Source: Comamonadaceae bacterium
GTDB taxonomy: Bacteria > Pseudomonadota > Gammaproteobacteria > Burkholderiales > Burkholderiaceae_C
Reading direction: 5' to 3'
Assembly (NCBI GenBank): GCA_947448325.1
Contig: CANFMK010000003.1
Span: 1 to 39,919, forward strand
Length of the DNA stretch: 39,919 nucleotides
In this document: positions 1-39,919 of the stretch, one piece after another
Layout: each line of letters opens with the position of its first letter
Numbering within the stretch: the stretch's first letter is position 1
Made by a program: the position numbers and the translations under genes
Notes under the pieces: model-generated
Told to the model about the DNA's origin: nothing
Databases searched by the model: none
The model's input: the letters and a program-made list of their open reading frames with translations, nothing else

Positions 1-232
1 GCTGGAAGGCGGGCTGCCGTTAATGGCACCATCGGGCACGCCAGAAGCTGTCTTGAAAATCCTTTCTGGCGTGGTGGTTCAAGGCGCCAACACCGAGCGC
101 GCCGCCAAACTGAGGGAGTCGTTTGCCATCCCCAATAAACCCAAAAACTTGACCGATACGCGCAAAGATTGGGAGCGTGATGTACCGGTATGGGTGAAAT
201 TGGCTGTCGACTTGGGTATCAAACTGGACTGA
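1..232 (+). CDS. Bug-family tripartite tricarboxylate transporter substrate-binding protein, C-terminal part
   Basis: Only the last 76 or so residues are present and the gene begins before the window. The reading frame is open from base 2 and stops at 232. The tail reads as the usual C-terminus of Bug proteins: an LMAPSGTP segment matching the family's P-A-G-T-P turn, a helix listing the final subdomain, and an ending of W-V-K-L-x-x-D-L-G-I-K-L-D, very close to the common W-x-x-V-x-x-A-G-I-K-L-D. Bug proteins are periplasmic receptors that bind small carboxylates or similar solutes and may or may not work with TctAB membrane partners. The ligand cannot be told from this fragment. A second, complete family member lies at 34477-35484. 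Confidence 0.75.
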   Translation, partial: LEGGLPLMAPSGTPEAVLKILSGVVVQGANTERAAKLRESFAIPNKPKNLTDTRKDWERDVPVWVKLAVDLGIKLD

Positions 233-250
233 GTTCGATACCCCATTTGC

Positions 251-284
251 AAGCGTCTTGACCACAGGGCGAGTCAAGACGCTT
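251..284. terminator. Perfect 12-bp inverted repeat at the 3' ends of two convergent genes
   Basis: Arms AAGCGTCTTGAC (251-262) and GTCAAGACGCTT (273-284) are perfect reverse complements around a 10-base loop. The hairpin lies between the Bug gene ending at 232 and the convergent ATPase gene ending at 274, and its right arm contains the last codons and stop of the ATPase gene. Neither side has a strong T-run, so it may be a shared factor-assisted terminator or a 3'-end stabilising hairpin. Confidence 0.55.
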
Positions 285-1107
285 TCAATTCATGCAAGTG
301 AATGATGCGTTGCACGAAATGACCCAAGCCGCCTTCTTCGTACTGCTTACGGTCCAATTCACTGGTGGCGATGGCCAGCTGCCGAAAATCACGGGCCGCC
401 GTACTGGTCGGGGCAAACTCGGTGACCGCCTTGTGGTTGTGCGCAGCTTCCACCATCAACTCGTCTTTCACGACACTGCCTAAAAAGTGAAGTTCGCGGT
501 TGAGAAATTTAGTGGCCACGGTGTTGAGGTGGTCAAACAGTTTTTTACCCTCATCATGGGTTTGCGCACCGTTGGCAATGACGTAAATGCGATCCAATCC
601 AAAGTCGCTGCACAACACTTTGATCATGGCATAGGCGTCGGCCAAGCCGTCTTTATCACCACAGCGCACAACGACGAATCGGCGCCCTGTACAGGCCATG
701 AATGACAAGACCGAAGGATCTGTTCCGGGCGGCAGGTCAATGATCAAAAAATCCAACTCCTCTTCCATGTCACTGAATTGCGCCAAAGCACGAGTCGCCT
801 GCGCGGGATTGAGTTGGGTCATTTGCTCGATGGTATTGGCACCATCGATCAACTGAATTCCATAATGACGGGTATGGATGATGTCTTTCAGACTCTTGCC
901 ACCGCTGATGAAGTCGGCCAAGCTCAAGGGGCATTTGGAGCCCAGCGCCACTTGGGCGTTGGAGGCGCTGGTATTGGCGTCCAGCAACATGACGTTGTAA
1001 TTCATGTCATGCAGGGCCACAGCCAAATTGACCGATACCGTGGTCTTGCCGACGCCCGATTTGCCACTGGTGATGCCAATGACTTGGGTATGCGTTGGTT
1101 TTTCCAT
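274..1107 (-). CDS. MinD/ParA-family P-loop ATPase, FlhG(FleN)-like
   Basis: A 277-residue deviant Walker-A ATPase. The nucleotide loop SGKSGVGKT is at residues 14-22 and carries both the signature lysine K16 and the P-loop lysine K21. A switch-type D43 lies in LLDAN and a Walker B/A' D-L-P-P-G segment at 124-128. The region after D43 follows FlhG/FleN proteins (a TLxD-like LSLADFISGG and a GIQLI segment). The last 20 residues could form an amphipathic membrane-targeting helix. MinD/FlhG proteins use ATP-dependent dimerisation to place or count structures at the membrane or pole. No flagellar genes are in the window. It is the last gene of a minus-strand cluster with SET, GNAT-like and CxxCxxCC proteins. 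Its partner is unknown. The fold is secure; the FlhG-like role is inference. Confidence 0.85.
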   Translation of the reverse strand: MEKPTHTQVIGITSGKSGVGKTTVSVNLAVALHDMNYNVMLLDANTSASNAQVALGSKCPLSLADFISGGKSLKDIIHTRHYGIQLIDGANTIEQMTQLNPAQATRALAQFSDMEEELDFLIIDLPPGTDPSVLSFMACTGRRFVVVRCGDKDGLADAYAMIKVLCSDFGLDRIYVIANGAQTHDEGKKLFDHLNTVATKFLNRELHFLGSVVKDELMVEAAHNHKAVTEFAPTSTAARDFRQLAIATSELDRKQYEEGGLGHFVQRIIHLHELKAS

Positions 1108-1180
1108 GGAGACACTCCCTTATACAAACAAGCCGCTCTTTGCAGTACCCTGAGCCCCATAGCGCTCAGGCACTGTGAGC

Positions 1181-1603
1181 TTATTCAAAAATATGTTTTT
1201 CACCAAAGCTGATGTCGTAATCCAACATCAACTCTTCGCCCGAACGAATGGCTTTCAAAGTCACCAGTTGTCCATTCTTCAGGTATTTGACGCTGGGTTT
1301 TTTAGAGTGATTCAAATACACCGCCATGTTCATGGTGTTCATACCGACTGAAGGAATGAGCATCTCTTCTTTGTCGTAATAGCAAAACATGTCCAGTTCT
1401 TTGCGCACACCCTTGGACAGTCCCTTGAGTTCTTTGAGCGGGATAGGCACCTCTTTGACGTCGTGCCAGGTGCGCATGGGATTGACGCCTTTGGGAATCG
1501 CGCGCACTGCAAAAACGCCGATGCCGTGAACTGGCGATACACCCAGTCGGCAATAGACCTCTTCTTGCAAATGACGGAGCATCTTTTTTTGTAACTTGGA
1601 CAT
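1181..1603 (-). CDS. Small SET-domain protein lysine methyltransferase
   Basis: A 140-residue stand-alone SET domain. The N-terminal SET strand pair is the segment YCRLGVSPVHGIGVFAVRAI (residues 17-36). The SAM-binding N-H-S motif is at 98-100, and the terminal G-E-E-L-x-L-D-Y-D at 122-130 supplies the catalytic tyrosine. Such proteins transfer methyl groups from S-adenosylmethionine to lysine side chains; the target here is unknown. I chose the ATG at 1603 because similarity to the family begins just after it. The frame is open to a GTG at 1678, which would overlap the upstream gene by 28 bases and has a GAGG lying almost against the start codon. Neither start has a well-spaced ribosome-binding site. 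Bacterial SET proteins of this compact type are widespread but mostly uncharacterised. Confidence 0.8.
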   Translation of the reverse strand: MSKLQKKMLRHLQEEVYCRLGVSPVHGIGVFAVRAIPKGVNPMRTWHDVKEVPIPLKELKGLSKGVRKELDMFCYYDKEEMLIPSVGMNTMNMAVYLNHSKKPSVKYLKNGQLVTLKAIRSGEELMLDYDISFGEKHIFE

Positions 1604-1650
1604 GGCGAGTGACTGAGTGGAGATCAGGGTGAGGTGCAGGGGGACGATGT

Positions 1651-2523
1651 TCAAAGATGACGGTGAATCCGATTCCACACCTCGGGTTTGAAATCTGTAT
1701 GCAAGGGTGACGTCGTATCCAACGCCAAAGGATGCGCAGGGTCGGTCATGGCCAGCGCAAAAATGGGTTCGAAATCGGTCACGAACAAAGCCTTGTAGCC
1801 ATAGTCGTCCACCGGACCCAGGTTGTAGTATTTGTAGCCATGGTCAGCGGTCCAACGCGAAGCCAACAAACAGGCGTAGATGCCCGGCGATTTATTTTTA
1901 TAGTCGCGGTTCCACTGACAAAAACTGCCATAGACCTGCCCGCGCTCAGGCAACAAAATGGACACGTCAGTGAGCACCAAGTCACCATTGGGGGCGTGCA
2001 CCCGAATGACCAGCAGATCCAGATTGCGAATGTAGTCCACGAAGCCTGCAACCTCGTGGTCATGGATGTAATAGTTGGCGAAATGCTCGCCACCCATGGC
2101 ATACACATCGTCCGTGGTGACATCACGACCCGGCACAACCGTGAAAGTCGTCACCAAGTCTTTACACAGTTTGTCCAACTCTTTGAATTTACGGCTGCGA
2201 CGCGCATCGGTCCAAAAATCAGGGGATCCCGCATGCACCAAACCGTATTTGTCATTGATAGGTACGCCATAAGGGCTCTCTGGGGGCACGGCATAAACGA
2301 TGAAGGGTTTGGGCGCCATCTCCAACATGGCCGGCGTCACCTCCACATAAGGACACAAAGCATCCCAGCGCGAGGTGTAGTAAAGAATGTCCTCGTGGTA
2401 ACTCTCAACGGCCAAGTTCTCAGCGGTCCAAGACTGATGCCCGACGCACTGAGCTTCGCCGTGGTGACCATTTTCTGAAGGGGCGTCCAGGCACGCCTCT
2501 GCTTCCAATAACTGCATACTCAT
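1651..2523 (-). CDS. GNAT-superfamily acyl/aminoacyltransferase-like protein (Ate1/FemAB-like C-terminus)
   Basis: A 290-residue protein. The first 45 residues look poorly ordered and unconserved. The C-terminal half carries a GNAT-type core: strands at about 168-200 (LLVIRVHAPNG, LVLTDVSILL), then S-P-G-I-Y-A-C-L-L-A (212-221), a helix, Y-K-Y-Y-N-L-G (230-236) and a Y-K-A-L-F segment (243-247). The pattern resembles the C-terminal domain of arginyl/leucyl-tRNA-protein transferases and FemAB-like enzymes, in which a Y-x-L-G is followed by Y-K-x-x-F. That suggests transfer of an acyl or aminoacyl group onto a protein or peptide, but the substrate is unknown. Its start overlaps the stop of the upstream CxxCxxCC gene as ATGA, so the two are probably translationally coupled. 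A Met at residue 3 is an alternative start. Confidence 0.65.
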   Translation of the reverse strand: MSMQLLEAEACLDAPSENGHHGEAQCVGHQSWTAENLAVESYHEDILYYTSRWDALCPYVEVTPAMLEMAPKPFIVYAVPPESPYGVPINDKYGLVHAGSPDFWTDARRSRKFKELDKLCKDLVTTFTVVPGRDVTTDDVYAMGGEHFANYYIHDHEVAGFVDYIRNLDLLVIRVHAPNGDLVLTDVSILLPERGQVYGSFCQWNRDYKNKSPGIYACLLASRWTADHGYKYYNLGPVDDYGYKALFVTDFEPIFALAMTDPAHPLALDTTSPLHTDFKPEVWNRIHRHL

Positions 2524-2969
2524 GTCTGCTTTCGCACTGTCCAGGGGTTGACGGGTAAGGCTTCTAATTCGAAATAATCGACATCGACAGCGTAATTTGA
2601 CTCGAGAAACGCAGCGTCCGCCGCTTCCAATTTTTGAATAACCTGTGCCATTTTGGACAGGTGCAATGAGGCTTCACTGGCGGGTTGGGCCAATTGCTCA
2701 AAGTAAGTGGATTTCAAAGGGCATTCCACATCGAAGTGGAAACTCCGTGTGTTGGGTTCATAAGACAAGGGATAGAGCTTGCAGCTGACGGGTTTGTCAT
2801 CTCCCAACTCACAACCCACAGGGCCCAGATGATCACATCGCGTTTCAATGCACACGCTGCCGTACATTTTTTTTTCTTGTTGCGTCAATGTGACCTCCAA
2901 CGCGGGATAGTCCTCATCCACATGGCAGCAACGCTGGCATTGGGCGCAATGGTCAAAAAGCATAAGCAA
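2520..2969 (-). CDS. YkgJ-family CxxCxxCC cluster protein
   Basis: A 149-residue cysteine-cluster protein. The N-terminal C-A-Q-C-Q-R-C-C (residues 8-15) is the family's CxxCxxCC motif. Further cysteines in C-I-E-T-R-C-D-H-L and G-C-E-L complete a likely metal or iron-sulfur site, followed by the P-V-S-C-K-L-Y-P-L segment typical of the family (P-x-x-C-R-x-Y-P). The C-terminal third is helical. The family is annotated as putative zinc- or iron-chelating; flagellin lysine N-methylase FliB carries a related cysteine cluster, so a role in protein methylation is conceivable but unproven. It is the promoter-proximal gene of the minus-strand cluster and overlaps the next gene by four bases. Function unknown. 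Confidence 0.75.
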   Translation of the reverse strand: MLMLFDHCAQCQRCCHVDEDYPALEVTLTQQEKKMYGSVCIETRCDHLGPVGCELGDDKPVSCKLYPLSYEPNTRSFHFDVECPLKSTYFEQLAQPASEASLHLSKMAQVIQKLEAADAAFLESNYAVDVDYFELEALPVNPWTVRKQT

Positions 2970-3250
2970 CTACTGTTTATTCATGTGACCCGAAGCTGAA
3001 ACAGCATTCTGGGATTTGAGTCAATCACATTGTCACCCCAAGACGTTGTACGCACTTTGGAACGAACTTGCCGTGTGATTTCATTTTTTTGACACTTTAA
3101 ATGTAATTAGTAGTTTTATCAATTAAATTTTAAAAAATATTCAACCCCTTTTCGGTGCACCCCCAACAGCTCACATGAAAAGGTGACAGCTTGTTCAAAA
3201 CAATCGTGATTGAATGATCCACACATCAAGCACTACAAGGAACGAACAGC
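2970..3250. promoter_or_regulatory. AT-rich divergent intergenic region
   Basis: This 281-base gap separates the leftward cluster starting at 2969 from the rightward SDR gene starting at 3251. It is strikingly AT-rich at 3080-3145 compared with its surroundings. On the minus strand, TTGAAT (3144-3139) and GATAAA (3120-3115) with an 18-base spacer could form a sigma-70-type promoter for the cluster. On the plus strand a TTGACA at 3089-3094 lacks a good partner. No coding sequence or RNA gene is seen here. Confidence 0.35.
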
Positions 3251-4021
3251 ATGAGCAATCAACTTCAAGGGCAGGTGGCATGGATCACTGGCGGCGGCAG
3301 CGGCATTGGTTTGGCCGGGGCCATGGCCTTGGCGCAAGCCGGTGCGCACGTGGTCATCACCGGGCGCAACACCAGCACCAATGCCAGCGCTTTAAAGACC
3401 TTGCAAGACGTGGGCAGCGCCCAAGCTGTGCAACTCGATGTGGCCGACAAGCATGCCGTCAAAACCGTGGCTGCGGGTATTTTGGCGGAACACGGTCGCA
3501 TCGACATCTTGGTCAACAGCGCGGGCACCAATGCCACTCAGCGCAATTTCGATGTGTTGACCACAGACGCTTGGGACGATGTGGTGGGCATCAATTTATC
3601 AGGGTCTTTTTACTGCGCCCATGCAGTGTTGCCGGCCATGCGCGCACAGCGCAGCGGTTTGATCATCAATGTGTCTTCTTGGGCCGGTCTGTATGCCACC
3701 AAGCTCACCGGCCCCGCCTACAACACCACCAAACGCGCGGTTCTGGCTCTGACGGAATCCATCAACATGGAAGAATGCATGCACGGCATCCGTGCCACAT
3801 CTTTGTTGCCCGGTGAAGTGGCCACACCCATCATGGAAAAGCGCCCCACTCCCCCTTCGCAAGAACAGCGCGACTTGATGGTGCAGGCCCAAGACATGGG
3901 GCAAGCCATCTTGTTTTTGGCCCAAATGCCGTCGCGCACCTGCATCAATGAATTGGTGATCTCGCCCACTCACAACCGTTTTTACCTGGGTGGCCTGGAA
4001 ACGCCGCCAGCTCGCTCCTGA
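3251..4021 (+). CDS. SDR-family NAD(P)-dependent oxidoreductase
   Basis: A 256-residue classical short-chain dehydrogenase/reductase. The cofactor motif T-G-G-G-S-G-I-G is at residues 13-20. The N-S-A-G segment at 89-92 replaces the usual N-N-A-G. The catalytic S143 (in INVSSWAG) is followed by Y157 and K161 in YNTTK. An acidic residue that would fix NAD over NADP at the end of strand 2 is absent; the strand ends V-V-I-T-G-R, and the arginine points towards NADPH. The family reduces or oxidises alcohol/ketone pairs; the substrate is not evident. The gene is followed after 43 bases by the YghU-like gene and probably forms an operon with the two glutathione transferases. The start ATG is preceded by AAGGAACGAACAGC, a reasonable ribosome-binding site. 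Confidence 0.85.
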   Translation: MSNQLQGQVAWITGGGSGIGLAGAMALAQAGAHVVITGRNTSTNASALKTLQDVGSAQAVQLDVADKHAVKTVAAGILAEHGRIDILVNSAGTNATQRNFDVLTTDAWDDVVGINLSGSFYCAHAVLPAMRAQRSGLIINVSSWAGLYATKLTGPAYNTTKRAVLALTESINMEECMHGIRATSLLPGEVATPIMEKRPTPPSQEQRDLMVQAQDMGQAILFLAQMPSRTCINELVISPTHNRFYLGGLETPPARS

Positions 4022-4064
4022 TCGCCCTCCCCCACTTGTCCCCCTTGATTCTGAAAGACACCCC

Positions 4065-4949
4065 ATGACGGATTCGAATACCTACACCCCACCCAAGATT
4101 TGGACCTGGAACAAAGCCAATGGCGGCCGCTTTGCCAACATCAACCGCCCTGTAGCAGGCGCCACCCACGAACAGGCCTTGCCGCGTGGCAAACACCCGA
4201 TGCAGCTGTACTCCTTGGCCACGCCCAACGGTGTGAAGGTCACCATCATGCTGGAAGAGTTGCTGGCAGCAGGACATACGGGGGCTGAATACGATGCCTG
4301 GCTGATCCGCATCAACGAGGGCCAGCAATTTGGCAGCGGCTTTGTGGGCGTCAACCCCAACTCCAAAATCCCCGCTTTGATGGACTACAGCGGCGCTGAA
4401 CCGATCCGCATCTTTGAGTCCGGTGCGATTTTGATGCACCTGGCGGAAAAGTTTGGTGTGTTTCTGCCTACCGAGCCCGCCCAGCGCGCCGAATGCCTGT
4501 CATGGCTGTTTTGGCAAATGGGCAGCGCGCCCTATCTGGGGGGTGGCTTTGGCCACTTTTACGCTTATGCCCCGTTCAAAATCGAATACGCGATCGACCG
4601 CTTTGCCATGGAAGTCAAACGCCAAATGGACGTGCTGAACCAACGCTTGGCCGAACAGCGCTTCATTGCCGGCGACGATTACACCATTGCCGACATGGCG
4701 ATTTGGCCTTGGTACGGTGGCATGGCCAAAGGCCAGTTGTACGAAGGCGGCGAGTTCCTGCAAGTGCAGGAGTACACCCATGTGATCCGCTGGGCCGACG
4801 AGATCGCCCAGCGCCCCGCCGTGAAGCGGGGCCGTATGGTCAATCGCGTCATGGGGCCTTTGAACACGCAACTGCACGAGCGCCATCACGCCAGTGACTT
4901 TGACACCCAAACCCAAGACAAGCTGCAAGCTGCAGCCCCCAAAGCATGA
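4065..4949 (+). CDS. yghU: YghU-type glutathione-dependent disulfide-bond oxidoreductase
   Basis: A 294-residue nu-class glutathione S-transferase, near the 288 residues of E. coli YghU. The family's N-terminal extension is present (IWTWNKANGGRFANINRPVAGATHE split around residues 10-35). It is followed by a thioredoxin-like domain starting at M-Q-L-Y-S-L-A-T-P-N-G-V-K, with N-P-N-S-K-I-P-A-L and E-S-G-A-I-L for glutathione binding, then an all-helical C-terminal domain with D-Y-T-I-A-D-M-A-I. YghU-like proteins reduce disulfides with glutathione and have weak peroxidase activity in the cytoplasm. The frame is open 25 codons upstream, but similarity starts at the ATG at 4065. Its stop overlaps the next gene's start. 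Confidence 0.88.
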   Translation: MTDSNTYTPPKIWTWNKANGGRFANINRPVAGATHEQALPRGKHPMQLYSLATPNGVKVTIMLEELLAAGHTGAEYDAWLIRINEGQQFGSGFVGVNPNSKIPALMDYSGAEPIRIFESGAILMHLAEKFGVFLPTEPAQRAECLSWLFWQMGSAPYLGGGFGHFYAYAPFKIEYAIDRFAMEVKRQMDVLNQRLAEQRFIAGDDYTIADMAIWPWYGGMAKGQLYEGGEFLQVQEYTHVIRWADEIAQRPAVKRGRMVNRVMGPLNTQLHERHHASDFDTQTQDKLQAAAPKA

Positions 4950-5575
4950 TCACCCTCTACGACTGCAGCACCGCCCCCAGCCCACGCCGTGCGCGTTTGT
5001 TGCTGGCGGCCAAAGGCATTGCCCACAACACCGTCGAGATCGATCTGCGCAGCGGTGAGCAAATGGGCGAGGCTTACCGCCAAATCAATCCGCAATGCAC
5101 CGTACCGGCTTTGCGCACAGAAGAAGACGCTGTGCTCACCGACAATGCGGCTATCGCCGCCTATTTGGAAGCACGCTACCCGGCCCTGCCCATGATGGGC
5201 GTCACGCCGCAGGACAAGGCCGAAATCGCCAGCTGGCAGTGGCGGGTGGAGTTTGAAGGCTTGATGCCTGTGGCCGAAGTGCTGCGCAACACCTCACCGG
5301 CCATGGTGAACCGCGCTTTGCCGGGGCCTGTGAATTACGCACAAATCCCGGCATTGGCCGAACGCGGCCAGTCGCGGTTGCAGCATTTCTTTGTCATGCT
5401 GAACGACCATCTGGCTGAGCGTGAATTCATGGCCGCCAACCAACTGAGCATTGTCGATATCACGGCCGTGGTGGCCGTCGACTTTGCCCGCGTCGCCAAG
5501 GTCAAACCCGATGAGCGTCATCCGCACCTGATGCGCTGGCGCGAAGCCATGGCGCAAAAACCCTTCATGTGCTGA
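4946..5575 (+). CDS. Glutathione S-transferase family protein
   Basis: A 209-residue two-domain glutathione transferase. The N-terminal thioredoxin-like domain begins M-I-T-L-Y-D-C-S-T-A-P-S-P-R-R-A-R, with S/T residues near position 8-12 available to activate glutathione. It contains the cis-proline segment C-T-V-P-A-L and a D-N-A-A-I binding turn. The C-terminal helical domain includes the N-capping segment N-Q-L-S-I-V-D-I. The ATG overlaps the stop of the YghU gene (ATGA), so the two are likely translationally coupled. The substrate is unknown. With the SDR and YghU-like protein it may form a small thiol/redox detoxification operon. Confidence 0.87.
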   Translation: MITLYDCSTAPSPRRARLLLAAKGIAHNTVEIDLRSGEQMGEAYRQINPQCTVPALRTEEDAVLTDNAAIAAYLEARYPALPMMGVTPQDKAEIASWQWRVEFEGLMPVAEVLRNTSPAMVNRALPGPVNYAQIPALAERGQSRLQHFFVMLNDHLAEREFMAANQLSIVDITAVVAVDFARVAKVKPDERHPHLMRWREAMAQKPFMC

Positions 5576-5631
5576 GGCGCTAGCCACACGCGTACCAATG
5601 ACTCCATTGCGCATCAAGCCCTAGGAGAAAA

Positions 5632-5645
5632 AACAGAAATCTGTT
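5632..5645. repeat. 14-bp palindrome AACAGA-AA-TCTGTT
   Basis: A perfect 6-bp inverted repeat with a 2-base centre, flanked by A-rich sequence on the left and TTATTTT on the right. It lies in the 125-base gap between the glutathione transferase gene and the oxygenase gene, 56 bases before the latter's ATG. It could be an operator for the oxygenase gene or a weak terminator for the upstream operon. Confidence 0.4.
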
Positions 5646-5700
5646 ATTTTGGGAAAGGCCGCATTTGAGCGACCCTCGTTTTCACGCAGGAGTCGAAACC

Positions 5701-6474
5701 ATGAAGCAATTATTTCAAAATGACTTCATTTTGGAAGAGGGATTCCTCCCCTCCAAGATCTGCCAAGACTGGGCCAAAACCATCTTCCAACATCCGAAAA
5801 TTTTTGGCCCAGATGTGCAGCCGCACTACGGCCAGATGGCGGCTTTCTACGGCATGATCGAAGCAGGCTTGAATGAAAGCTACTATCGTTATGCGGCCCA
5901 ACACAACCAATTTTTGATCCAGCATTTTCCCGAAATCGAAGACATCATTGCCTACGCCGGTCAAACCATATTGAGTCACTCGGGTTTGGCACCCGATGCG
6001 CTGCCGGTGGTGCCCCGCGATGCCCAGTACTTTTTAATGGCAGGCTTCAATTTGCAACTGGCCACGTGGAAGTTGTACAACATCCATACCGACACAGAAG
6101 GCTTGATTCAGGACCCGCAGAGCATTTTCAATGCCGATACACGGGCCTACTCTTGCGTCATCTCTATCCAGCGCACGGCCCAGCACACCGAAAAACGCGG
6201 TGGCGACTTGGATATCTGGCGGGAACGCTATTTGGCGCATGAGCTGGACGGCTTTTACAAACCGGACGGTGTGTATGCGCGGTCCAAAGCCAACCGCTGC
6301 AAAATCCCCTATGACGAAGGCAATCTGATTATCTTTGACAGCTTCATGCCGCATGTGGTCTTGCCCTTCAAGGTCAAGAAAAAGCAAGACCGACGCATTT
6401 CCATGGTGGTGCATTTCAATTTCAGAGAGCACTCCGTGAAAAACCCCTTCCCGCACCTGGAGTTCTGGTACTGA
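5701..6474 (+). CDS. 2-oxoglutarate/Fe(II)-dependent oxygenase family protein (prolyl-hydroxylase-like)
   Basis: A 257-residue double-stranded beta-helix oxygenase. The iron triad is visible as H129-x-D131 (in Y-N-I-H-T-D-T-E) and H218 (in F-D-S-F-M-P-H-V-V-L-P-F). R231/R232 (D-R-R-I-S-M-V-V-H-F) would bind the 2-oxoglutarate carboxylate, and R-G-G-D-L-D-I-W (166-173) fits the strand before the lid as in prolyl-4-hydroxylase-type enzymes. It should hydroxylate or otherwise oxidise a substrate with O2 and 2-oxoglutarate; the substrate is not apparent. The ATG at 5701 has AGGAG eight bases upstream, which decides the start over an upstream TTG at 5665. It converges on the HD-domain gene with only ten bases between stop codons. 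Confidence 0.75.
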   Translation: MKQLFQNDFILEEGFLPSKICQDWAKTIFQHPKIFGPDVQPHYGQMAAFYGMIEAGLNESYYRYAAQHNQFLIQHFPEIEDIIAYAGQTILSHSGLAPDALPVVPRDAQYFLMAGFNLQLATWKLYNIHTDTEGLIQDPQSIFNADTRAYSCVISIQRTAQHTEKRGGDLDIWRERYLAHELDGFYKPDGVYARSKANRCKIPYDEGNLIIFDSFMPHVVLPFKVKKKQDRRISMVVHFNFREHSVKNPFPHLEFWY

Positions 6475-6484
6475 AAATGACGCC

Positions 6485-7063
6485 TCAGGTGTCCAGCGCC
6501 GCTTTGTAGATGGAATGGATCGGTTGTGCCATCACACGGCGCAGCATGGGCTCGAACTCGGCCATGGGCAAGGTATCGTAAGCCGCATCAAAAGCGGGCT
6601 CGTCATACAGGGCAATGAATTCTTCCGTCAGTGCGTAATGTGCGTGGCCCTTGAACATGTCACGCATGTGGCGGTCCATGCCCAGGTGGTGAAAAAAGTG
6701 ATAGCCCTGGAAAATACCGTGGTTCTGCACCATCCACAAGTTCGCTTCTGACACAAAGGGTTTGAGGATGGCCGCCGCAATATCAGGGTGATTGAAAGTG
6801 CCCAGCGTGTCGCCTATGTCGTGCAGCAAGGCGCAGACCACATATTCTTCATCACGCCCATCGCGCAATGCACGGGTCGCGGTTTGCAGGCAATGCGTGT
6901 AACGGTCCACGGGAAAGCCACCGTAATCACCGTCGAGCAATTTCAAATGCGCCATCACTCGGTCTGGCAATGTTTGCGAGAACTGCATGAACTCACCCGC
7001 AATGGCTTGCCAGTCCGCTTGAGTGCTGTCTTGCATGCGGGTGAATTGGGCGCGAGCGTTCAT
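6485..7063 (-). CDS. HD-domain protein with a diiron-oxygenase-like ligand pattern
   Basis: A 192-residue HD-superfamily protein. Candidate metal ligands are H57, the H81-D82 pair in L-L-H-D-I-G-D, H92 (F-N-H-P), H115 (Q-N-H-G-I-F) and an aspartate near 154-159. This set of one HD pair plus additional histidines is that of dinuclear HD proteins, which include phosphohydrolases and the mixed-valence oxygenases MIOX, PhnZ and TmpB. The short length and the segment H-D-I-G-D followed by N-H and A-A-A-I-L are reminiscent of PhnZ-like proteins, but assignment to oxygenase or phosphohydrolase is open. The start at 7063 is fixed by CAGGAGACTCTG just upstream. It lies 119 bases downstream of glpD on the same strand and might be read with it. 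Confidence 0.75.
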   Translation of the reverse strand: MNARAQFTRMQDSTQADWQAIAGEFMQFSQTLPDRVMAHLKLLDGDYGGFPVDRYTHCLQTATRALRDGRDEEYVVCALLHDIGDTLGTFNHPDIAAAILKPFVSEANLWMVQNHGIFQGYHFFHHLGMDRHMRDMFKGHAHYALTEEFIALYDEPAFDAAYDTLPMAEFEPMLRRVMAQPIHSIYKAALDT

Positions 7064-7182
7064 CAGAGTCTCCTGAATGGAAAACGCAAGCGTAAGGGCG
7101 GATCTGGCCAGGGGCTGTCCAGCACATGACACCATGTGGGGCCATGGTCCATACTGAGCGGCCTTCTCGGCGTGGCAAACGA

Positions 7183-8781
7183 TCAGGTCGGCTCAGCACC
7201 TTCAGGCAAAGTGTATTGCGTGACCAACTGCATGAAGCTGTCCAGGGCCGGATCCAGGCCTGTTTCTTCTTGCAAGACCTGCGCAACCCGAGGGGCCAAC
7301 AGGGCCGCTTGGCGGGCATCCAAAAACAACATCCGCGAGCGCCGAGCCAACACATCTTCCACGTGGACCGCATACTCGTAGCGCGCGGCAAAGCGCACCA
7401 TCGCTTCGCTCAAGCCCTCGGACAACCAAACGTCATGGCCAGGCAGCGCTTGAACAATGGCTTGTTCCGATCCGTAAGAGTGCACGCCTTCAGGATCGCA
7501 CAAGGGTCGGGGCGGCAATGCGGTGGTCTGCGCGCCAACCAATGGCAATTGGTCCGTATGCCCCGACTTCAAAATCGACGCAGACAACAAGCCACTGTCT
7601 ACGCATTTTTGCAACACGTCTTCGGCCATGGCGCGGTAGGTGGTCCATTTGCCGCCGGTGACGGTGACCAGACCCGAGCGGCTGACCAACACGATGTGTT
7701 CTCGGCTCAGCGCCTTGGTATTGTCGCCATCGTCTTGGGGCGGTTTGACCAAGGGCCGTAAACCCACCCAAATGCTTTGCACATCGCTGCGCTGGGGTGC
7801 TTTTTGTAAATACCGCGCAGCTTCGCTCAGGATGAAATCAATTTCCGCTTCAAAGGCCAAAGGCTCTGTGGCCAGATCGTTGCGCGGCGTGTCCGTGGTG
7901 CCCAAAATCACTTTGCCCAACCAGGGCACAGCAAACAGCACCCGGCCATCAGCCGTCTTGGGAATCATCAGGGCGGTGTGACCTGGCAAAAAATGAGCGT
8001 CCACCACGATATGCACGCCCTGACTGGGCGCCACCATAGGCTCAATCGAGCCATCTTGTTCACGCAGCGCGTCCACCCACACCCCCGTGGCATTGACCAC
8101 GCAGCGCGCTTGAAGGGCATGGCTCTGACCCGACAACATGTCCTCAAACAGCAGCCCCGAGACTCGCCCATCGGTGTAGCAAAGCTGCGAGGCCTTCATG
8201 TAATTGAGCAGCACAGCACCCTGGGCGGCGGCGGTGCGCGCCAGCGCCAGAGCCAATTTGCTGTCGTTGAATTGACCGTCCCAATACTGCACACCACCGC
8301 GCAAGTGGTTGGGCTGAACAGAAGGCAAACAAGCCAGGGTGGCTTGTCGCGATAAAAAATGGGTTGGCCCCAAGCCAGACGCGCCGGCCAGCGCGTCGTA
8401 CATTTTCAGGCCGATACCGTAAAACGCCGACTCCCACCATCTGTAGGCAGGCACCACAAAGGGCAACCGCTGCGCAATGTGGGGGGCGTTGCGCAGCAAG
8501 GTCGTTCGCTCGTGCAAGGCTTCACGCACCAAGGCAATATTGCCTTGTGCCAAATAGCGCACACCACCGTGCACCAACTTGGTCGAACGCGAAGAAGTGC
8601 CTTTGGCAAAATCGTTCGCCTCGACCAGCACCACCCTCAGTCCACGCGAAGCCGCATCCAGGGCCACGCCCAAACCCGTCGCACCGCCGCCCACAATGGC
8701 CAGGTCGTAAACCGTGTGCGGGTCCAGGCGGGCCAGGAGTTCTTCGCGGCGAGTGCGCAACGGCTGTGCAAGGGAGGGCAT
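7183..8781 (-). CDS. glpD: Aerobic glycerol-3-phosphate dehydrogenase
   Basis: A 532-residue FAD-dependent dehydrogenase that oxidises sn-glycerol-3-phosphate to dihydroxyacetone phosphate and feeds electrons to quinone at the inner membrane face. The N-terminal Rossmann motif D-L-A-I-V-G-G-G-A-T-G (residues 26-36) is followed by the family segment G-T-S-S-R-S-T-K-L-V-H-G-G-V-R-Y-L. A substrate-domain G-T-T-D-T-P motif and the V-T-G-G-K-W-T-T-Y-R signature near residue 370 follow, as in GlpD. Its length matches the family. It closes the glp gene set, but a strong hairpin terminator lies between glpV and glpD, so its level may be set by read-through. The ribosome-binding site is weak. Confidence 0.95.
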   Translation of the reverse strand: MPSLAQPLRTRREELLARLDPHTVYDLAIVGGGATGLGVALDAASRGLRVVLVEANDFAKGTSSRSTKLVHGGVRYLAQGNIALVREALHERTTLLRNAPHIAQRLPFVVPAYRWWESAFYGIGLKMYDALAGASGLGPTHFLSRQATLACLPSVQPNHLRGGVQYWDGQFNDSKLALALARTAAAQGAVLLNYMKASQLCYTDGRVSGLLFEDMLSGQSHALQARCVVNATGVWVDALREQDGSIEPMVAPSQGVHIVVDAHFLPGHTALMIPKTADGRVLFAVPWLGKVILGTTDTPRNDLATEPLAFEAEIDFILSEAARYLQKAPQRSDVQSIWVGLRPLVKPPQDDGDNTKALSREHIVLVSRSGLVTVTGGKWTTYRAMAEDVLQKCVDSGLLSASILKSGHTDQLPLVGAQTTALPPRPLCDPEGVHSYGSEQAIVQALPGHDVWLSEGLSEAMVRFAARYEYAVHVEDVLARRSRMLFLDARQAALLAPRVAQVLQEETGLDPALDSFMQLVTQYTLPEGAEPT

Positions 8782-8810
8782 GAAAAGCAGCTCTCAAAAA
8801 TTCGATTGAC

Positions 8811-8847
8811 AACAAAAAAGGCCGTGCGGGGCTTACCCCGCACGGCC
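8811..8847 (-). terminator. Rho-independent terminator between glpV and glpD
   Basis: Read on the minus strand, a perfect 12-bp stem (arms GGCCGTGCGGGG at 8820-8831 and its complement at 8836-8847, 4-base loop) is followed immediately by TTTTTTGTT. It begins eight bases after the glpV stop and ends about 30 bases before the glpD start. No obvious promoter fits between it and glpD. Confidence 0.92.
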
Positions 8848-8854
8848 TATGGGC

Positions 8855-10585
8855 TTAACGAACCTTGCCGTTTTTCCACGCATTGAGCAGCGTGTCGTAG
8901 GCAATGGTTTCACCCTTTGGCTTTTCATTCGCCAATTTCTTCCAAGGGGCGCCCTTGTCGCTCAGCCACTTGGCAGGGTCGGATTTGGCGTTGAGCTTGG
9001 GCGGGCATACGGCCATCCCTGAGCGCTCCAGGCGCGCCATCACATCGTCCATTTCGTTGGCCAAGTTGTCCATCGCCGCTTGCGGTGTTTTCTCACCGGT
9101 CACAGCCACGGCCACGTTTTTCCACCACAACTGCGCCAGCTTAGGATAGTCAGGCACGTTGGTGCCAGTGGGCGTCCAAGCCACACGTGCAGGACTGCGG
9201 TAGAACTCAACCAGCCCCCCCAATTTGGGCGCCATGTCGGTCATGGCTTGTGACTTGATGTCGGACTCGCGAATCGGCGTCAAACCCACGATGGTCTTTT
9301 TCAAGGACGTTGTTTTGGCGGTCACAAACTGGGCATACAGCCAAGCTGCAGCCACTTTGCTTTCGTCATGGCCCTTGAAGAAGGTCCAAGATCCCACGTC
9401 TTGGTAGCCGTTTTGCATGCCCTGCTTCCAGTAAGGACCGTTCGGTCCCGGGGCCATGCGCCATTTGGGTGTGCCGTCGTCATTCACCACAGGCAGACCT
9501 TTTTTGATCATGTCAGCGGTGAAGGCGGTGTACCAGAAGATTTGCTGTGCAATCTGGCCCTGCGCAGGCACAGGGCCGGCTTCACCAAAGGTCATGCCAA
9601 TCGCTTCTTTGGGGGCATATTGCTTCATCCAGTCGATGTACTTGGTCAAAGCATAAACCGCAGCAGGCGAGTTGGTCGCGCCACCTCGGGCCACCGAAGC
9701 GCCTTGTGGTGTGCAGCCATCGGCCGAGGCGCGAATGCCCCATTCGTCCACTGGCTTGCCATTGGGAATACCAATGTCCGCAGAGCCGGCCATCGACAAC
9801 CACGCATCGGTGAAACGCCAACCCAGTGAAGGGTCTTTTTTGCCGTAGTCCATGTGGCCGTAAATGGCTTTGCCGTCGATGTTTTTAACATCATTGGTGA
9901 AAAAGGCTGCAATGTCTTCGTAAGCGCTCCAATTCAAAGGCACGCCCAGGTCATAGCCGTATTTGGCTTTGAATTGCGCCTTGAGTTCTGGCTTGGCGAA
10001 CAAGTCCGCGCGAAACCAATACAGGTTGGCGAATTGCTGATCGGGTAACTGGTACAGCTTGCCATCAGGCGCGGTGGTGAAGCTGGTGCCAATGAAATCC
10101 TTGATGTCAATGCCGGGGTTGGTCCACTCTTTGCCTTTGCCGCCCATGTAGTCGGTCAAGTTCATGATCTTGCCGTAACGATAGTGGGTACCGATCAGGT
10201 CCGAGTCGGTGATCCAGCCGTCGTAAATCGACTTGCCTGATTGCATGGAGGTTTGCAGTTTCTCAACCACATCGCCCTCGCCGATCAGGTCGTGCTTGAC
10301 CTTGATACCGGTAATTTCCTCAAACGCCTTGGCCAGCGTTTTGGATTCGTATTCATGAGTGGCGATGGTTTCGGAGACCACCGAAATTTCCTTCACGCCT
10401 TTGGCTTGAAGTTTTTTGGCCGCGTCAATGAACCACTTCATTTCCGCGGTTTGTTGCGCTTTGCTCAAAGTCGAGGGTTGAAACTCGTTGTCAATCCACT
10501 TTTTGGCTGCGGCCTCATCGGCCCACCCCATGGACGACAGTGAACAGGCAACTGCTACTGCCACCACGCTGTAACGTAACTTCAT
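8855..10585 (-). CDS. glpV: Glycerol ABC transporter periplasmic binding protein
   Basis: A 576-residue extracellular solute-binding protein. It begins with a signal peptide: K-L-R, a hydrophobic stretch, then cleavage after S-S-M-G-W-A near residue 22. The size is unusually large for a sugar-type receptor and matches GlpV of the GlpSTPQV glycerol system described in Rhizobium. Internal segments such as Y-D-G-W-I-T-D-S-D-L-I and the Q-L-P-D-Q-Q-F-A-N-L-Y-W-F stretch are those of type 1 extracellular binding proteins. It delivers glycerol to the GlpP/GlpQ permease. The start has GAGGAG nine bases upstream. It follows the DUF2160 gene after 93 bases and ends at a strong terminator, so it may be transcribed more abundantly than its neighbours. 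Confidence 0.92.
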   Translation of the reverse strand: MKLRYSVVAVAVACSLSSMGWADEAAAKKWIDNEFQPSTLSKAQQTAEMKWFIDAAKKLQAKGVKEISVVSETIATHEYESKTLAKAFEEITGIKVKHDLIGEGDVVEKLQTSMQSGKSIYDGWITDSDLIGTHYRYGKIMNLTDYMGGKGKEWTNPGIDIKDFIGTSFTTAPDGKLYQLPDQQFANLYWFRADLFAKPELKAQFKAKYGYDLGVPLNWSAYEDIAAFFTNDVKNIDGKAIYGHMDYGKKDPSLGWRFTDAWLSMAGSADIGIPNGKPVDEWGIRASADGCTPQGASVARGGATNSPAAVYALTKYIDWMKQYAPKEAIGMTFGEAGPVPAQGQIAQQIFWYTAFTADMIKKGLPVVNDDGTPKWRMAPGPNGPYWKQGMQNGYQDVGSWTFFKGHDESKVAAAWLYAQFVTAKTTSLKKTIVGLTPIRESDIKSQAMTDMAPKLGGLVEFYRSPARVAWTPTGTNVPDYPKLAQLWWKNVAVAVTGEKTPQAAMDNLANEMDDVMARLERSGMAVCPPKLNAKSDPAKWLSDKGAPWKKLANEKPKGETIAYDTLLNAWKNGKVR

Positions 10586-10678
10586 GATCTATCTCCTCAT
10601 TTTTTAAAACCCCCTGTGGACAAGGCAATTCGGCTCCAAGGGGAACAAGCCGACCCTTTTTCTTTGCGCTGTGCGTGT

Positions 10679-10987
10679 TCAGCCCTTACGCATGATCACA
10701 ACCAACAAAGCCATGGACGCCACAAAACTGAACCAAATGGACGGATCCGAGTCCAGTGACAACCACTGCGCAATCCAACCACTCAGGCCGACAAACGCCA
10801 AATTCACATACGCTGCCGCCAAGAGACCAATGAACAAGCGATCACCCCGTGTGGTGTCCAAGGGCAAAAAACCGCGTCGCATGACCGTGGGCGACTTGAT
10901 TTCCCAGATCGTCATGCCTGCGATCATGAGCACAATGCAACCAAAAAATACGGCCACTGGCAGGGTCCAAGCCATCCATTCAAACAT
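10679..10987 (-). CDS. DUF2160 small membrane protein of the glycerol ABC locus
   Basis: A 102-residue hydrophobic protein with about three transmembrane helices (roughly residues 8-26, 50-70 and 83-99) and a short cytoplasmic or periplasmic loop rich in Arg and Asp (R-R-G-F-L-P-L-D-T-T-R-G-D-R). The family is found between glpQ and glpV in glycerol ABC loci and was annotated only as a predicted integral membrane protein. An accessory role in the transporter is inferred from this constant position. AAGGAGATACACC precedes the ATG. It lies 24 bases after glpQ and is part of the same operon. Confidence 0.85.
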   Translation of the reverse strand: MFEWMAWTLPVAVFFGCIVLMIAGMTIWEIKSPTVMRRGFLPLDTTRGDRLFIGLLAAAYVNLAFVGLSGWIAQWLSLDSDPSIWFSFVASMALLVVIMRKG

Positions 10988-11011
10988 GGTGTATCTCCTT
11001 GAATTGCGGCA

Positions 11012-11824
11012 TCACACACGCCCCATGGCGAAGCCTTTGGCGATGTAATTGCGCACAAACCAAATCACGATCGCGCCAGGCACGATGGTCAGTACGCCCG
11101 CCGCAGCCAGAGTCGCCCAGTCCATGCCAGAGGCCGACACCGTTCGCGTCATGGTGGCGGCAATGGGTTTGGCGTTCACGCTGGTCAAGGTGCGCGCCAA
11201 GAGCAGTTCCACCCAACTGAACATGAAGCAAAAAAAGGCGGCCACGCCGACACCGGCTTTGATCAGGGGCAAAAATATTTGCACAAAGAACCGCGGAAAT
11301 GAATAACCATCGATGTACGCAGTCTCATCGATTTCGCGCGGTATGCCGCTCATAAAACCTTCTAAGATCCAAACCGCCAAAGGCACATTGAACAGCAAAT
11401 GCACCAGCGCGACCGCGATGTGCGTGTCCATCAAACCCACTGAGCTGTAAAGCTGAAAGAACGGCAACAAAAACACCGCAGGCGGCGTCATGCGGTTGGT
11501 GAGCAACCAAAAGAACACATGCTTGTCGCCCAAAAAGCTGTAGCGTGAAAACGCATAGGCCGCAGGCAAAGCCACGGTCAGTGACATCGCCGTGTTCATG
11601 CCCACGTAGATCAGGCTGTTGATATAGCCCGAGTACCAAGCCGGATCGGTCAAGATGGTCTGGTAATTGGCCCAGGTGAAGTGTTCAGGAAACAAAGTGA
11701 ACCCGGCCAAAATTTCGTTGTTGGTCTTGAAGGACATATTGACCATCCAGTAGATGGGCAACAAAGCAAAAACCATGTAAAGACACAGAAAAATATTGCG
11801 TTTTTGAAATTTGGAATCAGGCAT
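11012..11824 (-). CDS. glpQ: Glycerol ABC transporter permease (MalG-type)
   Basis: A 270-residue inner-membrane permease with about six transmembrane helices. The first is at residues 10-28 after a short basic N-terminus. The EAA-like coupling loop is seen as I-P-R-E-I-D-E-T-A-Y-I-D-G-Y-S followed by F-P-R-F-F-V-Q-I-F-L-P-L-I-K, and contacts the ATPase subunits. It matches the MalG/carbohydrate type 2 permeases and pairs with GlpP to form the glycerol channel. Its start overlaps the end of glpP by eight bases, so they are translationally coupled. Confidence 0.92.
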   Translation of the reverse strand: MPDSKFQKRNIFLCLYMVFALLPIYWMVNMSFKTNNEILAGFTLFPEHFTWANYQTILTDPAWYSGYINSLIYVGMNTAMSLTVALPAAYAFSRYSFLGDKHVFFWLLTNRMTPPAVFLLPFFQLYSSVGLMDTHIAVALVHLLFNVPLAVWILEGFMSGIPREIDETAYIDGYSFPRFFVQIFLPLIKAGVGVAAFFCFMFSWVELLLARTLTSVNAKPIAATMTRTVSASGMDWATLAAAGVLTIVPGAIVIWFVRNYIAKGFAMGRV

Positions 11825-12710
11825 GTTCGCTCTCTTTTGATTCAGTACCCACGCGCTGCATCCAGTTGTAAAGCACGAAACAGAACAACAAGATGATCAA
11901 AAAATAAATCAAAGAAAACGCTGCCGCCGGACCTAAGTCGAATTGCCCCACCGCTTTTTGCGTCAAAAATTGAGATAAAAAAGTGGTCGAGTTGCCAGGC
12001 CCGCCGCCCGTCAAAACAAAGGGCTCGGTATAAATCATGAAGCTGTCCATGAAGCGCAAGAGCACCGCGATCACCAACACACCACGCATTTTGGGCAATT
12101 GCACATAACGGAACACATCCCACTTGCTGGCCCCGTCGATGCTGGCAGCTTGGTAATAAGCGTCCGGGATGGAGCGCAAACCGGCATAACCCAGCAAGGC
12201 CACCAGCGGCGTCCAGTGCCACACGTCCATGAGCAACACGGTCAACCAGGCGTGGCTGGCATTACCGGTGTAGTTGTATGCCATGCCCATGCCCTGAAGC
12301 GCGGCGCCCATTAAACCGATGTCGGTACGACCAAAAATCTGCCAAATCGTGCCCACCACGTTCCAGGGGATGAGTAAGGACAAAGAAACAATGACCAACA
12401 CGGCCGACGATTTCCAGCCTGTGGCGGGCATGGACAGTGCCAGCAAGATGCCCAAGGGCAACTCCACCGCCAGCACCGAGAAGGAATAAATCAATTGGCG
12501 CAGCAATGCGCCATGCAACTCTTCATCGCGCATGATGGCGACAAACCATTCGGTGCCGACAAAGACCCGTCGTTCCGGCGAGATGATGTCTTGTACCGAG
12601 TAATTGACCACCACCATCAAGGGCAGGATGGCCGAAAACGCCACACACAACAACACCGGCAAAATCAACAGCCAGGCCTTCTGGTTGACGGGCTTGGTGG
12701 TCGTACTCAT
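11817..12710 (-). CDS. glpP: Glycerol ABC transporter permease (MalF-type)
   Basis: A 297-residue inner-membrane permease with about six transmembrane helices; the first is at residues 12-34. The coupling segment L-R-S-I-P-D-A-Y-Y-Q-A-A-S-I-D-G-A-S followed by W-D-V-F-R-Y-V-Q-L-P-K-M-R is the EAA loop that docks on GlpS/GlpT. It matches the sugar-type (UgpA/MalF) permeases. ATGA overlap with glpT upstream and an eight-base overlap with glpQ downstream show tight coupling within the operon. Confidence 0.92.
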   Translation of the reverse strand: MSTTTKPVNQKAWLLILPVLLCVAFSAILPLMVVVNYSVQDIISPERRVFVGTEWFVAIMRDEELHGALLRQLIYSFSVLAVELPLGILLALSMPATGWKSSAVLVIVSLSLLIPWNVVGTIWQIFGRTDIGLMGAALQGMGMAYNYTGNASHAWLTVLLMDVWHWTPLVALLGYAGLRSIPDAYYQAASIDGASKWDVFRYVQLPKMRGVLVIAVLLRFMDSFMIYTEPFVLTGGGPGNSTTFLSQFLTQKAVGQFDLGPAAAFSLIYFLIILLFCFVLYNWMQRVGTESKESEHA

Positions 12711-13783
12711 GCCACGATCTCCTCATTTTTGTAAAAGCACGTGTGCGGTCCCAGAACCTGCAACCACACCAAGTGATCCACGATCACGGCAGGCAAGTCC
12801 ATCGACAGGCGGGCTTTGATTTTTTGGCCATTGAGCGCAGCCGTCACGATGAAATGTGTCCCCACATCTTGCACCTGGGTCACGGTCATGGGCAAAGCCC
12901 CTGCCGTCTCGGCATCGACCTGCCGCACATATTCAGGCCGAATGCCCAGTTGAATCTCGCCTACTGGCAACAGCGGCGTCACTGGCAGCGACATTTTTTC
13001 TGAACCCACATGCAGCCCATCAGGCGTGACCTTCGCCTGGATGAAGTTCATTCCCGGCGAGCCAATGAAGTTACCGACAAAGGTGTGACTGGGGCGTTCG
13101 AACAAATCGGCGGGCGAACCCATCTGCACAGCGCGTCCACGGGTCATGACCACGACTTGCTCAGCAAAGGTCAAAGCTTCGACCTGGTCATGCGTCACAT
13201 AGATCAAAGTCAGCTTGAGTTCGTGGTGAATTTGCTTGAGCTTGCGGCGCAGCTGCCACTTCAGGTGTGGATCGATCACCGTCAGGGGCTCGTCAAACAG
13301 CACCGCTGACACATCGGGGCGCACCAAACCGCGGCCCAATGAAATTTTTTGTTTAGCGTCCGCAGACAGGCCCGCAGCGCGCTGGTTCAGCTGCCCACTC
13401 ATCTCCAGCATCTCTGCAATCTGGCCTACCCGTTGTTTGATTTTGTCTGTCGCCCATTGGCGATTGCGCAGAGGAAAAGCCAAGTTCTCAGCCACCGTCA
13501 TGGTGTCGTATATCACCGGAAACTGAAAAACTTGCGCAATATTGCGCGCCTGAGGCGAGTCTTGCGTCACGTCACGGCCATCAAACAACACCGTGCCTTG
13601 TGAGGGCGAAAGCAGGCCCGAAATCACATTGAGCATGGTGGTTTTGCCGCAACCCGAAGGGCCCAGTAAGGCGTAAGCGCCGCCATCTTCAAAACACATT
13701 CTCAAGGGCAGCAAAGCGTAGTCGCTGTCTTGCTGCGGCTTGGCCTTGTAGGCATGCGCCAGATCGAGTTCGATGCGAGCCAT
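12707..13783 (-). CDS. glpT: Glycerol ABC transporter ATP-binding protein, degenerate-signature subunit
   Basis: A 358-residue ABC ATPase. Walker A G-P-S-G-C-G-K-T-T is at residues 41-49 and Walker B V-L-F-D-E-P at 161-166. The ABC signature is not LSGGQ but L-S-A-D-A-K-Q (139-145), a departure that I believe is shared by GlpT homologues. A C-terminal MalK-like regulatory domain (TOBE region) follows from about 240. With GlpS it should form an asymmetric ATPase pair with one normal composite site. The ATG at 13783 begins one base after the glpS stop and is preceded by AAGAGGG. An 18-codon upstream extension is open but lies inside glpS. Confidence 0.92.
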   Translation of the reverse strand: MARIELDLAHAYKAKPQQDSDYALLPLRMCFEDGGAYALLGPSGCGKTTMLNVISGLLSPSQGTVLFDGRDVTQDSPQARNIAQVFQFPVIYDTMTVAENLAFPLRNRQWATDKIKQRVGQIAEMLEMSGQLNQRAAGLSADAKQKISLGRGLVRPDVSAVLFDEPLTVIDPHLKWQLRRKLKQIHHELKLTLIYVTHDQVEALTFAEQVVVMTRGRAVQMGSPADLFERPSHTFVGNFIGSPGMNFIQAKVTPDGLHVGSEKMSLPVTPLLPVGEIQLGIRPEYVRQVDAETAGALPMTVTQVQDVGTHFIVTAALNGQKIKARLSMDLPAVIVDHLVWLQVLGPHTCFYKNEEIVA

Positions 13784-13784
13784 C

Positions 13785-14858
13785 TCAATGCCCTCTTGCG
13801 CGCGCGGGTGCCAGCAGCAACTGGCCATGCGCGTCAAACACGTAGATGTGTGTCGGGTTTACAGCCAACACAATGGGCGCGCCCAAATCAAAGTAATGCA
13901 CTCCAGTGATCTGCGCCACCAAGTTGCCCACAGCGGTAGCTACATGCACAAAGGTGTCGGAGCCTGAAATTTCAGCCAACGCCACCTGACCCGTCAAAGC
14001 CATGTCACCCGCCTGGGCCTGCAAGCGCAGCGCGCTGGCACGCACGCCCAGGGTCAAACTGGCCGAAGCGGTGACCGGCAAAGCCAAGGACAGGGTCGAG
14101 CCATCGGCCAGCGCTAGGCCCTCTGACGTGCGCTGGGCAGCGAGCAAATTCATCGGCGGATCACTGAAGGCACGCGCCACGCGCAAGGACTGGGGGTAAT
14201 GAAAAACCTCTGCGGTCGGTCCATATTGCAGCAGCTCACCCGCATCCATGACAGCGGTGTAGCCACCCAACAGCAAGGCTTCGCCCGGTTCGGTCGTGGC
14301 GTAAATCACAGTGGAATCGCCGCTGGAGAACAAGGCACCCAATTCTTCTCGCAACTCTTCTCGCAGCTTGTAATCCAGGTTAACCAAGGGCTCATCCAGC
14401 AGCATCAGCGGTGCCCCTTTGGCCAAGGCACGGGCCAGGGCCACGCGCTGTTGCTGACCGCCCGACAACTCGGTCGGGTAGCGGTCAAGAAACATTTCGA
14501 TGTGCAGTTTTTCAGCCAATGCGCGCACGCGTTGCTCCACGTTGGCGTCACCGCGCAGCTTCATGGGCGAGGCGATGTTGTCATGCACCTTCATGGAGGG
14601 ATAGTTGATGAACTGCTGGTACACCATGGCCACATTGCGCTCACGCACCGGTACACCCACCACATCCTGTCCATCCACCACCACACGCCCGGTGCTGGGG
14701 ACATCCAGGCCCGCCATGATGCGCATCAAACTGGTCTTACCTGCTTGTGTCGCCCCCAACAAAACGGTCACGTTGGATGTTTGGGGGGTCAGGCTCATGT
14801 CATAAAGCCAAGACTGTGCCCCGACCGATTTGCTGATGCCTTCTAGCGACAACTCCAT
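13785..14858 (-). CDS. glpS: Glycerol ABC transporter ATP-binding protein, canonical-signature subunit
   Basis: A 357-residue ABC ATPase. The Walker A is G-A-T-Q-A-G-K-T (residues 35-42), the signature L-S-G-G-Q at 131-135 and Walker B L-M-L-L-D-E-P at 151-157. A C-terminal TOBE-type domain occupies about 235-345. The Walker A has G-A-T-Q-A in place of the usual G-P-S-G-C/S. It energises glycerol uptake together with GlpT. It is the first gene of the leftward operon; AAAGGTGATGAG lies directly upstream of the ATG, and the control region shared with glpR follows. Confidence 0.92.
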   Translation of the reverse strand: MELSLEGISKSVGAQSWLYDMSLTPQTSNVTVLLGATQAGKTSLMRIMAGLDVPSTGRVVVDGQDVVGVPVRERNVAMVYQQFINYPSMKVHDNIASPMKLRGDANVEQRVRALAEKLHIEMFLDRYPTELSGGQQQRVALARALAKGAPLMLLDEPLVNLDYKLREELREELGALFSSGDSTVIYATTEPGEALLLGGYTAVMDAGELLQYGPTAEVFHYPQSLRVARAFSDPPMNLLAAQRTSEGLALADGSTLSLALPVTASASLTLGVRASALRLQAQAGDMALTGQVALAEISGSDTFVHVATAVGNLVAQITGVHYFDLGAPIVLAVNPTHIYVFDAHGQLLLAPARARGH

Positions 14859-15026
14859 CTCATCACCTTTGCAATTTGAAGAACGCCATCAGTTTTTAAC
14901 TGTGGATTTCATGCCCAGATTATTGTTCGCTTATTTTCGTTTCAACCCAGTGTTTACCCTTTGAAGGTTCCTTATTGTTCGTTTTAAAGTTGAATTCAGC
15001 AATTCAAACAGCGAAAATCGGTCCCT
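14859..15026. promoter_or_regulatory. Divergent glpS/glpR control region with repeated TGTTCG boxes
   Basis: This 168-base region separates the transporter operon from glpR-glpK. TTATTGTTCG occurs twice as a direct repeat (14920-14929 and 14972-14981). A related TTATTTTCGTTT is at 14931-14942, TTCGTTTTAAAG follows the second copy, and an inverted GCGAAAAT lies at 15011-15018. E. coli GlpR half-sites share a TGTTCG core, so these are likely GlpR operators. The regulator is encoded immediately to the right. Confidence 0.6.
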
Positions 15027-15791
15027 ATGAATTCCAACCCGCGCCAACTCGCCCTGCTTAAATCGGTTCAAGACTTGGGTTCAGTGACGGTGGAGCAACT
15101 GGCCGATCAGCTGGGGGTGACCTTGCAAACGGTGAGGCGCGATGTGCAGCGTTTGGCCGAGAATGGACATGTCACACGCTTTCACGGCGGCGTGCGCCTG
15201 CCCAGTTCGACCACTGAAAACCTTGGGCACCAGCAACGCGTGAGCTTGAACGCAGATGCCAAAACCCGCATTGCCCGCAGTGTGGCCGCCGCCTTACCCA
15301 ATGACTGCTCACTGATTCTGAACATCGGCACCACCACCGAAGCCATTGCGCGTGCCCTGTCGAGACATACTGGCTTGCGTGTGATCACCAACAACCTGAA
15401 CGTGGCCAGCATCTTGAGCGCCAATCCCCATTGCGAGGTGATCGTGGTCGGCGGGGTGGTACGCGGGCGCGATCAAGGCATTGTGGGTGAGGCCGCAGTG
15501 GATTTCATTCGGCAATTCAAGGTGGATATCGCATTGATCGGCATCTCGGGCATCGAGTCCGATGGCTCGCTGCGTGACTACGATTACCGAGAGGTGAAAG
15601 TATCGCAAACGATTCTGACGCACGCCCGCGAAGTCTGGCTGGCGGCCGACCACAGCAAGTTCAACCGCCCCGCGATGGTGGAGATGGGCACCATCTCGCA
15701 AATCGACCACCTGTTCACCGATGCGGCGCCCCCCGCGCCTTTTGCGGCCATGTTGGCGCAAGCGCAAGTGCAACTGCACATCGCCGACTGA
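15027..15791 (+). CDS. glpR: DeoR-family glycerol regulon repressor
   Basis: A 254-residue DeoR-type regulator. The N-terminal winged helix-turn-helix spans about residues 5-57: L-A-D-Q-L-G-V-T-L-Q-T-V-R-R-D is the recognition region and H-V-T-R-F-H-G-G-V the conserved wing end. The effector domain from about 75 has the D-x-x-x-x-N-I-G-T-T-T family segment (here C-S-L-I-L-N-I-G-T-T-T). D-H-S-K-F is near 207. GlpR represses glycerol genes and is released by glycerol-3-phosphate. Its position between the transporter operon and glpK, with TGTTCG boxes upstream, supports local control of both arms. glpK follows after 42 bases. Confidence 0.92.
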   Translation: MNSNPRQLALLKSVQDLGSVTVEQLADQLGVTLQTVRRDVQRLAENGHVTRFHGGVRLPSSTTENLGHQQRVSLNADAKTRIARSVAAALPNDCSLILNIGTTTEAIARALSRHTGLRVITNNLNVASILSANPHCEVIVVGGVVRGRDQGIVGEAAVDFIRQFKVDIALIGISGIESDGSLRDYDYREVKVSQTILTHAREVWLAADHSKFNRPAMVEMGTISQIDHLFTDAAPPAPFAAMLAQAQVQLHIAD

Positions 15792-15833
15792 ACGGCTACA
15801 TCCGAAAAAATAGAGACAAGAGAGACCCTTTCC

Positions 15834-17324
15834 ATGACCTACATCCTCGCCCTCGACCAAGGCACCTCCAGCTCGCGCAGCATCGTCTTCAACCCTGAAG
15901 GCCAAATCGTTTCTCTTGCGCAGCGTGAGATCACTCAAATCTACCCCCAACCGGGTTGGGTAGAACACGACCCGCTGCAAATTTGGCAAACCCAGCTCGA
16001 CACCGCGCGCGAAGCACTGGCCAAAGCCGGCATCACCGGCAGCCAAGTCAGCGCGCTGGGGATCACCAACCAACGTGAAACCACGGTGGTATGGAATAAA
16101 AGCACCGGCCAGCCGATTTACAACGCCATTGTCTGGCAAGACCGCCGCGCTGAACCCGCATGTGCAGCGCTGCGCGAACAAGGCTGGGCTGACCGCATCC
16201 AGGCTAAAACCGGCCTGCTGGTCGACGCCTATTTTTCGGGCACCAAGCTGCAATGGATCTTGGACCATGTGGACGGCGCCCGCGCCCAAGCCGAGCGCGG
16301 TGAGTTGTTGTTTGGCACGGTCGACAGTTGGTTGATGTGGCAACTCAGTGGCGGCGGCGTGCACGCCACCGACGTCAGCAACGCCTCGCGCACCCTGCTG
16401 TTCAACATCCACACCAACCAATGGGACGAAGAACTGCTGGCCGCCCTGCGCATCCCGGCACGCATGATGCCTGAAGTGCACGCCTCCAGCGCCCACTACG
16501 GTCACGTCAAGTCAGACTGGCTGGGCCACAGCGTGTTGATGGGCGGCGTGGCCGGCGATCAACAAAGCGCGCTGTTTGGCCAAGCCTGTTTCAGCGCCGG
16601 CATGGTAAAAAACACTTACGGCACAGGCTGCTTCATGCTGATGCACACTGGCGGCCAAGGCATGCTTTCGAAAAACGGGCTGATCACCACCAGTGCCGCA
16701 CAAGTCAGCAAAGAGCCGCTATACGCGATCGAAGGCAGCGTGTTTGTGGGTGGCGCGGTGGTGCAGTGGCTGCGCGACGGCTTGCATGCGATTCAAAGCA
16801 GCAGCGAGGTGCAAGCTTTGGCCGAAAGCGTGACCGATTCAGGCGGCGTGATGGTGGTGCCGGCCTTCACCGGCTTGGGCGCGCCCTATTGGAAACCCGA
16901 TGCACGCGGCTCCATCACGGGCTTGACGCGCGGCAGCACCGTGGCGCACATCGCCCGTGCGGCTTTAGAGAGCATTGCTTTTCAGAGCGCGGCGCTGCTG
17001 CAAGCCATGAGCCGCGATTTGGCCAGCACCGGTCAGGCGCAAGTGCGCGAGCTGCGTGTCGATGGCGGCGCGTGTGTGAACGATTTGCTGATGCAGTTCC
17101 AGGCCGATTTGCTGGGTATTGAAGTGGTACGTCCCGAGGTGGTTGAGACCACCGCGCTGGGGGCCGCGTATCTGGCTGGTCTGACTTGCGGGATTTACAA
17201 AAGCACCGATGAACTCAGCCAGCTGTGGCGCGTGGAGCGGCGCTTCAGACCGCAGCGCGCACCTGCGCATGCCACCGAGTTGATGGCCAAGTGGGAACAT
17301 GCGGTCCAGCAGACAGTGCTTTAA
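15834..17324 (+). CDS. glpK: Glycerol kinase
   Basis: A 496-residue FGGY-family kinase that phosphorylates glycerol to sn-glycerol-3-phosphate with ATP. The N-terminal phosphate motif [11 protein letters not shown] is at residues 6-16, followed by [10 protein letters not shown] and I-V-W-Q-D-R-R for glycerol binding. The ATP domain includes [13 protein letters not shown] and N-T-Y-G-T-G-C-F. The length is that of GlpK. A GAGAGA lies upstream of the ATG. It is the second gene of the rightward arm and makes the GlpR inducer as well as the GlpD substrate. Confidence 0.96.
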
Positions 17325-17339
17325 ATCCACCAGCAGCGC

Positions 17340-17999
17340 TTAAGGTTTGACGTGTCTATTTCGCGTCAACAACAGGGCCACCAAAAGCAACACCAAAGGC
17401 ACAAGCACGCTCAGATCCAGCACCAACCCACCCCGGGTGGGTACGGCCACGTTCTTGGCCAGCGCAGCAAATTTGTGCGGTGAGCCGGCCTTGAAATCAG
17501 GGTCCAGGATCATGTCCAGCATGTCGCGCCGACTGCGGTATCGGACAATGCCGATTTCTTGAAAGAAGTCTGCACCGGGTCCTGCTTCGTTGAGGAATCC
17601 GGCAATTTTGCTGGAGGTAAATACCGGGTAACTGCCTCGCCGCAACAGATGCGGCAGCACCAACCGAACATAGGCATCGTTGGCGTCAGCGCCCGTGACA
17701 ATACCAGGGCGTGTGACACCACCCGGATAGACTGCGCGATCGGCATACAACATCAGGTTGAGGTTGTAGAACGGCTTGCCATCATCGGTTGAAAAAAAGG
17801 ACCTGATGGCTTGTTTTTCTTCATTGGACACCTGCTGATTCGCGTCCATGCCCTTGAATGCTATTTCGAGCTCACTGGCCGTCAAAGGCGTTTGAAACCA
17901 AGGTTCATGCCACAGCAGAAAAAGACCATAAACCGCAGTCACAGCCATCCAAATCCAACGTGAAAAATCAGCAGAAATCGAATTCGATTTGTTCGACAT
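17340..17999 (-). CDS. Membrane-anchored protein of unknown function, paralogue of 20061-20702
   Basis: A 219-residue protein with an N-terminal transmembrane helix (about residues 16-32) and a C-terminal one (about 193-213), so it is anchored at both ends. The middle domain shares with the protein at 20061-20702 an I-R-x-F-F-x-x-D-D-G-x-x-F-x-x-x-N-L segment and a strict R-Y-R-S-R-R-D-M motif followed by x-D-P-x-x-K. The strand-helix pattern resembles dimeric alpha-beta barrel (ABM/DUF1330-like) proteins, which is inference. The ATG at 17999 has AAAGG upstream; an ATG at 18023 would lie inside the palindromic operator at 18018-18034, so I prefer 17999. It is divergent from the TetR-family gene and likely controlled by it. 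Function unknown. Confidence 0.7.
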   Translation of the reverse strand: MSNKSNSISADFSRWIWMAVTAVYGLFLLWHEPWFQTPLTASELEIAFKGMDANQQVSNEEKQAIRSFFSTDDGKPFYNLNLMLYADRAVYPGGVTRPGIVTGADANDAYVRLVLPHLLRRGSYPVFTSSKIAGFLNEAGPGADFFQEIGIVRYRSRRDMLDMILDPDFKAGSPHKFAALAKNVAVPTRGGLVLDLSVLVPLVLLLVALLLTRNRHVKP

Positions 18000-18017
18000 G
18001 CACAGGCCTTTATGAAT

Positions 18018-18034
18018 TGGCATTTATAGTGCCA
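18018..18034. promoter_or_regulatory. TetR-type operator, site A
   Basis: The 17-mer TGGCATTTATAGTGCCA has TGGCA/TGCCA arms. It matches sites B and C in the core T-A-T-A-G-T-G-C-C-A. It lies 18 bases upstream of the ATG at 17999 and 86 bases upstream of the divergent TetR-family gene. On the minus strand it contains TATAAA (18028-18023), a likely -10 element. Confidence 0.65.
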
Positions 18035-18120
18035 TATCATTCAAGCTAAAATAAATTGTCGTTTACCCTGACACGAATGAAGACACCCTCATTCAGGTCT
18101 TACCGCAGCGCCCTCCCCAT

Positions 18121-18717
18121 ATGCCTCGTTCGCGCACACCCACAGCCAAGCCTCCCAAGTCCGATGGACGCGTGCATCGCAGCGTCGTCACACGCGAAAA
18201 AATTGTCAACGCTTTGACAGCGCTGATTTACGAAGGTCATCTGTCCCCCACTGCAGAACAAGTCGCCCAAAGGGCTGATATTGGACTGCGAACCGTCTTT
18301 CGGCATTTCGATGACATGGATTCGCTGTACCGTGAAATCAACACCGAACTGGAAAACCAGTTCCTGCCCATGCAAAGCGTGCGCTTGACAGGCGAGACCT
18401 GGCAGGACCGACTTTTGCATTGCATTGAACTTCGCACAGCGTTTTACGACCAGTTTGCGGCCATCCACCTGGCAGGGCAGGTGCATCGCCATGATTCGTC
18501 CTATGTCACTGAAAACATGATGCGCGCTGTGTCCCAACAACGCGAACTGTTGATGAAAATTTTGCCTGCATCTGTGCGGTCCAACGCAGTGGTTTTTGAA
18601 GCTCTTGACCTGTTGATCAGCATGGACTGCTGGATTCGTTTACGGCGCGATCAGGGCTTGTCAGCCGCCCAAGCAAGGGACGTTTTAAATCAGAGTGTGC
18701 AGGCTCTTATTGCCTGA
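18121..18717 (+). CDS. TetR/AcrR-family transcriptional regulator
   Basis: A 198-residue regulator. A basic, proline-rich tail (residues 1-20) precedes a TetR helix-turn-helix at about 24-70: R-E-K-I-V-N-A-L-T-A-L-I, then P-T-A-E-Q-V-A-Q-R-A-D-I-G-L-R-T-V-F-R-H-F. The last segment is the recognition helix and the conserved V-F-R/Y-x-F end. The C-terminal helical ligand domain is unlike any I can name. The effector is unknown; because a long-chain acyl-CoA ligase is in the presumed regulon, a fatty acid or acyl-CoA is plausible. It lies between operator sites A and B, and probably represses itself and the three surrounding units. No clear ribosome-binding site precedes the ATG. Confidence 0.85.
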   Translation: MPRSRTPTAKPPKSDGRVHRSVVTREKIVNALTALIYEGHLSPTAEQVAQRADIGLRTVFRHFDDMDSLYREINTELENQFLPMQSVRLTGETWQDRLLHCIELRTAFYDQFAAIHLAGQVHRHDSSYVTENMMRAVSQQRELLMKILPASVRSNAVVFEALDLLISMDCWIRLRRDQGLSAAQARDVLNQSVQALIA

Positions 18718-18753
18718 ACACCATAGGTCGGCACACCATCGCAGTTCAATTTC

Positions 18754-18798
18754 AGGATAAACCCTAGGTTGACTTTGGCTAAAAATGACACTTATAGT
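18754..18798 (+). promoter_or_regulatory. Likely promoter of the dehalogenase-like gene with upstream box
   Basis: A -35-like TTGACT (18769-18774) and a -10-like TATAGT (18793-18798) are separated by 18 bases. Directly upstream, one base from the -35, is AGGATAAACCCTAG (18754-18767). The same box with one change abuts the likely -35 of the 22952 operon. The box is nearly palindromic and could bind an activator encoded elsewhere. Confidence 0.55.
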
Positions 18799-18802
18799 GC
18801 CA
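18786..18802. promoter_or_regulatory. TetR-type operator, site B
   Basis: The 17-mer TGACACTTATAGTGCCA has 7-base arms with six of seven pairs matched around a TAT centre. It covers the likely -10 element and lies 56 bases upstream of the ATG at 18859. It differs from site C only in the central base triplet (TAT against CAT). Confidence 0.75.
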
Positions 18803-18858
18803 TTACTTTGGATGCGACATGAACTGCGTGCCAACACCCCCCTTCAAACGATAAGCCT

Positions 18859-20061
18859 ATGCAGATCCTATGCACACCTGATTCCCAGTTTGAAGGCTTG
18901 CCCGAGTGGCCCTTTGAACCTCACTACACTACCATCACGGCCGACGACGACACCCCTATTCGGATCGCACATGCAGAGCTAGGCCCCGTGGACGGCGAAC
19001 CTATTTTGCTGATGCATGGCAATCCCAGTTGGTCTTACTTGCATCGCCACATGATGGCCCCTCTGGCCGCCACTGGGCGGCGTGTGATTGCCGTGGATTT
19101 GGTTGGCCATGGTCGTTCAGACAAACCCGCCTCCAAGGACGACTACACGCTGGCTCGCCATGTCGATTGGATGTCCAAGTGGTTGATCGCGATGGACCTG
19201 CAGCACACCACGCTGTACTGCCAGGACTGGGGCGGCACCATTGGGCTGCACTTGGTCGCCAACTTTTCCGAGCGCTTTGACCGGGTGGCCGTCTCCAACA
19301 GTGGTATGCCGCTGGGTGACCGCTCGAACTGGTTTCTCAAGCTGTGGACTAATTTAATGGGACGCGCGACGCGCTTCCCATGGTTCATTTTCAAACCGGG
19401 CTTTGCCAAACCCATTAGCGATACGACCTATCTGGCTTACCGCGCACCGTACCCCACAGCGGCTTACGAAAAAGGTCCGGCTAAATTCCCTGTGCTTATC
19501 GCCGTGACGCCGGATAACCCAGGGGTGCCGCTCAACCGTGCTGCTTGGGCCAAGCTCAAGACTTTTGATAAGCCATTCCTCACACTCTACGGTGCCAAGG
19601 ACGTTGTTGCTACTGGTGCCGATGCGCGCTTGCAGAAGCACATCCCAGGCGCTGCAGGCCAAGCTCTCAAAGCCGCAGCGCCTGAAGGCATTGATCTTTA
19701 TTTCGACAATGTCGGCGGCGAGATTTTGGATGCAGTGTTGCTGCAAATCAACCGTCACGCCCGCATCGTCGTGTGCGGCGGAATCTCTCAATACCTCGAT
19801 ATTGAGCAGGTACGTGGTCCCGCCAATTACCTGCAACTGATCGCGCAAAGTGCAACGATGCAGGGCTTTACCATGCGCGACTACATGAGCCGCGTTCCTG
19901 AAGCCTTCATGGCACTGGCCGGATGGCACGCCAAAGGTGAGGTCAAATTCCGCGACCATGTGCTGCAGGGCATAGAGTCTTTTCCGCAAGCCTTTGACAT
20001 GTTGTTCAAGGGTGCCAACCAAGGCAAGTTGCTCATTGAACTCGCATCGGAGGCTGCATGA
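18859..20061 (+). CDS. Chimeric protein: haloalkane-dehalogenase-like N-terminus fused to PTGR/CurA-like oxidoreductase C-terminus
   Basis: One 400-residue frame holds parts of two unrelated enzymes. Residues 1-268 read as a haloalkane dehalogenase of the alpha/beta-hydrolase fold: H-G-N-P-S-W-S-Y (53-60, oxyanion and halide side), nucleophile D123 in C-Q-D-W-G-G, G-H-G-R-S-D-K-P, and an acid D248 in L-Y-G-A-K-D. The dehalogenase stops in I-P-G-A-A-G-Q, just where family members go on to the catalytic histidine (G-x-G-H-F), so that histidine is missing. From about 269 the sequence is the C-terminal third of a zinc-free MDR reductase (G-I-D-L-Y-F-D-N-V-G-G-E, G-P-A-N-Y, G-K-L-L-I-E-L), without its GroES-like domain or the NADPH-binding glycine motif. 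Both halves therefore look catalytically incomplete. A real deletion fusion, a decaying gene, or an assembly join are all possible. The codon frame is intact throughout. Confidence 0.8.
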   Translation: MQILCTPDSQFEGLPEWPFEPHYTTITADDDTPIRIAHAELGPVDGEPILLMHGNPSWSYLHRHMMAPLAATGRRVIAVDLVGHGRSDKPASKDDYTLARHVDWMSKWLIAMDLQHTTLYCQDWGGTIGLHLVANFSERFDRVAVSNSGMPLGDRSNWFLKLWTNLMGRATRFPWFIFKPGFAKPISDTTYLAYRAPYPTAAYEKGPAKFPVLIAVTPDNPGVPLNRAAWAKLKTFDKPFLTLYGAKDVVATGADARLQKHIPGAAGQALKAAAPEGIDLYFDNVGGEILDAVLLQINRHARIVVCGGISQYLDIEQVRGPANYLQLIAQSATMQGFTMRDYMSRVPEAFMALAGWHAKGEVKFRDHVLQGIESFPQAFDMLFKGANQGKLLIELASEAA

Positions 20062-20702
20062 TGGTGGGTGCTTGGTGGGCTTGGTGTGTGGCGCTGGCAC
20101 TTTACGTGCTCTTTCGACTTTGGTACGACAACTGGCGTGGCCCCTTGACCCAAGACGAAATCGACATGTTCATGGCCAAGGCCGAAGAAACGAAGATGGG
20201 CGAATACAGTGACCCCGCCGTTGTGCGCGCCTTTTTGGAAGCAGACGACGGACGCGAATTCATCATGAGCAATTTGGTGGGCTTGCATACCGGGGATGTA
20301 CCCCATCCTGTCACAGGCATTCCGACCAAAGGCCTGGCGCTGCTTCAGGAGTACAGCCAACGCTTCATCAAGGTGCTGCTGCAACATGGGGGTCACCCGA
20401 TGTTGGCGATGCGCAAGGTGGGTGGTTACGTGGATGACTGGAACACACCACCAGACCCTGGCTGGCATGTGGTGGGTGCCATGCGCTACCGCAGTCGGCG
20501 CGACATGATGGCGCTGGCCACTGACCCTGCTCTGAAAGATGTGCACCCCCTCAAAACGGCAGCAACGGCTGTGACATTTTCTTTCCCGACGCAAGTCATT
20601 GTGGGATTTGCTTTGCGTCCACGCGCGTGGGTGGCTTTGGTGTTGGCCTTGTTCGCTGCGTTGACGCACCTGGCCAGCGTGATCGCCCTGCTGAAACCCT
20701 AA
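20061..20702 (+). CDS. Membrane-anchored protein of unknown function, paralogue of 17340-17999
   Basis: A 213-residue protein with an N-terminal transmembrane helix (about residues 4-20) and a C-terminal hydrophobic pair (about 170-210). The central domain carries F-L-E-A-D-D-G-R-E-F-I-M-S-N-L, a G-G-H/K-V-G-G region, then A-M-R-Y-R-S-R-R-D-M and T-D-P-A-L-K-D, matching the paralogue at 17340-17999. The layout resembles dimeric alpha-beta barrel domains; this is inference. The ATG at 20061 shares one base with the stop of the chimeric gene (TGATG), and GGAGG at 20049-20053 gives a seven-base spacing. An ATG at 20058 is less well spaced. The overlap means the two genes form one operon downstream of site B. 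Function unknown. Confidence 0.72.
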   Translation: MVGAWWAWCVALALYVLFRLWYDNWRGPLTQDEIDMFMAKAEETKMGEYSDPAVVRAFLEADDGREFIMSNLVGLHTGDVPHPVTGIPTKGLALLQEYSQRFIKVLLQHGGHPMLAMRKVGGYVDDWNTPPDPGWHVVGAMRYRSRRDMMALATDPALKDVHPLKTAATAVTFSFPTQVIVGFALRPRAWVALVLALFAALTHLASVIALLKP

Positions 20703-20771
20703 TCTCCGAAGATGCAGATGGGCGGACACTTCTGAAAAAAAGACTACCCCTACGCTATTGAGGATGAAAGC

Positions 20772-22442
20772 TTAGGCGCGATCACGCAACTCGCGGCGCA
20801 GAACTTTGCCCACTGGGCTCTTGGGCAGTTCATTCAAAAACTCCACTTCGCGCGGTATTTTGTAGGCGGTGAGATTTTCACGGCAATGCGAGATCAGCAT
20901 CGCCTCGGTCAGCGCTGGCGATTTTTTGACCACAAAGATCTTGATCTTTTCTCCCGTGTCTTCGCTCTTTTTACCCACGGCAGCCACCTCCAGCACGCCA
21001 GGGTGCGTCATGACCACTTCTTCGATTTCATTGGGGTAGACATTGAAGCCAGAGACCAAAATCATGTCCTTGATCCGGTCTACGATCTTCATGTAGCCGT
21101 CGCTCTCCATGACGGCGATATCGCCGGTGCGCAAGAAGCCATCCACCGTCATGACGGCTGCCGTTTCTTGGGGGCGCTGCCAGTAGCCTTTCATGACCTG
21201 GGGGCCGCGCACACACAATTCGCCAGACTGACCGATCGGCAGTTCTACGCCCTCTTCGTTGCGGATGGACACTTCGGTAGACGGCAAGGGAAACCCAATG
21301 CCGCCTCGAAATTCTGGGGTGTTGTAGGGATTGACGCTGACAGTGGGGGAGCATTCCGTCAGGCCAAAGCCTTCGAGCAAGGGCTTGCCCGTGACCTGCT
21401 GCCACTGCTCGGCGACAGCGCGCTGTGTCGCGGCACCACCACCCACACCAAAAATCAGCTTGCTGAAGTCGAGTTTGGCAAAGTGTGGATCGTTCAATAA
21501 GCCAATGAACAGTGTGTTGACCGCTGGCAAGCTGGCGAATTTGTACTTGGACAAGACTTTGACAAAAGCGGGGATGTTGCGCGGATCGGAAACCAGCACA
21601 TTCGTGCCTCCCGAATTGAGACCGCTGATGCAGGTGCCCAAGGCATAGATGTGGTACAGCGGAATGGCCGTGATGCCAATCATGGCCTCGGACTTGTCAA
21701 TGACAGGGTCAAACCAGACCCTGCCCTGCTCCACGTTGGCCAGCACGTTACGGTGCGTCAACATCGCGCCTTTAGAAACACCGGTTGTGCCGCCTGTGTA
21801 TTGCAGAAAAGCCAGATCGTCGGCCTCGAAGGTCACAGGGCGAAAGGCGGCCTGGGAACCCAAAGCCACCGCGTCTCGCAAGCCTGTGCTGCCAGGCAAG
21901 TTATAGGCAGGAACTGCTTTTTTAACTTGGCGAATCAAAAAGTTGCCAATCACCCGCTTGGCCCACGGCATCATGTCGGTCAATGCGGTGACGATGACGT
22001 GCTTGACCGATGTGGAGGCGATCACTTTGGCCAGTGTGTGGGCAAACACCTCCACCACGATCATCGCCTCGGCGCCCGAGTCTTTGAGTTGGTGCTCCAA
22101 TTCGCGTGGCGTGTACATGGGGTTGACATTGACCACCACGTAGCCTGCGCGCAGCAGCCCGAACAGGCAGACCGGGTATTGCAACAGGTTGGGCATCATC
22201 AGCGCCACCCGCGTGCCTTTGGGAAGCTTCAACACCGACTGGAAATAGGCCGCCACCTGCAAGCTCAAAATATCGAGCTCTTGGTAAGTCAGTGCCACAT
22301 CGGTGGTGCCGCTGATGAAAGCCTTGCGCTCTGGGTAATTCGCACAGGCCGTGTCAACGTAATCGGAAATAGAGCCCAGTGCGTTGGCATCGATTTCGTG
22401 CGGAACACCGGGAGGGTAGCTCTTCAGCCAGATCTTATCCAT
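20772..22442 (-). CDS. fadD: Long-chain fatty acid-CoA ligase family protein
   Basis: A 556-residue AMP-forming acyl-CoA synthetase. The ATP/phosphate loop Y-T-G-G-T-T-G-V-S-K-G (215-225) is followed by the A-M-L-T-H-R-N family segment. Further motifs are G-F-G-L-T-E-C-S-P (A5), T-G-D-I-A (A7), R-I-K-D-M-I-L-V-S-G-F-N-V-Y-P-N-E-I-E (A8) and a C-terminal P-K-S-P-V-G-K-V-L-R-R-E-L with the catalytic lysine (A10). Length and motifs are those of FadD, which activates fatty acids to acyl-CoA in two steps. It lies 63 bases downstream of the four-helix membrane protein gene and probably shares its promoter with operator site C. Its natural substrate could be a specialised acid rather than a housekeeping fatty acid. 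AGAGG precedes the ATG. Confidence 0.9.
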   Translation of the reverse strand: MDKIWLKSYPPGVPHEIDANALGSISDYVDTACANYPERKAFISGTTDVALTYQELDILSLQVAAYFQSVLKLPKGTRVALMMPNLLQYPVCLFGLLRAGYVVVNVNPMYTPRELEHQLKDSGAEAMIVVEVFAHTLAKVIASTSVKHVIVTALTDMMPWAKRVIGNFLIRQVKKAVPAYNLPGSTGLRDAVALGSQAAFRPVTFEADDLAFLQYTGGTTGVSKGAMLTHRNVLANVEQGRVWFDPVIDKSEAMIGITAIPLYHIYALGTCISGLNSGGTNVLVSDPRNIPAFVKVLSKYKFASLPAVNTLFIGLLNDPHFAKLDFSKLIFGVGGGAATQRAVAEQWQQVTGKPLLEGFGLTECSPTVSVNPYNTPEFRGGIGFPLPSTEVSIRNEEGVELPIGQSGELCVRGPQVMKGYWQRPQETAAVMTVDGFLRTGDIAVMESDGYMKIVDRIKDMILVSGFNVYPNEIEEVVMTHPGVLEVAAVGKKSEDTGEKIKIFVVKKSPALTEAMLISHCRENLTAYKIPREVEFLNELPKSPVGKVLRRELRDRA

Positions 22443-22505
22443 TGCGCTGAGCCTCTAATTGAGGGTTTGAGGAAAAGTGAAGAAAATCATTGGCCAAAAG
22501 ATGGC

Positions 22506-22952
22506 TCAATGCCCATGGCGCGGCTGACGCAAAGACAGCACCAAAAACAAAAGCGACAAGACAAGAATGACGTAAGTCCCATAGGCACCCGGAGGCGCAG
22601 TCTCGACCTGCAAGGGTTTCAAGTAACCGGCCAACAAGCGCAACAACTGCTCTAAGGCCAACAAAGCCAACATCGCAGGGACCAAAAAACGATAGCGCAG
22701 TACGACTGCCCACTGCACGCAGGCCAAGAGCAATTGGCTGGCACCCCATTGCGAAAATATGGCCACGATATTCGGTCCGCCTGCGACATCGAGCGCGATG
22801 TGCGCAATGCTACCTGCGCCGCCATCAGGCGCCAACAAGTGCACGCCGCTGCGAACCGTGCTGACCAAAGTGATTAAAGCCAAAAACCGGAAAGCCCAGG
22901 CTGATCCCGTGTAACTCAATTTCGGGCGAGGCAGCAATGCGTTCAAAGACAT
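22506..22952 (-). CDS. Four-helix integral membrane protein of unknown function
   Basis: A 148-residue hydrophobic protein with about four transmembrane helices (roughly residues 19-36, 60-80, 85-110 and 124-142). The loop between the first two contains H-L-L-A-P-D-G-G-A-G-S-I-A, and the third helix region contains A-L-E-Q-L-L-R-L. I do not recognise a family. No good ribosome-binding site precedes the ATG at 22952. GAGGAG further upstream instead precedes a 14-codon TTG-started frame (22987-22943) that overlaps this start, so translation might depend on coupling. It is the first gene after operator site C and is followed by the acyl-CoA ligase gene. Confidence 0.6.
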   Translation of the reverse strand: MSLNALLPRPKLSYTGSAWAFRFLALITLVSTVRSGVHLLAPDGGAGSIAHIALDVAGGPNIVAIFSQWGASQLLLACVQWAVVLRYRFLVPAMLALLALEQLLRLLAGYLKPLQVETAPPGAYGTYVILVLSLLFLVLSLRQPRHGH

Positions 22953-23031
22953 GGGACGACTTGGCGCAGTGGATGAAGGTCTGACAAGTTGAGCTCCTCA
23001 TTTCCAAAAAATGTTCAACCACGGTTTATAT

Positions 23032-23048
23032 TGACACTCATAGTGCCA
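23032..23048. promoter_or_regulatory. TetR-type operator, site C
   Basis: The 17-mer TGACACTCATAGTGCCA matches site B at 16 of 17 positions. It lies 79 bases upstream of the ATG at 22952 and on the minus strand covers a likely -10 element TATGAG (23042-23037). Confidence 0.75.
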
Positions 23049-23082
23049 TTAGAAAATGGTTTAACAATAGGAAAAACCCTAG
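23037..23082 (-). promoter_or_regulatory. Likely promoter of the membrane protein-ligase operon with upstream box
   Basis: On the minus strand, TTGTTA (23067-23062) and TATGAG (23042-23037) with a 19-base spacer form a weak promoter. One base upstream of the -35 is CTAGGGTTTTTCCT (23082-23069), the complement of AGGAAAAACCCTAG, which matches the box at 18754-18767 at 13 of 14 positions. Confidence 0.5.
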
Positions 23083-23163
23083 CCGACGATGTTTGACACG
23101 ACACACATGCCGGTGTGTGGCTCTTGACGCAAATGGAATGCGCGTGATTGACGCAGGCAGCAT

Positions 23164-23195
23164 AAAAAAAGCACCTAGCGTTTCCGCTAAGTGCT
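23164..23195 (-). terminator. Rho-independent terminator after tRNA-Val
   Basis: Read on the minus strand, arms AGCACTTAGCG and CGCTAGGTGCT pair over 11 bases with one mismatch around a GAAA loop, followed by TTTTTTT. It begins 19 bases after the tRNA 3' end and would end transcripts of the tRNA or of relA-tRNA. Confidence 0.88.
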
Positions 23196-23213
23196 TGATC
23201 TATGGATGTTTGT

Positions 23214-23290
23214 TGGTAGGCGCGATTGGACTCGAACCAACGACCCCCACCATGTCAAGGTGGTGCTCTAACCAGCTGAGCTACGCGCCT
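23214..23290 (-). tRNA. tRNA-Val (anticodon GAC)
   Basis: The minus strand folds as a complete cloverleaf of 77 bases. The acceptor stem pairs AGGCGCG with CGCGCCT, followed by A and an encoded CCA. The D-arm is GCTC-AGCTGGTTA-GAGC, the anticodon stem CCACC/GGTGG encloses TTGACAT with anticodon GAC, and the T-arm is GTTGG-TTCGAGT-CCAAT. A -10-like TATGAT lies at 23313-23308. It decodes GUC and GUU valine codons. It sits 80 bases behind relA on the same strand. Confidence 0.97.
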
Positions 23291-23370
23291 ACAAATTCGA
23301 AGCCGCAATCATAACAGAGAAAAATGTCGTCTCTCTGCGAACAGCCTGCCCTGGGTCGACTGCTACGCAA

Positions 23371-25620
23371 TCAGCGCCGGCGCGCCGAGTCCACGCCGCG
23401 CACATTCGACACTTGCATCAGCACACGTTGCAGCAAGCCCGAATCCGACACTTCCACGGTGAAGGTCATCCAGGCGGTGCCTTTGATAGACTGGGTTTGA
23501 ACGCCGATCACGTTCATTTTTTCTTTGGCGAATACTTCAGAAATATCGCGCAGCAAACCCTGACGGTCATGGGCTTCAATCGCCACATCCACCGGGTAAA
23601 CCGAGGATTCGCCCAGTTTGTGCTGACCCCAACGAACCTCGATCACCCGCCCGGGGTCGCGGTGCACCAATTCTTTGAAGTTGCTGCAATCGTGACGGTG
23701 AATGCTGACACCTTTGCCACGCGTCACAAAACCGTTGATGGCATCGGGAGGCGCGGGTTTGCAGCAGCGCGCCAGTTGAGTCAGCAGCGAGTCCATGCCC
23801 ACGACCAACACACTGGACGGCGATTGGGGTGCGTGGCCGCGTGACTTTTTGAGCAAGACGATTTCATCGGGCGTGAGGGCGGGCTCTGGCGGATTGAGCA
23901 AGGTCTCGATATTGCGCAGCGAATACTCGTCTTTACCCACCACCTCAAACAAACCTTCGGCCGATTTGAAGCCGAGTTGGCTGGCCAAGTCGTCCAGCTT
24001 CATGGCGGTTTTGCCTTCACGCTGCAGCAGTTTCTCCACCGCTTCGCGGCCCTTGGCCACGTTCTCGTGCAAGATCAAGGCATTGAACCAAGCCCGCACT
24101 TTGGCCTTGGCCCGAGGGCTGACCAAATAGCCCAGGTCGGTGTTGAGCCAATCGCGCGAAGGACCGCCTTCTTTGATGGCGTTGATCTCCACCGTTTGGC
24201 CGTTTTGCAAAACAGTATTGAGCGGCACCATGGCCCCGTCGATCTTCGCGCCGCGACAGCGATGACCTAAGTTGGTGTGAACTGTGTAAGCAAAATCAAT
24301 GGGCGTGGCTCCTTGTGGCAATTCGACAATCGCCGCGTCAGGCGTCAAAACATAAATGCGATCGTCAAATAAGGCCTTGTCTTGTTGCTGTGCCGAGCCT
24401 GAAATGTCTCGCTCCCAGGCCAACAGTTGACGCAAAACAGCGATCTTGGCGTCGTAATCGCTGTTGGCACTGACGCCCGCATAACCCTTGGCACCGGCCT
24501 CTTTGTAAGCCCAGTGCGCCGCCACCCCGCTCTCGGCGTGGTCGTGCATGGCCTGGGTGCGGATTTGGATCTCGATCGGCAATCCTGCTGTATCACGCAC
24601 CACCGTGTGCAATGACTGGTAGCCATTGTTTTTGGGCTTGGCGATGTAGTCGTCATATTCTTCATGGACAGGCGTGAAGCGCTCATGCACCCAGGCCAAG
24701 GCCTCATAGCAGCTGGCCACGTCGGGGACCACCACTCGCAAAGCGCGGATGTCAAACACCCGGTCAAAATCCAAAGATTTGCCGCGCATTTTGCGCACAA
24801 TGCTGTAGATGTGTTTAGGCCGTCCTTGAACCGTGGCGGCTATCCCTTTGGCCACCAATTGCGCTTGCAACTCCAAGCGCAATTGCTGCATCCCCGCTTC
24901 GCGTTGCGTGCGCTTGGCGTCGAGCAAACTGGCAATATGTTTGTAGGTGTCGGGCTCCAAAAATCGAAATGCCAGGTCTTCCATTTCCCACTTGATTTGC
25001 CAAATGCCCAGCCGATTGGCCAATGGGGCAAACACCGACAAAGATTCGCGCGCCAGGGCCTGAGGCACCGGCCTTTTGCTGGCCGCGTAATGGCGCAAGG
25101 TCTGCAAGCGAGAGGCCAATCGCAGCATCACAACACGCAAATCGCGGCTGAATGCGAGCAGCATTTTGCGAACGTTCTCGGTTTGCAATTTCGGGTCATC
25201 GTGCAGTTGTGCCGATTTTTCGGCAGCCCGTGACACGCGCTGCACGTGCACCAATTTGGTGGTTTCGACCGCCAAATGCGCAAAATTCTCTCCAAACGCC
25301 TTGGCAATCACTTCATAAGGCTTGTTCAGATGCTCACAGGCATAAACCAGGTAACACGCAGCCTGCATCGCTTGTGAACCACCAATAGATCGCAAAATGG
25401 CGGCCACCGCATCGGCGTGGGCCAAGATGTTCTCGCCAGTGCCCAAGGTCTCGTTGGCCAGCAAAGGCTCCGCAAAAGCCCGTGCACGAATGAGCTCATC
25501 GGTGGGGGCCGTCAACTCTTGGGACGTCACAGCCACCACAGTGGGCACCGCGTCCCCACGCATCACAGCGGTCGCAGACGTCAGTTGTGTGGGAGACGAC
25601 AGGGATTCAGAAACTTTCAT
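23371..25620 (-). CDS. relA: GTP pyrophosphokinase (RelA-type, monofunctional)
   Basis: A 749-residue long RSH protein. The order is a pseudo-HD domain, a synthetase domain, TGS (starting near D-R-I-Y-V-L-T-P), a zinc-finger-like C-C-K-P region, and ACT (V-D-V-A-I-E-A-H-D-R-Q-G-L-L). The HD hydrolase motif of bifunctional enzymes is replaced by A-C-Y-L-V-Y-A-C-E-H-L-N, and the synthetase carries E-Y-D-D before Y-I-A-K-P-K-N-N-G-Y-Q-S. That EXDD form, rather than RXKD, marks monofunctional RelA. It makes (p)ppGpp on ribosomes with uncharged tRNA. I chose the ATG at 25620, which has AGGGT upstream; a TTG at 25641 has no ribosome-binding site. A tRNA-Val gene follows. Confidence 0.93.
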   Translation of the reverse strand: MKVSESLSSPTQLTSATAVMRGDAVPTVVAVTSQELTAPTDELIRARAFAEPLLANETLGTGENILAHADAVAAILRSIGGSQAMQAACYLVYACEHLNKPYEVIAKAFGENFAHLAVETTKLVHVQRVSRAAEKSAQLHDDPKLQTENVRKMLLAFSRDLRVVMLRLASRLQTLRHYAASKRPVPQALARESLSVFAPLANRLGIWQIKWEMEDLAFRFLEPDTYKHIASLLDAKRTQREAGMQQLRLELQAQLVAKGIAATVQGRPKHIYSIVRKMRGKSLDFDRVFDIRALRVVVPDVASCYEALAWVHERFTPVHEEYDDYIAKPKNNGYQSLHTVVRDTAGLPIEIQIRTQAMHDHAESGVAAHWAYKEAGAKGYAGVSANSDYDAKIAVLRQLLAWERDISGSAQQQDKALFDDRIYVLTPDAAIVELPQGATPIDFAYTVHTNLGHRCRGAKIDGAMVPLNTVLQNGQTVEINAIKEGGPSRDWLNTDLGYLVSPRAKAKVRAWFNALILHENVAKGREAVEKLLQREGKTAMKLDDLASQLGFKSAEGLFEVVGKDEYSLRNIETLLNPPEPALTPDEIVLLKKSRGHAPQSPSSVLVVGMDSLLTQLARCCKPAPPDAINGFVTRGKGVSIHRHDCSNFKELVHRDPGRVIEVRWGQHKLGESSVYPVDVAIEAHDRQGLLRDISEVFAKEKMNVIGVQTQSIKGTAWMTFTVEVSDSGLLQRVLMQVSNVRGVDSARRR

Positions 25621-25667
25621 AGTCAAAGTACCCTGAGACAAGGTCTGCCGGGTTCATGGAGGATTCT

Positions 25668-26573
25668 TCAGGACTTAAGCAAAAATTTGGCCACGGCTTG
25701 GACTTGGTAGTCCGCCGTCAAGGTGGGCGCATGGCCAATGCCATCCCACTCCACCAAGGTCGCGCAGGGACCTCGGCTGGTCATGGCCTGTGCGGTTTCA
25801 ACCGTCAGCAAGTCTGACTGCCGACCACGCAGCAACAAAGTGCTCGCCGAAATCTGATCGTAGATTTGCCACAATACCGTTTGCGCAGCTTGCGCTGCCT
25901 CCTCGTTCATGGCGCGAATGGCCACGCCAATAGCGGGGTCGTAATGCAAAGTCAGGCTGCCATCGGTTTGAGTCTTGACCATGGGGGCCGACAGTGTCAA
26001 CCAAGCCTGTGGGGTGTGAGGCCCAAAGCCCTGAGAAATCGCCCACATGGCGTCCGCGGCCTCCTGCAAATTGTCAAACCGACCGGTTTGACCGACATAA
26101 GTCTGCATGCGCTGAATCGACACCCAGGACACAGCCGGACCTACATCGTTCAACACCAAACGCCGAATGGCACAGGGCTTGGGCAATTCAGGCTGCCCCG
26201 CCACCACCATGCCGATCAAGCCGCCCATGCTGGTGCCCACCCAATCCAAAGTCTGGATCGGTGCTTGCGCATGCAATTGCGTCATCAAAGTGGCCATGTC
26301 GGACACATATTGGGGCAATTGATACGCCTGCTCTTGGGGCAACCAATCGCTCAGGCCTCGCCCCACCACATCCGGGCAAATTACCCGCAAAGGATGGTCG
26401 GCCTGCGCCACCAAGGCCTGGGCCAAGACATCAAAATCACGCCCCTGGCGCGTCAGACCATGGACACAGATCACCACATGCGCGGCCTGAGGGTCCCCCC
26501 AGACGGTGTAAGCCATACGGTGTACACCTTGGGTGTCGGGGCAATCGACATAAGCGATGACGGGCTGTGACAT
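25668..26573 (-). CDS. Alpha/beta-fold serine hydrolase
   Basis: A 301-residue cytoplasmic alpha/beta hydrolase. H-G-L-T-R-Q-G-R-D-F (38-47) forms the oxyanion side. The nucleophile elbow G-T-S-M-G-G places S115, and W-D-G-I-G-H-A-P near the C-terminus supplies the histidine. A cap region lies between about 150 and 230. The V-G-R-G-L-S-D-W segment matches a common subfamily of bacterial esterases or C-C hydrolases; the substrate is unknown. The ATG at 26573 is preferred over a TTG at 26612, though neither has a strong ribosome-binding site. It is divergent from bdhA and is 47 bases from relA on the same strand. Confidence 0.85.
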   Translation of the reverse strand: MSQPVIAYVDCPDTQGVHRMAYTVWGDPQAAHVVICVHGLTRQGRDFDVLAQALVAQADHPLRVICPDVVGRGLSDWLPQEQAYQLPQYVSDMATLMTQLHAQAPIQTLDWVGTSMGGLIGMVVAGQPELPKPCAIRRLVLNDVGPAVSWVSIQRMQTYVGQTGRFDNLQEAADAMWAISQGFGPHTPQAWLTLSAPMVKTQTDGSLTLHYDPAIGVAIRAMNEEAAQAAQTVLWQIYDQISASTLLLRGRQSDLLTVETAQAMTSRGPCATLVEWDGIGHAPTLTADYQVQAVAKFLLKS

Positions 26574-26582
26574 ACAGTAACA

Positions 26583-26655
26583 AGTGAATGCAAAACCCGA
26601 GTGTGCCTTCAAAATGCGCTTTTAAGCGGGTGATAATGAACTTTTCGCATTCACT
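26583..26655. promoter_or_regulatory. Divergent promoter region with separated 9-bp inverted repeat
   Basis: AGTGAATGC (26583-26591) and GCATTCACT (26647-26655) are perfect reverse complements 55 bases apart. They flank a plus-strand -10-like GATAAT (26632-26637) with a possible -35 TTCAAA (26608-26613). Each copy is followed rightwards by an AAACCCG run. The pair could be paired operator half-sites for bdhA or the divergent hydrolase. Confidence 0.35.
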
Positions 26656-26682
26656 CAAACCCGTCCCATTGGAGAAGATTTC

Positions 26683-27453
26683 ATGCTCAAAGGTAAAACA
26701 GCCCTCGTCACCGGTTCCACCAGCGGGATTGGTTTGGGGATTGCCAAAGCCCTGGCCGAACAAGGCGCCAACATTGTGCTCAACGGCTTTGGTGACACTG
26801 TCGGCCCGCAAGCCGAAATCTCCGCCCTGGGTGTGAAAGTGGCGTACCACGGCGCAGACATGAGCAAAGCGGCTGAAATTGAAGCCATGATGAAGTTTGC
26901 GGCCGACACCTTTGGCCAAGTCGACATTTTGGTCAACAACGCGGGCATTCAGCATGTGGCGCCGGTCCAAGACTTCCCGATCGAGAAGTGGGATGCCATC
27001 ATCGCCATCAACCTGAGCAGCGCCTTTCATGCCACCCGTTTGGCGTTGCCGGCCATGCAAAAGTCCAACTGGGGTCGCATCATCAACGTGGCCTCGATTC
27101 ATGGCCTGGTCGGTTCTGCGGACAAATCGGCCTACGTGGCTGCCAAACACGGTGTGGTGGGCTTGACCAAGGTGACAGCGCTGGAAAACGCCACCACTGG
27201 CGTCACCTGTAACGCCATTTGTCCAGGCTGGGTCCTGACCCCACTGGTGCAAAAACAAGTGGACGCCAAGGCCCTGGACATGGGCTTGAGCAACGAAGCG
27301 GCCACCAAACTCTTGCTGCAAGAAAAAGAGCCCTCCATGCAATTCACAACGCCCGAAGAGCTGGGCGCGCTGGCGGTGTTCTTCTGCTCCAGCGCGGGCA
27401 ACAACGTGCGCGGCGTGGCCTGGAACATGGACGGCGGCTGGACTGCACAGTAA
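26683..27453 (+). CDS. bdhA: D-beta-hydroxybutyrate dehydrogenase
   Basis: A 256-residue SDR that interconverts D-3-hydroxybutyrate and acetoacetate with NAD in the cytoplasm, normally a step of polyhydroxybutyrate turnover. The cofactor motif T-G-S-T-S-G-I-G is at 10-17, N-N-A-G at 85-88, catalytic S138, Y151 and K155 (Y-V-A-A-K). The family-specific stretches are K-H-G-V-V-G-L-T-K-V-T-A-L-E, C-P-G-W-V-L-T-P-L-V and the Q-F-T-T-P-E-E-L segment. The C-terminus D-G-G-W-T-A-Q matches BdhA. GGAGA lies upstream of the ATG. The two-component system follows after 39 bases. Confidence 0.93.
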   Translation: MLKGKTALVTGSTSGIGLGIAKALAEQGANIVLNGFGDTVGPQAEISALGVKVAYHGADMSKAAEIEAMMKFAADTFGQVDILVNNAGIQHVAPVQDFPIEKWDAIIAINLSSAFHATRLALPAMQKSNWGRIINVASIHGLVGSADKSAYVAAKHGVVGLTKVTALENATTGVTCNAICPGWVLTPLVQKQVDAKALDMGLSNEAATKLLLQEKEPSMQFTTPEELGALAVFFCSSAGNNVRGVAWNMDGGWTAQ

Positions 27454-27492
27454 GACCGGCATCACCTAACACTCAACGGGATTTGAAACACC

Positions 27493-28224
27493 ATGAACAT
27501 CCCTGACAAGCGCTTGGACAAAGTGGTGGTGGTGGATGACGATGCGCGCATCCGCGATTTGCTGCGCCGTTATCTGAACCAAGAAGGCTTTGACGTGCTG
27601 CTGGCCGAAGACAGTCGGGCCTTGAACCGCATTTTGCAAAGAGAGACAGTGGACTTGCTGGTCTTGGACTTGATGCTGCCCGGCGAAGACGGCCTGAGCA
27701 TCTGCCGCCGATTGCGCGCAGCCAACGACCGCACCCCCATCATCATGCTGACGGCCAAAGGGGAAGATGTGGATCGCATCACGGGCTTGGAAGTGGGCGC
27801 CGACGACTACCTGCCCAAACCTTTTAACCCCCGTGAATTGTTGGCCCGTATCCACGCCGTGCTGCGTCGCAGACCCACAAACGAGGTTCCCGGTGCACCC
27901 TCCAACGAACATGAAGTGATCGAGTTCAGCGGCTTTACTTTTGATTTGGGCGCACGCGCTTTGCGCAAAGACGGAGCGGATATCGCGCTGACCACAGGGG
28001 AATTCGCCATGCTCAAGGTCTTGGTGCGTCACCCGCGCCAACCCTTGACGCGTGACAAATTGGCGCAACTGGCCCGAGGCCGTGAATTTGAACCTTTCGA
28101 CCGCAGCTTGGATGTGCAAATTTCGCGCTTACGCAAGTTGATCGAAGTCGACCCGGCCACACCGCGCATCATTCAAACCGTATGGGGCGTGGGCTACGTG
28201 TTCATTCCTGAGGGCAATGGCTGA
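27493..28224 (+). CDS. ompR: OmpR-type response regulator
   Basis: A 243-residue response regulator. The receiver domain has acidic residues in V-V-D-D-D (14-17), phospho-acceptor D59 in L-V-L-D-L-M-L-P-G-E-D-G, a conserved threonine in M-L-T-A-K and K-P-F near 113. A winged-helix effector domain follows, with L-T-T-G-E-F and R-G-R-E-F-E-P-F-D-R-S-L-D-V-Q-I-S-R-L-R-K-L. That last segment is the OmpR subfamily form. It binds promoter DNA when phosphorylated by the downstream kinase, whose gene overlaps its end by eight bases. In this group OmpR controls porin or envelope genes, but its targets here are unknown. Confidence 0.92.
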   Translation: MNIPDKRLDKVVVVDDDARIRDLLRRYLNQEGFDVLLAEDSRALNRILQRETVDLLVLDLMLPGEDGLSICRRLRAANDRTPIIMLTAKGEDVDRITGLEVGADDYLPKPFNPRELLARIHAVLRRRPTNEVPGAPSNEHEVIEFSGFTFDLGARALRKDGADIALTTGEFAMLKVLVRHPRQPLTRDKLAQLARGREFEPFDRSLDVQISRLRKLIEVDPATPRIIQTVWGVGYVFIPEGNG

Positions 28225-29575
28225 AACACCCATCGATCGCCGTAAGGGTTTGAGCCTGTTTTGGCGTACCTTTGCCCTGTTGGCGCTGCTGATTTTTTGC
28301 AGCGCTTTGGCCTGGTTGCAATTGCTGCGCACCCAAGAGTACGAGCCACGCATGCTGCGCAATGCGCACCAGATCGCCTCGGTCGTGAATCTGACTCGAG
28401 CTGCCCTGATGCACACCGATGCGATTGCGCGGGTGTCTTTGCTCAAAACACTGGCGGACGAAGAAGACGTCAGCATCAGCACGCGTGAACCCCAAGACAC
28501 TTTTGAGATTTTTGGCGAATCGGCGCTGGAAATTCAAATCGGGCAAGAACTGGTCAAACGCCTGGGCCGCAACACCGTCGTGGCGCGGTCTGTGAATGGC
28601 AATCCAGGTTTGTGGGTGGGTTTTGACATTGAAAAAGACAGTTACTGGCTGTTGATGGACCCTGAGCGATTGAATCCCGTGACGGGCAGCACGTGGTTGG
28701 TCTGGTTGCTGACCGCCACCGCTTTGTCCTTGCTGGGTGCCGCTTTGATTGCCCGCTTGATCAATCAACCATTGCGTCAACTCTCTTTTGCTGCGAACCG
28801 CGTTCGCGAGGGGCACTTTCATGAAACCCCGTTGGACGAAGACGTACCGACCCATGAAATCCGGGCCGTCAACATTGGCTTTAACCGCATGGCAGAACGG
28901 CTGGCCAGCATTGAGCAAGAACGTGCGCTGATGCTGGCCGGTATTTCTCACGACTTGCGCACGCCCTTGGCGCGATTGCGCCTTGAAACCGAACTGAGCG
29001 TGTCAGACCTGGAGGCAAGGGACTACATGGCCGCGGACATTGCCCAACTCGACGCCATCATTGACAAATTTTTGGACTACGCTCGACCCGAAAACCTGAA
29101 AATGGAACCGGTTTTGTTGACGCAGGTGATCAGCAATTGCGTTGCGCCCTTTTTAAAGCGCACCAATTTCGAAGTCAACGTGGACGTGGCAGCCAACTTG
29201 TTTGTACAAGCCGAACAGGTTGAACTCAGCCGTGTTTTATCGAATCTTCTTGAAAATGCACGTCGCTATGGCCAGTCACCTGGCAATGGCATCACCCGCG
29301 TGGACTTGGTCGCCAGGGTCCATGACGGTTGGGTCCTTTTCAGGGTGCGTGACCACGGCCCCGGTGTTTCAGAAGAGACCTTGAAAAACCTGACTCAACC
29401 CTTTTACCGAGGTGATGCAGCGCGCACAGCGGCCACAGGCGCAGGCTTGGGCTTGGCGATTGTGGAGCGTTCAGTGCAGCGCATGGGCGGCACGTTTTCG
29501 GTCTTCAACAACACCAACGGCGGCTTGATGGCGTTGATGAAATTCAAGCAAGTTCACATTCCTGAGTCCCCCTGA
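28217..29575 (+). CDS. envZ: EnvZ-type sensor histidine kinase
   Basis: A 452-residue inner-membrane kinase. Transmembrane helices lie at about 16-36 and 159-181, enclosing a periplasmic sensor of about 120 residues. A HAMP linker (P-L-R-Q-L-S to N-R-M-A) precedes the dimerisation helix with H245 in G-I-S-H-D-L-R-T-P-L-A-R-L-R. The ATPase domain has N-L-L-E-N-A-R-R-Y-G (N box), D-H-G-P-G-V (G1), F-Y-R-G-D (F) and G-A-G-L-G-L-A-I-V (G2). It phosphorylates the OmpR-type partner encoded just upstream. The stimulus is not evident from sequence. Confidence 0.92.
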   Translation: MAETPIDRRKGLSLFWRTFALLALLIFCSALAWLQLLRTQEYEPRMLRNAHQIASVVNLTRAALMHTDAIARVSLLKTLADEEDVSISTREPQDTFEIFGESALEIQIGQELVKRLGRNTVVARSVNGNPGLWVGFDIEKDSYWLLMDPERLNPVTGSTWLVWLLTATALSLLGAALIARLINQPLRQLSFAANRVREGHFHETPLDEDVPTHEIRAVNIGFNRMAERLASIEQERALMLAGISHDLRTPLARLRLETELSVSDLEARDYMAADIAQLDAIIDKFLDYARPENLKMEPVLLTQVISNCVAPFLKRTNFEVNVDVAANLFVQAEQVELSRVLSNLLENARRYGQSPGNGITRVDLVARVHDGWVLFRVRDHGPGVSEETLKNLTQPFYRGDAARTAATGAGLGLAIVERSVQRMGGTFSVFNNTNGGLMALMKFKQVHIPESP

Positions 29576-29621
29576 ACCCCTCCTGCAGCGGCCACCGACC
29601 CTGGGTTTGTGCCCTACACCC

Positions 29622-30104
29622 TCAAACTGAGCGTGTCAGCAGCACCACCGCTCGCGCTTCCATGCTTTGTCCCTGACCCACAGGCCCCAACTTCTCAGCC
29701 GTTTTGGCTTTGACATTGACTTGGCTCACCTCCACGGCCAAAGCCTTGGCGATGGCGGTGCACATGGCGCCGATGTAGGGCGCCAGCTTGGGTGCTTGGG
29801 CGATCACCGTGCTGTCCACATTGCCCAATTCATAACCCTGGGCGCGCACCCTTTTCATGGCCTCGGTCAGCAGGACCAAAGAGTCAGCGCCTTTGAACGC
29901 CGGATCGGTGTCTGGGAAATGCCGCCCGATGTCACCCAAGCCGGCTGCGCCCAAGAGCGCATCGGTGATGGCGTGCAGCAGCACATCGGCATCCGAATGC
30001 CCCAACAGGCCCAACGTGTGTGGAACCTGCACCCCGCCCAAAATCAGGGGCCGTCCAGGCACCAGAGCATGAACATCCCAACCTTCACCAATGCGCATAT
30101 TCAT
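29622..30104 (-). CDS. ispF: 2-C-methyl-D-erythritol 2,4-cyclodiphosphate synthase
   Basis: A 160-residue IspF, of usual length. The metal-binding motif is G-E-G-W-D-V-H-A-L, and [20 protein letters not shown] splits into the signature with a further histidine. The C-terminal [11 protein letters not shown] stretch binds the cytidine ring. It converts CDP-methylerythritol 2-phosphate to the cyclodiphosphate in the non-mevalonate isoprenoid pathway. Three ATGs cluster at 30107, 30104 and 30098; I chose 30104. A longer open frame overlaps ispD and is not used. It follows ispD by 55 bases on the same strand. Confidence 0.95.
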
Positions 30105-30159
30105 CATGTGTTTCTCGTGGCCTGAATGAGACTGAAAAGAAGTGTGGCAACTTTGTGCA

Positions 30160-30891
30160 TTAAATAGTTCGACTTTGCAACAAAGCCCCAGCCAAGGCAA
30201 AGTCGGGCGGGTAAGTCACTTTGAAGTTGTGCGCACTGCCGTGCACCAACAAGGGCGAATGCCCTGCCATTTCCATGGCGCTGGCCTCGTCGGTGATGCC
30301 CTCAAAGCCAGAAGCTTCAAACGGAGTCATGGCTGATAACAAGGCGCCCAATCGGAACATTTGCGGCGTTTGCGCCAACCATTTGTCAGCACGCTCTACG
30401 CTGGCCGCCACACGGCCATGAGCTGCGGCTTTCAGGGTATCGGGCACAGGCAAGGCCAACAAGCCACCGACCGCATCGCTCATGCAGCGGTCAATCAAGT
30501 CGTTGACCATGGCCGCAGTGACCAAGCAGCGTGCTGCATCGTGCACCAGCACCCAGTCATGGTCTTGCACGCCTTGCGCACGCAGCGCCTGCAAACCGTT
30601 GAACACGCTGTGCGCCCGGCTGGCACCGCCGCAAGCAATTCGGCTGAACCGCGAAGGCCAAGCGGGTGCGGCAGGCCAATCAAAGCCATTGTCTGGCGAC
30701 TCCACCACCCACCCCTGGCGGATGCGCGCCACGCCGGCCAGCGCCTGCAAGGTGTGCATCACCATGGGCTGGCCAGCAATGGGGTGAAACTGCTTGGCCT
30801 GCGGTGACCCTGCACGTGTACCCACCCCGGCGCAGGGCACCAAGGCGTAGCAAAATGAGGGGGATGCGCGATCGCTTTCGGGCTGTGTCAT
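30160..30891 (-). CDS. ispD: 2-C-methyl-D-erythritol 4-phosphate cytidylyltransferase
   Basis: A 243-residue nucleotidyltransferase of the non-mevalonate isoprenoid pathway, joining CTP and methylerythritol 4-phosphate. The CTP-binding loop [10 protein letters not shown] is at about 19-28, with the family's K-Q-F following. The [11 protein letters not shown] stretch binds metal and substrate, and T-P-Q-M-F-R is the late conserved motif. The glycine loop reads A-G-V-G-T-R-A rather than A-A-G-x-G-x-R-M, a common variant in this group. It is divergent from mfd and upstream of ispF. Confidence 0.93.
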
Positions 30892-30933
30892 GCGCTCATT
30901 CTAAAATCAGCTGCACAACTTGCATTTTTGGAC

Positions 30934-30958
30934 ACCCCCCGGCACCTTGCCAGGGGGT
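30934..30958 (+). promoter_or_regulatory. Leader hairpin upstream of mfd
   Basis: Arms ACCCCCCGGCA and TGCCAGGGGGT pair over 11 bases with one mismatch around a CCT loop, followed on the plus strand by ATTTGTTTT. A -10-like TAAAAT lies at 30902-30907. The hairpin contains the only AGGGGG near the mfd start. It could be an attenuator or translational control element. Confidence 0.4.
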
Positions 30959-30977
30959 ATTTGTTTTGGCGCTGTAC

Positions 30978-33900
30978 ATGACCCTCCCGACCCTGATCCC
31001 TGGTAAACGCTTCACCCTGCCCCGCCCCATCGGCTCGGCAGACGCGGTATGGCTGGCCCAATTGGCCCTGCGCGACAAAGCGCAGGGGCGTTTGACGGCC
31101 ATCGTCACCGCCGACGCCAGCGATGCGCAGCGCTTGGTGGAGGAAATGCAATTTTTTGCCCCCGAACTGCGCCTGGCCATCTTTCCTGATTGGGAAACCC
31201 TGCCTTACGACACCTTCTCGCCGCATCAAGATTTGATCAGTGAACGCCTGGCCACCCTGTGGCGCATCAACCAGCGAGACAAAGCCCAAGGCGCCGACGT
31301 GGTGCTGATGCCCGCCACCACAGCCTTGTACCGATTGGCGCCGCCCTCTTTCTTGGCAGGCTACACCTTTGAGTTCAAAGTCAAACAAAAACTCGACGAA
31401 GCCAAACTCAAAGCCCAGCTGACCTTGGCCGGCTACAGCCATGTGTCGCAAGTGGTCAGCCCCGGCGAATACGCGGTGCGCGGCGGCTTGATCGACCTGT
31501 TTCCCATGGGCTCCTTGGTCCCCTTTCGGGTCGATTTGTTTGACGACGAAATCGACTCCATCCGCACCTTTGACCCGGACAGCCAGCGCAGCTTGTACCC
31601 GGTACCCGAGGTGCGCTTGCTGCCCGGGCGCGAGTTTCCGATGGACGAGGCCGCGCGCGCCAAATTTCGCAACCGCTGGCGCGAACTGCTGGACGGTGAC
31701 CCGACCAAGAGCCGCATCTACAAAGACATGGGCAACGGCGTGGCCACGGCTGGCATCGAGTACTACCTGCCCTTATTTTTTGAAACCACCGCCACGGTGT
31801 TCGACTACCTGGGCGCCGACGCGACGGTGGTTTTGCATGGCGACTTGGAACCGGCTTTTCAGCGCTTTTGGCAAGACACCAAAGACCGCTACCGACTGGT
31901 GCAAGGCGACCCCGAGCGCCCCGCGCTCCCGCCTGAGTCCTTGTTTTTAAGCGCAGAACAGTTTTACAGCCACGCCAATGCCCATGCGCAATTGGCCCTG
32001 CGCCCCCACACGGCAGACACACTCGACAACGCGTTTGCGCAAAAGCTGCCTGACCTGACCGTGCTGCGCGGCGCAGAAGACCCATTGAGCCGTTTGCAGC
32101 AGCACATTTTGCACAGCCCGCAGCGCGTGCTGATCCTGGCCGAAAGCGCCGGGCGCCGCGAGAGCCTGCTCGACTTTTTGCGCAGCAGCGGCGTCAACCC
32201 GCCGTCATTCGACACCTTGGCCGAATTTATCGCCAGCGACGAGCGCCTGGGTCTGGTCACCGCCGCATTGAACTCGGGTTTCAGTTGGTTTGAAGCAGGC
32301 ATTGATCTGATCACCGAAACCGAACTCTTTGCCGCTGGCCCCACCACCCGTCGCCGCAAAAAACAAGAACAAGTCAGCGATGTAGAAGCGCTGATCAAAG
32401 ACCTCAGTGAACTGAATGTGGGCGATCCGGTGGTGCACAGCCAGCACGGCATTGGCCGGTACCGTGGCTTGATCCATATGGACTTGGGCGAGAAAAACGA
32501 AGACGGATCGCCCGCCGCACAAGAATTTTTGCACTTGGAGTACGCCGACCAAGCCACGCTGTATGTCCCGGTGAGCCAATTGCAACTGATCAGCCGCTAC
32601 ACCGGTGTCAGCGCCGACGAAGCGCCGCTGCACAAACTGGGTTCAGGCCAATGGGAAAAAGCCAAGCGCCGCGCCGCCGAGCAGGTGCGCGACTCAGCCG
32701 CCGAGTTGCTCAACATCTACGCGCGCCGCGCCGCGCGCGAAGGCCATGCCTTCCGCTACAGCCCGCAAGACTACGAAACCTTTGCCAATGACTTTGGTTT
32801 TGAAGAAACCGCCGACCAAAACGCCGCCATCCATGCGGTGATTCAAGACATGATCAGCCCGCGCCCGATGGACCGCCTGATCTGCGGCGATGTGGGCTTT
32901 GGCAAAACCGAGGTGGCCCTGCGCGCCGCTTTTGTGGCGGTGACTGGCGGCAAACAAGTGGCCTTGCTGGCCCCCACCACGCTGCTGGCCGAGCAGCATT
33001 ACCAAACCCTGAAAGACCGGTTTGCCAAATGGCCGGTCAAGGTCGCCGAGATCTCTCGCTTTCGCTCCGGCAAAGAAGTCACCGCCGCGCTCAAAGGCAT
33101 CGCCGACGGCACGGTGGACATCGTGGTCGGCACCCACAAGCTGCTGAGCGAATCCACCAAGTTCCATGACCTGGGCTTGCTCATCATTGACGAGGAGCAC
33201 CGCTTTGGCGTGCGCCACAAAGAGGCCATGAAAGCCTTGCGCGCTGAAGTGGACGTGCTCACGCTCACCGCCACACCAATTCCGCGTACCCTGGGCATGG
33301 CGCTGGAAGGTCTGCGCGACCTCTCTGTGATCGCCACCGCGCCGCAGCGCCGCCTGGCCATCAAAACCTTTGTGCGCAACGAAGGCACAGGCGTGATCCG
33401 CGAAGCGGTACTGCGCGAACTCAAACGCGGCGGCCAAGTCTACTTTTTGCACAACGAAGTCGAGACGATTGAAAACCGCCGCCAAAAGCTCGAAGAAATC
33501 CTGCCCGAAGCGCGCATTGCCGTGGCCCATGGCCAAATGCCTGAGCGCGAGCTGGAGCGCGTGATGCGCGACTTTGTGGCGCAGCGCTACAACATCTTGC
33601 TGTGCTCGACCATCATCGAGACCGGCATCGATGTGCCCACCGCCAACACCATTGTGATGAGTCGCGCCGACAAGTTCGGCCTGGCGCAGTTGCACCAACT
33701 GCGGGGCCGCGTCGGCCGCTCGCACCACCAAGCCTATGCGTATTTGATGGTGCCCGAGATTCAAGGCCTGACCAAACAAGCTTCGCAGCGGCTGGACGCG
33801 ATCCAACAAATGGAAGAGCTGGGCAGCGGCTTTTATTTGGCCATGCACGACCTGGAAATTCGTGGCGCCGGCGAGGTGCTGGGCGAAAACCAAAGCGGCA

Positions 33901-34460
33901 ATATGCTCGAAGTCGGTTTTCAGCTGTACAACGAAATGCTGTCCGAAGCCGTGCGCTGCCTCAAAGCAGGCAAAGAGCCCGACTTGCTCAGCCCCTTGTC
34001 GGTCACCACCGACATCAACTTGCACGCGCCAGCGCTTTTGCCCAACGACTACTGCGGCGACGTGCACCTGCGCTTGTCGTTCTACAAAAAACTGGCCACC
34101 GCCAAAAACAGCGACCAGATCGACGGCTTGTTAGAGGAACTGGTGGACCGCTTTGGCAAACTGCCACCGCAAGCACAGACCCTGGTCGATGTGCACCGCC
34201 TGCGCGTGCTGACCCAGCCCTACGGCGTGATCAAAGTCGATGCTGCGCCCGGTGTGATCCAAATCACCTTCAAACCCAATCCGCCGGTGGACCCGATGGC
34301 GATCATCCATTTGATCCAAAAGAACAAACACATCAAACTGGCCGGCAACGACAAGATCCGCATCGAACGCGAATTGCCTGACCCGAAAATGCGGGCGCAG
34401 ATGGTGCGGGATGTGCTGCGCAGTTTGGGGCAGCCGAAGTCAGAAGGAGTGGCGGCATAA
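30978..34460 (+). CDS. mfd: Transcription-repair coupling factor
   Basis: A 1160-residue DNA translocase that removes RNA polymerase stalled at DNA lesions and recruits UvrA. The N-terminal UvrB-like homology module (about 1-330) includes F-P-D-W-E-T-L-P-Y-D-T-F-S-P. A CarD-like RNA polymerase-interaction domain near 480 begins G-D-P-V-V-H-S-Q-H-G-I-G-R-Y. The superfamily 2 motor has Walker A G-D-V-G-F-G-K-T near 637-644, the D-E-E-H-R-F-G box near 738 and the T-A-T-P-I-P-R-T-L motif. The C-terminal TRCF domain completes it. E. coli Mfd has 1148 residues. The ATG at 30978 is chosen because similarity begins right after it; the frame is open far upstream and a TTG at 30966 is a minor alternative. 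Confidence 0.96.
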   Translation: MTLPTLIPGKRFTLPRPIGSADAVWLAQLALRDKAQGRLTAIVTADASDAQRLVEEMQFFAPELRLAIFPDWETLPYDTFSPHQDLISERLATLWRINQRDKAQGADVVLMPATTALYRLAPPSFLAGYTFEFKVKQKLDEAKLKAQLTLAGYSHVSQVVSPGEYAVRGGLIDLFPMGSLVPFRVDLFDDEIDSIRTFDPDSQRSLYPVPEVRLLPGREFPMDEAARAKFRNRWRELLDGDPTKSRIYKDMGNGVATAGIEYYLPLFFETTATVFDYLGADATVVLHGDLEPAFQRFWQDTKDRYRLVQGDPERPALPPESLFLSAEQFYSHANAHAQLALRPHTADTLDNAFAQKLPDLTVLRGAEDPLSRLQQHILHSPQRVLILAESAGRRESLLDFLRSSGVNPPSFDTLAEFIASDERLGLVTAALNSGFSWFEAGIDLITETELFAAGPTTRRRKKQEQVSDVEALIKDLSELNVGDPVVHSQHGIGRYRGLIHMDLGEKNEDGSPAAQEFLHLEYADQATLYVPVSQLQLISRYTGVSADEAPLHKLGSGQWEKAKRRAAEQVRDSAAELLNIYARRAAREGHAFRYSPQDYETFANDFGFEETADQNAAIHAVIQDMISPRPMDRLICGDVGFGKTEVALRAAFVAVTGGKQVALLAPTTLLAEQHYQTLKDRFAKWPVKVAEISRFRSGKEVTAALKGIADGTVDIVVGTHKLLSESTKFHDLGLLIIDEEHRFGVRHKEAMKALRAEVDVLTLTATPIPRTLGMALEGLRDLSVIATAPQRRLAIKTFVRNEGTGVIREAVLRELKRGGQVYFLHNEVETIENRRQKLEEILPEARIAVAHGQMPERELERVMRDFVAQRYNILLCSTIIETGIDVPTANTIVMSRADKFGLAQLHQLRGRVGRSHHQAYAYLMVPEIQGLTKQASQRLDAIQQMEELGSGFYLAMHDLEIRGAGEVLGENQSGNMLEVGFQLYNEMLSEAVRCLKAGKEPDLLSPLSVTTDINLHAPALLPNDYCGDVHLRLSFYKKLATAKNSDQIDGLLEELVDRFGKLPPQAQTLVDVHRLRVLTQPYGVIKVDAAPGVIQITFKPNPPVDPMAIIHLIQKNKHIKLAGNDKIRIERELPDPKMRAQMVRDVLRSLGQPKSEGVAA

Positions 34461-34476
34461 GCAGGCCGTCAGCGCC

Positions 34477-35484
34477 TCACTCCAACTTGGCCCCCGAGGC
34501 TTGCACGGCGTCTTTCCAGCGCACCAATTCGGCGTCAATGTGGCGACCAAACGCTTCGGGGCTGGTGCCCACCACGTCGTAGCCGTATTCGGTCAACTGG
34601 GCAGCGACTTTGGGGTCGCGCACGGTTTTGTTCAAGGCTTGGTTGAGCTTGGCCACGACCTCAGGCGGTGTGCCGGCTGGCGCCAAAATACCGTACCAAC
34701 CGTTGACCACGAACGACGGCACACCGGCTTCTTTGACGGTGGGTACATCGGGCAACAGAGGCGAGCGCTTGTCCCCGGTCACGGCAATCGCTTTGAGCTT
34801 GCCCGCTTTGACCTGCACCAAGGAGGTGGAGATGCTGTCGAACATCATGGACACCTCGCCACCCAGCATGCCCACCACCGCAGGGCCGCTGCCCTTGTAG
34901 GGAATGTGCAGCATCTTGACGCCGGTGGTCGACTTGAACATTTCACCGGCCAAATGGCTGGTGTTGCCGTTGCCTGCAGAGGCGAACGTGAGTTTGTCGG
35001 GATTGGCCCGGCCGTAGCTAATGAGCTCTGGCACGGTGTTGAAAGGTGTCGTCAAAGGCGAGGCCAACAACAGCGGCAAGGTCGCAAGCATAGACACCGG
35101 CGCAAAATCTTTGCGCGCGTCATAAGGCAGTTTGGTGTAGAGGCTGGAATTGATCGCATGCGCCGCGAGCACCATCAAAATGGTGTAACCGTCGGGCTTG
35201 GCGCGCGCCAACATGCCGGTGGCAATCGTGCCGCCTGCGCCGGCTTTGTAGTCCAACACGACCGGCTGGCCCAATTCTTTTTGCAGCATATTCAACATGG
35301 GCCGCGCCAACATGTCCGCACTGCCACCCGGCGGATAAGGGATCAGCATCGTGATGGGCTGGCTGGGGTAAGTCTGGGCGCTGGTCACGGTCACGACGCA
35401 GCAGGCCGCAACCGCCAGGCTCAGTCGCCTGACGGCGATCCATGGGCTTCGCGAAAAATGAACTGGATGTGTTTGAGGGTACAT
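34477..35484 (-). CDS. Bug-family tripartite tricarboxylate transporter substrate-binding protein
   Basis: A 335-residue periplasmic receptor. The N-terminal export signal has a basic stretch (residues 12-19), a hydrophobic core near 20-34 and a likely cleavage after S-A-Q. The mature part starts Y-P-S-Q-P-I-T-M-L-I-P-Y-P-P-G-G-S-A-D, the classic Bug beta-strand and glycine-rich ligand loop. V-V-L-D-Y-K-A-G-A-G-G, I-P-Y-K-G-S-G-P-A and A-P-A-G-T-P-P-E-V-V follow. The second water-mediated ligand loop is at the Y-K-G-S-G-P segment. The ligand is unknown and no TctAB genes are adjacent, which is usual for Bug proteins. AGGAGACACGCC precedes the start. Confidence 0.92.
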   Translation of the reverse strand: MYPQTHPVHFSRSPWIAVRRLSLAVAACCVVTVTSAQTYPSQPITMLIPYPPGGSADMLARPMLNMLQKELGQPVVLDYKAGAGGTIATGMLARAKPDGYTILMVLAAHAINSSLYTKLPYDARKDFAPVSMLATLPLLLASPLTTPFNTVPELISYGRANPDKLTFASAGNGNTSHLAGEMFKSTTGVKMLHIPYKGSGPAVVGMLGGEVSMMFDSISTSLVQVKAGKLKAIAVTGDKRSPLLPDVPTVKEAGVPSFVVNGWYGILAPAGTPPEVVAKLNQALNKTVRDPKVAAQLTEYGYDVVGTSPEAFGRHIDAELVRWKDAVQASGAKLE

Positions 35485-35598
35485 GGCGTGTCTCCTGTTT
35501 TTGCCATCATAGACTCTGCATCGCCTAAACTACGAGGCAGTGTCACCGAGGTGCGCCGCGCTGCAATCAGCTCAGGCGTGCCCTAACCCTGCTCTTTC

Positions 35599-36312
35599 AT
35601 GACTGCCACCGAACATTCTCCAGGCCTGATGATCCAAGGCTTCAAAGCGCCCTTGCAGCTGAAGGACTTCAAACTCATCGCGTTTGACATGGACTCCACG
35701 CTCATCAGCATTGAATGCATTGACGAGATTGCCGATGCCGTGGGCCGCAAAGCCGAAGTGGCCGCCATCACCGAAGCGGCCATGCGCGGCGAGATCACCG
35801 ACTTCAAAGACAGCCTGCGCCGCCGCCTGGCCCTGCTCAAGGGTGTGACGCTGGCCGACATGGAACGCGTGTACACCGAAAGATTGAAGATCAACCCCGG
35901 CGCGGCCGAACTGATTGCGGCTTGCCAAAAAGCGGGGATGAAAGTGCTGCTGGTCTCCGGCGGCTTCACCTTTTTTGCCGAGCGCGTCAAAACGCGCTTG
36001 AACATTGACTTTGCACGTTCGAACCAGCTGGAGATCGTCAATGGCGAACTCACCGGCGGCCTGATCATGCAAAGCTGGGGCGATATTTGTGACGGTGCCG
36101 AAAAACGCCGCACCTTGCTGGAAGTGGCTTCGCTCTTGGGCATTGCGCCGCATGAATGCATTGCCATGGGCGACGGTGCCAATGATCTGCCGATGATGGG
36201 CGCAGCCGGTTTGTCGGTGGCCTACCACGCCAAACCCAAGGTGCGCGAGCAGGCCATGGTGGCGATCCAAGAGGGCGGTCTGGACCGCTTGCTGGAAGTC
36301 GTCAGGCCTTGA
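35599..36312 (+). CDS. serB: Phosphoserine phosphatase
   Basis: A 237-residue HAD-superfamily phosphatase that makes L-serine from phosphoserine in the last step of serine synthesis. Motif I F-D-M-D-S-T has D30 as the nucleophile and D32 as acid/base. I-E-C-I-D-E-I-A-D holds the substrate glutamate, L-V-S-G-G-F-T-F-F is motif II, and G-D-G-A-N-D-L-P-M-M is motif IV. It lacks the N-terminal ACT domain found in longer SerB proteins. No clear ribosome-binding site precedes the ATG. Its 3' end overlaps the convergent DUF3820 gene by 11 bases. Confidence 0.94.
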   Translation: MTATEHSPGLMIQGFKAPLQLKDFKLIAFDMDSTLISIECIDEIADAVGRKAEVAAITEAAMRGEITDFKDSLRRRLALLKGVTLADMERVYTERLKINPGAAELIAACQKAGMKVLLVSGGFTFFAERVKTRLNIDFARSNQLEIVNGELTGGLIMQSWGDICDGAEKRRTLLEVASLLGIAPHECIAMGDGANDLPMMGAAGLSVAYHAKPKVREQAMVAIQEGGLDRLLEVVRP

Positions 36313-36526
36313 ACCGCGAAGGCCGAAGGGGTTTGAGCAAATCGCTCAAACCGTTGTGATCGATCTCTTGCATGAGTTGCAGCAGTCGTCCCACCTCCCC
36401 CTGGGGGAAGCCTTCACGCGCAAACCAGTTCAGGTAGTTGCCGGGTAAATCGGCGATCAGCGTGCCCTTGTGTTTGCCAAAGGGCATGGGCATCGTCACC
36501 AGTTTCAACAGGTCTTCAGGTTTCAT
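36302..36526 (-). CDS. DUF3820 family protein (QsrVF-like)
   Basis: A 74-residue protein matching DUF3820, sometimes named putative quorum-sensing-regulated virulence factor. The conserved core is M-P-F-G-K-H-K-G-T-L-I-A-D-L-P (13-27), then Y-L-N-W-F-A-R-E-G-F-P-Q-G-E-V-G and E-I-D-H-N-G-L. Function is unknown; some members are fused to or resemble nuclease-associated domains. It begins within the last codon of the hydrolase gene (ATGA overlap), so it is translated with it, and ends inside the convergent serB gene. Confidence 0.85.
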   Translation of the reverse strand: MKPEDLLKLVTMPMPFGKHKGTLIADLPGNYLNWFAREGFPQGEVGRLLQLMQEIDHNGLSDLLKPLRPSRFKA

Positions 36527-37347
36527 ACCTTGACCTGCAGGTTGGCGGGAACACCCAACCAGTCACGCACGCAGGCATGAAATGCATCGGGCCTTGAAAT
36601 CATGACCCAGTGACCACACGGCAAGCCCCAAACAGCGCTGCCCGCTTGGGCCATGATCTGCTCCAGCCAACGACGTGAATGGAACATGAAAGGTTTGCGT
36701 TCGCCATACACAAACAACAGCGGCATGGGCAATTGGATTTGCGCTGCCGCTTTGAACCCACCGGCCGTTCCAAACCATTGCATGGCGTAGGGGTAGTTCA
36801 TATGGTGGGTGATGGCATCCGCATCGGTGGGGCAGCCCAACCAGCGGGCCATGGCGCGGGTCATGCGGGTGCCGAGTTCGCCGCCCAACTTCCACGCCAG
36901 CGCCAGCCACACCTGATAGCCCATCACAGACAGTTTTTCTTTCAAGCGCCAACTGCGTTGCAAGGCCGCCGAATTGTGGTCGCCCACATCCACCGCCACC
37001 ACGCGGCTCACACGTTCAGGGTGACGCATCGCAAATTCGTAGCCAAAGATACAACCCCAATCGTGCAGCATCAGGGTCACTGGCTGGTCAGGGCTGATGC
37101 GGTCCACCACTTGCAGCAGCAGCGCGCACATGGCGTCCAGCGAAGTGGCTTGGCCGCGGGTGTGCGGGTCGGCCAAAAACCCGGGCAAGGTCAAACGCGC
37201 GCAAGTAAAGCGGTCTACCAGTGCATCCACCGTACCGTCCCACAAAGCCAAGGTGTCGGGCCAACCATGCAGCATGAGGACGACCTCCCCCTGCCCTTGC
37301 ACGACGACGCACTGGCCCTGGACTTCCAGATGCTGTTGAGCCGACAT
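36523..37347 (-). CDS. Alpha/beta hydrolase with Asp nucleophile (epoxide hydrolase/dehalogenase-like)
   Basis: A 274-residue alpha/beta hydrolase. H-G-W-P-D (27-31) forms the oxyanion side. The nucleophile elbow L-H-D-W-G-C (94-99) places an aspartate (D96) where serine hydrolases have serine, and H246 in P-C-G-H-W-V completes the set. An aspartate nucleophile with H-G-W-P-D is seen in epoxide hydrolases and haloacid or haloalkane dehalogenases; which applies here is not decided. The cap domain covers about 125-200. Its start lies three bases after the stop of the aminotransferase gene, so all three minus-strand genes (38547 to 36302) form an operon. Confidence 0.82.
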   Translation of the reverse strand: MSAQQHLEVQGQCVVVQGQGEVVLMLHGWPDTLALWDGTVDALVDRFTCARLTLPGFLADPHTRGQATSLDAMCALLLQVVDRISPDQPVTLMLHDWGCIFGYEFAMRHPERVSRVVAVDVGDHNSAALQRSWRLKEKLSVMGYQVWLALAWKLGGELGTRMTRAMARWLGCPTDADAITHHMNYPYAMQWFGTAGGFKAAAQIQLPMPLLFVYGERKPFMFHSRRWLEQIMAQAGSAVWGLPCGHWVMISRPDAFHACVRDWLGVPANLQVKV

Positions 37348-37350
37348 GGC

Positions 37351-38547
37351 TCACAAAGCCTTGGCCAAGCGCGACACGCCTTCGAGGATTTTGTCTTCAG
37401 CCGCAGTGGCAAAACTCAAGCGGAAAGTAGCAGGGTCGGGGTGGGCGCAGAAGAACGGCGCGCCCGGCACAAAGGCCACGCCGTTGTCAATCGCGCGCTT
37501 GGCGAACACGTTGCCATCGGCCACTTTGCCACCAGCGCCGGTCAAGCGCGCCCAGACAAACAAGCCGCCTTGGGGCTGCACGAACTCCACCGCATCACCC
37601 AACTCACGGCGCAGGGCATCGCCCATGGTCTGGGCACGCTGGGCATAGACCGCACGCACCTTGTCCAGCGTGGCGGGCATGCGCCCGGCTTTGAGGTATT
37701 GCGCCGCTGTGGCTTGGGCAAAGGTGCTGGTGTGCGCGTCACTGAATTGCTTGCACATGGTGGCGCGGGCCAGCAACTCGGCCGGCCCCACCATCCAGCC
37801 GACACGCAGACCGGGCGACAGCACTTTGGACAAGGAGCCGCAATGCACCAAGAGTTCGCGGCTACCGGGCACCAAAGGGCTCATCGCCAGCAGGCTGGGC
37901 GGTGGCGCGTCACCAAAATACAGATCGGCATACGGGTCGTCTTCGACGATCAAGGTTTGGTGTTTCACCGCCATCTCGAGCACCTGACGACGCCGCTCGG
38001 CGCTGAGCAAAGCGCCGCTGGGGTTGCCGAAGGTCGGGATCAGGTAAACAAATTTGGGCTTGTGTTCGGCGATCAGCTTGTCCAGCTCGTCGGTCTTCAC
38101 GCCGTGACCGTCCACCGGCGCGCTGATCAGTTCGGCGCCGTACAAGCGAAAGCACTGGATGGTGGCCAAAAACGTGGGGCCTTCGACAATCACTTTGTCA
38201 CCCGGGCTGATCATGGTTTTGCCAATCAAATCCAGCGCCTGCTGACTGCCGGTGGTGACGATCAACTGCTCGGCTGTTACATCGCGCGCGCCCTTTTGCG
38301 CCATGAAATGCGCCAGTTGTTCACGCAGAGGGTTAAAGCCTTCGGTCGCGCCATACTGCAAGGCCGCGCCAGCATCTTGGTCCAAGGCGGCATTGCTGGC
38401 TTCGCGGATGCCTTGCACGTCAAACATCGCGCTGTCGGGAAAGCCCCCCGCAAAGCTGATGATGCCGGGCTTGCCCAGCAATTTGAAAAGCTCTCGAATG
38501 GCCGAAGTCTCCACATTGTTCAGGCGATCGGCGAACTGCAACGTCAT
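37351..38547 (-). CDS. PLP-dependent aminotransferase (LysN/2-aminoadipate type)
   Basis: A 398-residue fold type I aminotransferase. The catalytic lysine is K241 in C-G-S-L-S-K-V-L-S-P-G-L-R-V-G-W. D203 (V-E-D-D-P-Y) holds the pyridine nitrogen, and F-A-G-G-F-P-D (32-38) with N-P-S-G lie in the active site. The F-A-G-G-x-P start and S-K-x-x-x-P-G-L-R form mark the class I/II group that includes 2-aminoadipate and aromatic or valine-pyruvate aminotransferases. The amino donor is not evident. The ATG at 38547 is preferred over one 13 codons upstream because of similarity and AAAGA spacing. It heads an operon with an Asp-nucleophile hydrolase and DUF3820, and is divergent from nth. Confidence 0.9.
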   Translation of the reverse strand: MTLQFADRLNNVETSAIRELFKLLGKPGIISFAGGFPDSAMFDVQGIREASNAALDQDAGAALQYGATEGFNPLREQLAHFMAQKGARDVTAEQLIVTTGSQQALDLIGKTMISPGDKVIVEGPTFLATIQCFRLYGAELISAPVDGHGVKTDELDKLIAEHKPKFVYLIPTFGNPSGALLSAERRRQVLEMAVKHQTLIVEDDPYADLYFGDAPPPSLLAMSPLVPGSRELLVHCGSLSKVLSPGLRVGWMVGPAELLARATMCKQFSDAHTSTFAQATAAQYLKAGRMPATLDKVRAVYAQRAQTMGDALRRELGDAVEFVQPQGGLFVWARLTGAGGKVADGNVFAKRAIDNGVAFVPGAPFFCAHPDPATFRLSFATAAEDKILEGVSRLAKAL

Positions 38548-38600
38548 GGTGTATCTTTCAAAACAATTTGGCAGCCATTTTGCCAACTTTTGGACACGTC

Positions 38601-39239
38601 ATGAAACCGCAGCAGATTGAATCTTTCTTCGCCACCCTCCAAGCCGCCAACCCCATGCCCAACACCGAGCTGGAGTACACCAGTGTGTTCGAGTTGCTCG
38701 CGGCGGTCTTGCTGTCAGCCCAGGCCACCGACGTGGGGGTGAACAAGGCCACGCGCAAATTGTTTCCCGTAGCGGGCAAGCCTCAAAAAATTCTGGACCT
38801 CGGGCTAGAAGGTTTGGAGCGATACATCCAAACCATTGGCCTGTACCACAGCAAAGCCAAACACCTGCTGCAAACCTGCCGTATCTTGGTGGATGAGCAC
38901 GCTGGCCAAGTGCCCCGCACACGCGAAGCGTTGGAAGCCTTGCCGGGTGTGGGCCGCAAAACCGCCAACGTGGTGCTCAATGTGGCGTTTGGCGAGCCGA
39001 CCATGGCGGTGGACACTCACCTGTTTCGCCTGGGCAACCGCACCGGGCTAGCGCCGGGCAAAACACCGTATGAGGTCGAATTGAAGTTGCTCAAACGCAT
39101 TCCTGCCCGCTACATGGTGGATTCGCACCATTGGCTGATCCTGCATGGTCGCTATGTCTGCCAGGCCCGCAAGCCCTTGTGCCACCAATGCGGTGTGGCG
39201 ACTTTTTGTGATTTCAAAGGCAAAACCACAGCTGCATGA
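38601..39239 (+). CDS. nth: Endonuclease III
   Basis: A 212-residue bifunctional DNA glycosylase/AP lyase that removes oxidised pyrimidines. The helix-hairpin-helix L-P-G-V-G-R-K-T-A-N carries the catalytic lysine, followed by the catalytic aspartate in A-V-D-T-H-L-F-R. The C-terminal iron-sulfur cluster has the canonical spacing C-x6-C-x2-C-x5-C (C-Q-A-R-K-P-L-C-H-Q-C then C-D-F). The length matches E. coli Nth (211). The ATG at 38601 is chosen over an upstream in-frame ATG at 38568 on similarity and length. Confidence 0.96.
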   Translation: MKPQQIESFFATLQAANPMPNTELEYTSVFELLAAVLLSAQATDVGVNKATRKLFPVAGKPQKILDLGLEGLERYIQTIGLYHSKAKHLLQTCRILVDEHAGQVPRTREALEALPGVGRKTANVVLNVAFGEPTMAVDTHLFRLGNRTGLAPGKTPYEVELKLLKRIPARYMVDSHHWLILHGRYVCQARKPLCHQCGVATFCDFKGKTTAA

Positions 39240-39249
39240 GACATGGGGC

Positions 39250-39919
39250 TCAATAGCGTTCGGTATTTCCACCCAAAGACTGCAAAACACCCAACCACAA
39301 AGCCGACCGCTCGACATAGGGTTCAGGATCTTGCGCGCCGCTGGCCTTGTCGTACACCGCCGTTTGCACCATCACAATGCCGCTGGCGGGCTGCACAAAC
39401 AAGGTCTGCCCATACACACCCTGAAATGCAAAGCTGCGTTCTTTCAAAGGGTGCAACCAAAACTGGTAACCGTAACCAAAGTACGGCGTGGCTTTGTAGG
39501 GCGCAAAAGCGGGGGGTTGCTTGGCAATGTCTGTGGCCTCTCGCAGGTAGTCGGCCGAAATGATTTGCCGCTGGCCCACTTTGCCCTCATTGGCCATCAA
39601 CACGCCCAAGCGCCCCCAGTCACGCAAGGTGGCATTGAAACAAAAATAGGCTGCCGCTTGGCGATCACGGCCGTGGCACCAAAATGCATCGCTTTCAGCG
39701 CCCAGAGGTTGCCACAGCCATTCGGTGGTCAAGTCGGCCAAGCTGCGCCCAGTCGCGCCGGTCAATACGCGCCCCAGCACTTCGGTCTCGGCGCTGGCAT
39801 AAACAAACTTTTCGCCCGATGGGCTGTGCCGCTGCGAAAACGATCGCAACACATTGACCACAGACGGACTGCCCGTGGCAAAACTGTAAGAGAGTTTGGA
39901 GACATCGTCCTGACCGTCA
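39250..39919 (-). CDS. Beta-lactamase-family serine hydrolase, C-terminal part
   Basis: The frame is open to the window edge, so the N-terminus with the S-x-x-K nucleophile lies outside. The visible 222 or so residues match class C beta-lactamase-like hydrolases: F-x-Y-A-S-A-E-T-E-V-L-G carries the second motif (Y-A-S where Y-x-N/S is usual). It continues W-L-W-Q-P-L-G-A-E-S-D-A, R-D-W-G-R-L-G-V-L-M-A-N-E-G and Y-G-Y-G-Y-Q-F-W. The third motif is near F-A-F-Q-G-V-Y-G-Q, and the family's G-x-x-G-Q is clear. These are usually periplasmic or secreted esterases or peptidases; the substrate is unknown. It converges on nth with ten bases between stops. Confidence 0.85.
   Translation of the reverse strand, partial: DGQDDVSKLSYSFATGSPSVVNVLRSFSQRHSPSGEKFVYASAETEVLGRVLTGATGRSLADLTTEWLWQPLGAESDAFWCHGRDRQAAAYFCFNATLRDWGRLGVLMANEGKVGQRQIISADYLREATDIAKQPPAFAPYKATPYFGYGYQFWLHPLKERSFAFQGVYGQTLFVQPASGIVMVQTAVYDKASGAQDPEPYVERSALWLGVLQSLGGNTERY

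Follow-up and report, generated by a model that had tools for sequence, protein, structure and literature searches.

Among the closest described systems is the SLF module slfR-slfCHSL of the Psychrobacter plasmid pP62BP1, which serves organosulfate catabolism and, in the excerpted text of its description, comprises five genes encoding a regulator, an aldehyde oxidoreductase, an alcohol dehydrogenase, an alkyl sulfatase and an acyl-CoA synthetase (PMC10779009). The same excerpt names the LaoABCR system of P. aeruginosa, and the terms haloalkane dehalogenase and TetR each appear once elsewhere in the paper (PMC10779009). Searches of the open-licence literature returned no paper on LaoR, on DUF2855 together with a sulfatase, or on a freshwater gene cluster combining a haloalkane dehalogenase with an arylsulfatase. 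LaoR is the TetR-type repressor of LaoABCR, and DhaR is a TetR repressor of haloalkane use.

The locus described here lies in a 39,919-nucleotide stretch of a Comamonadaceae genome (hereafter the window) and is centred on a gene at 18121..18717 (+) encoding a putative TetR-subfamily regulator of 198 amino acids. We consider it likely, with a probability of roughly two in three, that this protein is a repressor acting at three promoters, and that its subfamily controls islands for the degradation of a sulfated, lipophilic and possibly halogenated compound. The protein matched PF00440 with an E-value of 2.8e-4 and 21 bits, under the cut-off of 24, and the PDB TetR protein 2of7 at an E-value of 5.3e-6. 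An alignment of 56 homologues revealed a near-invariant DNA-reading helix, with residues G55–M66 conserved at 0.82–1.0; the ligand domain has diverged. A palindrome adjoins the gene of this regulator and is retained in the homologues.

The initial annotation had proposed a TetR regulon marked by three 17-bp palindromes, and both their letters and their coordinates proved correct. Operator 1 (TGGCATTTATAGTGCCA, 18018..18034) fits the motif found de novo in relatives and is located between the divergently oriented gene A (-) and the TetR gene (+); operator 2 (TGACACTTATAGTGCCA, 18786..18802) is 5' of a fusion gene followed by gene B (both +), and operator 3 (TGACACTCATAGTGCCA, 23032..23048) is 5' of M4 followed by FadD (both -), so that the sites precede three units, as had been claimed; none of the three operators is assigned a strand. 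The whole-genome motif scan suggested at that stage was performed on the 2.9 Mb assembly (264 contigs, 94.6% complete), and the three palindromes were its only exact matches. With up to three mismatches allowed, TGRCAYTNATAGTGCCA gave 8 strand-matches in the window versus 1.04 expected, a number reached in 0 of 100 shuffles; six of the eight are accounted for by the three sites, since each is read on both strands. Genome-wide, the same tolerance yielded 52 matches (23 forward, 29 reverse) versus 42 (20 and 22) for a reversed control pattern, and these looser matches are therefore mostly background. A related site, TGACACTGAATGTGCCA, adjoins a TetR paralogue in contigs C33 and C55, the ends of which overlap.

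Overlap of the sites with -10 elements, also suggested initially, holds for operator 2 only: a promoter-like match TTGACT-18-TATAGT (10/12) places its TATAGT within the operator. At site 1 a 9/12 match has only its first hexamer inside the operator, and the scan gave no match at site 3; overall it found four promoter-like matches versus 3.1 in shuffles. Another candidate site in the window, TGACACTTTAAATGTAA at 3090-3106 (17.8 bits), 5' of an SDR-GST-GST run, was left out of the regulon, because upstream sites were weak in the 19 other loci scored (10.1 bits at best, in L167, and below 7 in the other 18).

Proteins A (17340..17999, -) and B (20058..20702, +) are 29% identical, in agreement with their original description as paralogous membrane proteins. 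Translation of A probably begins at 17999, because operator 1 contains the first ATG (18023), and the start of B overlaps the stop of the fusion gene. B was modelled (pLDDT 83.1) as a DUF1330-like domain that would be anchored in the membrane by a transmembrane helix on either side, with 3dca as the best PDB match, and A is predicted to be membrane-anchored and DUF1330-like from its alignment with B. A soluble island relative belongs to PF07045 (DUF1330) and adjoins a site in L066. In L023 and L024, homologues of A at 80–82% have an outer-membrane barrel gene as neighbour.

The gene at 18859..20061 (+) had been read as a dehalogenase-like chimera, and it is indeed an in-frame fusion of the N-terminal piece of a haloalkane dehalogenase (residues 1 to about 270) with the C-terminal part of an NADPH double-bond reductase. 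In L050, L052 and L101 the two are separate genes. The window protein keeps Asp123, Trp124, Trp163 and Asp248 but lacks the catalytic His278, lost through the fusion to the reductase piece, and thus has an incomplete Asp-His-Asp set; likewise, its reductase part covers only residues 206–337 of the 337-residue L101 protein rather than complete N-terminal and nucleotide domains. When a 93-residue junction query was searched against 399 genomes of the family, among the matches listed only the own genome spanned the junction, those in other genomes starting no earlier than query residue 24. A search of the own genome for a detached dehalogenase C-terminus or reductase N-terminus gave nothing at close identity, so both a private deletion and an assembly error are possible, and the window dehalogenase could be either a fused remnant or the product of such an error.

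The third unit consists of M4 (22506..22952, -), a hydrophobic protein of 148 amino acids with no match in Pfam or NCBIfam, and, 3' of it, a FadD-type long-chain acyl-CoA ligase (20772..22442, -) that matched PF00501 at an E-value of 3.3e-86 and NF005463 with 817.5 bits, under the cut-off of 869. Homologues of M4 occur in L040, L050 and L052, all of which also contain sulfatase matches; in L050 the M4 homologue has a site 42 bp upstream, and in L040 the distance is 434 bp. A FadD homologue, 82% identical, adjoins the TetR homologue in L050 and L052. With FadD present in 3, M4 in 2 and the reductase in 3 of 55 nonredundant homologue loci, these are uncommon members of the regulon. The gene list of the initial annotation was thus correct overall, the amendments being the domain of A and B and the nature of the chimera as a His-less dehalogenase-reductase fusion.

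A likely function for the regulon emerges from the sulfatase context in relatives, which is invisible from the window alone: the window has no SulfA or SulfB match, and the sulfatases that accompany this kind of TetR sit, in the own genome, in a second island with the TetR paralogue. Recurring genes of the islands encode sulfatases, an activating enzyme, a haloalkane dehalogenase, GSTs, DUF2855, an outer-membrane barrel and homologues of A and B. The C-x-P-x-R signature is present in 56 of 57 SulfA and 52 of 52 SulfB matches covering it (the two sets share members), and homologues of the activating enzyme, in which PF03781 was found in the L108 protein, are present in 21 of the 55 loci, as is characteristic of formylglycine sulfatases. 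The SulfB of L033 aligned with the arylsulfatase 1hdh (AtsA of Pseudomonas aeruginosa) with 444 bits over residues 24–537. Among solved structures, the sulfatases are closest to an arylsulfatase and a carrageenan sulfatase, neither of which points to a lipid substrate. No specific role follows from the model of an island beta-propeller (cl9), which resembles propellers such as BamB and quinoproteins.

Alternatively, the regulon could serve non-halogenated alkyl or sterol sulfates, such as surfactants or algal sulfolipids, with the dehalogenase-family enzyme acting on another substrate or representing a side activity, a possibility that we regard as rather unlikely. In its favour, sulfatase is the commoner partner, being matched in 39 of the 55 loci versus 19 for the dehalogenase (both in 13, neither in 10), and a known SDS operon, in the excerpted description, combines an alkyl sulfatase, a fatty acyl-CoA synthetase and a repressor and is induced by lauryl aldehyde (PMC10779009). 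However, the relatives' enzymes retain the catalytic set of haloalkane dehalogenases, with Asp123, Trp124, Asp248 and His278 in all 22 relatives shown and Trp163 in 19 of them; the L052 enzyme has the haloalkane dehalogenases 5esr, 6f9o and 4mj3 as its best solved matches, and a listed sulfatase is located within 8 kb of 24 of the 31 matches to the dehalogenase N-terminus in the genus (a single genus, the matches not being independent).

Sulfur scavenging, in which the sulfatases would yield sulfate under starvation and the carbon enzymes would be incidental, appears improbable. Arylsulfatases like 1hdh, the protein closest to the L033 SulfB, are usually sulfur-regulated, but the same motif also precedes dehalogenase, GST and DUF2855 genes, the window FadD follows one of the sites, and the regulator is a TetR protein with a diverged ligand domain.

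A de novo motif search in the regions preceding the 55 homologues, with the window left out, recovered TGRCAYT-NNN-ARTGYCA, the same motif as in the window. Its log-likelihood was 200.05 (150 of 165 seeds run), versus 20.8, 19.0 and 18.8 for three mononucleotide-shuffled sets (60 seeds each). A profile scan with a 15-bit threshold detected 69 sites, distributed over 50 of the 55 loci, the other five having none; one shuffled copy of the loci gave two. A listed recurring gene follows 63 of the sites at a distance of no more than 450 bp, six precede no listed gene, and none is within such a gene. At L027:375 the exact 17-mer of operator 1 occurs upstream of a B homologue that opens a B-GST-SulfA-TetR run. 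The recovery of the motif independently of the window, at sites preceding the same kinds of genes, supports the proposed palindrome-marked TetR regulon as far as sequence comparison can.

The TetR gene itself is the target of 28 of the 69 sites, and the remaining 41 could be taken to mean that another factor binds the palindrome and the TetR gene is merely adjacent. This is very improbable: the reading helix is conserved together with the motif, and, as opposed to 50 of 55 TetR loci with sites, none was found upstream of listed genes in seven islands without this TetR (L157–L163), drawn from 16 places at which dehalogenase and sulfatase occur together in genus genomes lacking a TetR match; six contained nothing that reached 14 bits, and the remaining island had one site of 15.4 bits inside the cl13 gene. 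The exact consensus TGRCAYTNNNARTGYCA had at least one match in 31 of 90 genus genomes, including the own genome, and was rejected as a marker of TetR, as many of the matching genomes had no TetR match and six with a TetR match had no exact-consensus match (G252, G259, G266, G269, G278, G279). It is too strict for the operators of paralogues and loose enough for chance, so the profile analysis was used instead. Such looser palindromes without TetR (31 genomes versus 12 with a TetR match in the genus-level search) notwithstanding, chance palindromes in intergenic DNA are a negligible explanation for three exact copies within about 5 kb, with none elsewhere in the genome, of a motif also recovered de novo from relatives.

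Under the reading we prefer, control of a degradation island by the TetR protein, the regulator would occupy TGRCAYT-NNN-ARTGYCA in the three promoters that surround its gene. It would thereby repress its own gene, A, the fusion-B unit and the M4-FadD unit, and an intermediate of the pathway would free it from the DNA. The compound may enter through the outer-membrane barrel and be stripped of sulfate by exported formylglycine sulfatases matured by the neighbouring activating enzyme, export being judged by eye from hydrophobic N-termini. The haloalkane dehalogenase, perhaps together with GSTs, would take off halogen, oxidation and reduction would fall to SDR and double-bond reductase enzymes, and FadD would activate the product for beta-oxidation. 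A and B, predicted to be membrane-anchored, could deal with the hydrophobic intermediate in the inner membrane. The regulon probably serves to break down a lipophilic compound that is sulfated and possibly halogenated.

A more specific and rather doubtful suggestion is that the regulon controls a dedicated pathway for consuming chlorosulfolipids, which are polychlorinated alkyl sulfates from golden algae, in bacteria many of which are freshwater. Sulfate groups would then be cleaved off by sulfatases and chlorines by dehalogenases and GSTs, and FadD would feed the chain into fatty-acid oxidation. No paper on bacterial degradation of chlorosulfolipids or danicalipin was found in the open-licence literature, judged by title or abstract opening. 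The analysis gathers poorly annotated genes (DUF1330-like membrane proteins, DUF2855, M4, the beta-propeller) into one candidate regulon, the readable operator of which makes membership predictable in other genomes; it points to organosulfate, possibly organochlorine, turnover and offers a direct way to test which organisms degrade natural polychlorinated sulfolipids.

Compared with known proteins, the island dehalogenases have in common with 5esr, 6f9o, 4mj3 and 1edb the nucleophile Asp, halide Trp, acid Asp and base His, whereas the window copy ends ahead of the His and is joined to a reductase piece. Island SulfB shares the C-x-P-x-R signature with the arylsulfatase 1hdh but, unlike it, is set in multi-enzyme islands beside TetR and the motif. 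The central domain of B has the fold of DUF1330, or dimeric alpha-beta barrel, proteins (RPA0582, 3dca), from which B, and A by alignment, would differ in carrying a flanking transmembrane helix on each side. DhaR and LaoR, as TetR repressors, share with the window regulator the proposed control of a related catabolic step. In the SLF module, judging from the excerpted text, the regulator is of the AraC/XylS type, unlike the TetR-like regulator of the window (PMC10779009), and where SLF-type systems combine an AraC-type repressor with a compact slfCHSL operon and a sulfatase, the window has genes in both orientations and neither SulfA nor SulfB. What links the two, according to the same excerpt, is the arrangement in which a repressor governs a sulfatase, redox enzymes and a fatty acyl-CoA synthetase (PMC10779009).

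The three 17-bp palindromes that the initial annotation had placed around the TetR-family gene (18121–18717, plus strand, 198 aa) were found at 18018–18034, 18786–18802 and 23032–23048 (operators 1, 2 and 3, respectively). A motif scan of the full assembly (264 contigs totalling 2,916,477 bases, 94.6% complete, with the window as contig C3) revealed exact matches to TGRCAYTNATAGTGCCA only at these three positions. Allowing up to three mismatches gave 52 matches, compared with 42 for the reversed control pattern, which indicates that most of these looser matches are background. The site-like sequence TGACACTTTAAATGTAA (3090–3106), upstream of an SDR-GST-GST run, showed no conservation in the 19 other loci scored. 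A tRNA-Val gene (23214–23290) is located directly beyond operator 3; tRNA genes are common integration points.

Matches to the TetR protein with an E-value no higher than 1e-10 occurred in 12 of the 90 genus genomes including its own, i.e., in 11 of the 89 others. The best 80 of 189 stretches with a TetR relative in the species collection, the window and eight loci from genus genomes gave a starting set of 89 loci; L108, L111, L112, L114 and L116, which duplicated species-collection contigs, were excluded. The nonredundant set, with mutual protein identity below 85%, comprised 56 loci including the window. A palindromic expectation-maximisation search of about 400 bp upstream of the 55 homologues, with the window excluded, recovered TGRCAYT-NNN-ARTGYCA with a log-likelihood of 200.05 (150 of 165 seeds), against 20.8, 19.0 and 18.8 for three base-shuffled upstream sets (60 seeds each). 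On these comparative grounds, the assignment of the palindrome as the operator of this TetR subfamily is close to certain. The Pfam TetR_N match of the window protein scored 21 bits, below the cut-off of 24. Across the 56 homologues, conservation was 0.82 to 1.0 for residues G55 to M66 (GLRTVFRHFDDM) and averaged 0.79 for residues 46–75 versus 0.49 for residues 76–198, a pattern that fits one operator being read by many proteins that may sense different ligands.

Scoring the 55 loci against the motif profile yielded 69 sites of at least 15 bits, with one or more in 50 loci and none in L046, L051, L064, L071 and L080; a single copy of the loci shuffled in two-base blocks gave two. Sixty-three of the 69 were within 450 bp upstream of a recurring island gene family, six were elsewhere and none was inside such a gene. 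With a site between divergent genes counted for both, the targets were TetR (28), an outer-membrane barrel (PF13557; 14), haloalkane dehalogenase, sulfatase B and sulfatase A (9 each), protein B (8), a DsbA-like protein (7), a metallo-beta-lactamase fold protein (5), DUF2855 (4), two GST types (2 each), the membrane protein M4 (2), another TetR type, cl13 (2), and cl12 (1). The training set for the profile was TetR-upstream DNA, so independent evidence comes from sites in other positions: 41, in 36 loci, lay outside the 420 bp before TetR.

As a control, we examined seven (L157–L163) of the 16 dehalogenase-sulfatase places, among 24 in the genus, that belong to genomes with no TetR match. Six had no site of at least 14 bits, and in L159 the cl13 gene itself contains a match of 15.4 bits. 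All seven islands carry the other TetR gene, cl13, and have no site upstream of their genes, which points to a possible second control system for the same sulfatase-dehalogenase genes.

Gene content of the 55 loci (tblastn, E 1e-8), with counts limited by contig ends and the 8 kb flank, included sulfatases in 39 (SulfA-type 37 and SulfB-type 38, the two types cross-matching), the activating enzyme (PF03781) in 21, dehalogenase in 19, the GST types in 21 and 21, DUF2855 in 10 and the outer-membrane barrel in 14; sulfatase and dehalogenase occurred together in 13 loci, and neither in 10. A query with the 30-residue dehalogenase N-terminus found 31 places in 29 of the 90 genus genomes, at least 24 of them, among the matches listed, with a PF00884 sulfatase no more than 8 kb away; these 24 are not independent events since the genomes are related. 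The relatives' dehalogenases keep the catalytic residues and their sulfatases the C-x-P-x-R signature. Best matches were arylsulfatase 1hdh for SulfB of L033, carrageenan sulfatase 6prm for SulfA of L052, 5esr, 6f9o and 4mj3 for the L052 dehalogenase, and 4b7c, followed by double-bond and related reductases, for the L101 reductase. A conserved beta-propeller-like protein, cl9 (L109:8317–9564, minus strand, and relatives), adjoins sulfatase B; its L055 member had no Pfam match.

No SulfA or SulfB match was found in the window. The locus L027 carries the exact operator-1 sequence followed, all on one strand, by B (74% identical), GST, sulfatase and TetR (57%), and L050 and L052 hold in a single island FadD (82%; in the window 20772–22442, minus strand), M4 (62%; 22506–22952, minus strand), B (58% and 56%; 20058–20702, plus strand), dehalogenase and reductase. 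Thus, counterparts of all the window's units occur in sulfatase islands. Protein A (17340–17999, minus strand) is 29% identical to B; its start is likely 17999, because the first ATG is inside operator 1. In the model of B (pLDDT 83.1), a ferredoxin-like domain is flanked by one helix on each side; the best solved match is RPA0582 (3dca), and soluble island relatives match DUF1330.

The fusion gene (18859–20061, plus strand) aligns up to about 19664 with the stand-alone dehalogenase of L050, L052 and L101 (78–79% DNA identity), and past that point with their reductase, collinear with B (68–69%); in those loci the genes are separate, in the order reductase, B, dehalogenase. The reading frame continues across the junction, and of the dehalogenase residues checked only the histidine is missing, so the fusion could be a recent event, have acquired a new function, or reflect misassembly. 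In a family search of 399 genomes, the listed matches that span the junction came from the window's own genome only.

Of four PF00884 matches in the same genome, two, in contigs C33 and C55, were among the matches listed. The ends of these contigs overlap, and C55 encodes a TetR paralogue (46–47% identical) with the site TGACACTGAATGTGCCA upstream and a dehalogenase whose checked residues are intact. C33 (L110, L165) and C55 (L109) represent a second sulfatase-dehalogenase island, which includes this TetR paralogue and its related site; a sigma-70-type factor gene (L109:5097–6029, minus strand) adjoins the dehalogenase there.

The regulon likely functions in organosulfate metabolism, and its substrate is possibly halogenated. 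Burkholderiales records among the TetR-relative loci are mostly metagenome genomes with isolate codes, many of which we take to come from lake projects. Chlorosulfolipids are long-chain compounds bearing both sulfate and chlorine, so sulfatases, dehalogenases and a fatty acyl-CoA ligase would be needed, and we infer a possible link between the islands and these compounds. The freshwater chrysophyte Ochromonas danica was the first source in which chlorosulfolipids were described, and Poterioochromonas malhamensis followed later (PMC13413282). No named regulon of this kind was found in the literature searched. TetR would repress the three promoters, and a pathway intermediate would relieve the repression. 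A similar inducer logic is plausible by analogy with the SDS operon of Psychrobacter, which is induced by lauryl aldehyde, a product that arises once the sulfate has been removed (PMC10779009).
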